DNA of 38,567 bases, taken from the NCBI RefSeq assembly GCF_000378225.1, contig NZ_KB905148.1:1-38567 (forward strand), given 5' to 3'. The notes under the pieces were generated by a model. The model searched no databases and was not told the origin of the DNA. It saw nothing but the letters and a program-made list of their open reading frames with translations. This document shows, in pieces, positions 1 through 38,567 of this stretch. How positions within the stretch are numbered: position 1 is the first letter of the stretch; every line of letters begins with the position of its first letter. Origin of the DNA: Methylophilus methylotrophus DSM 46235 = ATCC 53528. GTDB taxonomy: Bacteria > Pseudomonadota > Gammaproteobacteria > Burkholderiales > Methylophilaceae. Both the position numbers and the translations under genes were made by a program.

Positions 1-772
1 CCAAAGAGGACGACACCCAGCCATCACGACCTTGCGGCTCCCTTGCGTTGTTGGCTACGGCCGCTGCGCTTAACATCGCTACGCGAATTAGCCTACGCCG
101 TAACAGACTGCTTCGCAGTCTTAGTTGTCAGCAAAGTAAGCGGTCACGAAACTCGCCCTGACAAGCCACACAATTCGTGACTTGTTGCGGAGCTCAAACA
201 ATCGCTCCCTTGTTTCTTAACTTTGTCTGCGCTACTCAGCGTGATGAATGGGATTTATCTCGCCAAACTAGCGCAGTAGGAATTTGGGCGTTGAAAAAAC
301 TCAAACTCTTTTTTTAATCTACAAACGGTGGCGCTCATGGGTTTTCGGGCCCCCATCTGCCGCGCCGAGTAGCGCAGGCAGCGTGAGGGTTTTCGGCCAG
401 CGGTTGTCCGAGTTCCGCGGTGGCTTGCGCAGTGTGCAAGCCGCTAGGGCGAGTTTCGCTGGACGCTCACATCAAGTCCGGCAACGGACGAAAGTCCTAG
501 GATGAGCAACGCAGGATAAAAGCGGAAGCTAGGGTGCATTTCTTTTGGTTACTTTATCTTTGTGCAAGCAAAGAAAAGTAACTCGCTGAGAAAGCGAAAA
601 GCAAACTGACAAACAACTACGCGCGAGCATACATGCCCACCCTACCAATTCGACTTAGCTTAACCTGACGACTAGCCTATACCGCAACTCTTCGTTAGTT
701 GTGGTTAGTTTCCAGGGAGCAAGCGCCAGTAAGTAACGTGCTCACAGGGGATAAAAACACCTCAAAGGATAA
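1..772. repeat. Gene-free region built from dispersed repeat modules
   Basis: No convincing gene lies before the end of lnt at 773. The region is a patchwork of modules that also occur at 38423-38567. Positions 1-28 match 38538-38565 at 25 of 28 bases in the same orientation. Positions 51-130 and 657-705 are inverted copies of the module at 38471-38541. Positions 545-600 are an inverted copy of the hairpin module at 38423-38474. The centre (about 270-540) contains a 73-codon open frame that I take to be non-coding. Nothing resembles a transposase. The modular, hairpin-rich layout fits a dispersed intergenic repeat family. Confidence 0.8.
549..581. repeat. Long hairpin of the repeat module, left copy
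   Basis: TTACTTTATCTTTG at 549-562 faces CAAAGAAAAGTAA at 569-581 across a short loop. The reverse complement of this segment and its flank aligns with the right-end hairpin at 38439-38472. Both have a TCGC...GCGA stem next to it, on the 3' side here and on the 5' side at the right end. It is not followed by a convincing T-run and is better described as a repeat than as a terminator of lnt, which ends about 190 bases away. Confidence 0.7.
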
Positions 773-2266
773 CTAATGATTAACCGCATACAATGACCTT
801 CTGCTCCAAAGCCAGATCAAGCCGACGACACTCAACAGCAAAAATGCCCAGTTCCCCCACCAAACATAAGGCGTTGTCCCTTGGTAACTCTGCGCCTGCC
901 CGGTCAAAATCACAGCCTCATCATGCGGTGCATGCTGGAGCACCTGGCCATTTTTATCGATGATGGCAGTGGCTCCCGTATTGGTGCTACGTAACACCAT
1001 GCGCCCTGTTTCAACCGCACGTACCTGACTGAATTGCATATGCTGGTCGGCCGCAAATGATTGCCCGTACCAAGCATCGTTACTAATATTCACCAGCAAC
1101 TCTGCCTGAGGAAGTTGCTGGGCAATCTCTTCGCCAAATACATCTTCATAGCAAATATTCACGCCCACTTTTTGTCCGGCGATCAGCAGTGGTTGTTTGG
1201 AGGTTCCGCGTGACAAGTCGCTTAGCGGCATATGCAGCCAATCGCGGTAAATCCAACCGAAGACGCTTTTAAGCGGAATATATTCCCCAAACGGGACCAG
1301 GTGACTTTTAGAATAGGACTGTGTCTCTACCGTGCCCAAACTGATCGCACTATTAAAATATTCGCCCTGCTTTGATTCGACCACCCCCACCAGCAGATCA
1401 CCTCGCTGATTCTGGGCATGCTGCTTCAAGGCATTCAGGTAAGACGGATCCAGCTGCTCGACTAAGACTGGCAAAGCCGTTTCCGGCAGCACAATCAATT
1501 GCGCCTGCGCTTGACGCACCATTTCCAGATATTGTTTTAAGGTCTGTTCGGCATGCTCAGGGGACCATTTCATGCTCTGGCTGATATTCCCTTGTAATAA
1601 GGCGACACTAAAGGGCTGGCCGACAGGGTTTGTCCAGGGCACAACAGTCAGTGCACTGCCTGCGACCAGCAGAATTATCATGATCACCACTGCCCGCGTG
1701 CGCTGGATAGTGCTAGCAATCATGACCAGGCAGGCTGCAAACAAAACAACTAAAGCCGAGACGCCGTAGACGCCAACAACGGGTAGAAAACCCGTCAGCG
1801 GACTATCTGGTGCCTGGCTGTAGCCGAGCGTCAGCCAGGGGAATCCGGTAAAAATCCAGCTGCGCACCCAGTCGGACAAGGCCCACAAAATGGGAGCCGC
1901 CCACAGCAAATGTCCTATTCTTTTTGCCAGGTAACCCGCCACTGCCGGGAACAACGCCATAAAAGCACACAGGCAAAAAGTCGAGAAGCCAGCAAACCAC
2001 CATGGCATGCCGCCAAACGTATGCAGGCTGATATAAATCCAGTAGATACCAAATATATAAAACCCCAGGCCAAACGCAAGCCCCAGCTTGAACACTTGTG
2101 CGGGCGTTTTTGCCTGATGCCATAACCAGAGCTGGCCAGCCATGGTCAGCCATGGCAACCAGAATAAGCCAAAGGGTGCAAAGCCAAACACGGTGAGTAC
2201 GCCTAACAATGCGGCCAGTATCGCCCGCTGCCACACAGTCGCCTGATTCAACCAATCAAAACTCAA
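773..2266 (-). CDS. lnt: Apolipoprotein N-acyltransferase
   Basis: Inner-membrane enzyme that adds the third acyl chain to the N-terminal cysteine of lipoproteins, the last step of lipoprotein maturation. The 497-residue length fits the family. The first ~210 residues are a series of hydrophobic membrane segments, followed by a periplasmic nitrilase-type domain and one last membrane segment near residue 470. The catalytic triad is visible: Glu262 (LPET), Lys320 (YSKSHLVPFGEY) and Cys372 (NICYEDVF), with spacing close to the E. coli enzyme. The start is TTG at 2266, overlapping the stop of the upstream gene as TTGA, with AAAGGTG just upstream as ribosome binding site. It is the last gene of a five-gene minus-strand operon, which places lipoprotein maturation with a glycolipid-modifying set. 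No clear terminator is visible downstream. Confidence 0.96.
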   Translation of the reverse strand: MSFDWLNQATVWQRAILAALLGVLTVFGFAPFGLFWLPWLTMAGQLWLWHQAKTPAQVFKLGLAFGLGFYIFGIYWIYISLHTFGGMPWWFAGFSTFCLCAFMALFPAVAGYLAKRIGHLLWAAPILWALSDWVRSWIFTGFPWLTLGYSQAPDSPLTGFLPVVGVYGVSALVVLFAACLVMIASTIQRTRAVVIMIILLVAGSALTVVPWTNPVGQPFSVALLQGNISQSMKWSPEHAEQTLKQYLEMVRQAQAQLIVLPETALPVLVEQLDPSYLNALKQHAQNQRGDLLVGVVESKQGEYFNSAISLGTVETQSYSKSHLVPFGEYIPLKSVFGWIYRDWLHMPLSDLSRGTSKQPLLIAGQKVGVNICYEDVFGEEIAQQLPQAELLVNISNDAWYGQSFAADQHMQFSQVRAVETGRMVLRSTNTGATAIIDKNGQVLQHAPHDEAVILTGQAQSYQGTTPYVWWGNWAFLLLSVVGLIWLWSRRSLYAVNH

Positions 2267-3114
2267 GTGTCACCTTTCACAGAGCCTTTGACAGGCTGAA
2301 TATCGGCAATCCCTAACCAGGCAGAGAAATCTGCCGATTGCATGACTTGCCACTCCACCATCCTGGCGATAGCAATCGGGTCATCGGAATCAATTTTTTG
2401 GGTGGGTCGCGCTGGATGGCACATAAGTACCGGGGGCAAACCTGCTTCAGGTCCCGGGGCATATGACAGTTGCTTGAGTTGTTTTACCCAGCTCATCCAG
2501 TGCGCCTGGTAAGCGGCGGCATCCCCTTCAAAATCGTATACACCGAGCAATAATGGTGAAAAACGAAATCCAGCGGCATTGGCCAATCGTTTCAACTTTT
2601 CTGCGCCCAGCCAATGAATGATGCGGGCTTTAAGGCCACTGCCGGGGGGCGGACTGGAAATACGCAGCCATGGTCGCTCTGCGAATGGTAAATGCCCGTA
2701 GCGCTCTTGCAATATATTGACCAGCGCTTCGCGAATGACGGGTAACTGATGTACATGTAAATGGCCATCTACATAATCAGGAGGCGTCTGCATCGCCAGT
2801 TCAAACGCGTCTAATTGCTGCTGAATATTGTCGACAACGGCTTGCCTGTTTAGTACGCCAGACAGGCTGCGCAAGACGAGTAGAGAATGTGGATACCGGA
2901 TGGTGTGCGAAAACTGCGTGAAATCCAGATGCACTCCAATATCAGCATGTTCTCGGATGGCGGGCGTTAAGGCTCTTGCACTACCAGACCAATCGGGGCT
3001 TAAGGTCATGCAGGAGGCGGCAGTCACTACACCCCGTTCTATGAGTGCCAGAATCGCGGCATCAATCGCAGGCGACTGTGCGTAGTCATCGGCACAGATA
3101 ATCAACTTAGCCAT
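2263..3114 (-). CDS. YdjC/ChbG/HpnK-family carbohydrate deacetylase (NaxD/LgmC-like)
   Basis: Predicted metal-dependent deacetylase that removes an N-acetyl group from an amino sugar. The family's metal-binding motifs are present: ADDY near the N-terminus, a GVHLDF motif, and DGHLHVHQLP around residue 150. Members include ChbG (chitooligosaccharides), HpnK (hopanoids) and NaxD/LgmC (undecaprenyl-phosphate hexosamine). The neighbours are a GT2 polyprenyl-phosphate glycosyltransferase, a GtrA-like protein and a GT-C transferase, so the NaxD/LgmC role (deacetylating a lipid-linked HexNAc before transfer to lipid A) is the best inference. No other hopanoid gene is in view. I start at the ATG at 3114, which has AAGGA four to five bases upstream. 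An in-frame GTG at 3126 would overlap the stop of the preceding gene. Confidence 0.85.
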   Translation of the reverse strand: MAKLIICADDYAQSPAIDAAILALIERGVVTAASCMTLSPDWSGSARALTPAIREHADIGVHLDFTQFSHTIRYPHSLLVLRSLSGVLNRQAVVDNIQQQLDAFELAMQTPPDYVDGHLHVHQLPVIREALVNILQERYGHLPFAERPWLRISSPPPGSGLKARIIHWLGAEKLKRLANAAGFRFSPLLLGVYDFEGDAAAYQAHWMSWVKQLKQLSYAPGPEAGLPPVLMCHPARPTQKIDSDDPIAIARMVEWQVMQSADFSAWLGIADIQPVKGSVKGDT

Positions 3115-3122
3115 GCCATCCT

Positions 3123-3506
3123 TCACGAATATTGAAAAGCCCAGAAACGGCTAAGTAGCCAGGTACTGACTGCAATGATGACCATCACCATGCCTAACAC
3201 GAACCAGAATGGTAACGGAGTATAAGTCAGTGCCAGCCATAGTAAACCCTGATTGCCGAGAAAACCGAGCAATGCGACCGCCAGGAACTTGAAAAAAGCT
3301 GTCATGTGGCTGGCTTGTGTGCCGCGAAATGACCAACGGCGGTGACCGATATAACTGACTGGGAAAGCACATAAAAACCCTATCCAGTTTGCATCTGCTG
3401 GCTGCCAGTCACCCGCGTGCGCAAGCAATGCCACCACATAATGTACAGCGGCAGCCAGGGCGCCTACACTCACAAATCCTAATACAGAAGCACGCATGTC
3501 ATTCAT
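3123..3506 (-). CDS. GtrA-family small membrane protein
   Basis: A 127-residue protein with four predicted membrane segments (about residues 8-30, 37-55, 68-90 and 98-120) and the GtrA-family pattern around YIGHRRWSF at residues 50-60. Family members assist movement of polyprenyl-phosphate sugars across the inner membrane in O-antigen glucosylation and related pathways. It sits between a GT2 transferase, whose stop it shares as TGATG, and a sugar deacetylase. A flippase role for the lipid-linked sugar made by the GT2 enzyme therefore fits, and LgmD of Bordetella is a functional parallel. The substrate is inferred from context only. Confidence 0.85.
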   Translation of the reverse strand: MNDMRASVLGFVSVGALAAAVHYVVALLAHAGDWQPADANWIGFLCAFPVSYIGHRRWSFRGTQASHMTAFFKFLAVALLGFLGNQGLLWLALTYTPLPFWFVLGMVMVIIAVSTWLLSRFWAFQYS

Positions 3507-4516
3507 CAGGGATGATCAGTTGAAGAGCTTGTCGCTGGCTGAACCACTTCTGCAACGATATAGGGTGGGCGTCCCTTGACTTCGTCATAGACACGAGCCA
3601 GGTATTCGCCCAGGATGCCAATAAACAATAACTGCACGCCGGCAAAGAACATCATGCTGGCTACCACTGTGGGCCAGCCTGGAATGGACTCATGAAAGAA
3701 CAAAGTGTCAATAATCACCACTGCGCCATAAGCAAACGCAATCAACGCCAGGATGGCGCCTGTTAAACTGGCCAGTCGCAAGGGTAAAACCGAAAATCCG
3801 GTAATGCCAGTCCATGCCAAGCCAATCAATTTGAGTTTCGAATAGGCACTTTCACCGTGCAGGCGCGGCAAAGGCGTATAGGGAATGCCAATCGATTTAT
3901 AGCCTACCCAGGCATATATCCCTTTCATGAAACGATTGCGCTCTGGCAAGGCACACAGGGCATCCACCACTTTGCGGTTCATGAGGCGAAAATCACCGGC
4001 ATCACGCGGAATTTCAATATGATTGCTGGTGCTCATCATGCGGTAAAACAGACGTGAGCCCCACAATTTGAAAGAAGACTCCTGCTCACGATCCTGACGC
4101 ACGGCATAGACCATATCATAGCCCTCGCGCCACTTTTCCAGCATGGTCAGCATGAGTTCAGAGGCATGTTGACCGTCGGCATCCATACATATTACCAGGT
4201 CTCCCTTGGCGTAACTCAGGCCGGCACTGATGGCGTTTTCCTTGCCGAAGTTACGTGAAAACCTAACCAGAGTCACCTGACAAGTCTCAATCAGTGATTG
4301 CACGACTTGTGAGGTCTGGTCACGGCTGCCATCATCAACCACCACAATATCCCAGTAGGGAGACATCTGCCGCAAAACGCCACGGATATTTTGCAAGGTG
4401 CGAGCAATATTTTTTTCTTCATTATAGGCAGGCACCATGACCGTGATGTGCGGCTGGGCAGTTTGGCGATGGGCTTCGATCTCTGTACTCGTCATGGCGT
4501 CACGTAGAAGGTTCAC
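3506..4516 (-). CDS. GT2 polyprenyl-phosphate glycosyltransferase (GtrB/ArnC/LgmA-like)
   Basis: Transfers a sugar from a nucleotide sugar to undecaprenyl phosphate on the cytoplasmic face. The 336-residue protein has a GT-A fold at the N-terminus (MVPAYNEEKNI; VVDDGSRDQT; MDADGQH as the DXD-type metal site) and two C-terminal membrane helices (about 235-260 and 275-300), the usual GtrB/DPM1 layout. It is followed directly by a GtrA-like gene and a sugar deacetylase. This set points to a lipid-linked HexNAc that is then deacetylated. The start is uncertain: GTG at 4516 or ATG at 4495 (MTSTEIEAH). Neither has a strong ribosome binding site. The gap to the upstream GT-C gene is 24 bases, so they are probably co-transcribed. 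Confidence 0.92.
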   Translation of the reverse strand: MNLLRDAMTSTEIEAHRQTAQPHITVMVPAYNEEKNIARTLQNIRGVLRQMSPYWDIVVVDDGSRDQTSQVVQSLIETCQVTLVRFSRNFGKENAISAGLSYAKGDLVICMDADGQHASELMLTMLEKWREGYDMVYAVRQDREQESSFKLWGSRLFYRMMSTSNHIEIPRDAGDFRLMNRKVVDALCALPERNRFMKGIYAWVGYKSIGIPYTPLPRLHGESAYSKLKLIGLAWTGITGFSVLPLRLASLTGAILALIAFAYGAVVIIDTLFFHESIPGWPTVVASMMFFAGVQLLFIGILGEYLARVYDEVKGRPPYIVAEVVQPATSSSTDHP

Positions 4517-4540
4517 TGCGGTTATTGTAGCGGATTGCTA

Positions 4541-6169
4541 TTAGTTTTTGGCGGGTGTTGCCTGGCGATCAGCACCTTGTAATGCGCGGCGGTCCTTGAC
4601 CACCGCCAGCCACATGCCTTGACGCTGCACGCCACCCACCAGTTTGCCTTTCATGACTTCATGACAATGCATATTCGTCGTAGACAGGAAGAAATCAGCT
4701 TCTTCCCAGCGGCGGGTCACACTGAAACGCCCATCGAGATAGGGTTCGATTTGTGGGGTATCGACACAGGCAGCGACCCAGTAAGGCTGCTGACGCTCTG
4801 GCAGTTTCATTTCAGTGAGTTGATCTGCCGCGGCACGTAAAGCACTTGACCAGTAATCGCCTTCCCATTTGAACTGGGCCTGCACCTGATCGCCAGCAAG
4901 GCGGTTTAGCCTGACGTACTGGTAAGGATGGAGTTGGACGATATCCAGCAAGTTGACTAACATCAGGCCTGTCATGACGCCAGCCCAGATGGCTTGGTAA
5001 ATGGCTCGCCCAGCTACATGGCTGCTGGCTAACGCGCGCCAGACCGCCACAATCGTCCAGGCAGAAATAATGGCCAGTAACGGCAGCAAAAAGGTGAAGT
5101 GGCGAACACCGTTATACAGCGCAGGCCTGTCATCCATCACGAAGACTAGCGGGAACAGGATACCAACTAACAAAGTTGCCATGACCATGCGTGCGGACCG
5201 TTCAGCGAAACACAATGCATCACGGCAAAACAGCCACAATAACGGCAGCCCCAATAACCCAAGCAAAGCAGCTTCGGGCAATTTGACCGCCAGGTACTGA
5301 AACAGGTAACTGCGCGGCACTTCGCTAATGTTATAGACCACACCGTTGGCAATGGTCTGCATATTAAAATCAAAGTGTGAGAAAGATTTGGCAGCTTCGA
5401 GTAAATTGTCCGCCTCAATCACACTCCATGGCCAGCACATGGCCATAAACACAAATGCCAACACTGCAGCGGGTAACAAAACCACCGTCATGCGCAGCAA
5501 ACGTGAGAAGACAGGTGTACGCTCAAACCTGTGGTCAAGCAAGACGCGCCCTATCACTAGCAAAATAAGATAGATAACAGCAAATGCGCCGCCTACTCGC
5601 AATCCTAATGCGCCACCGATGGCGATGCCTAGCAATACAATCGCCTTGCCACTGACATTCTCCATATCGCGCACCACCAGCGCCATGGCATACAGTGCCC
5701 ACAGCATGCAAGTCGCGAAGGGCACATCTTTGGTATGGGTAAACATGGTGCCCGACCAGGAGACGGTGAGGAACAACATGATCATCGCCAGCAATGACAG
5801 GCGCGAACCGCCAAGCAAGCCTGCAAACCTTGATACGCCGTAAAATCCCAGTAGACCAAACAGGGCAGAAAGTAAGTGCCGGATATCCCAGATCATGATG
5901 GGAATATAAGGGTCTATTGCCGCCGCGATAATGTCAAACAAGCCACCGTACAAATAAAGATTACGGTAGTGAAAAGCATCCTGGTCCTTGAACCCGGACT
6001 GGTACCAGTCGAGCAGCATCTGGCCATAAGTATGCTGCACATACTCGTCATTACTGATGCCATGCTGACGGAAAGTGAGACCTACCCAGATAAACAGGCC
6101 CAGCCAGAAAAACCGTATCAACCAGCGATACATGTCAGCCGAACAGCATGGAGTAGAAGTGAGTTTCAT
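4541..6169 (-). CDS. GT-C (family 39-like) membrane glycosyltransferase
   Basis: A 542-residue polytopic membrane protein with roughly ten to twelve hydrophobic segments and a periplasmic C-terminal domain from about residue 430. An acidic DE pair (SNDEYVQHTYG, residues 39-49) follows the first membrane helix, which is where GT-C enzymes such as ArnT and protein O-mannosyltransferases keep catalytic acids. Such enzymes take a sugar from a polyprenyl-phosphate donor and transfer it in the periplasm. As first gene of the operon with GT2, GtrA and deacetylase genes, it is the likely final transferase, comparable to ArnT, FlmK or LgmB. The acceptor (lipid A, other glycolipid or protein) cannot be read from the sequence. 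Confidence 0.8.
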   Translation of the reverse strand: MKLTSTPCCSADMYRWLIRFFWLGLFIWVGLTFRQHGISNDEYVQHTYGQMLLDWYQSGFKDQDAFHYRNLYLYGGLFDIIAAAIDPYIPIMIWDIRHLLSALFGLLGFYGVSRFAGLLGGSRLSLLAMIMLFLTVSWSGTMFTHTKDVPFATCMLWALYAMALVVRDMENVSGKAIVLLGIAIGGALGLRVGGAFAVIYLILLVIGRVLLDHRFERTPVFSRLLRMTVVLLPAAVLAFVFMAMCWPWSVIEADNLLEAAKSFSHFDFNMQTIANGVVYNISEVPRSYLFQYLAVKLPEAALLGLLGLPLLWLFCRDALCFAERSARMVMATLLVGILFPLVFVMDDRPALYNGVRHFTFLLPLLAIISAWTIVAVWRALASSHVAGRAIYQAIWAGVMTGLMLVNLLDIVQLHPYQYVRLNRLAGDQVQAQFKWEGDYWSSALRAAADQLTEMKLPERQQPYWVAACVDTPQIEPYLDGRFSVTRRWEEADFFLSTTNMHCHEVMKGKLVGGVQRQGMWLAVVKDRRALQGADRQATPAKN

Positions 6170-6231
6170 GGGCTATTAAATCGTGAAGAATCAACACGCG
6201 CAAGCGTATCACGACACCCTGGCCGAAGATA

Positions 6232-6253
6232 GAGCGTGAACCCTGTCACGCTC
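6232..6253 (-). terminator. Hairpin downstream of phoB
   Basis: GAGCGTGA (6232-6239) and TCACGCTC (6246-6253) form a perfect 8-bp stem with a 6-base loop in the short gap between phoB and the GT-C gene. On the minus strand it is followed by TATCTT, a weak T-run. It could end phoB transcription and separate it from the glycosyltransferase operon. Confidence 0.5.
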
Positions 6254-6292
6254 AAATAAAATCCCTAATCGATATTGGGCAATATCTAAAGA

Positions 6293-6997
6293 TTAATTAC
6301 CGGGATCGGTATGTACGGAAAAACGATAGCCCGAGCCACGTACAGTTTGAATCATCTCCTGGTGATTAGAGGCAACCAAGGCGTTACGCAAGCGACGGAT
6401 ATGCACATCCACGGTACGGTCTTCCACAAACACGCGGTCACCCCACACTTTATCCAGGAGTTGCGTACGGCTGTGCACACGCTCAGGGTTGGTCATGAAG
6501 AAATGCAGCAACTTAAACTCGGTGGGGCCCAGTGGAATATGCACATTGTGGCCCGTCACGCGGTGTGTGGTCGGATCCAGGTGCAAACCGGCGATTTCAA
6601 TCGGATCATCGGTCATTTGCGGCGCCCGTCTGCGCAATACTGCCTTGATACGGGCATTGAGTTCACGCGGGCTGAATGGCTTGGTCACATAATCATCGGC
6701 GCCCACTTCCAGGCCACGCACCTTGTCAAACTCATCACCACGGGCGGTCAGCATGATAATCGGCACTTCTTTGGTCAGGCTGTCAGACTTAAGGCGGCGG
6801 GCAAATTCGATCCCGCTCATGCCAGGCAACATCCAGTCGAGCAAAATCAGGTCTGGCATAGTTTCACGCAACAGCATTTGTGCATGTTCAACGCTGGTGG
6901 CGCGGATGGCATGATGCCCCGCTTGTTTGATATTCAACGCCAGCAATTCCTGGATCGCCGGTTCGTCTTCTACCACCAAAATATTCGCTGCAGCCAT
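6293..6997 (-). CDS. phoB: Phosphate regulon response regulator PhoB
   Basis: Two-component response regulator. An N-terminal receiver domain (about 1-120) has the acidic pocket (VVEDE), the phospho-acceptor aspartate in [10 protein letters not shown], the switch threonine in MLTARG and the conserved lysine in VTKPFSP. An OmpR/PhoB winged helix (about 130-225) follows, with the [14 protein letters not shown] recognition region typical of PhoB. The start is placed at ATG 6997 (MAAANIL), preceded by GGGAG. An in-frame ATG or alternative at 7015 is less well placed. phoR is not adjacent: the gene ends before an unrelated glycosyltransferase. A near-consensus Pho box lies upstream (7066-7083), which indicates autoregulation. 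Confidence 0.95.
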
Positions 6998-7065
6998 GAC
7001 ACTCCCTTCAAGCAATCATTGAGATCAAAGTATTGATTTAATGCTCGCCAGTTTATGAATGAATT

Positions 7066-7083
7066 ATGACAGTTTAATGACAA
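7066..7083 (-). promoter_or_regulatory. Pho box in the phoB promoter
   Basis: On the minus strand the sequence reads TTGTCAT-TAAA-CTGTCAT, two 7-base half sites separated by four A/T bases, matching the classical CTGTCAT-N4-CTGTCAT Pho box with one mismatch. Ten bases after the second half site comes TAAACT (7050-7055), at the distance expected for the -10 element of a PhoB-activated promoter in which the Pho box replaces the -35. The box points towards phoB and not towards the divergent transporter. Confidence 0.85.
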
Positions 7084-7129
7084 ACTCACATAATTTTAAA
7101 TTTGCTTTTATTGCCTTTTGAAGCAATTT

Positions 7130-7144
7130 GTAACAAGATGTTAC
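7130..7144. promoter_or_regulatory. Inverted repeat upstream of the OFA transporter
   Basis: GTAAC-AAGAT-GTTAC is a short perfect dyad 25 bases before the transporter start, in a position suitable for an operator. The arms are only five bases long, so chance is possible. I cannot assign a regulator. Confidence 0.3.
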
Positions 7145-7169
7145 GGCAAAAAATAAAAGGGTTTTGATC

Positions 7170-8828
7170 TTGATTAATCTTTCCAAAGAACACATCACGG
7201 CTGGCAATCATTTCAATCGCTGGCTGGTGCCACCGGCTGCGCTGGCCGTCCATCTCTCCATCGGCATGGCCTATGGATTCAGCGTATTCTGGAAGCCATT
7301 GGGCAATGCACTCACTGGGCCGGATGGCAAGCCTGTCGCCGCATGTGCTGCAGGCGCAACCACTTTCGGTGACAAACTGGCAGGCACGGCAAAAGCCCTG
7401 TTTGCCACCGACTGTAACTGGACACAGTTTGACCTGGGCTGGATGTATACGCTGTTCTTTGTCCTGCTGGGTTGCTCGGCTGCCCTCTGGGGTGGCTGGC
7501 TGGAGCGTGCAGGCCCACGCAAAGCCGGTTTGGTCGCCATGCTTTGTTGGTGTGGGGGTCTGTTACTTTCAGCGCTGGGCGTCCATCAACACCAGCTATG
7601 GATGATGTGGCTGGGTAGTGGTGTCATCGGTGGCATAGGCCTCGGACTAGGCTATATTTCGCCCGTCTCAACACTGATCAAGTGGTTCCCAGACCGTCGC
7701 GGCATGGCGACTGGCTTGGCGATTATGGGCTTTGGCGGCGGTGCCATGATAGGCTCGCCACTTGCAACCAAATTGATGAGCATCTTTGCCACACCGTCCG
7801 AACCAGGCGTTTGGCAAACCTTTGTTGCCCTCGCCCTGATTTATGCTGCGTTCATGACATTGGGCTCGCTGGGTTACCGCGTACCTGCCGCCAACTGGAA
7901 GCCAGCAGGCTGGACACCGCCTGATGTACAACACAACCGCTTGGTAGCAACGCGGCATGTACATTTGAAAAATGCACACAAGACACCGCAATTCTGGTTA
8001 TTGTGGCTGATCTTGTGCATGAATGTGTCCGCTGCCATCGGCATCATCGGCGCGGCTGCCCCCATGTTGCAAGAGACTTTTGGCGGGGTATTGATTGGTC
8101 AGCCACAACTGGGCTTTGCCGAAATCAAGACTGACGAGGCTCTCACAGCGGCTGCGGCGGCAGTCGGTGCCGGCTTTGTCGGCCTGATTTCCCTGTTTAA
8201 TATTTTTGGCCGTATCGGCTGGGCCACTTCATCTGACAAACTGGGCCGCAGAACCACTTACTTCATCTTTTTTGTGCTAGGGATCATGATGTATGTGTGC
8301 GGCACGTATGCTGCAAACCATCATCAGCTGGCCCTGTTCCTGCTGGTATTTTGCGTCATCGCTTCTATGTATGGTGGCGGCTTTGCCACCATCCCGGCAT
8401 ACCTGGCCGACCTCTTCGGTACACAGTTTGTCGGAGCCATCCACGGCCGCCTGCTGACGGCCTGGTCCACCGCAGGCATTCTTGGCCCGGTCATTGTGAA
8501 TTACCTGCATGATGTCAGACTGGAAGCGAAGGTGCCATATGCAGATATTTATGCACCTATCTTTATGACGTTAGCCGGTCTGCTTGCAATCGGCTTTGTT
8601 GCTAACTTGCTGGTCAAACCTGTGGCAGACAAATACTTTATGACGGATAGCGAGCTGGCTGCAGAACAAAACAGTGGCAAGCCAGCAGGTACGGCAGCGA
8701 CCATCAGCAGCCAAAATTATCCTCAAACACCCGCCATCGTGGTCAAGCTGGCCTGGCTGGCAGTGCTGATTCCCATCACTTACGGCATCTGGATGACAGT
8801 TCAGAAGGCCTGGTCCTTGTTTGCATAA
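7170..8828 (+). CDS. OFA-family MFS transporter (oxalate/formate antiporter type)
   Basis: Twelve-helix inner-membrane transporter of the major facilitator superfamily. The N-terminal NRWLVPPAALAVHLSIGMAYGFSVF is characteristic of the oxalate:formate antiporter family, and GGIGLGLGYISPVSTLIKWFPDRRG covers the conserved central motif. It is about 552 residues, longer than E. coli YhjX, because of a periplasmic insert of ~45 residues after helix 1 (two cysteines, about residues 53 and 76) and a C-terminal tail with one extra hydrophobic segment. The start is TTG at 7170, nine bases after AAAAGG; the TTG at 7164 is too close to that site. The substrate is unknown but is probably a small carboxylate. 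The gene is divergent from phoB and 60 bases from ribH. Confidence 0.85.
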   Translation: MINLSKEHITAGNHFNRWLVPPAALAVHLSIGMAYGFSVFWKPLGNALTGPDGKPVAACAAGATTFGDKLAGTAKALFATDCNWTQFDLGWMYTLFFVLLGCSAALWGGWLERAGPRKAGLVAMLCWCGGLLLSALGVHQHQLWMMWLGSGVIGGIGLGLGYISPVSTLIKWFPDRRGMATGLAIMGFGGGAMIGSPLATKLMSIFATPSEPGVWQTFVALALIYAAFMTLGSLGYRVPAANWKPAGWTPPDVQHNRLVATRHVHLKNAHKTPQFWLLWLILCMNVSAAIGIIGAAAPMLQETFGGVLIGQPQLGFAEIKTDEALTAAAAAVGAGFVGLISLFNIFGRIGWATSSDKLGRRTTYFIFFVLGIMMYVCGTYAANHHQLALFLLVFCVIASMYGGGFATIPAYLADLFGTQFVGAIHGRLLTAWSTAGILGPVIVNYLHDVRLEAKVPYADIYAPIFMTLAGLLAIGFVANLLVKPVADKYFMTDSELAAEQNSGKPAGTAATISSQNYPQTPAIVVKLAWLAVLIPITYGIWMTVQKAWSLFA

Positions 8829-8888
8829 TCCGCAAGCTTGCCGTTTGGGTTAAAATAGCGACTTATGTTTTAACCCTCGGAATGACAA

Positions 8889-9338
8889 GTGAAAAAAATA
8901 GCCCAAAACCTGGACGGTACCGGTAAAAAAATCGGTATCGTTCTTTCCCGTTTTAACGACAACATCGGTGCCGGCTTATTGCAAGCTTGCGAGCAAGAGT
9001 TGCTCAAATTAGGTGTCAGTGCTGATGACATTACCCTGGCGACCGTCCCTGGCGCGCTGGAATCACCACTGATCCTGCAACACATGGCCTTATCAGAAGA
9101 ATTTGATGCGCTGATTGCATTAGGTGCCATCATTCGTGGTGAAACCTACCATTTCGAAGTCGTTTCCAATGAGTCTGCACGAGGGATTTCTGAAGTTCAG
9201 CGTGATACCGGCGTGCCCGTTGCCAACGCCATCCTGACGACAGAGAATGACGAACAGGCTGAGGCACGTGTCGCGGTCAAAGGGGCTGAGGCCGCACAAG
9301 TTGCCATTGAAATGGCGAATCTGGTGAACGCATTATGA
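8889..9338 (+). CDS. ribH: 6,7-dimethyl-8-ribityllumazine synthase
   Basis: Condenses 3,4-dihydroxy-2-butanone 4-phosphate with the ribityl pyrimidinedione in the penultimate step of riboflavin synthesis. The 149-residue length fits. Family motifs are present: VLSRFN at residues 18-23, the VPGALE loop, and [14 protein letters not shown] with the catalytic histidine. The start is GTG at 8889. A nearby ATG at 8882 is out of frame and leads to a stop after 14 codons. The gene overlaps nusB by four bases (ATGA), the usual ribH-nusB coupling in proteobacteria. No other rib gene and no FMN riboswitch is present in the window. Confidence 0.96.
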
Positions 9339-9802
9339 GTCAGGACAACGCATCTGGTTCTTCATCAGCCAAGGGGAAAGGCAGCAAAAACCGCCGTAAA
9401 TCCCGTGAGCTGGCACTGAAGGCGCTATACCGAAACCGCATGAATGCAGGCGACGTAAAACAGCTGCGCCTCGACAGCCTGGATGATCCCGACTACTTCA
9501 AGGCCGATGAAACCTACTTCAAGCAATTACTGACCGGAGTACTAGACCATACTGGGGACATTGATGCCATGATCAGTCAGTTTATTGATCGCCAGCTGGA
9601 TGAGCTAAGTCCGATAGAGCATGCCATCTTACGCATATCAGGTTACGAGTTGATGTTTGATGTCAGCATTCCTTACCGGGTTGCCATTAACGAAGGCGTG
9701 GAATTAGCCAAGACCTATGGTGGCATCGATGGGCACAAATATATCAATGGCGTACTGGACAAAATTGCGGCCCAGGTCAGGCCGCAAGAGTTTCAACGCT
9801 AA
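9335..9802 (+). CDS. nusB: Transcription antitermination factor NusB
   Basis: Forms a heterodimer with NusE (S10) on boxA RNA for rRNA antitermination. The 155 residues contain a basic N-terminal segment ([15 protein letters not shown], residues 20-34) and the family core [19 protein letters not shown] and [18 protein letters not shown]. The first ~18 Ser/Gly/Lys-rich residues are an extension. Translation is coupled to ribH, and a strong hairpin terminator follows at 9827-9858. Confidence 0.96.
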
Positions 9803-9826
9803 TTGCCCAACCAGAAGTAGCAAGAA

Positions 9827-9858
9827 AATAGAAAGCCCTGCATGCAGGGCTTTCTATT
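9827..9858. terminator. Bidirectional terminator between nusB and lpxH
   Basis: A perfect 32-base palindrome with 16-base arms, centred on GCATGC, starting AATAGAAAGCCCTGCA. The arm ends read as A-rich before and T-containing after the GC core on both strands. It lies between two convergent genes and would serve both. Confidence 0.85.
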
Positions 9859-9959
9859 CATATTGTGTAGGCATACCAGGCGGAATAAAGCAGTCACCAT
9901 GGCAGTATCCCTTTAATCTCACAGACGGTGAGCCGCACAAGCCGTCAGTTTGCAAGCAA

Positions 9960-10703
9960 TTAAGCGAGTGGCAGGTCGATCAGTTGCAACGCTTGCTGGT
10001 CGAGACGTGCGCAAATCGCATGGTCATGCCAGTCGCCAAGCACCATGCGCTCACACGTATGTCCATCGACTTGCAATTGGTGGACCCCCGGCCTGTGCGT
10101 ATGCCCATGCAACAGAATCTCAGGATAATCATACTTGCGTATTAAATCGGCGACTGCGTCTACGTTCACATCCATGATCTCAAGTGTTTGCATGGCTTTG
10201 TTTTGTGCACTCTGGCTACGTGCCTGGTCAGCAAAAGCTAACCTGGCTGCCAGTGGCTGCGCGAGAAAAGCCTTCTGCCATTGCAGATCACGCACTTGTA
10301 CACGGAATTGCTGATAAGCGACATCGTCAGTACAAAGGGCATCGCCATGACTGAGGAGGATGCGTTTGCCTGCATACTCCAGCAAAGTAGGATCATGGAG
10401 TAACTGCAAGCCACAGGTTTGTGCGATAGTCTCGCCGATCAAGAAATCACGGTTACCATGCATGAAATACAGGTGCACCCCTCGCTCAAACAGCGCACGC
10501 AAGGCCTGCACAATTGGCAGGAAGTCGGCCCCGTGTTGCACGTCCTCCAGGACATCATCGCCTACCCATACCTCAAAAAAATCCCCCAGGATATAGAGCG
10601 CATCTGCGCGAGCAACGGTTGTTTGCAACCAATGCAAAAAAGCCTGCGTTACCGCAGGCCTTTGCGCACTTAAGTGCAGGTCGGAAATGATCCAGGTGGT
10701 CAT
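9960..10703 (-). CDS. lpxH: UDP-2,3-diacylglucosamine diphosphatase
   Basis: Peripheral membrane enzyme of lipid A synthesis that cleaves UDP-2,3-diacylglucosamine to lipid X and UMP. The calcineurin-type metal motifs appear in order: SDLHLS (7-12), GDFFEVWVGDD (about 40-50), GNRDF (about 82-86), SHGDALCTDD (about 117-126) and HGHTHRP (about 199-205). Length 247 fits the family. The gene starts three bases after ppiB and is the last member of the minus-strand run from the L,D-transpeptidase-like gene. Confidence 0.95.
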   Translation of the reverse strand: MTTWIISDLHLSAQRPAVTQAFLHWLQTTVARADALYILGDFFEVWVGDDVLEDVQHGADFLPIVQALRALFERGVHLYFMHGNRDFLIGETIAQTCGLQLLHDPTLLEYAGKRILLSHGDALCTDDVAYQQFRVQVRDLQWQKAFLAQPLAARLAFADQARSQSAQNKAMQTLEIMDVNVDAVADLIRKYDYPEILLHGHTHRPGVHQLQVDGHTCERMVLGDWHDHAICARLDQQALQLIDLPLA

Positions 10704-10706
10704 GCC

Positions 10707-11201
10707 TTAGGCAAGCACAACGGCTTTTTCGATGATCACTGGTTCGACAGGCACATCTTGGTGACCAGCACGGCTGGTGGTGGGCACGGCTTTGATTTTG
10801 TCTACCACGTCCATCCCTTCAACCACTTTACCAAACACACAATAACCCCAGCCTTGGGTAGTCGGGGAAGTGAAGTTGAGGAAGTCATTATCCTTAACGT
10901 TGATAAAGAATTGAGCCGACGCAGAATCCGGCACCATGGTACGCGCCATGGCAATGGTGTACTTATCGTTGCTCAGGCCGTTATCGGCTTCATTCTTGAT
11001 AGTGGCATCGGTGGCCTTTTGTTTCATGTTGGTGTCAAAACCGCCACCTTGAATCATGAAATCGTTGATGACGCGGTGAAAAATCACGCCATCATAAAAA
11101 CCTTTTTCAACATAGCTCAAAAAATTGGCCACCGTAATAGGCGCCTTTTCTGCATTGAGTTCAATCGTAATATCGCCAAAATTGGTAGTCAGTTTTACCA
11201 A
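10707..11201 (-). CDS. ppiB: Cytoplasmic peptidyl-prolyl cis-trans isomerase (cyclophilin)
   Basis: Catalyses proline isomerisation during folding. The 164 residues form a complete cyclophilin domain without signal peptide: [38 protein letters not shown] and [12 protein letters not shown]. It closely resembles the product of the adjacent upstream gene, but only that one is exported, so the pair is a cytoplasmic/periplasmic duplication. It has 32 bases to the upstream gene and 3 to lpxH. Confidence 0.95.
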
Positions 11202-11233
11202 AATATTCTCCGTTGTATTGAGGGGTGGAATAA

Positions 11234-11803
11234 TTATTTTCCGTTGATGATGCTGGAGCGTTTAATCACGACCGTGCGAATCGGCACATCGGAAAAACCG
11301 CGCTGGTTGCCGGTAGGCAGGTTGCTGATTTTAAATACGACATCCATGCCAGAAATCACCTTGCCAAAGACGCAGTAACCAATTCGATCTGGCTCAGGGC
11401 TGGTGTAATCCAGGAACTGGTTGTCCGCTACATTGACAAAAAACTGCGCCGTGGCTGAATTGGGATCTGGCGTTCTTGCCATGGCAATCGTTCCCGTCGC
11501 ATTCAACAAGCCATTATTGGACTCATTAACCACTGGCGCACGGGTTGGCTTTTCATTGAGTTCGCGGTCAAAGCCACCGCCCTGGATCATGAAACGGCCG
11601 ATCACACGATGAAAAATCGTATTGGTGTAAAAACCATCTTTCACATACTGCAAAAAGTTTTCTACGGTTTTAGGCGCCTTGTCGGCATACACCTCCACCG
11701 TAAAATTACCCTGATTGGTTTCAAACAACACTTGTGTCGCTGCATTAGCCATACTTACCGCGGTTAACATGCAACACCCTACGATCCAAGACAACATGCG
11801 CAT
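11234..11803 (-). CDS. ppiA: Periplasmic peptidyl-prolyl cis-trans isomerase (cyclophilin A type)
   Basis: Exported cyclophilin of 189 residues. The first ~21 residues are a signal peptide ([20 protein letters not shown]) with cleavage after ANA. The body has the catalytic FHRV..FMIQGGG region, ATAQFFVNV and [14 protein letters not shown]. Its ATG overlaps the stop of the upstream gene as TAATG, so translation is coupled to the L,D-transpeptidase-like protein. That fits a joint periplasmic role. Confidence 0.93.
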
Positions 11804-13050
11804 TAAGCTGATCCTTCATACAAAATTTTCCATTGCCCGTTTTCCTGCACCCAGTATTGCCTTTTTTTCATGACATTACGTAAGGCTGCGCTTGAAAACT
11901 CCTGCTCAAAATCTACGACCACCATATTTCTCGTTGAGTTCGGATAAGTGAACATGCTGACTTCAGACAGATTGACTGCGACTTTGGGTTTGGCCGCCTG
12001 AATCTGGCGCTTATAGCTGGCCCATTTGGACAAGTCGCCCCCTGAGTAAAAGAAGTCACTGGTGTAGTGAGACAGATAAGCATCGGTATTCTGCGACACC
12101 CAATCTTTACGCCAATGCTCTATGGCAGCCCTCAAATCAGCTTTAGCACGGTCTTGCTGACGTAATGATTGCGGGTTGACCCATTGAAAATTGTCGCCTA
12201 TCACTACCGGGGTATTGCCAGCCTGCAAGATATCCTGCAAAGCTCTCATATCCGGATTGGAAAGCACAACGCAGCCATCGCTGGCACGGGGAGGACGGCT
12301 ATAGGTATCTCTTGGCGTTCCGTGTATCCAGATGCCTGAACCAGTCTTGCGTTCGTAGCTGTCAATTTCATTGGGGTAATTCAACGGATATGCTGCATCG
12401 CCATACAAATCCGGCAATGGGCGGTTAAGTTTGCGCGAGGCGAAATAGACACCTATTGGTGTGCGTTTATCGCCCTGGTCTTTTTTGCCGATACCGTTTT
12501 TACCAATGGTGACGTAGTAATCGGCCACATACTTCAGTACATCCTCCTCAGCCTTTTCATAGACATAAAGGCGCGAACGGGCAGTATCTACAAACAACAC
12601 GTGGCTTTGCTTCTCAGACAGCTCAACCAACATATTGGGCTGAGTCAAGCCCCGGTTACGATCAAAATAATTGCGGATGCGGATTTCGGCTTCTTCTTTG
12701 AAATCCTGGATACGGTTGACATCGGCGACATTGGCGTCGCCAAAGTTATTGAGTATCCTGGCCTTGGCAGAGAGCAAATCACCATGAATCAGGTGTGCAA
12801 GGGCAAAGTTAGGAGAGATCGCCAGTAACTGGTCGACGTAGTCCAGGGCCTGTTGCAAACGGCCTTCTTTAATAGACTGCAAAGTTTGCACCAACATGCG
12901 TTCAACCGGGCTGGTATTCTTGTTCTGAATGAACAAACGCGCAGTCAACGCCTCATGGTTAACCGCGGTTGCATTCCAAGGCAATAGCGCAGCACTGACA
13001 AACGCAATATAACAGTACTTTCTCAAACTACTCATACCGATATTATACAT
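11803..13050 (-). CDS. L,D-transpeptidase (YkuD) with C-terminal Csd6/NTF2-like domain
   Basis: Periplasmic peptidoglycan enzyme of 415 residues, or 410 if it starts at MSSLRKY (ATG 13035). A signal peptide covers about the first 30 residues, then a helical region to ~150. The YkuD catalytic domain (about 150-275) has His243 (IHGTP) and Cys260 in SDGC. A separate C-terminal domain (about 300-415; HWRKDWVSQNTDAYLSHY) resembles the NTF2-like domain of Helicobacter Csd6, an L,D-carboxypeptidase with this architecture. YkuD proteins act as cross-linkers, lipoprotein attachers or trimming enzymes; this domain layout favours a trimming or anchoring role. The gene is coupled to ppiA by TAATG, and a TATAAT lies at the proposed start. 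Confidence 0.85.
   Translation of the reverse strand: MYNIGMSSLRKYCYIAFVSAALLPWNATAVNHEALTARLFIQNKNTSPVERMLVQTLQSIKEGRLQQALDYVDQLLAISPNFALAHLIHGDLLSAKARILNNFGDANVADVNRIQDFKEEAEIRIRNYFDRNRGLTQPNMLVELSEKQSHVLFVDTARSRLYVYEKAEEDVLKYVADYYVTIGKNGIGKKDQGDKRTPIGVYFASRKLNRPLPDLYGDAAYPLNYPNEIDSYERKTGSGIWIHGTPRDTYSRPPRASDGCVVLSNPDMRALQDILQAGNTPVVIGDNFQWVNPQSLRQQDRAKADLRAAIEHWRKDWVSQNTDAYLSHYTSDFFYSGGDLSKWASYKRQIQAAKPKVAVNLSEVSMFTYPNSTRNMVVVDFEQEFSSAALRNVMKKRQYWVQENGQWKILYEGSA
13042..13047 (-). promoter_or_regulatory. Possible -10 element at the start of the L,D-transpeptidase-like gene
   Basis: A perfect TATAAT (minus strand) ends only six bases before ATG 13035. If used, transcription would begin at or next to that codon, giving a leaderless message. 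It also overlaps the longer reading starting at 13050. There is no good -35 box, so this is tentative. Confidence 0.3.
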
Positions 13051-13137
13051 TTGTTTAAACCAAATCTTGCACGCTTAAACGGCCAAAATCCCTGTTTAAA
13101 TAGCGATTTAACTAGCTTTACCCCACTTAGCTGAGGA

Positions 13138-14223
13138 CTAGAATTTCCCGACGCGTTCTTGCTGGATCACCCAGCGACTTCCTTCTTTCACCATATTCAA
13201 TGTTTTGTTCGAATTTGCGTCCAGACCAGTCGCTTTATAAACCTGGCGGAAAGTGACCTTGGCTGCCGTATCACTTTCTATTTTCACTGCCAGATTACTG
13301 AGCTTGACTGAAATTTTGCTGGGGCGGCTCACGCGATCGCGACGGGTTGATTCCCATTGTTTGCGGGACTCACCACCAGGTGTTTTAAAGTCCCTGGCAT
13401 AGCTGTCCAGGTAGCGATCCACATTTTGTGCAGACCAGGCATCCGCCCAGGCATTCACTGCATCGAGTATTGCGCGCTCCTGCTGAGCAGCAACCGGCTT
13501 CTCTTCCACAGGTTTGGGTTCCACCGTGACAGGTTTTTTAGCCTCTACTGGAGGTGGTGTCACCGCCGGTGCTGTTGTCGCAGGCGGTTGAGAAGTCGGA
13601 GAGGTATTGGCCTGTGGATTGACACTTGGCGCTGCAGGCACTGGAGTACCGCCTTGGGTTGGCGCCACGGCAGTTGTACGTGATGCCGTACGCTTTCCGC
13701 CAAACAAGTCAGTGATCATGGCTAACTTGTTTTGTGCACGACTGTTAGACGTATCTAGCTTGAGTGCTTTGTCATAAGCCTCAGAAGCCAGGCGTGCGTA
13801 AATATCTCCCAGGTTTTCGTGCGCAGTGGCATAACTTGGGTGCGTTTTAATGGCTGATTCCAATGCCTTCCTGGCTTTGTCGTATTGACCCTGGTCGGCA
13901 TAAAGCACTGCCAGGTTATTGTATGGCTCCGGCAAATTGGGATATTTCTCAGTCAGCTCTGTAAATGATTTGATTGCGTCATCACGCTTACCCAGCTCTA
14001 CCAGAATCACGCCACGCATAAACATGGCTTCCGCATTTTTTGGGTTGGCTGCCAGGTATGCGTTCACGCGCTCCAGCGCTGCGGCCTGATTGCCCTGTTC
14101 GGAAAGCTGGTTAATTTCACGCAGCTCGACATTTACCTGACCCGCCAACGCATAATGAGAGAAGGTGGCCTGGCTTAACAAGACACCCAAGACCAGCAAA
14201 TATTTTTTTAATGTTGCATTCAT
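13138..14223 (-). CDS. Exported TPR protein with C-terminal Csd6/NTF2-like domain
   Basis: A 361-residue periplasmic protein. It has a signal peptide of ~27 residues (cleavage after YALA), three or more tetratricopeptide repeats (about 35-165; e.g. PEAMFMRGVILVELGKRDDA, PEPYNNLAVLYADQGQYDKA), a Pro/Thr/Ala-rich linker (about 185-240) and a C-terminal domain (about 245-361). That domain (AILDAVNAWADAWSAQNVDRYLDSY) resembles the end of the neighbouring L,D-transpeptidase-like protein. TPRs bind proteins, so an accessory or scaffold for the wall enzyme is plausible. No catalytic motif is visible. The gap of 87 bases to the next gene leaves open whether they share a transcript. Confidence 0.85.
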   Translation of the reverse strand: MNATLKKYLLVLGVLLSQATFSHYALAGQVNVELREINQLSEQGNQAAALERVNAYLAANPKNAEAMFMRGVILVELGKRDDAIKSFTELTEKYPNLPEPYNNLAVLYADQGQYDKARKALESAIKTHPSYATAHENLGDIYARLASEAYDKALKLDTSNSRAQNKLAMITDLFGGKRTASRTTAVAPTQGGTPVPAAPSVNPQANTSPTSQPPATTAPAVTPPPVEAKKPVTVEPKPVEEKPVAAQQERAILDAVNAWADAWSAQNVDRYLDSYARDFKTPGGESRKQWESTRRDRVSRPSKISVKLSNLAVKIESDTAAKVTFRQVYKATGLDANSNKTLNMVKEGSRWVIQQERVGKF

Positions 14224-14482
14224 GAGTTTATTACCTGAGCAATCGTTGATTTTTAGCAGTATGTTATACTTGAATTGTACAAGAGACAGGGCGCGTTTAG
14301 GTGATTATTACGCGATGATTCAGCATCAAATTTACGTCTTGCGTGGTTACCTGACAACAAATTATCAGACAGTGGCACCCCTCGCCGACAGTGAATACAA
14401 GCCCCACAATCTTAATATAAATTAAACACTGCAGTTATTTCGCTAATTTTATCACGCATTCATCCATCTACATTTCGTTAGC
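14224..14482. promoter_or_regulatory. Divergent intergenic region between the TPR gene and cysS
   Basis: 259 bases with no gene I can support. On the minus strand TATAAC near 14260-14266 could be a -10 for the TPR gene. On the plus strand an AATATAAATT stretch near 14415 could serve cysS. Neither has a clear -35. An 87-codon frame that begins inside the TPR gene and runs through here has no family features. Confidence 0.4.
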
Positions 14483-15844
14483 ATGTTAAAACTATACAAC
14501 ACCCTTTCCCGCAGCAAGCAAGACTTCAAGCCCATCACAGACAAAAAGGTCAGTATGTATGTCTGCGGCATGACGGTATATGACTTCTGTCATTTAGGGC
14601 ATGCACGCGTGATGGTCGTCTTTGACATGGTCGCGCGCTGGTTCCGCGCCAGCGATTATGAAGTGACTTATGTACGCAATATCACCGATATTGACGACAA
14701 AATCATCAAACGTGCCAACGAAAATAACGAAAGCATCCAAAGCCTCACCCAGCGCTTCATTACCGCCATGGATGAAGATTCGGCCAAATTGGGGATTATC
14801 CGACCTGACATTGAACCACGCGCCACCGAACACGTGCAGGGCATGCTGGACATGATCAGCCAGCTGATTGCCAAGGGCTTCGCCTACCAGGCAGATAACG
14901 GTGACGTGTTTTACAAAGTGCGCAGCTTTAGTGATTACGGCAAACTCTCAGGCAAAAGCCTGGACGATTTGCGCGCAGGTGAACGCGTCGACGTCGACGG
15001 TCACAAACAGGACCCGCTGGACTTTGTACTATGGAAATCCGCCAAACCAGGCGAACCTTATTGGGAGTCGCCGTGGGGCAATGGCCGCCCCGGCTGGCAT
15101 ATTGAATGTTCTGTCATGAGTGCCGAGCACCTGGGGCAGCACTTTGACATTCACGGCGGCGGTCAGGACTTACAGTTCCCGCATCACGAGAACGAAATCG
15201 CTCAATCCGAAGCCACCCACGGCTGCACCATGGCTAATTACTGGATGCATAACGGTTTTATCCGTGTAGACGATGAAAAAATGTCCAAATCGCTGGGCAA
15301 CTTCTTCACCATCCGTGAAGTCTTGGAAAAATATGACCCAGAAGTCGTGCGTTTCTTTATCTTGCGCGCGCATTATCGCAGCCCGCTCAATTATTCCGAT
15401 AAGCACTTGGATGATGCCAAGGCTTCATTAACGCGTTTGTACACGGCATTACGCGGCATAGAAATCGCAGATGAAACAATTGACTGGCGTTTACCACAAG
15501 CAGCCAAATTCAAGGCAGCCATGGATGATGACTTCAACACGCCAGAAGCCATTGCGGTATTGTTTGAACTGGCCAACGACTTGAACAAGGATAAATCTGC
15601 CGCCACGGCCACATTGCTGAAACAATTGGCTGCAATCATCGGCTTGTTGCAACGCGACCCGGAAAGCTTTATGCAAGGTGAAACCGGCAATAGCGATCTG
15701 GATATTGAAAGCCTGATCAATGCCCGTATTGCGGCCAAAACAGCCAAAAACTACGCCGAAGCAGACCGCATCCGCAAGGAGCTGGCTGAAGCTGGCATTA
15801 TTCTGGAAGATACTCCGCAAGGGACGACCTGGCGTCGCGCCTGA
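14483..15844 (+). CDS. cysS: Cysteinyl-tRNA synthetase
   Basis: Class I aminoacyl-tRNA synthetase charging tRNA-Cys. The 453-residue length fits. Zinc-binding Cys28 (VCGMTVYD), the HIGH-type HLGH (37-40) and KMSKS (266-270) are all present, as are the WHIECS zinc/cysteine-recognition region and [15 protein letters not shown]. The C-terminal DALR and anticodon-binding part is complete. No strong ribosome binding site precedes the ATG. Confidence 0.97.
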
Positions 15845-15886
15845 TTGAATAAACACATTATTCTTTTGAAACATTGAAGGAACACA

Positions 15887-17113
15887 ATGCCCGTTAAACT
15901 CTCCGCCCCTGCTGCCGAAACGTTACTGCCCGTCAAAGGCGTACAACTGGGTTTTGCCCAGGCACATATCCGTAAACCCAACCGTAAAGATGTATTGGTC
16001 ATGACGTTGCCGGAAGGCAGTAGCGTCTCTGGCGTGTTCACCCTGAACCGCTTTTGTGCCGCACCCGTCACCGTATGCAAAGAGCATTTAAAACTCAACA
16101 AAGGCATCCGTGCCTTGCTGGTGAATACCGGTTGTGCCAACGCCGGTACGGGCCAGCAAGGCCTGGACGACGCACGTGCCAGCTGCATCGGTGTGGCACA
16201 AGCGTTGAATATCAGCCCTGAGCAGGTGTTACCGTTCTCTACTGGGGTCATCCTGGAAACGCTGCCCATGGACAGGTTGCTGGCTGGCATTGCCCCTGCA
16301 GCAGCCAATCTGCAGGAAGACAACTGGCTGAATGCGGCAGAAGCGATTATGACGACAGATATCGTCGCCAAAGGCACTTCGCGCCAGCTCACGATTGATG
16401 GCCAAGCAGTCACCATTACCGGTATCAGCAAGGGTTCAGGCATGATTCATCCCAACATGGCGACCATGCTGGGTTATATTGCCACCGACGCAGCCATTAG
16501 CCAGACGGCGCTCGACAGCATCATCCAGTACGCCGTAAACAAATCCTTTAACTGCATCACCGTGGACGGTGACACCAGTACCAACGACAGCCTGATCCTG
16601 ATGGCGACTGGCCAGGCTGGCAATGCGGTAATCAATGAGCAGAGTGCCGATTTTGTCACCTTGCGTGATGCACTCACGGACGTCGCCATCGAACTGGCAC
16701 AAGCCATTGTGCGTGATGGTGAAGGCGCCACCAAGTTTATGACCATACAGGTTGAAGCGGGCAAAGATGAAGAGGAATGCCGCAAAGTGGCTTATGCCAT
16801 CGCGCATTCACCGCTGATTAAAACCGCATTTTTTGCTTCAGATCCTAACCTGGGCCGCATTCTAGCGGCCATTGGCTATGCAGGGATTGAAGACCTCGAC
16901 GTCAACACCATGCAGCTTTATTTAGGCGATGTATTGGTGGCTGAAAAGGGTGGTCGTGCTGCGAGCTATGTTGAAGAGCAAGGCGCTGCCGTGATGAAGG
17001 AAAGCGATATTTTGGTGCGCGTGGTGCTTAACCGTGGTCGTGCCAATGCGACGGTTTGGACATGCGATTTTTCTTACGATTATGTGAAGATTAATGCGGA
17101 TTACAGATCGTAG
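15887..17113 (+). CDS. argJ: Bifunctional ornithine acetyltransferase / N-acetylglutamate synthase
   Basis: Transfers acetyl from N-acetylornithine to glutamate, recycling the acetyl group in arginine synthesis; the bifunctional form can also start the cycle from acetyl-CoA. The 408-residue precursor is self-cleaved into two chains at Ala-Thr in MATMLG, with Thr193 as nucleophile. NTGCANAGTG and the TGVILE oxyanion region are present. GAAGGA precedes the ATG. A strong terminator follows directly. Confidence 0.96.
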
Positions 17114-17115
17114 GC

Positions 17116-17143
17116 AAAGGTGCGCTTAAGTCGCACCTTTTTT
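17116..17143 (+). terminator. Rho-independent terminator of argJ
   Basis: AAAGGTGCG (17116-17124) and CGCACCTTT (17132-17140) form a 9-bp stem with a 7-base loop and a T-run, starting two bases after the argJ stop codon. Confidence 0.9.
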
Positions 17144-17181
17144 CGTTTTGCAGGCGAATAACATTCTATAAAGATTCCCTG

Positions 17182-17583
17182 TCACTCCTCGCCAACAACC
17201 CTGCCTCGACCGCGTTTAAGGACGCTACGCTGCATCTTGCCAGCCACCCGCCGCTTCCTGGCCGCTAAGGTTGGCCGGGTGGCGTAACGGATGGGCTGCA
17301 CATGTGTCGCCGCCTCTACAATCGCATGCAGGCGTGCAATCGCATCCCGTTTATTAGCTTCTTGCGTCCGGTATTGCTGCGCCTTGATCACTAACACACC
17401 TTCCGCCGTAATCCGCTGATCCTTGCTATGCAGCAGCCTGCTTTTAACAGTTTCACTGAGACTTGAGGCATGGATGTCAAAACGCAGGTGAATCGCCGAA
17501 GAAACCTTGTTGACGTTTTGCCCGCCCGCGCCCTGCGCACGAATCGCACTTAACGTATACTCGTGAGCGGGAATCTCCATCAT
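17182..17583 (-). CDS. arfB: Alternative ribosome-rescue factor ArfB (YaeJ)
   Basis: Peptidyl-tRNA hydrolase that frees stalled ribosomes lacking a stop codon. The 133 residues carry the catalytic GGQ at 20-22 within RAQGAGGQNVNKVSSAI. A basic tail (about 105-130, rich in Arg/Lys) is of the kind that enters the empty mRNA channel. The length separates it from full-size release factors RF1 and RF2. Its start overlaps the stop of the helicase gene, so the two are translationally coupled. Confidence 0.93.
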   Translation of the reverse strand: MMEIPAHEYTLSAIRAQGAGGQNVNKVSSAIHLRFDIHASSLSETVKSRLLHSKDQRITAEGVLVIKAQQYRTQEANKRDAIARLHAIVEAATHVQPIRYATRPTLAARKRRVAGKMQRSVLKRGRGRVVGEE

Positions 17584-19532
17584 GGCTGGTCACCAGCATT
17601 GATCAATGCAAAAAAATCCTCAACTTCTTGCTGAACGCGCGTACGCCTGAAGGGTGGCAGGCTTTGCCAAATACGACGACCATAGGGTTTATCAACCAGG
17701 CGCGGGTCACAAATCATGAGCACGCCTACATCCTGTTCGTCGCGGATCAGGCGTCCGGCGCCCTGCTTGAGGGTAATCACTGCGTAAGGTAACTGATACT
17801 CCATAAAGGCATTTTTGCCTTCTGCATTCATTTTGTCGATACGCGCAGCCAGCACCGGGTCATCGGGTGGCGCAAACGGCAGCTTGTCTATGATCACGCA
17901 TGACAACGCTTCACCACGCACATCGACGCCCTCCCAGAAGCTTTGCGAACCGACCAGCACCGCGTTTCCGTGGGCCCGGAAACGATCGAGCAATTCCGTG
18001 CGGTTGCTCTCCCCCTGCATCAGCAAGGGATATTGCAGACCTTGTTCTTCAAAAGCCTGTTTGAGTAGCGCATGTACCTCCCGCATGGCTTTGAGCGAGG
18101 TACATAGCAAAAAGGCGCGGCCACGGCTGGCTTTCAATACCGGCAGACTCACCGCAGCCACGGCAGCAGCATAGGCGCTGCTATTGGGCTCTGGCATGCC
18201 GGTCGGAACATACAGCAAAGCTTGCTGACCATAGTCAAACGGGCTTTGCCAGTGCCGGGTCTGCGCGGCCAGCAACCCCATCTGCTCCTGGTAATGACTG
18301 AAATCACTTTTCACGGCCAGCGTGGCAGAGGTAAAAATCCAGGCACGCGGTTGCGCATTGAGCTGTTTACCAAAACCATCGGCCACGCTGAGGGGCGTCG
18401 CGTGCAGTTGTACACTTTGACTGAACACCTCTACCCAACGTATCAGGTTTGCGTGATTGCCTTTCAACCACGCCTCCAGCAAGGCTAGCAACCCTTCTCC
18501 GCGCTGCCAGCATTTTTCCAGCAGCGGGTCTCGACCCGCCTGAGTTTCAAGTACGGCTGTGAGTGTTGCCAGAGTTTCCAGCATCCGCTGATAAGTCTCA
18601 TCAAAATTTTTAAGTGTTTGCGCTTTCTGTGCCGGCATCCGTGAGCCTTCAAACTGAAATACCAGCCTGAAATCACGGCAGGCTTTCTCCAGCGGCGGCA
18701 CGGCCTCACTGAGGGCGACGCAGTCCTTGGCCAGGCTCAGGTAAGCCATCTGGCTATCGCGCGCAAGGTCCATGAGTTGCGAGGTGGAGATATCCTCGCC
18801 AAAAAATAACCCCGCCACTTCAGGTAATTGATGCGCCTCGTCAAATACCACCGTGTTGGCGCTTGGTAATAATTCAGCCACGCCTTCGTCACGCAGCATG
18901 ACATCGGCAAAAAACAGGTGATGGTTGACCACCACCACGTCTGCCGCCAGGGCCTGCTTGCGTGCCTCCATGACAAAACACTGCTTATAATACTGACAGT
19001 CCTGACCGACACAGTTATCGCGCGTCGAAGTCACCTGTTGCCACACAGTCGCCTGCTCAGGCACCTCTACCAGTTCAGCCTTGTCACCGCTTTGGCTGTT
19101 TTCAGCAAAACTTTGCAAAATCGGGATATATTGGGCATCCTCGCGTGACTGGAAACGGCCCTCCTGGCTGGCGCGCTGCAAGTGATAGTGGCAGATATAA
19201 TTGGCGCGACCTTTCAGCATGGCGACAGAGACCGGCACTTTGAGCGCCTCACGCACGGCGGGCAAGTCGCGCTGATAGAGCTGGTCTTGCAGCGTTTTGG
19301 TCCCCGTTGAAATAATCACCTTACCGCCGGACAACAACGCGGGTACCAGGTAAGCATAGGTTTTGCCCGTACCGGTGCCAGCCTCAGCCACCAGTTGCTG
19401 TTGCTGTTCAATCGCTTCGGCGATTGCCTGCGCCATCTCCTGCTGCTGTGGACGGCTACGAAAAGCAGGCATAGCTTGCGCCAAACACCCGTTTTCTGAA
19501 AATGCGGAACTGACTTGCTGCTGTAAAGACAT
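17580..19532 (-). CDS. dinG: DinG/YoaA-family ATP-dependent DNA helicase
   Basis: Superfamily 2, XPD-like 5'-3' helicase with an iron-sulphur cluster, involved in repair and replication-conflict resolution. The 650 residues hold Walker A (AEAGTGTGKT, about 49-58), a DEAH box (VVFDEAHQLPE), the four-cysteine cluster region between motifs I and II (a cysteine in YICHYHL, then CVGQDCQYYKQC) and motif VI (QGAGRLIRDEQD). Length and the DEAH neighbourhood fit YoaA as well as DinG, and I cannot separate the two with certainty. Confidence 0.9.
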   Translation of the reverse strand: MSLQQQVSSAFSENGCLAQAMPAFRSRPQQQEMAQAIAEAIEQQQQLVAEAGTGTGKTYAYLVPALLSGGKVIISTGTKTLQDQLYQRDLPAVREALKVPVSVAMLKGRANYICHYHLQRASQEGRFQSREDAQYIPILQSFAENSQSGDKAELVEVPEQATVWQQVTSTRDNCVGQDCQYYKQCFVMEARKQALAADVVVVNHHLFFADVMLRDEGVAELLPSANTVVFDEAHQLPEVAGLFFGEDISTSQLMDLARDSQMAYLSLAKDCVALSEAVPPLEKACRDFRLVFQFEGSRMPAQKAQTLKNFDETYQRMLETLATLTAVLETQAGRDPLLEKCWQRGEGLLALLEAWLKGNHANLIRWVEVFSQSVQLHATPLSVADGFGKQLNAQPRAWIFTSATLAVKSDFSHYQEQMGLLAAQTRHWQSPFDYGQQALLYVPTGMPEPNSSAYAAAVAAVSLPVLKASRGRAFLLCTSLKAMREVHALLKQAFEEQGLQYPLLMQGESNRTELLDRFRAHGNAVLVGSQSFWEGVDVRGEALSCVIIDKLPFAPPDDPVLAARIDKMNAEGKNAFMEYQLPYAVITLKQGAGRLIRDEQDVGVLMICDPRLVDKPYGRRIWQSLPPFRRTRVQQEVEDFFALINAGDQP

Positions 19533-19715
19533 GCCTTAATTATCCCACGAGCGCACATAAATCGCAGGCTTTTTCAACAACCAAGCGTGTTCTACGCTGC
19601 TCACAATGGTAGCAAAAAGCCCCGAATACTTGCATATGCCATTAAAGTATGGCAAGGTTTAACCCGTAGTAATCTGTTTATAACCTCAACCCCGTTCTCC
19701 AAGCCTTTGATTGCG

Positions 19716-20270
19716 ATGAATAAATCAGTTATGCGGCTGGCTGCATTAATGGTCAGCATGCTGCTATGCCAATGCAAAAGCGTCGCCGCGCCAGGCGATG
19801 AAAAGCGCTGGCAAAACGCCTACAGCTACACACAAGATCAAGCGATGGAGAATCAGTCCGCCATTTCTGGCAGCTGGTCGGAAAAAGTTGAAGAAATCAT
19901 GATCAGCGCCCTGAGCCTGACCGGCGTAGACTACAAATATGGTGGCCGCAGCCCCGAAACCGGTTTTGACTGCAGTGGGTTTGTCCAATACGTATTCAAG
20001 CACGCAGCACAAATTTCCCTACCCCCATCAGCACGCACCATCAGTGAAATGGGGGATGCCGTCAAACGTGAAGACCTGCAACCTGGGGACCTGGTGTTTT
20101 TTAACACTTTAAGATCAGCCTTTTCACATGTCGGTATTTATGTTGGCAACAACCAATTTATACACGCGCCCAGGGCAGGAGCGAAAGTTCGTATAGAGAG
20201 CATGGATGAACGCTACTGGAGAACGCGCTACAACGGGGCCAAACGCCTCGAAGTGGAAGCGTCACAATAA
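19716..20270 (+). CDS. NlpC/P60-family peptidoglycan endopeptidase
   Basis: Exported C40 cysteine peptidase expected to cut peptide stems of peptidoglycan. Counting from ATG 19716 the protein has 184 residues: a signal peptide (about 1-24), a short spacer and the NlpC/P60 domain (about 60-175). The catalytic set is Cys86 (FDCSGF), His138 (FSHVGIYVG) and His150 (FIHAP). A longer in-frame reading from 19587 would bury the signal peptide, so I use the internal ATG. The sequence LLCQC is not a proper lipobox, so signal peptidase I cleavage near VAA is more likely than lipidation. Confidence 0.9.
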   Translation: MNKSVMRLAALMVSMLLCQCKSVAAPGDEKRWQNAYSYTQDQAMENQSAISGSWSEKVEEIMISALSLTGVDYKYGGRSPETGFDCSGFVQYVFKHAAQISLPPSARTISEMGDAVKREDLQPGDLVFFNTLRSAFSHVGIYVGNNQFIHAPRAGAKVRIESMDERYWRTRYNGAKRLEVEASQ

Positions 20271-20285
20271 ACGCAGCCTGCCCAA

Positions 20286-20582
20286 TCACTCCCCAGCACC
20301 TTTAACTGGTCTGTCACTGTGCCCCAGTGAACGCTCCGGGTCTATCATGTCGCGGATCAATTGCTTCAGTTCTTTAGATTCAGGAAACCGGCCAGCCTCT
20401 TTACGCGAAAAAATCACCTTACCATCACAGCGCACTTCAAGTATGCCACCTGTCCCGGGCACCAGATTGACTGACTTTAAATCCCCATCAAATGTCGTCA
20501 GTAGCTCTTGCGCCAGCCAGGCCGCCCGCAACAACCAACGGCACTGTGTACAAAATTCAATTTCTACGATAGGCTTTTGCAT
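20286..20582 (-). CDS. SelT/SelW/SelH-family Rdx protein (Cys form)
   Basis: A 98-residue thioredoxin-like redox protein. The N-terminal beta strand is followed by CTQC (residues 11-14) in place of the CxxU of the selenoprotein, then RAAWLAQELL, and FSRKEAGRFPESKELKQLIRD near the end, typical of the bacterial SelW-like group. Family members are thought to act in thiol redox reactions, and the physiological partner is unknown. It is convergent with the NlpC/P60 gene and divergent from the S41 protease gene. Confidence 0.87.
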   Translation of the reverse strand: MQKPIVEIEFCTQCRWLLRAAWLAQELLTTFDGDLKSVNLVPGTGGILEVRCDGKVIFSRKEAGRFPESKELKQLIRDMIDPERSLGHSDRPVKGAGE

Positions 20583-20748
20583 ATTTCTCTCTAAACATTT
20601 ATTTGCGTGGAAAGTATAGTCAATTTTATAGAAATAGCGGAAAATGAACTTAACAGCGTTCTGTCCACAAACAGGCTGACATCCATTGATGCAACTTGAC
20701 TCTTAATACAGTAATATTCTTCGCTTAATTGATCACACAAGGCATTGT

Positions 20749-22176
20749 ATGCGTTCCAAATTAGAAAAGTTCGGCTTGCTGGGTGCAGGCGTATTTGTAG
20801 GTATTCTGGTGAGTATCAATATTTCCGCCTGGGCAGACCGGACATCCGTCTCTCAGTTGCCTATTGACGAGCTGCGTGTTTTTGCCGAAGTGTTCGCCAA
20901 AGTAAAATCTGACTATGTAGAGCCAGTAGAAGACAAAAAACTCATTAATGAAGCGCTTTCCGGCATGTTGCAAGGCCTGGATCCGCATTCCACCTTTATG
21001 GATGCCGATGCTTACAAAGAACTTCAAGCGGGCACTCAAGGCGAATTTGGTGGCCTAGGGATTGAAGTGGCCATGGAAGATGGCCTGGTGAAAGTGGTCA
21101 CCCCCATTGAAGACAGCCCCGCTTACAAGGCTGGCCTGAAATCAGGCGACCTGATCATGAAACTGGACGACACCCAGGTGCGAGGCCTGACCCTGAACGA
21201 TGCTGTCAAACGCATGCGCGGCACCCCTGATACCAAAATCACACTGACAGTCTTGCGCAAAGGCGAAGACAAGCCACTGACTTTCACCCTGACACGTGCT
21301 GTCATCAAGGCACAGAGTGTGAAAAACAAATGGATTGAACAGGATTATGGCTATGTACGCATCACCCAGTTTCAGGAGCGTACAGGTGAAGACCTGGCCA
21401 AAGCGTTGAAAACGCTGGCTGCCGAAAACAAAAAGCCGCTGAAAGGCCTGGTGCTGGATTTGCGTAATAACCCGGGCGGTTTACTGGATGCTGCGGTAGG
21501 CGTGTCTGCGGCCTTTTTGCCTAAAGATGATCTGGTGGTTTATACCGAAGGTCGTGTTGTGGATTCTAAAATGCGCTTGAACGCAACACCGATGGACTAT
21601 GCCCGTCGTGGCAAATCAGATTATCTGAAAGACTTGCCCGAAGAATTTAAATCCGTTCCTATCGTTGTGCTGATCAATGCAGGCTCTGCTTCCGCCTCAG
21701 AAATTGTAGCTGGTGCGTTGCAGGATCATAAACGTGCCACCATCATGGGCATCCAGAGCTTTGGTAAAGGGTCCGTGCAAACGATTTTGCCAATGAACAA
21801 TGGCAGCGCGATCAAATTGACCACCGCCCGTTACTTTACGCCTAATGGCCGTTCAATCCAGGCCAAAGGCATTGTTCCGGACATTACGGTCGATGATGGT
21901 TCTGATCCTAGCCTGAGCCTGCATGAAGCCGATTTGAAACGACACTTGTCCAATCCAACCGATGCTAAAGGCAATGTGGATAGCAAAGCGCTAGACGAAG
22001 CAAAATCTCGCGCAGCCGCAGAGAAGCTCAAGGAAGAGAAACATGCCGAAGCGCGTGGCCCGATTGAGCCAGCAAGCAAGGATGACTTCCAGTTTCAACA
22101 GGCAATGAACCAACTTAAAGGCTTGCCAGTTCAGAAAGCACCAGAACCCGCTAAAGTAAGCGCAGCTAAACCGTAA
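20749..22176 (+). CDS. C-terminal processing peptidase (S41 family, CtpA/Prc type)
   Basis: Periplasmic or membrane-anchored serine protease that trims the C-termini of envelope proteins such as cell-wall hydrolases. The 475 residues have an N-terminal membrane segment or signal peptide (about 8-30), a PDZ domain (about 95-180; GEFGGLGIEVAMEDG) and the S41 catalytic core: LDLRNNPGG, the serine in NAGSASASE and the lysine in SFGKGSVQT. The Lys/Glu/Pro-rich tail is low complexity. With the NlpC/P60 peptidase, PBP4 and the L,D-transpeptidase-like gene it adds to the peptidoglycan-related content of the window. Confidence 0.92.
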   Translation: MRSKLEKFGLLGAGVFVGILVSINISAWADRTSVSQLPIDELRVFAEVFAKVKSDYVEPVEDKKLINEALSGMLQGLDPHSTFMDADAYKELQAGTQGEFGGLGIEVAMEDGLVKVVTPIEDSPAYKAGLKSGDLIMKLDDTQVRGLTLNDAVKRMRGTPDTKITLTVLRKGEDKPLTFTLTRAVIKAQSVKNKWIEQDYGYVRITQFQERTGEDLAKALKTLAAENKKPLKGLVLDLRNNPGGLLDAAVGVSAAFLPKDDLVVYTEGRVVDSKMRLNATPMDYARRGKSDYLKDLPEEFKSVPIVVLINAGSASASEIVAGALQDHKRATIMGIQSFGKGSVQTILPMNNGSAIKLTTARYFTPNGRSIQAKGIVPDITVDDGSDPSLSLHEADLKRHLSNPTDAKGNVDSKALDEAKSRAAAEKLKEEKHAEARGPIEPASKDDFQFQQAMNQLKGLPVQKAPEPAKVSAAKP

Positions 22177-22245
22177 GTAACCCTTTATTGGCCGCCTGAT
22201 CACAGAAAACAGGCTGCCAACAAGGTTTTGGACAGGGAGCACGAC

Positions 22246-22890
22246 ATGCTGACTTTACCACCACTGACATTAGACAAGGCGATTGCCGTGATGGACATGG
22301 GGCTGCGTACTGTATTTAGCCCCGCCGTTGCCAGCCGCCCTTACCCGGCTGCTGAGGTAGCGGGTGAAAGTGTGTTGTCTGATAGCGAACGCAAGCATGC
22401 CGCAGCACTCATGCGCATCAATCATGTCGGTGAAGTCTGTGCCCAGGCTTTGTATAGTGGCCAGGCACTGGTGTCACGTGACCCCGCCAATGTCGAGGCG
22501 TTGAAACAGGCATCGCGCGAAGAGGTTGACCATCTCGCCTGGTGTGAGCAACGTATCACCGAATTGGGTGGGCGTAAAAGCTTGCTGAACCCTCTCTGGT
22601 ATGGTGCCAGTTTTGGTTTAGGACTCACTGCCGGATTGTTGGGCGACAAATGGAACCTGGGCTTTTTGGCAGAAACTGAACACCAGGTTTCGGCACACCT
22701 GAATAGCCATTTGCAAGAACTCCCTCAGGCCGACAACGCCTCGCGCGCGATTGTCGCCCAAATGAAAACCGACGAAGAACAACATGCCAACACGGCCGAA
22801 CGGCTCGGTGGTGCTGCTTTGCCGACCCCGGTAAAACTGGCAATGCGACTGGCATCAAAAGTGATGACACGAACTGCCTATCACTTGTAA
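22246..22890 (+). CDS. coq7: Demethoxyubiquinone hydroxylase Coq7
   Basis: Di-iron membrane-associated monooxygenase for the last hydroxylation of ubiquinone synthesis. Iron ligands appear as two sets: the Glu in [11 protein letters not shown] with REEVDH, and the Glu in [10 protein letters not shown] with DEEQHA. Start at ATG 22246 ([12 protein letters not shown]), with AGGGAG eight bases upstream; the TTG 18 bases earlier is unlikely. The resulting 214 residues fit the betaproteobacterial form. Confidence 0.95.
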
Positions 22891-22915
22891 GATTTGTAGT
22901 AACCTAGAGTCAACC

Positions 22916-23233
22916 ATGCAAAAATTTAGTGACAACCTGCTCACGCTTGACAATGCGGACCATGTGAAACGTATTGAGCTATACGACGAGAACGATCAGC
23001 CAGCCGGTGTGATTGAGAACAAACCCGGCACCCAGGGATCAATCAAGGTTTACCACCATTTGTTTAAAATGTTTGGTGAAATCAATACTGACGCGGCAGT
23101 AGAGGGTCTGGCCTTGTATGCCGAACACACTGAGGATGCAGAAGATCATCCCGGCAAGCACCCAAATATTGATCGCTTACTGAATGTCCTGGATAAAGAG
23201 CAGACGCTCTCCATTAAGTTAGTGACAGAATAA
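22916..23233 (+). CDS. Small conserved protein, probably DUF2322
   Basis: A 105-residue acidic soluble protein without signal or membrane segment. From memory it resembles the DUF2322 family found in proteobacteria (VKRIELYDENDQPAG, GSIKVYHHL). No function is established. It lies 25 bases after coq7 and is followed by a strong terminator, so it probably shares the coq7 transcript. Confidence 0.75.
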   Translation: MQKFSDNLLTLDNADHVKRIELYDENDQPAGVIENKPGTQGSIKVYHHLFKMFGEINTDAAVEGLALYAEHTEDAEDHPGKHPNIDRLLNVLDKEQTLSIKLVTE

Positions 23234-23247
23234 TCGCCACCTTATTG

Positions 23248-23275
23248 AAAAGCCTCCTGATTTCAGGAGGCTTTT
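23248..23275. terminator. Bidirectional terminator after the DUF2322-like gene
   Basis: AAAAGCCTCCTGA (23248-23260) and its exact complement (23263-23275) form a long stem around two bases. T-runs follow on both strands, serving the forward gene and the convergent VOC gene. Confidence 0.9.
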
Positions 23276-23307
23276 TAGTTGATACAGGGAAAGTTTGCAG
23301 CCGCCAA

Positions 23308-23712
23308 TTACTTTTGTCGTAGCTGCTGCGCAATGGGAGGATGATAAATAAACTCTAGCAAATGCCCTACACTGTCCAGGCAATAAAAGCCACGTGAGCC
23401 ATCCCGATGGCTTTTTGGCGCCTCAGTAATGCGTACATCATGCGCAACCATATGCGCATACCAATCATCCACTGCTTGTGCGTCGGTCAGCACAAAGCCG
23501 ATATGATCCAGGCGCTGCATGGGATCAGGCGTATAACTGACCCGGTGCAGGGCAAACACATCACCATGATTGGTCAAATATACATTGTCTGGGTCAGGCT
23601 GCCACTCAATCTGCATACCGACCACACGTGTGTAAAAATCGACAGCCGACTCTAACTCTTTGATAAACAAGGCCACATGTCGGATACCTATCATGCCGTG
23701 AGGAATGCTCAT
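23308..23712 (-). CDS. VOC (glyoxalase/dioxygenase superfamily) protein
   Basis: A 134-residue single VOC unit made of two beta-alpha-beta-beta-beta modules: GIRHVALFIKELESAVDFYTRVVG at the start and HIGFVLTDAQAVDDWYAH later. The closing metal-ligand glutamate is in GHLLEFIYHP. Such proteins include glyoxalase I, fosfomycin resistance enzymes and dioxygenases. I see nothing that selects one. Start is ATG 23712, or the internal ATG 18 bases later. The gene follows the OsmC gene by 13 bases and may be co-transcribed with it. Confidence 0.85.
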   Translation of the reverse strand: MSIPHGMIGIRHVALFIKELESAVDFYTRVVGMQIEWQPDPDNVYLTNHGDVFALHRVSYTPDPMQRLDHIGFVLTDAQAVDDWYAHMVAHDVRITEAPKSHRDGSRGFYCLDSVGHLLEFIYHPPIAQQLRQK

Positions 23713-23725
23713 GCCAACTCCTCAC

Positions 23726-24151
23726 TTAATCGAAGCTGGGCGCTTTGATTTCAAAGTCATGCGTAATCTCGCAGGCTTTTTGCAACATGATGCTAGCCGA
23801 ACAATATTTCTCGGCAGAGAGTTTCACCGCCCGCTCAACTTGCGCCGCATTGAGCGCCTCACCGGTGACCACAAAATGGACATGAATCTTGGTAAAGACC
23901 TTGGGCACGGTGTCAGCGCGCTCAGCCTGAATCTGCGCTACACAGTCTATAATCGGCTGACGGGCTTTTTTCAGGATGGTCACCACATCAAAAGAGGTAC
24001 ATGCACCCATGCCGATCAATAGCATTTCCATGGGACGCATGCCGATGTTACGACCGCCATTTTCAGGGGCGCCATCTAGCACGACTGCATGACCAGTTTC
24101 CGACTCACCGACAAAACTGACACCATCTACCCATTTCACCTGGACTTGCAT
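23726..24151 (-). CDS. OsmC-family protein
   Basis: A 141-residue OsmC/YhfA-like protein with the two redox cysteines in GMGACTSFDVV (about 52) and KYCSASIML (about 115). OsmC proteins reduce organic hydroperoxides through these cysteines; the YhfA subgroup is less well defined. Together with the VOC gene downstream it suggests a small detoxification pair, which is an inference from position. Confidence 0.88.
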   Translation of the reverse strand: MQVQVKWVDGVSFVGESETGHAVVLDGAPENGGRNIGMRPMEMLLIGMGACTSFDVVTILKKARQPIIDCVAQIQAERADTVPKVFTKIHVHFVVTGEALNAAQVERAVKLSAEKYCSASIMLQKACEITHDFEIKAPSFD

Positions 24152-24417
24152 TATACGTTTCCAATCATAGACTTAATTCATTAGGGGACTTCTATAAATC
24201 CAACTTCTATCGCGATTTGGTGTTGCTGACAGAGTGGATCAAGCAGGCAATTCGCCAAGCAAATGCTCGCAAATTTTTAATCGCACTTTGTCTGACTTAG
24301 CAATTTGAACTGATAGAAGTGCCGATTATTCATATCATTCATTTGGGGACATGAGGCAATAATGCAAGCCACAAACACCTGCGCCACCATGCCCGCAGAG
24401 ATGAAAAGAATTATTTT
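24152..24417. other. Gene-free interval with repeats, possible element remnant
   Basis: ACTTCTAT occurs at 24188-24195 and 24203-24210, and its complement ATAGAAGT at 24313-24320, so the ends face each other across ~130 bases. A 14-base direct repeat with one mismatch (ATTCATTAGGGGAC at 24176, ATTCATTTGGGGAC at 24337) brackets them. In one plus frame about 36 codons stay open (24184-24294), and after a single stop the frame continues to 24354, without a start codon. This may be the remnant of a small mobile element or decayed gene. I recognise no family. Confidence 0.35.
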
Positions 24418-24882
24418 TTACTTCACACCGAGTAGCTCGACATCAAACACCAAGGCAGCATTCGGTGGAATCACGCCGCCCGCACCACGTGCGCCATAGC
24501 CCAGGTCAGAAGGAATAATCAGGGTACGTTTGCCACCTACCTTCATGCCTTGCACACCTTCATCCCAGCCCTGAATCACTTGGCCGCCACCCAAAAAGAA
24601 ATTAAATGGCGAATTGCGGTCCAGGCTGCTGTCAAACTTCTGGCCTTTATGGTCTTCTTTATTGGCGTCATATAGCCAGCCAGTGTAGTGCACGGTGACG
24701 TTAAAACCAATCTCAGCCTCACGCCCATCACCGACAACGGTGTCAATTTTTTGTAACTCAGTGACATTGGCAGACATTTGTGCAGTTTCCTTAGTTTTTG
24801 CAGAATTGGATTGCGCTTGGCAACCTGTGACAGTCATCAACATCAACATGCTGAGACCAATTAGTTTGATTCCAGATTTCAA
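24418..24882 (-). CDS. FKBP-type peptidyl-prolyl isomerase lipoprotein
   Basis: Predicted outer- or inner-membrane lipoprotein with one FKBP domain ([69 protein letters not shown]). I start at TTG 24882, eight bases after GGGAG, which gives a short lipoprotein signal with the lipobox VTGC. Longer in-frame readings to 24942 would place 20 extra residues before it. The length is then 154 residues. Its upstream extension touches the dacB stop, so it is the last gene of the bioA-dacB unit. Periplasmic folding help is the likely role. Confidence 0.87.
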
Positions 24883-24942
24883 TTTATTTACTCCCAGAAA
24901 ACACGTCATTTTACGCGCTTTTGATGACAAATTCTCGGGCAA

Positions 24943-26352
24943 TTAGTGCCCTTCGATCAGCTGCTTTAGCAATGTATCCTGTACCGCACGCACCGCTGCT
25001 GCGCGGACATGGTTCGCCACCACCACCATCACATAGCGCTTGCCAGCATTATCCTGCACGTAGCCTGCAATACTGCTCACGCCCTCCAGCGAACCGGTTT
25101 TGAGATAGGCCATGCCTTTACTTGCGCCATCGGCGAGGCGTTTCTTGGTGGTACCATCCAGCCCCAGTATTGGCATAGACGCCATCAACACCGGCATCAC
25201 CGGGCGTTGCCAGGCTGTGATGAGCAACTGCGCCAAATGTTCCGCACTAATTCGCTCATTGCGTGACAAGCCTGATCCATTCTCCAGCACCAGCTCAGGA
25301 AATTGCAAGCCGCGCTGCCGCAACACCTGCTTGAGGGCGAGCCCCGCTCCCGCCTCATCGGCTGGCGTAAAACCTGCTTCCAGACCAATGGTTAACATTA
25401 ACTGGCGCGCCATCACATTATTGCTCCACTTATTAATGTCGCGCACCACGCTATCCAATGGCGGAGACGACCAGCTGGTCACCAGCATCGCAGCGTCAGT
25501 CGCTGGTGCCAGCACCAGCTGGCCATTAAATTGGCCTCCCAGCTGGGCCCACAATTTCTTAAAGCTCAAAAATAAGTATTGCGTATCATTGAGCACACTG
25601 AGTTCCAGGTAACGCTCGTCACATTGCTCAGGCAGGGTACCATTAAAAGCAACCGTCACGCCGTCAAGGTAGGGTGTGACTGTGTAATGCAAGTCCCCTC
25701 GCCAGTCATTACACGCGCCCTTTCGAGTTTGCATGGTATTAATGACACGGATTTGCGGCAACTCGAATTCCTGGGTGATTTGTACAGCAGGCTTTCCTCC
25801 TACCTTGGTGGCCGCAAAGCGGAAGCTGGTATTGCGGCCATTCAGTAACAATGCACTCGGGTTGGCGTTATAAGCGCGCCAGGGTTCTTCATCCAAGACT
25901 GGCCGCTGACTCACTTCAGGCGCATACGCCGATAAATCCAGTATCAGGTCCCCCTTGATTTGACGGATACCTTGTTGTTGCACCAACTGCAGCAAGCGCC
26001 AGAAATCAGTGATATTGAATGCAGGATCCCCAAAGCCCTTGATCATTAAATCGCCATCCAGCACCCCTTGGTTCACGGGTCCGTTTCGATAGATTTCAGT
26101 TTTCCAGCGATAGGCGGGGGTCAGCGCTTCGAGTGCAGCATAGGTCGTGACCAATTTCATCACACTAGCCGGATTCATGGCTTTGGTGGGATTGTGGCTG
26201 ATTAGAGGTGATCCGCCATCAACAGGCTGCACGATGATCGCCACACTGTCGGCAGGCAATTGTGCTTTACTCAATGCATCTTGCAAATAATTGGGTAACG
26301 CAGCCTGAGCCATGGCTGCCCAGCAGCTGCATATGACGAATAGCCAGCGCAT
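24943..26352 (-). CDS. dacB: D-alanyl-D-alanine carboxypeptidase/endopeptidase PBP4
   Basis: Periplasmic low-mass penicillin-binding protein (S13) that removes terminal D-Ala and opens peptide cross-links. The 469 residues have a signal peptide (about 1-18), the SxxK motif at Ser63-Lys66 (PASVMK), SxN in KWSNNVMAR and KTG in LKTGSLEG near the C-terminus. The long segment between SxxK and SxN is the extra domains of the S13 family. The ATG overlaps the bioA stop (TAATG). Confidence 0.95.
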   Translation of the reverse strand: MRWLFVICSCWAAMAQAALPNYLQDALSKAQLPADSVAIIVQPVDGGSPLISHNPTKAMNPASVMKLVTTYAALEALTPAYRWKTEIYRNGPVNQGVLDGDLMIKGFGDPAFNITDFWRLLQLVQQQGIRQIKGDLILDLSAYAPEVSQRPVLDEEPWRAYNANPSALLLNGRNTSFRFAATKVGGKPAVQITQEFELPQIRVINTMQTRKGACNDWRGDLHYTVTPYLDGVTVAFNGTLPEQCDERYLELSVLNDTQYLFLSFKKLWAQLGGQFNGQLVLAPATDAAMLVTSWSSPPLDSVVRDINKWSNNVMARQLMLTIGLEAGFTPADEAGAGLALKQVLRQRGLQFPELVLENGSGLSRNERISAEHLAQLLITAWQRPVMPVLMASMPILGLDGTTKKRLADGASKGMAYLKTGSLEGVSSIAGYVQDNAGKRYVMVVVANHVRAAAVRAVQDTLLKQLIEGH

Positions 26353-27665
26353 TACCTACTCTCCAGCACAGCAGCACGCGTAGCTTGAGCCAGATGCAGC
26401 ATATCTGCCTCATTCAAACAATAAGGCGGCATCCAGTACACTGTATTGCCGATGGGGCGCAACAGCAAACCATGTTTGAGCGCAGCAGCGTAGCAGTCAC
26501 GGGCAAAGTGCGGATTACCCGTGGTCACTTCAAACGCAGTAATCATGCCGCGCTGGCGCACATGACTCATGTCAAAGTCATACGACTCAACGGCTGCCAT
26601 GAGCGTCTGTGCAGTGAGACGATTATTCGCCAGCACATCACTAGACTCAAACAATTGCAATGTAGCTAACGCTGCACTGCACGCCAGTGGGTTTCCGGTA
26701 TAGCTATGGCTATGCAAAAAGCCTTTGACGGTCTGGTCATGATAAAACGCTTCATACACTTCATCTCTGGTCAACACCACCGATAACGGCAGGTAGCCTC
26801 CTGTGATGCCTTTGGACAGGCAGATAAAATCTGCAATATCGCTGACCTTTTCCCCAGCCTGTTCGCAGGCGAACAAGGGACCAGTGCGGCCAAAACCGAC
26901 AGCAATTTCATCGGCAATTAAATGCACCTGATAACGACTACAAATTTCACGCGCCCGCTGCAAATATACCGGGTGATACATCGCCATACCTGCTGCACCT
27001 TGCACCAAGGGCTCGATAATAAAAGCGGCCAACGCGGTATGATGCTCGGCCACATAAGCTTCCAGCGCCTCCGCACAACGCAAGGCATATGCCTCTTCCG
27101 TTTCACCAGGCTCCGCCAGTCGGCTATCCGGGCTGGGCATTTGTGCCGACTGCAAAATTAGTGGTGCATACGTGTCTTTAAAAATGGCGACATCGGTGAC
27201 GCTCAGTGCACCCAAGGTTTCACCATGGTAACTGTTTTGCAAACTGATAAATTGAGTTTTCTGCGGCTGGTCAACATTGCGCCAGTAATGAAAGCTCATC
27301 TTGAGTGCGATCTCAGTGGCACTGGCCCCATCTGAGCCGTAGAACGCGTGACCCAATCCCGTCAGCGTAGAAAGTTTTTCTGATAACTTCACCACGGGTT
27401 CGTGGGTAAACCCTGCCAGCATCACATGCTCTAACTGATCAAGCTGGGACTTAATGGCCTCTTTGATAAAGGGCTGGTTATGACCAAATAAATTGACCCA
27501 CCAACTACTGACGGCGTCGAGGTAACCCTTGCCGTCGCTATCAAACAACCAGGCACCTTCGCCACGCGCAATCGGCACCAAAGGGTAACGTTCGTGATGT
27601 TTCATTTGCGTGCAAGGGTGCCAGACGGCTTGCAGGGAGCGTTGTAATAAATCAGGGTTGTTCAA
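26352..27665 (-). CDS. bioA: Adenosylmethionine-8-amino-7-oxononanoate aminotransferase
   Basis: PLP enzyme converting KAPA to DAPA with S-adenosylmethionine as amino donor in biotin synthesis. The 437 residues show HPCTQM near the N-terminus, SSWWVNLFGH, YGSDGASATEIALKM, the aspartate in LIADEIAVGFGRTG and the PLP lysine in CLSKGITGG. The start overlaps the toxin stop as ATGA. No other bio gene or BirA-type site is visible nearby, so bioA is separated from the rest of the pathway. Confidence 0.95.
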   Translation of the reverse strand: MNNPDLLQRSLQAVWHPCTQMKHHERYPLVPIARGEGAWLFDSDGKGYLDAVSSWWVNLFGHNQPFIKEAIKSQLDQLEHVMLAGFTHEPVVKLSEKLSTLTGLGHAFYGSDGASATEIALKMSFHYWRNVDQPQKTQFISLQNSYHGETLGALSVTDVAIFKDTYAPLILQSAQMPSPDSRLAEPGETEEAYALRCAEALEAYVAEHHTALAAFIIEPLVQGAAGMAMYHPVYLQRAREICSRYQVHLIADEIAVGFGRTGPLFACEQAGEKVSDIADFICLSKGITGGYLPLSVVLTRDEVYEAFYHDQTVKGFLHSHSYTGNPLACSAALATLQLFESSDVLANNRLTAQTLMAAVESYDFDMSHVRQRGMITAFEVTTGNPHFARDCYAAALKHGLLLRPIGNTVYWMPPYCLNEADMLHLAQATRAAVLESR

Positions 27666-27961
27666 TGGTAATCCACTTCTCTTTGGTGCTTAATCGCTAG
27701 CACCAGCACTAAATTTGCGAGCTCATCATATTGATAGCGCGCCAAATAGCCTGTGCTGCCATGCGAGATCACTAACTCTCTTAAACCGCTTGGTAGCTGC
27801 CTGCCAACTAAAGGATGCTTTTTTAACAAATCAATCCCATCACTGATCACAAACAAAATGTGATTCGCTAACTCGAGATTATCTTGATGAAACATGCTGA
27901 GCCTAATCAAATCTTCTCGCGCAGCAAGCGCATATTCCACTCGGCAGAGTTGCTGGCTCAT
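27662..27961 (-). CDS. ParE/RelE-superfamily toxin
   Basis: A 99-residue type II toxin with the superfamily pattern: VEYALAAREDLIRL at the N-terminus, a helix with HPLVGRQLPSGLRELVI, and the C-terminal strands YLARYQYDELANLVLVLAIKHQREVDYH. RelE members cut mRNA on the ribosome, while ParE members poison gyrase. The sequence alone does not decide which. It overlaps the antitoxin by four bases and bioA by four bases. Confidence 0.85.
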   Translation of the reverse strand: MSQQLCRVEYALAAREDLIRLSMFHQDNLELANHILFVISDGIDLLKKHPLVGRQLPSGLRELVISHGSTGYLARYQYDELANLVLVLAIKHQREVDYH

Positions 27962-28242
27962 TTTTTATCTTTTACTGGAATCAAATCGGGCAGCGGCTGA
28001 CCATTCAGCTTTGCTCGCACATACGCATGCACGTCCTCAGCTGCATAAGAAATACCAGTTTCACGATAATGCTGTAAAGATGCCTCAGCCCGTGCCATAA
28101 ATGCGCGCTCTTGTTCTTCACGTGCGGCTTTTTCTGCAATGGCTTCTACCATAAATGCGTGAGCAGTTTTGTCTGTGTTTGACACTAAGTTACTCACACG
28201 ATCTTTTAAACTATCGGGTAACTTTAAGCTGGTGGTTGCCAT
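27958..28242 (-). CDS. Ribbon-helix-helix antitoxin
   Basis: A 94-residue partner of the adjacent toxin. The N-terminal ribbon-helix-helix (ATTSLKLPDSLKDRVSNLVSNTDKT, then HAFMVEAIAEKA) is the DNA-binding and dimer part. The charged C-terminal half (about 45-94) would wrap the toxin. It is first in the unit, with a perfect dyad operator 23 bases upstream, consistent with autorepression. Confidence 0.87.
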   Translation of the reverse strand: MATTSLKLPDSLKDRVSNLVSNTDKTAHAFMVEAIAEKAAREEQERAFMARAEASLQHYRETGISYAAEDVHAYVRAKLNGQPLPDLIPVKDKK

Positions 28243-28264
28243 GATTTTTCCTCAAATCGAAAAA

Positions 28265-28282
28265 GTGTTACCAAAGTAACAC
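28265..28282 (-). promoter_or_regulatory. Palindromic operator of the toxin-antitoxin unit
   Basis: GTGTTAC-CAAA-GTAACAC is a perfect 7-base inverted repeat just upstream of the antitoxin start. It is a natural binding site for the ribbon-helix-helix dimer. It also lies about 70 bases upstream of the divergent U32 gene and might affect it. Confidence 0.7.
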
Positions 28283-28351
28283 CTCAACCTTTACCTGTCA
28301 AATGCTGCTTTGTGCTATAGTGCGCATCTTATTGATTTATATGCATTATCC

Positions 28352-30286
28352 ATGCAAAAAACCCGCAAACATCTCGAACTGCTCGCTCCAGCCAAGAATG
28401 CCGATTTCGGTATCGAAGCCATTAACCATGGTGCCGATGCCGTGTATATCGGTGGCCCGGCCTTTGGCGCGCGCGCCAAGGCATCCAATAACGTGCAGGA
28501 TATTGCCAGGTTAGTGCAGCATGCGCATCGCTTTCATGCCGAGGTATTTGTCGCCTTAAATACCATTTTTCATGATAACGAACTCGAAGGTGTTCGCCAG
28601 TTGGTGCATCAGCTATACGACAGCGGTGTCGACGCGCTGATTGTGCAGGATATGGGCTTGCTGGAACTGGACTTGCCGCCTATCCAGCTGCATGCCAGCA
28701 CACAAACTGATATCCGCAACGTAGAAAAAGCGCAGTTTTTAGACCAGGTAGGGTTTAGCCAGATGGTGCTGGCACGCGAGTTGGATATTGCCACTGTGAA
28801 GAAAATCGCCGATGCCACCACCGCCAACCTGGAATACTTTATCCACGGCGCACTCTGTGTCGCGTTTAGCGGCCAGTGTTTTATCAGCCACGCGCATACC
28901 GGCCGCAGTGCCAACCGTGGCGAGTGCTCACAGGAATGCCGCTTGCCTTACACACTGGAAGACCAGAAAGGCCGTATCATCGGCAAAGACAAACATTACC
29001 TGTCGATGAAAGACAACGACCAGAGCGCCAACTTACGCGCCTTGATCGCCGCGGGCGTCAGCAGTTTTAAAATTGAGGGCCGTTACAAAGACCTGCCTTA
29101 TGTGAAAAATGCCACGGCGCATTACCGCCAACTGCTTGATGAGATTCTGCAAGAAATGCCGGAATACGCCAAGTCTTCCGCCGGACATGCCAGTTACACA
29201 TTCACCCCACAACCGGAAAAAACCTTTAACCGCAGCGCCACCGATTATTTTGCCAATGGCCGCCAGGCCGATATTGGTGCCTTTGATACACCCAAATTTG
29301 CAGGGGAAGAAGTGGGTAAAGTGCGTAAAGTTGGCAAAGATTTTATTGATGTCGCGACCGAAATCGAACTTCACAACGGTGACGGGGTGTGCTTTTTTGA
29401 CGTGCATAAAGAGTTAGTCGGCCTGCGCGTAAATACGGTGCAAAGCCTGGACAAATATACACAACGGTTATTCCCTAATGAAATGCCGGTGGATATCCGC
29501 AACAACACGCAGCTGTACCGCAACCGTGACCATGCCTTTATGCGCTTGCTGGAAAAAGATTCAGCCTCGCGCAAAATTGCGCTGGATGCCGTGCTGTATG
29601 AAACGCACGATGGTTTTGCACTCACCCTCACTGATGAGCAAGGCTTTAGCGCCACATCGCAAGTAGAAGCGGACAAGCAAGCCGCTAATGATGCACAAAA
29701 GGCGGAACACAGCTTGCGCGAGAATCTGGCCAAATTGGGCAATACCGACTTTGTCGCCAAAGAGATCAGCTTGGAGCTGACACAGTTCTGGTTCCTGCCA
29801 GCCTCGACGGTAAATCAATTGCGCCGCGATGCGATTGAACAGCTGGTTGAAGTCAGAATGATGGCCTATGAGCGTCCGGCATTGAGAAAAGCCTCCGAAC
29901 CACCCGCCATTTATCCGCAAGACAGCCTGAGTTATTTAGCCAACGTCTATAACCAGAAAGCGCGTGATTTTTACCACAAGCATGGCGTCAAACTGATTGC
30001 CAGCGCTTATGAAGCGAATGAAGAACTGGACGAAGTACCGGTGATGATTACTAAACACTGTTTGCGCTTTAGCCACGGTCTGTGCCCCAAAGAGGCCAAG
30101 GGCGTGATAGGCGTACAAGGCACGGTGACGGCTGAGCCTATGACGCTGATCAGTGGTCATGACAGATATACGCTCAAATTTGACTGCAAACCGTGTGAGA
30201 TGCACGTGATGGGCAAAGTGCGCAAACATATCCTGCAGATGCCGCCACCGCAGCCGGTGACTTTTTTCGATAAACGCCCGGCGTAA
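28352..30286 (+). CDS. rlhA: Peptidase U32-family RNA hydroxylation protein, RlhA-like
   Basis: U32 proteins of this size include RlhA (YdcP), needed for 5-hydroxycytidine at 2501 of 23S rRNA, while TrhP (YegQ) is ~200 residues shorter. Starting at ATG 28352 (MQKTRKHLELLAPA) the protein has 644 residues. Seen are LELLAPAKNADFGIEAINHGADAVYIGG, the cysteine-rich HGALCVAFSGQCFIS...GECSQECRLPY and KHCLRFSHGLCP near the C-terminus. These cysteines may hold an iron-sulphur cluster. The upstream in-frame ATG at 28310 adds 14 residues without family similarity. Confidence 0.82.
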   Translation: MQKTRKHLELLAPAKNADFGIEAINHGADAVYIGGPAFGARAKASNNVQDIARLVQHAHRFHAEVFVALNTIFHDNELEGVRQLVHQLYDSGVDALIVQDMGLLELDLPPIQLHASTQTDIRNVEKAQFLDQVGFSQMVLARELDIATVKKIADATTANLEYFIHGALCVAFSGQCFISHAHTGRSANRGECSQECRLPYTLEDQKGRIIGKDKHYLSMKDNDQSANLRALIAAGVSSFKIEGRYKDLPYVKNATAHYRQLLDEILQEMPEYAKSSAGHASYTFTPQPEKTFNRSATDYFANGRQADIGAFDTPKFAGEEVGKVRKVGKDFIDVATEIELHNGDGVCFFDVHKELVGLRVNTVQSLDKYTQRLFPNEMPVDIRNNTQLYRNRDHAFMRLLEKDSASRKIALDAVLYETHDGFALTLTDEQGFSATSQVEADKQAANDAQKAEHSLRENLAKLGNTDFVAKEISLELTQFWFLPASTVNQLRRDAIEQLVEVRMMAYERPALRKASEPPAIYPQDSLSYLANVYNQKARDFYHKHGVKLIASAYEANEELDEVPVMITKHCLRFSHGLCPKEAKGVIGVQGTVTAEPMTLISGHDRYTLKFDCKPCEMHVMGKVRKHILQMPPPQPVTFFDKRPA

Positions 30287-30327
30287 GGCGCGCGCAACCT
30301 GAAGCTTGATTGGGAGTCTGAGACAGG

Positions 30328-30969
30328 ATGAATGAATATACCTACCTGCTTAAAGTGGCGATTGCACTGATTGCCATTGTGAACCCCATCGGTTGCCTGC
30401 CTATCTTTATCAGCGCGACCAGTGGCTGGAGCAAGGCCGAGCGGGCACGTACAGCACGTACGGTGGCGATCACAGTCATGATCGTACTCTGCGTCTCCGC
30501 CTTTATCGGCGACAAGATCCTGGATTTCTTTGGTATCACCATCCCCTCATTCCAGGTCGGTGGAGGTATATTACTGCTGCTGATTTCCATCTCCATGATG
30601 CATGGCAAACAAAGCGCCACTCGTCAAACGCCTGAAGAAGCCCAAGATCTAAGCGAACGTGAAGTTATCGCCATTGTGCCACTCAGCATCCCGCTATTGG
30701 CAGGTCCCGGTGCGATTTCCAGCATGATCCTCACTGCACAACAGCATCCAGGTTTTTGGGGGCACCTGAGCCTGGTGATCCCGATTGCACTCATTTCATT
30801 ATTTATCTGGGGCTTGTTGCAATTGGCGGACGGCATTACCCACTACCTGGGTAAAATCGGTATCAATATTGTGACGCGATTGATGGGCCTGATTCTGGCC
30901 GCCATGTCAGTGGAATTTATTGCGCATGGGCTGTCGGGCTTGTTTCCACAACTCATCACCGCTGCATAG
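30328..30969 (+). CDS. MarC-family integral membrane protein
   Basis: A 213-residue inner-membrane protein with six hydrophobic segments and the family's AIVNPIGCLPIF near the start. VPLSIPLLAGPGAIS opens the second half, a repeat of the first. MarC was once linked to multidrug resistance, but that was not upheld, and the function is unknown. It lies 41 bases after the U32 gene. Confidence 0.9.
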   Translation: MNEYTYLLKVAIALIAIVNPIGCLPIFISATSGWSKAERARTARTVAITVMIVLCVSAFIGDKILDFFGITIPSFQVGGGILLLLISISMMHGKQSATRQTPEEAQDLSEREVIAIVPLSIPLLAGPGAISSMILTAQQHPGFWGHLSLVIPIALISLFIWGLLQLADGITHYLGKIGINIVTRLMGLILAAMSVEFIAHGLSGLFPQLITAA

Positions 30970-31049
30970 CCTTAACTCGCTCTAAATTAACCCTCCCCCA
31001 ATCAATCACTAAGCGGTAAAATATCGTTTTTTAACGAAACCCGTGCATC

Positions 31050-31541
31050 TTGAATTCCACCGTTTCAAATCCATCGAAATCTTCCCTGCAGTGGAAACCT
31101 AACGTCACCGTGGCGGCCATCATAGAGCAAGATGGCAAGTTTCTGCTGGTGGAAGAAACCACAGACCGCGGCAATCGATTTAATCAGCCTGCAGGTCATT
31201 TGGAAGAAGGCGAAACGATTATTGCAGCAGCCATACGTGAAACGCTGGAAGAGACTGCTTATGATTTCGCGCCTGAAGCACTGGTAGGCATTTACCACTG
31301 GCAGCATCCGCTCAACGGCATTACCTATTTGCGTTTTGCATTTACCGGCAAATTGGGGACGCATTATCCAGAGCAGGCGTTGGACGATGGCATTATCCGC
31401 ACCGTTTGGAAAACTGAAGCCGAGATTGCTGCCGAAGGGGAGTTGATGCGTAGCCCGCAAGTGTTGTTGTGTGTGCAGGATTACCTCGCAGGGAAACGTT
31501 ATCCTTTAGACATTTTGAAGCATTTAGGCCAAGCATTATGA
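31050..31541 (+). CDS. Nudix hydrolase, NudJ-like
   Basis: A 163-residue protein with a full Nudix box, GHLEEGE followed by RETLEET (about residues 48-70), preceded by [18 protein letters not shown]. It resembles NudJ, which hydrolyses nucleoside and thiamine-type pyrophosphates and often precedes mnmA. The start is TTG at 31050: the frame is closed by a stop at 31032-31034 and no in-frame ATG precedes the conserved domain. The 3' end overlaps mnmA by ATGA. Confidence 0.88.
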
Positions 31542-32632
31542 GTAAGCCACATGTGATCGTCGGGTTGTCCGGCGGCGTTGATTCATCCGTGACTGCCTTG
31601 TTGTTGAAACAACAAGGGTATGAGGTCACCGGTTTGTTTATGAAGAACTGGGAAGACGATGATACGGACGAGTATTGCTCTTCTCGCCAGGACCTGATTG
31701 ATGCAGTTTCGGCGGCTGACAAGATCGGCATTGACATCGAAACCGTGAATTTTAGCGCTGAGTACAAAGAGCGAGTGTTCGCTAACTTTTTACAGGAATA
31801 CCAGGCGGGCCGTACGCCTAATCCAGATATTCTGTGCAACGCCGAGATCAAGTTCAAGGCGTTTCTCGACCACGCCATGGGCATGGGCGCAGACTTAATC
31901 GCCACCGGTCACTACGCACAGGTGCGGGAAAACCCGATTCAGCCGGGTAATTATCAATTGCTTAAAGCGGATGATGGCAGCAAAGACCAGAGTTACTTTT
32001 TGTCGCGCCTGAACCAGGCGCAATTGTCGAAGACGCTGTTTCCGCTGGGTAAGTATCTTAAGCGCGAAGTCCGTGAGATTGCACGTGAGTATGGCTTGGC
32101 GAATGCTGAGAAAAAAGATTCAACCGGCATTTGTTTTATCGGTGAGCGGCCATTCCAGGAATTTCTGCAGCGCTACCTGCCACGCCATCCTGGCGTGATG
32201 CGTACGCCCGAAGGTAAGGTTGTTGGCGAACATGAAGGTTTGATGTACTACACCATAGGTCAGCGTCAGGGCTTGAAAATTGGCGGTAGCCGCGAAAGCA
32301 ATGGCGAGCCATGGTTTGTCGCAGCCAAACATATGGCCGATAACGAGCTGATTGTGGTGCAAGGGCATGATCACCCTCTGCTGCAGAGCGACGGCTTAAA
32401 AGCAGGCCAGCTACACTGGATCAGCGGCGAACAACCGCGTACCAATTGGGTATATGCAGCTAAAACGCGTTATCGCCAACCTGACGCACCTTGTGAAGTA
32501 GATGCTGTTAACGAGGAAGAAGCCACGATTCGTTTTGGCCAGCATCAGTGGGCAATCACTCCTGGACAAAGCGTGGTGGTGTATGAAAGCAATGTGTGTC
32601 TGGGTGGTGGGATTATCACGGGCGCGATTTAG
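31538..32632 (+). CDS. mnmA: tRNA-specific 2-thiouridylase MnmA
   Basis: Makes 2-thiouridine at position 34 of tRNAs for Lys, Glu and Gln. Starting at ATG 31538 it has 364 residues. The PP-loop [10 protein letters not shown] adenylates the base. Cys100 (DILCNAEI) and Cys199 (TGICFIGE) are the catalytic pair that carries the sulphur. A longer in-frame reading into the Nudix gene is not supported because the ATGA junction gives the canonical N-terminus MSKPHVIVG. Confidence 0.97.
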
Positions 32633-32712
32633 CCATCTAAAAGGCATGGTTATTGCTTATGCTTCCATAATGTAATGACAACGAACCGCCAAGTGACGAG
32701 GAATGACACCTT

Positions 32713-33042
32713 ATGGCCTATATCTTAAAAAATAACGAAGGCGTAATTATTGCAGCAAGCCCGGATACGCAAGTGGCAGCGGACTGGGTAGCGGTGGAAA
32801 ATACAGATACTGAATACCTGGCCTTTTTAGATAATGAACTAAAAAAGCACCATACCTTCCGTGAGAGTGACATTCAACTGGCGCGAGTGCTGGAAGATCT
32901 GATCAGCATTTTGATTGACCGTAGCCTGATCAGTTATACAGATTTCCCTAGTGCCGCCCAGAAACGGTTAAATGAACGCCAGAGTCTGCGGCATAAAAAC
33001 AAGCTGAGCCTGCTTGGTGACGACGACGTGACGCCTCTGTAA
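32713..33042 (+). CDS. Small conserved protein often mislabelled tryptophan synthase beta-like
   Basis: A 109-residue soluble protein. The second half, SDIQLARVLEDLISILIDRSLISYTDFPSAAQKRL, matches a family common in gamma- and betaproteobacteria that is often annotated tryptophan synthase subunit beta-like, although it has no part of that enzyme. Function is unknown. The conserved helix followed by ITDLP-like and GDDE-like motifs is visible here too (LLGDDDVTPL). It ends two bases from the convergent TonB receptor gene with no terminator between. Confidence 0.75.
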   Translation: MAYILKNNEGVIIAASPDTQVAADWVAVENTDTEYLAFLDNELKKHHTFRESDIQLARVLEDLISILIDRSLISYTDFPSAAQKRLNERQSLRHKNKLSLLGDDDVTPL

Positions 33043-33044
33043 TC

Positions 33045-35393
33045 TCAATAAGTCATTTCGACCAGAAACTTCACATTACGTCCGGGGCCGTACATACCCA
33101 AGCCTCCCATGCTGCCGTCAAGGCGATAAAGTTCATTTTTGAGGTTCTCTCCAATGAGTCTTAATGTCAATTGATCATTAGGTTTCCACCGAACACCTGC
33201 ATTCCACATTTCATAGCCGTCTTGCTGGCCGAATACATAACGACTATTGGTTGTCCCATCACCACTCAACAGAATGTCCCGCTCGGAGACTTTTCTGTAG
33301 GTCACATTTACCTCCAGATGCTTGCTCAACTCGGCACCAACATTAATATTTAATGCGTTACCTGGTGCTGTAAACAATGGGGCAAACGTCAAACCATTAA
33401 AGATTTCACCGTTAATACGCGAGTATCCGCTACGCATATACCAACCATGGTATTGCAAGAAACTCTCTACCTCTACGCCATTCCTGCGCTCCCACCCATC
33501 CTGGGTAATTGTTCCATCCGCTTCTTCGCGCAGAGAAATCAATAATTTAGAGGTGTAGGTATGGTAAAAATTGAGTTTTCCAGAAAACCAGATATCCGTA
33601 TTCAACAGATGTGGCGTTTGGTAACTCACCCCAACTTCTGTTGTCTCTGAGCGCTGCGGTTGATAGAGGTCGCCACAGATCAACGAATCAGGACCACTGA
33701 TTGGCATCAATAGCGCACGACAACGGCTAAATGGCCCTTGTGTGAAATACTCGTCGATCAACGGTGGACGAAAGCCCTGTCCATAATTACTGTAGAAAGT
33801 TAACTTGCTGGGGTTGGCTTTGGGAAATATGTCATACGCCACGCCCAAACTCCATGTTTCTTCTTTAAACCTGATGGTACTTTTTTGATCATAGGGTGCA
33901 AGCAGTGCGAGTGTTCCTCCCGCAGCCTCGACTTTGTAGCGATCCTGGCGATAACCAGGCGTTAGTGTCAATTGGCCAATCTCAAGTTTTGGCTGGAGAT
34001 AGATGGCCTCAAATGACTTACGTCCCGGGGGTGCAGATGCATTGAATCCATCGGGATAATTCATTTGCATGGACGTGTTGAGATTATCGTAAAACCTTGA
34101 GATTTCACGTTCACTGGAATTGAACTGATACCCGGCAAGTAATGAAGCTGCAAACGAACCAGACTGGAAAAACATGGCATTATTACTGATATCGACAGTC
34201 TCGGTCTTGTATTCATAAGTATCATTTAGATTACCGCGGCAAGTCATTGTATCTGCGGGATTTGCAGTATTGACGACGCCGTTGCATTGGGGCTGAAGCG
34301 GGTTAAAAGGAGAGTTGAATGATGATCCTTGCCCGATCAAATCATGAAGGTTTGTATGGCCTGCACCCACTGTCGCTTTTAAATTGATCCATGGTGTTTC
34401 TGGATCATAATTCAAAGTCTCAGACCATGTCAGGTCATCTACGGTACGAACCACATTCCCAAAGAATCCAGGTTGGCCACCGGTCGCGTCATATGGCTGC
34501 AGACCCGTATCATCGAACTTGACTATCGAAGTGACCAATTGCAAATCATCTGTGGGAAATAAACTCACCTTCAAAAGGTGCGAAATTGATTCAATGGCGG
34601 AGTTTTCTAATTTGGTCCCATCGCCCAAGGTCATGTTATTCGATTGACGGTTGGAGTAGTTATAAAGAATATCAACCCGCTCGTCGGGACGTGCATACAG
34701 CAAATAAGAACGGGAATATTCATCGCTGTTATTACCATATCCAAATTTGGCCTTACCACCATACTTTTGTCCCGGCTTTAAGAAATCCTCCGCGTTTTTG
34801 GTCGTAGCATTCACGGTTCCACCGAGCGAACCTGACCCACTCGTAATTTGTGGCCCACGTTGGACCTCAATACTCTTTAATAACTCTGGTTCAATAAAGG
34901 TGCCACCCATACGATATTTTTCAAAGCCCTTGGGAACACCATCCACTTTCACCATCACATCTTCGTTATCGCCATAACCACGAATATTAAATGTCATCCC
35001 GCTTGGGCGTGGACCACCAGTGATGGAAACCCCAGGCACGGACCTGAGGGCATCAAAAATATTACTGGGTTGTGCACGCTGCAATTGCTCACTCGTAATG
35101 GTGGTAATGGGCAATGTACGGTTAATACCCGTCTCGGGAGCTTTGGTTCTTGTATCAGTAACGGTCACTTCAGGAAGGGTATCTACCTCTTCAGCATCTG
35201 CTTTTTTAACAGGCTTGCTTACCGGCATCGGTTCTTCAATTTGATCGCCTGAGTTATTCACAGCATTCGCCTCAGCACAGGCATTGAGTGAACATAAGGC
35301 CAACATACACCAGAAGCCGAGTGACCGTAACGTGATGGGAGACTGAGTGTTATTTAAATATTGGTCCCGGGAGTAGACAGAGCTTGCCATCAT
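33045..35393 (-). CDS. TonB-dependent outer-membrane receptor
   Basis: A 782-residue ligand-gated porin. In order: a signal peptide (about 20-45), a Glu/Pro-rich linker, a TonB box-like LPEVTVTDTR (about 73-82), a plug domain (about 90-215; IFDALRSVPGVSI, MTFNIRGYGDNEDVMVKVDGV, IEVQRGPQITSGSGSLGGTV) and a 22-strand barrel ending in the aromatic-terminated RNVKFLVEMTY. The barrel contains YGQGFRPPLIDEYF, similar to the FRAP/WRPP segment of haem and hemophore receptors, so haem or an iron chelate is the likely ligand. Four cysteines in the extracellular loops may form two disulphides. The Fur-box promoter at 36500-36529 and the PEP-CTERM gene upstream support iron regulation. Confidence 0.92.
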   Translation of the reverse strand: MMASSVYSRDQYLNNTQSPITLRSLGFWCMLALCSLNACAEANAVNNSGDQIEEPMPVSKPVKKADAEEVDTLPEVTVTDTRTKAPETGINRTLPITTITSEQLQRAQPSNIFDALRSVPGVSITGGPRPSGMTFNIRGYGDNEDVMVKVDGVPKGFEKYRMGGTFIEPELLKSIEVQRGPQITSGSGSLGGTVNATTKNAEDFLKPGQKYGGKAKFGYGNNSDEYSRSYLLYARPDERVDILYNYSNRQSNNMTLGDGTKLENSAIESISHLLKVSLFPTDDLQLVTSIVKFDDTGLQPYDATGGQPGFFGNVVRTVDDLTWSETLNYDPETPWINLKATVGAGHTNLHDLIGQGSSFNSPFNPLQPQCNGVVNTANPADTMTCRGNLNDTYEYKTETVDISNNAMFFQSGSFAASLLAGYQFNSSEREISRFYDNLNTSMQMNYPDGFNASAPPGRKSFEAIYLQPKLEIGQLTLTPGYRQDRYKVEAAGGTLALLAPYDQKSTIRFKEETWSLGVAYDIFPKANPSKLTFYSNYGQGFRPPLIDEYFTQGPFSRCRALLMPISGPDSLICGDLYQPQRSETTEVGVSYQTPHLLNTDIWFSGKLNFYHTYTSKLLISLREEADGTITQDGWERRNGVEVESFLQYHGWYMRSGYSRINGEIFNGLTFAPLFTAPGNALNINVGAELSKHLEVNVTYRKVSERDILLSGDGTTNSRYVFGQQDGYEMWNAGVRWKPNDQLTLRLIGENLKNELYRLDGSMGGLGMYGPGRNVKFLVEMTY

Positions 35394-35423
35394 GAAGCAC
35401 TTTTATTCTTTAGCAGGAAGAAA

Positions 35424-35446
35424 CAAAGGGGCTGAATGCCCCTTTG
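35424..35446 (-). terminator. Hairpin between the PEP-CTERM gene and the receptor gene
   Basis: CAAAGGGGC (35424-35432) and GCCCCTTTG (35438-35446) pair fully with a 5-base loop. On the minus strand the stem is followed by TTTCTT. It can stop part of the transcription coming from the PEP-CTERM gene and would leave the receptor at a lower level. Confidence 0.7.
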
Positions 35447-35467
35447 CCGTGAGTGGCCTAGCCGGTG

Positions 35468-36124
35468 TTAGGCATTGTTTTTTGAGGATCGGCGTGCCGC
35501 AAACGCCATCAGGCCAATTCCTAATGCCATCATGCTAAACGCTTCAGGCTCAGGTACTGGCGTCACACTGGGTACTGAAACAGCAGCCAACGCAACCTGA
35601 TCCAGGCTCATGCTAGAAGAGGTCGAACTGAATGTGAAGGTGTACATGCTAGCCGCACTTACACTGCTCCATTTCCAGTATAGTTCCTGCTCTGCTGTTG
35701 CACCCCCCATGACAACACCCTGATCTTCATTAAATTGAAGCACTGAAGTCGCAGATACACCATTCAAGGTTGCTGTGGAGCTCGCCAGCGTTCCAAGCGT
35801 TCCAATACGTAAATAAACATCAAATAAACCACTGCTTGCGCCACTCAATGTTGCGGTAAATGCAGTCGCTCCAGAGAAACTGTAAATATTACCGCCACCT
35901 GTAATGAAAGCACCTCCAGTGGTTTCCTGTACAGAAGCAGTTGTGCCACTCGTCAATGCAACTTCTGGCGTGGTGTCATTCGTGCTATTGAAAATATTCC
36001 ATTCTGCATAACTTACTGGCGTTTCACTACCCCATGGATTGGCTGAGTTCCATACTGCTTGTGTTGCGAATGCAGAACCGCTGAATGACACACCTAGAGC
36101 CAAAGCTAATACTGATAATTTCAT
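35468..36124 (-). CDS. PEP-CTERM sorted surface/exported protein
   Basis: Exported protein of 218 residues from ATG 36124 (MKLSVLALALG), preceded by GAGGAG nine bases upstream. It has a signal peptide (about 1-20, cleavage after AFA), a Ser/Thr/Gly-rich body of likely beta structure (about 21-185) and a classical sorting tail: VPEPEAFSMMALGIGLMAFAARRSS, i.e. the PEP motif, one membrane helix and a basic end. Exosortase would cut at the PEP motif. No exosortase gene is in this window. The body has no cysteine and no haem-binding CxxCH. Its position between a Fur-controlled promoter and a TonB receptor suggests a role in surface capture of iron or haem, which is inference. Confidence 0.9.
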   Translation of the reverse strand: MKLSVLALALGVSFSGSAFATQAVWNSANPWGSETPVSYAEWNIFNSTNDTTPEVALTSGTTASVQETTGGAFITGGGNIYSFSGATAFTATLSGASSGLFDVYLRIGTLGTLASSTATLNGVSATSVLQFNEDQGVVMGGATAEQELYWKWSSVSAASMYTFTFSSTSSSMSLDQVALAAVSVPSVTPVPEPEAFSMMALGIGLMAFAARRSSKNNA

Positions 36125-36133
36125 GATTTGAAT

Positions 36134-36139
36134 CTCCTC
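36134..36139 (-). promoter_or_regulatory. Shine-Dalgarno of the PEP-CTERM gene, partly inside a helix
   Basis: GAGGAG on the minus strand, nine bases before ATG 36124. Its first three bases (36137-36139) belong to the 3' strand of the closing helix of the structured leader, so access for the ribosome may depend on folding. Confidence 0.7.
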
Positions 36140-36217
36140 AACGAGCACCTGTGCCCCTTCCTCACGAAGGCCATGGCGCCACCTCTAAAATAAGTCTCAC
36201 GGACCCACACCGTTGAG
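36137..36217 (-). ncRNA. Structured leader of the PEP-CTERM gene, candidate cis-regulatory RNA
   Basis: On the minus strand CUCAACG (36217-36211) pairs perfectly with CGUUGAG (36143-36137), closing an 81-nt domain. Inside are the hairpin CCUUC-GUGAG-GAAGG and a weaker GGUC-CGUGA-GACU; both loops show CGUGA. An outer, interrupted helix GAUUGAAAU / AUUCAAAUC is also possible. The 3' strand of the closing helix overlaps the Shine-Dalgarno sequence. I do not recognise it as any common riboswitch class (TPP, FMN, glycine, cobalamin, SAM, c-di-GMP-I, fluoride). Function and ligand are unknown. Confidence 0.55.
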
Positions 36218-36277
36218 TATTTCAATCACCATGCAAACACATGGTTATAAAACTGAAATTAAGAGAATAAATTCTGG

Positions 36278-36466
36278 CTATTTTTCTACCGCAGCCTCAA
36301 AGTCAACGACAAATCGGTATTGCTTGCCGCAATCGATAATGACTTCTTTTTGTCCGCGCTTTAGCAAACGAATGTCTACCCTGATGCTGCCAAAACCGTC
36401 ATGAGCGATCAGCTCATCCAGTAAATCGAGCAATCTTTTTTTTACAGGCGCATTCCCAGCTTGCAT
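36278..36466 (-). CDS. Small conserved-looking protein, first gene of the Fur-controlled unit
   Basis: A 62-residue protein with a helical N-terminal half (KKRLLDLLDELIAHDG) and a strand-rich second half (GSIRVDIRLLKRGQKEVIIDCGKQYRFVVDF). The latter resembles, weakly, the short DUF2292-type proteins. No signal peptide or membrane segment is present. It lies directly behind the Fur-box promoter and ahead of the PEP-CTERM gene. The ribosome binding site is weak. The regular pattern and codon-like composition make it likely real, and the function is unknown. Confidence 0.65.
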   Translation of the reverse strand: MQAGNAPVKKRLLDLLDELIAHDGFGSIRVDIRLLKRGQKEVIIDCGKQYRFVVDFEAAVEK

Positions 36467-36499
36467 AGAATTTATTCATGATTGTTTTGTTTGTTTTTA

Positions 36500-36529
36500 A
36501 ATGATAACAATTATCATTTACTTTATCAA
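36500..36529 (-). promoter_or_regulatory. Fur box overlapping a sigma-70 promoter
   Basis: AATGATAA-CAA-TTATCATT (36500-36518) is a perfect 19-base palindrome close to the consensus Fur site. On the minus strand TTGATA (36529-36524) and TATCAT (36506-36501) are separated by 17 bases, giving a good -35/-10 pair with the -10 and spacer inside the Fur site. Iron-loaded Fur would block it. It reads towards the 62-residue gene, the PEP-CTERM gene and the TonB receptor. Confidence 0.9.
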
Positions 36530-36664
36530 TAAAAAATACTCCATCAGGGTGAGTAAAGAATCGTTAATGCCCGAACTGGCATTTTTAGGGAATCACAGCA
36601 TGAAACAAAGACCTAGGCAGGATGGTTTCGCAACCACCCTCCGCAGAATCAAGAGGAATAACAG

Positions 36665-36692
36665 CAAAATACCCGCTTATGCCGGTATTTTG
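36665..36692 (-). terminator. Hairpin downstream of the glutathione transferase gene
   Basis: CAAAATACC and GGTATTTTG pair around a 10-base loop that extends the stem with a bulge. On the minus strand the 3' arm ends in a T-rich run. It stands 14 bases after the GST stop. Its sequence also resembles the dispersed ACCCGC...GCGGGT repeats that give IPAYAG-like false translations in many proteobacteria. Confidence 0.65.
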
Positions 36693-36706
36693 TGATTGAA
36701 CTGGCT

Positions 36707-37330
36707 TTATGGTTGAGGCATGGTTTGCTTGAAGCTGGGACGCTTGACGAGCACGCCATAGTGCTTGGCTAAGTTGGGAAACTTTTCTTGCCAGTATTTA
36801 CCTTCCCATTGGACATTTTTAAAACGCAAATCGAGATAGCCCAACGCGGTCCCCAGCGCAATGTCCGCCAGACTGAAAGTTTCGTTCACACACCATTTCT
36901 TTTTAAGCAGGTCTTCATCCAGCGTAGCCAATCCAGCAGTCACTTTGGCAAACTGCTTTTCAATCCAAGCGGCAGATTGTTGTGCATCGGGTTTACGCTG
37001 TTCCAGCATCACAGCCACAGCTGCGTCACAGATCCCATCCGCCAATGCTTCCCAGCGTCGGACTTTGATCTTGGCCGAATGGTCTTGCGGAATCAGGTGA
37101 GCCACTGGTGTGCGATGATCCAGATACTCGACAATCACACGCGAATCATACAAGGCCTCGCCATCATCCAGCACCAGCACAGGGACTTTACCCAATGGAT
37201 TATGTTGGCTGACTGGACAATCCGGTGCGGACAATACCACCTCGGTTAACGTGAGGTCGACATGTTTCTCGATGGCGACAATGCGCACCTTGCGCGCATA
37301 TGGACTGTTTACCGTATATAAAAGCTGCAT
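36707..37330 (-). CDS. Glutathione S-transferase family protein (YibF-like)
   Basis: A 207-residue cytosolic protein with an N-terminal thioredoxin-like domain (LLYTVNSPYARKVRIVAIEK; NPLGKVPVL; DSRVIVEYLD, about 1-80) and an all-helical C-terminal domain (about 90-200). The SPYARKV segment carries the likely glutathione-activating serine. It resembles the YibF group, whose substrate is unknown. It is divergent from nadC. Confidence 0.9.
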   Translation of the reverse strand: MQLLYTVNSPYARKVRIVAIEKHVDLTLTEVVLSAPDCPVSQHNPLGKVPVLVLDDGEALYDSRVIVEYLDHRTPVAHLIPQDHSAKIKVRRWEALADGICDAAVAVMLEQRKPDAQQSAAWIEKQFAKVTAGLATLDEDLLKKKWCVNETFSLADIALGTALGYLDLRFKNVQWEGKYWQEKFPNLAKHYGVLVKRPSFKQTMPQP

Positions 37331-37494
37331 AGTGTGATGTGAGCCAAAAGGTTAAATACTTGTTCAAAAAAATACCCCATGACGAAAATCGCATGTCCAA
37401 ACATAGCGGGTCTTGGGGTTCTTTTTATTATAATAGCTTTTGGCATGGGCTTAGAATGGTCACATGCATAATTTTTAAACTTGCAGACACTCAA

Positions 37495-38367
37495 ATGACC
37501 AACGCCATGCCTGATCAGCCATTCCCGCCCTACATAAACGCTTCCCTCATCGCTGAACAAGTCCGTGCAGCGCTGGCAGAAGACGTGGGCAATGGAGACT
37601 TAACCGCAGCACTGATTCCGGTGGGCACACAAGCAACCGCAAGCATCATTAGCCGTGAGCAGGCCATCATTTGTGGCTGTGCCTGGGTAGCGCAATGCTT
37701 CAAACAACTGGATCCAACCATTGAATTGACTTGGCTGGTCAAGGAGGGGGACCGTGTAGAAGCGAACCAGGCACTCGTCAACATTCAGGGGGATGCCCGC
37801 GCCATGCTAAGCGCAGAGAGGCCTGCACTCAATTTCCTGCAAACCCTGTCTGCCGTATCCACCCACACTCGCCGTTATGTAGATGCGATTGCTGGACTAC
37901 CCACACAGATTTTAGATACGCGCAAAACCTTACCTGGACTACGCCTGGCACAAAAATACGCTGTGCTGACAGGGGGCGGGGCAAATCAGAGGTTGGCTTT
38001 ATACGATGGCATTCTAATCAAGGAAAACCACATCGCTGCGGCAGGGTCAATTCCAGCTGTGTTGGCAGCCGCCTTTGCCATGGGTAGCACAAGCAATATC
38101 CAGATTGAAGTCGAGAGCCTGGATGAACTGCAACAAGCGCTGAGCGCAGGCGCAACCAGTATCCTGCTGGACAACTTCACGCTGGAAGACCTGCGGCAAG
38201 CTGTGGCGCTCAACCAGAAACGCGCTTTGCTAGAAGCATCAGGCAATGTGGATTTAACGACGGTGCGGGCAATTGCCGAAACAGGCGTGGATAGGATATC
38301 CATTGGGGCCCTGACTAAGCATATTCAGGCGGTCGATTTAAGTATGCGGATTCAGATGAAGTTGTAG
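37495..38367 (+). CDS. nadC: Nicotinate-nucleotide pyrophosphorylase (carboxylating)
   Basis: Quinolinate phosphoribosyltransferase, which forms nicotinate mononucleotide in NAD synthesis. From ATG 37495 (MTNAMPDQPFPPY) the protein has 290 residues, the usual length. Motifs seen: LAEDVGNGDLTAALIP, SAERPALNFLQTLSAVST, LDTRKTLPGLRLAQKYAV, GGGANQRLALYDGILIKENHI, and IEVES followed by LLDN. An in-frame reading back to 37339 adds 52 residues without family features and is rejected. A TATAAT at 37429-37434 may be its -10, though without a good -35. Confidence 0.96.
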   Translation: MTNAMPDQPFPPYINASLIAEQVRAALAEDVGNGDLTAALIPVGTQATASIISREQAIICGCAWVAQCFKQLDPTIELTWLVKEGDRVEANQALVNIQGDARAMLSAERPALNFLQTLSAVSTHTRRYVDAIAGLPTQILDTRKTLPGLRLAQKYAVLTGGGANQRLALYDGILIKENHIAAAGSIPAVLAAAFAMGSTSNIQIEVESLDELQQALSAGATSILLDNFTLEDLRQAVALNQKRALLEASGNVDLTTVRAIAETGVDRISIGALTKHIQAVDLSMRIQMKL

Positions 38368-38422
38368 GTTATTTAAAATCGCCCATCAACTGTAAAGGCT
38401 AATGTTCTTATCTGACATTTGG

Positions 38423-38567
38423 TTTCGCCTAAAGGCGAGTTACTTTCTGTTGCTTGCCCCACAGAAAGTAACCACAACTAACGGAGTGTTGCGGCGTAGG
38501 CTAACCTTTAGGTTAAGCCACAAAGTGGCGGCCGTAGCCAAAGAAGAGGGCACCCAGCCATCACGGC
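38423..38567 (+). repeat. Right-end copy of the dispersed repeat
   Basis: Three modules in a row. First, TCGCC-TAAA-GGCGA (38425-38438) followed by GTTACTTTCTGT (38439-38450) paired with ACAGAAAGTAAC (38461-38472). Second, the module 38471-38541 with small hairpins such as AACCT-TT-AGGTT and CCAC-AAA-GTGG. Third, the closing segment 38538-38565 ending CACCCAGCCATCACG. All three also occur in 1-772, mostly inverted. No coding potential is seen. Confidence 0.8.

Follow-up and report, generated by a model that had tools for sequence, protein, structure and literature searches.

In eukaryotes the IRE, a hairpin with a C bulge five pairs below the six-base loop CAGUGN, is read by the IRP, and in ribosomal-protein autogenous leaders and phage coat-protein operators a protein on a bulged hairpin near the start codon sets translation. 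Guanidine-II (mini-ykkC) riboswitches have ACGR loops without a bulge. In haem uptake, HemP/HmuP is a proposed post-transcriptional activator at the 5′ UTR of the TonB haem receptor in Ensifer and Chromobacterium (PMC9131926, PMC11442138), in both of which it is described as working through the HPRE (PMC9131926). HPRE sequences are given as GCCAGCC-type repeats in PMC9131926 and are termed a direct repeat in PMC9241770; the same papers give KLILxK as the C-terminal motif of HemP/HmuP (PMC9241770) and describe the proposed mechanisms of HemP/HmuP-like proteins as differing between species (PMC9131926).

Our analysis of 38,567 nt of Methylophilus methylotrophus DNA, referred to below as the window, suggests that a two-hairpin leader RNA and a small protein form an undescribed pair tuning haem-uptake and pilus genes. 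The window locus runs, on the minus strand, from a promoter-like and Fur-box-like site through a gene for a 62-aa protein and the leader to a PEP-CTERM gene and a TonB-dependent receptor gene, for which the top NCBIfam model is TIGR01785 (haem/haemoglobin receptors), yet under its cut-off (Table 1). The leader is probably in the same transcript as the small gene, since scanning the interval between the small gene and the PEP-CTERM gene found no promoter- or terminator-like site. The site ahead of the small gene is, from its sequence, the probable start of this transcript and probably iron-repressed; the promoter scan alone is at chance level, with one site found against 1.5 expected, and the window 19-mer, which has four mismatches to a Fur consensus (0 of 60 mononucleotide shuffles as good), also stands upstream of the small gene in two further loci (L066, L067). 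Nine bases separate GAGGAG from the PEP-CTERM ATG at 36124. The leader also holds a 17-codon frame, MAFVRKGHRCSLRRFKS (36174-36121, minus strand), with a TGA that shares the sequence ATGA with the PEP-CTERM start. It is unlikely to encode a conserved leader peptide, as the ATG is lost in relatives (CTG in L010, GTG in L007) and the frame in L003-L006 has no stop and continues in frame into the PEP-CTERM gene, the comparison covering 10 of 14 leader rows.

Table 1. Positions of the features of the locus in the window
Feature	Position	Strand	Remark
TonB-dependent receptor gene, 782 aa, haem/haemoglobin receptor-like	33045..35393	-	TIGR01785 286 bits, below the cut-off of 316.85
PEP-CTERM surface/secreted protein gene, 218 aa	35468..36124	-	First gene behind the element; PF07589 28.6 bits, cut-off 20.7
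Shine-Dalgarno GAGGAG of the PEP-CTERM gene	36134..36139	-	From sequence
81-nt domain of the preliminary description, closed by CUCAACG/CGUUGAG	36137..36217	-	Alternative fold, excludes hairpin A; seen in Methylophilus leaders
Hairpin B	36156..36171	-	Bulged G 36171, stem CCUUC/GAAGG, loop GUGAG 36165-36161
Hairpin A	36194..36219	-	Core 36217-36196; bulged A 36214, loop GUGGG 36208-36204, U-U beside the loop
Upstream hairpin CCAUG..CAUGG in Methylophilaceae leaders	36229..36244	-	Alignment columns 17-22 with 33-38
Small-protein gene, 62 aa, family without a name; proposed RNA-binding partner	36278..36466	-	Helix and three strands predicted
Promoter-like TTGATA-17-TATCAT overlapping Fur-box-like palindrome ATGATAATTGTTATCAT (36517-36501)	36501..36529	-	10/12 matches

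As with HemP/HmuP, a small protein is encoded here in haem-uptake operons, in the same position and of similar size, and our first hypothesis was that the 62-aa protein is a HemP and the leader its HPRE. An HHalign comparison with 11 HemP sequences, found by motif search among 29 HemP loci, returned a HemP-like match at 26% probability over 14 columns. Against this, the 62-aa protein has no PF10636 match and coexists with a genuine HemP (PF10636, 50.6 bits) encoded elsewhere in the same genome (G000:C6:27129-27239, minus strand), 28 of the 41 searched genomes having one, and by eye the C-terminal KLILxK motif is absent from both the 62-aa sequence and the family consensus. Furthermore, the HPRE is a sequence repeat whereas the element here is a bulged hairpin, the interval 33230-38567, which runs to the end of the window, holds no copy of GCCAGCCAG even when one mismatch is allowed, and the targets here include PEP-CTERM and pilin-like genes. 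HemP membership of the 62-aa protein is already contradicted, and the hypothesis, now very improbable, was dropped on the PF10636 negatives, the separate HemP and the lack of an HPRE-like repeat. The rest of the window, positions 1-33229, carries 33 copies of GCCAGCCAG at the same tolerance against 13.4 expected, with none of 100 shuffles holding as many, an excess possibly due to codon or composition bias.

The 62-aa protein belongs to a family with 11 invariant positions in 54 sequences, of which the polar or charged six are H22, Q39, K40, E41, Q49 and R51. Neither a Pfam family at E <= 10 nor an NCBIfam family at E <= 1 matched the window protein, and among nine relatives DUF986 and Imm64 appeared in one each (E 0.07-0.08), which we take as noise. 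PDB chains gave nothing under E = 0.1. AlphaFold2 predicts one helix and three antiparallel strands (pLDDT 82.8, pTM 0.63), and Foldseek on this model found nothing under E = 0.001, the best match, a chain of the Drosha/DGCR8 complex at 0.041, not being significant. The top 50 include double-stranded-RNA-binding proteins, a ribosome hibernation factor and SRP proteins beside many unrelated folds, so that the RNA-binding folds are a hint from a predicted model, no more. The protein is rare but wide-ranging: it was found in 3 of 398 genomes drawn from the phylum, the window's own among them, and in 5 of 185 drawn from the class, and a scan of a genome collection returned 211 stretches encoding it, the best 80 of which were taken with their flanks. 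Besides Proteobacteria, these best 80 of 211 records bear the labels Nitrospira, Phycisphaerae, Omnitrophota, Deltaproteobacteria and Ammonifex; many are metagenome assemblies and single taxon labels may be wrong.

The preliminary description had read the leader as a domain of 81 nt closed by a perfect 7-bp helix between CUCAACG (36217-36211) and CGUUGAG (36143-36137) on the minus strand, and this helix is found as claimed, with a predicted pair probability of 0.96-0.99 in the naked leader. It was also held to cover the Shine-Dalgarno; its 3′ strand does enter GAGGAG, only the first three of the six bases being paired. Two hairpins had been given a shared CGUGA loop, of which one with such a loop is in the minimum-energy fold and the 5′ one shows two-sided change at 0 of 7 pairs. 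As the defining element of the leader the closing helix does not survive comparison, since two-sided change occurs at 0 of its 7 pairs and 86.9% of cells are paired against 87.2% in shuffles; this test used the 12 distinct leaders among 14 Methylophilaceae leaders, for which 12 other genomes supplied PEP-CTERM homologues of full or almost full length and G012 a broken one, and the helix is broken in three of the 14 (L012, L014, L015). RNAalifold on the 14 leaders prefers a hairpin of CUCA..UGAG and CGG..CCG and a second hairpin CCUUC..GAAGG, and the upstream hairpin has two pairs with two-sided change. Within these close leaders hairpin A is near-invariant (97.6% paired, 0 two-sided changes), and it shows no covariation there because it hardly varies; its support comes, by sequence comparison, from distant loci. 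The covariation that the closing helix lacks in homologous leaders is found in a conserved pair of hairpins, A and B, and the idea of a translation-controlling leader keeps its structured RNA directly before the PEP-CTERM start and loses the helix on which it had been built. As judged by comparing loci, the leader RNA at these coordinates is real and covarying, with a fold other than the one proposed.

That the leader fits no riboswitch class familiar from earlier work was borne out, in that no Rfam 15 family matches it: there are 0 matches in the window, just two weak matches of the leader at E <= 10 (14.6 and 10.9 bits, far under threshold), and none in 20 related loci, save an SAH riboswitch elsewhere in L134. 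The latter (RF01057, 45.2 bits, L134:3175-3274, minus strand) lies in the flank of a Zoogloea record. A literature search, reaching titles and the beginnings of abstracts and with most subscription journals out of its scope, found no such element, and the leader-RNA class is undescribed as far as these searches and Rfam 15 show.

The hairpin shape was spotted by eye in the DNA that separates the small gene from the gene behind it. Both hairpins follow one unit of an outer stem, a single bulged purine on the 5′ side, a 5-bp inner stem and a five-base loop NNGRG, often GYGRG, to which the conserved window loops GUGGG in A and GUGAG in B conform; the outer stem is clear in A and weak or absent in many B. 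At a score of at least 16, a bulged hairpin lies within -20 to +160 of the small-gene stop in 36 of the best 80 of 211 loci, close relatives included, whereas 20 dinucleotide shuffles averaged 0.5 and never exceeded 2 of 80. Over the same best 80 of 211, 5 loci scored with the loop reversed and 0 with a C-type loop; with the bulge set to 0, 2 or 3 nt the counts were 2, 14 and 5. Hairpin B follows A by 27-62 nt with the same bulge, stem length and loop type; of 48 A sites, 34 have a B at a score of at least 10, against 1.4 (maximum 6) in mononucleotide shuffles, a further 10 have a weaker B and 4 have none. Four Rhodocyclales-type loci (L116, L128, L134, L135) carry two A-type units before B.

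Covariation supports both hairpins. The hairpin-A alignment of 30 rows, 29 of them distinct, joins the window to 29 of 37 units hand-picked from the best 80 of 211 loci, leaving out three units that merely repeat the window sequence and five in which the inner stem has 6 bp. In it 95.0% of cells are paired, two-sided changes occur at 9 of 9 pairs (shuffled mean 7.7), and the covariation score is 1.034 against 0.205 shuffled (0 of 500 as high) and at most 0.188 when the pairing is slid. For hairpin B, with 29 of 34 units and the window, the values are 94.0%, 5 of 5 pairs (shuffled mean 3.8) and 0.809 against 0.284 shuffled and at most 0.324 when slid. As the rows of A and B were picked for pairing, these paired percentages are inflated and the locus shuffle test is the fairer measure. 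The counts of pairs and of pair types beat shuffles less clearly than the covariation scores do: the two-sided pair count was matched in 16 of 500 shuffles for A and 85 of 500 for B, and the pair types in 17 and 14 of 500 respectively. The bulge is A or G and the loop NNGRG throughout the hairpin-A alignment, and B is alike with few exceptions. That the leader has no function and folds by chance would agree with its folding energy of -36 kcal/mol, which is modestly better than shuffles (z -1.81, 9 of 200 equally good); the covariation of A and B refutes it, and with the placement statistics given below it is hardly credible.

The unit recalls the IRE in that a single bulge lies five pairs below the loop in the leader of iron-related genes, a resemblance only: the bulge here is a purine, not C, the loop is NNGRG of five, not CAGUGN of six, and the bacterial leader has two or three units and a candidate partner of about 60 aa. 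Autogenous leaders and coat-protein operators likewise have a bulged hairpin near the start codon, here a candidate protein site, and differ in that the gene of the presumed binder lies upstream here and control falls on other genes, which can be kilobases distant.

A covariance model of hairpin unit A, termed R1, was run over both strands of the best 80 of 211 loci (1.50 Mb) and gave 61 matches at E <= 3, of which 60 lie on the gene strand. This strand bias and the bulge argue for an RNA rather than a DNA operator. Of these matches, 52 fall 0-700 nt from the small gene, which is 3.7% of the searched space in these best 80 of 211 loci, and an element stands behind the small gene in 46 of the 80. 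Nineteen of the 46 are outside the training rows, several of them equal to or closely resembling a training row. Loci on the same contig were counted once (L062/L072, L065/L068, L058/L139). Six of the nine matches elsewhere in the best 80 of 211 precede another PEP-CTERM-type gene, five of which exceed the Pfam cut-off (L072, L074, L075, L078 and L084: two Methylobacillus records and one each from Methylovorus, Methyloversatilis and another Methylophilus), and the sixth, in the Nitrospira record L103, reaches 14.4 bits, below the cut-off of 20.7. Those in L076 (minus strand), L109 and L126 have no such clear target. A further match precedes a PEP-CTERM gene in L061, and one in L059 a gene of that type for which Pfam gives no match. 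In the window's own genome the match at hairpin A (28 bits) is the sole one at E <= 1; by this search the domain precedes no other PEP-CTERM gene of this genome, a point that the preliminary description had put forward for checking.

The placement of the element points to the gene behind it. In 45 of 47 leaders the gap from loop B to the start codon is 36-54 nt (41 nt to the ATG in the window; median 41, mean 42.1 and s.d. 9.4 over all 47), the outliers being 19 in L094 and 93 in L105, where start-codon choice is doubtful. At 36 sites, L105 left out, the s.d. is 5.1 from loop B to the start codon and 21.3 from the small-gene stop to loop A, from which the element seems to belong to the downstream gene. 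A conserved structure at a steady distance from the regulated start codon is the mark of a translation-controlling protein-binding leader, and such a structure is what we find.

Which protein would bind the hairpins is a further matter, and another one, such as an RNase or an Hfq-like or CsrA-like protein, could bind or process them, with the small protein merely a neighbour having a related job. Indeed R1 finds nothing behind the small gene in 34 of the best 80 of 211 loci. Some of these carry variant hairpins, by script or by eye, and the deltaproteobacterial, Omnitrophota and three Aquabacterium loci among them seemingly have no element. Set against another binder are the bulge-plus-loop rule, found directly behind this one gene family in 46 of the best 80 of 211, and, for a CsrA-like protein, loops without a constant GGA, the CsrA motif. 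A search of 184 further genomes from the class, in which R1 reached E <= 0.02 nowhere, points the same way and says little: it is weak evidence, as no genome had more than 41 candidates scored and the small protein is present in four of them. We regard another binder as rather unlikely. Seven loci of deltaproteobacterial, Omnitrophota and other origin (L102, L106, L111, L121, L123, L124, L136) encode the small protein with neither an R1 match nor an element by eye, and may use another RNA shape. In the three Aquabacterium loci (L077, L081, L083) a HemS/ChuX-type gene, assigned by Pfam in L077 only, lies within about 20 nt behind the small gene, with no element between.

An intact small protein and an R1 match go together across 37 family genomes, both being present in the same 13 and both absent from 23; this co-occurrence is mostly physical linkage of neighbouring genes. 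In G012 (contig C5; L015, L063) the small-protein gene is broken by stops, hairpin A is decayed and the PEP-CTERM start has become ATA, such that the module seems lost as a whole, and the joint decay of gene and hairpin fits a functional pair. At genome scale R1 lacks sensitivity further out: six distant genomes that encode the protein gave no match adjoining its gene at E <= 1. Of G041, G130 and G220 it matched G041 alone, away from the small gene, and when the G041 and G130 stretches were searched by themselves it picked up a site close to the small gene or ahead of a second target. Pilin-type variants, which R1 is insensitive to, can be seen by eye in G571 and G220. Three genome-scale matches (G179:C7, G041:C3, G041:C4) have no fitting gene behind them and are probably chance.

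Two groups of targets stand behind the small gene in most of the best 80 of 211 loci. The first comprises PEP-CTERM and TonB-receptor genes, the PEP-CTERM targets sharing a single type, ..WDS..PW..AEWN.., recognised by motif and by eye, and frequently accompanied by a TonB receptor and haem genes. Two Aquabacterium records have HemS/ChuX (255 bits) and a periplasmic binding protein, and the annotated operon of Aquabacterium olei holds the small gene, PEP-CTERM, TonB receptor, ChuX/HutX and ABC genes, with an R1 match of 24.6 bits. The second group consists of genes for long proteins whose N-terminus is that of a type IV pilin, and more pseudopilins come after them. Scanning with a Fur consensus, at a level equalled by at most 3 of 60 mononucleotide shuffles, places Fur-box-like sites ahead of the small gene in 33 of 33 loci (L066-L097 and L100). 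The other 47 of the best 80 of 211, for the most part of pilin type or from outside the betaproteobacteria, have such a site in 8 cases. Judged by these sequences, regulation of the promoter by iron may be mainly a property of the haem group.

We propose a model for the leader that most reasonably fits these observations. Computation gives the two hairpins with their covariation and common bulge and loop pattern, a near-constant spacing from the start codon, an association with the small gene and, in the window, two folds that compete; we infer that the small protein would be the binder, would act on translation and would activate it. In the window leader hairpin A and the closing helix are mutually exclusive, as both use the CUCAACG strand; the full naked leader is predicted to prefer the closing helix (-38.2 kcal/mol, against -32.9 with hairpin A) and the growing transcript to fold hairpin A first, and the closing helix may be a local OFF state competing with hairpin A. 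In Methylophilus, iron starvation would lift Fur repression of the transcript that the small gene and the leader probably share, and the small protein would be made first and would then bind hairpins A and B. The bound protein would keep hairpin A formed, and the CUCAACG strand could not then pair with the Shine-Dalgarno; the ribosome site would stay free and the PEP-CTERM/TonB-receptor message would be translated, making this an activating switch. More generally, binding would change translation or message stability of the next gene. We consider it reasonably probable that the candidate small protein binds hairpins A and B and changes the translation or stability of the next message, with an activating effect in Methylophilus. 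As a general mechanism, masking of the Shine-Dalgarno was rejected, as in no more than 17 of 43 leaders does pairing of its region with A or B exceed the mean of that leader's shuffles (means 0.19 against 0.15), and the switch is proposed for Methylophilus alone since this pairing is not family-wide.

The same competing folds could be read as those of a small-molecule riboswitch, with the hairpins as ligand pocket and the closing helix as expression platform. The structured leader lies directly before the start codon, the start region opens by more than 0.1 in 18 of 47 leaders, and becomes more closed in 2, when A and B are forced to form, and guanidine-II riboswitches also are two successive hairpins with a shared conserved loop motif before the start codon. 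The ACGR loops of the latter are unbulged, though, and the leader here is without an Rfam match; the closing helix lacks covariation, Shine-Dalgarno pairing with A or B is not general, the A-to-B distance is variable at 27-62 nt and there are two different target groups. The hairpins resemble repeats of one bulged unit, two or three per leader, behind a small-protein gene, an arrangement that makes the riboswitch reading of the preliminary description less favoured and, to us, distinctly unlikely.

If the pairing of the small protein with hairpins A and B proves true, a class of structured leader RNA is gained together with a protein family unmatched in Pfam and NCBIfam, the two adjoining in several phyla, and the pairing provides a defined RNA site for post-transcriptional haem-uptake control, linked to a second set of exported proteins. 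The RNA-protein pair is directly testable with the 62-aa protein and a leader of about 100 nt, both of a harmless methylotroph. A wider reading, which we hold to be unlikely, is that the small protein is an iron- or haem-responsive RNA-binding reader of tandem bulged hairpins, an independently evolved counterpart of IRE/IRP in several phyla that has been re-used for pilin-like genes. The hairpin pair between the small-protein gene and its target is present in Proteobacteria and in a few loci labelled Nitrospira, Phycisphaerae and Ammonifex. In Methylophaga and Colwellia records (L104, L105, L108, L112, L113, L115, L118, L120, L122, L132, L140 and L144) long type-IV-pilin-like genes have this small protein and hairpin pair in front of them.
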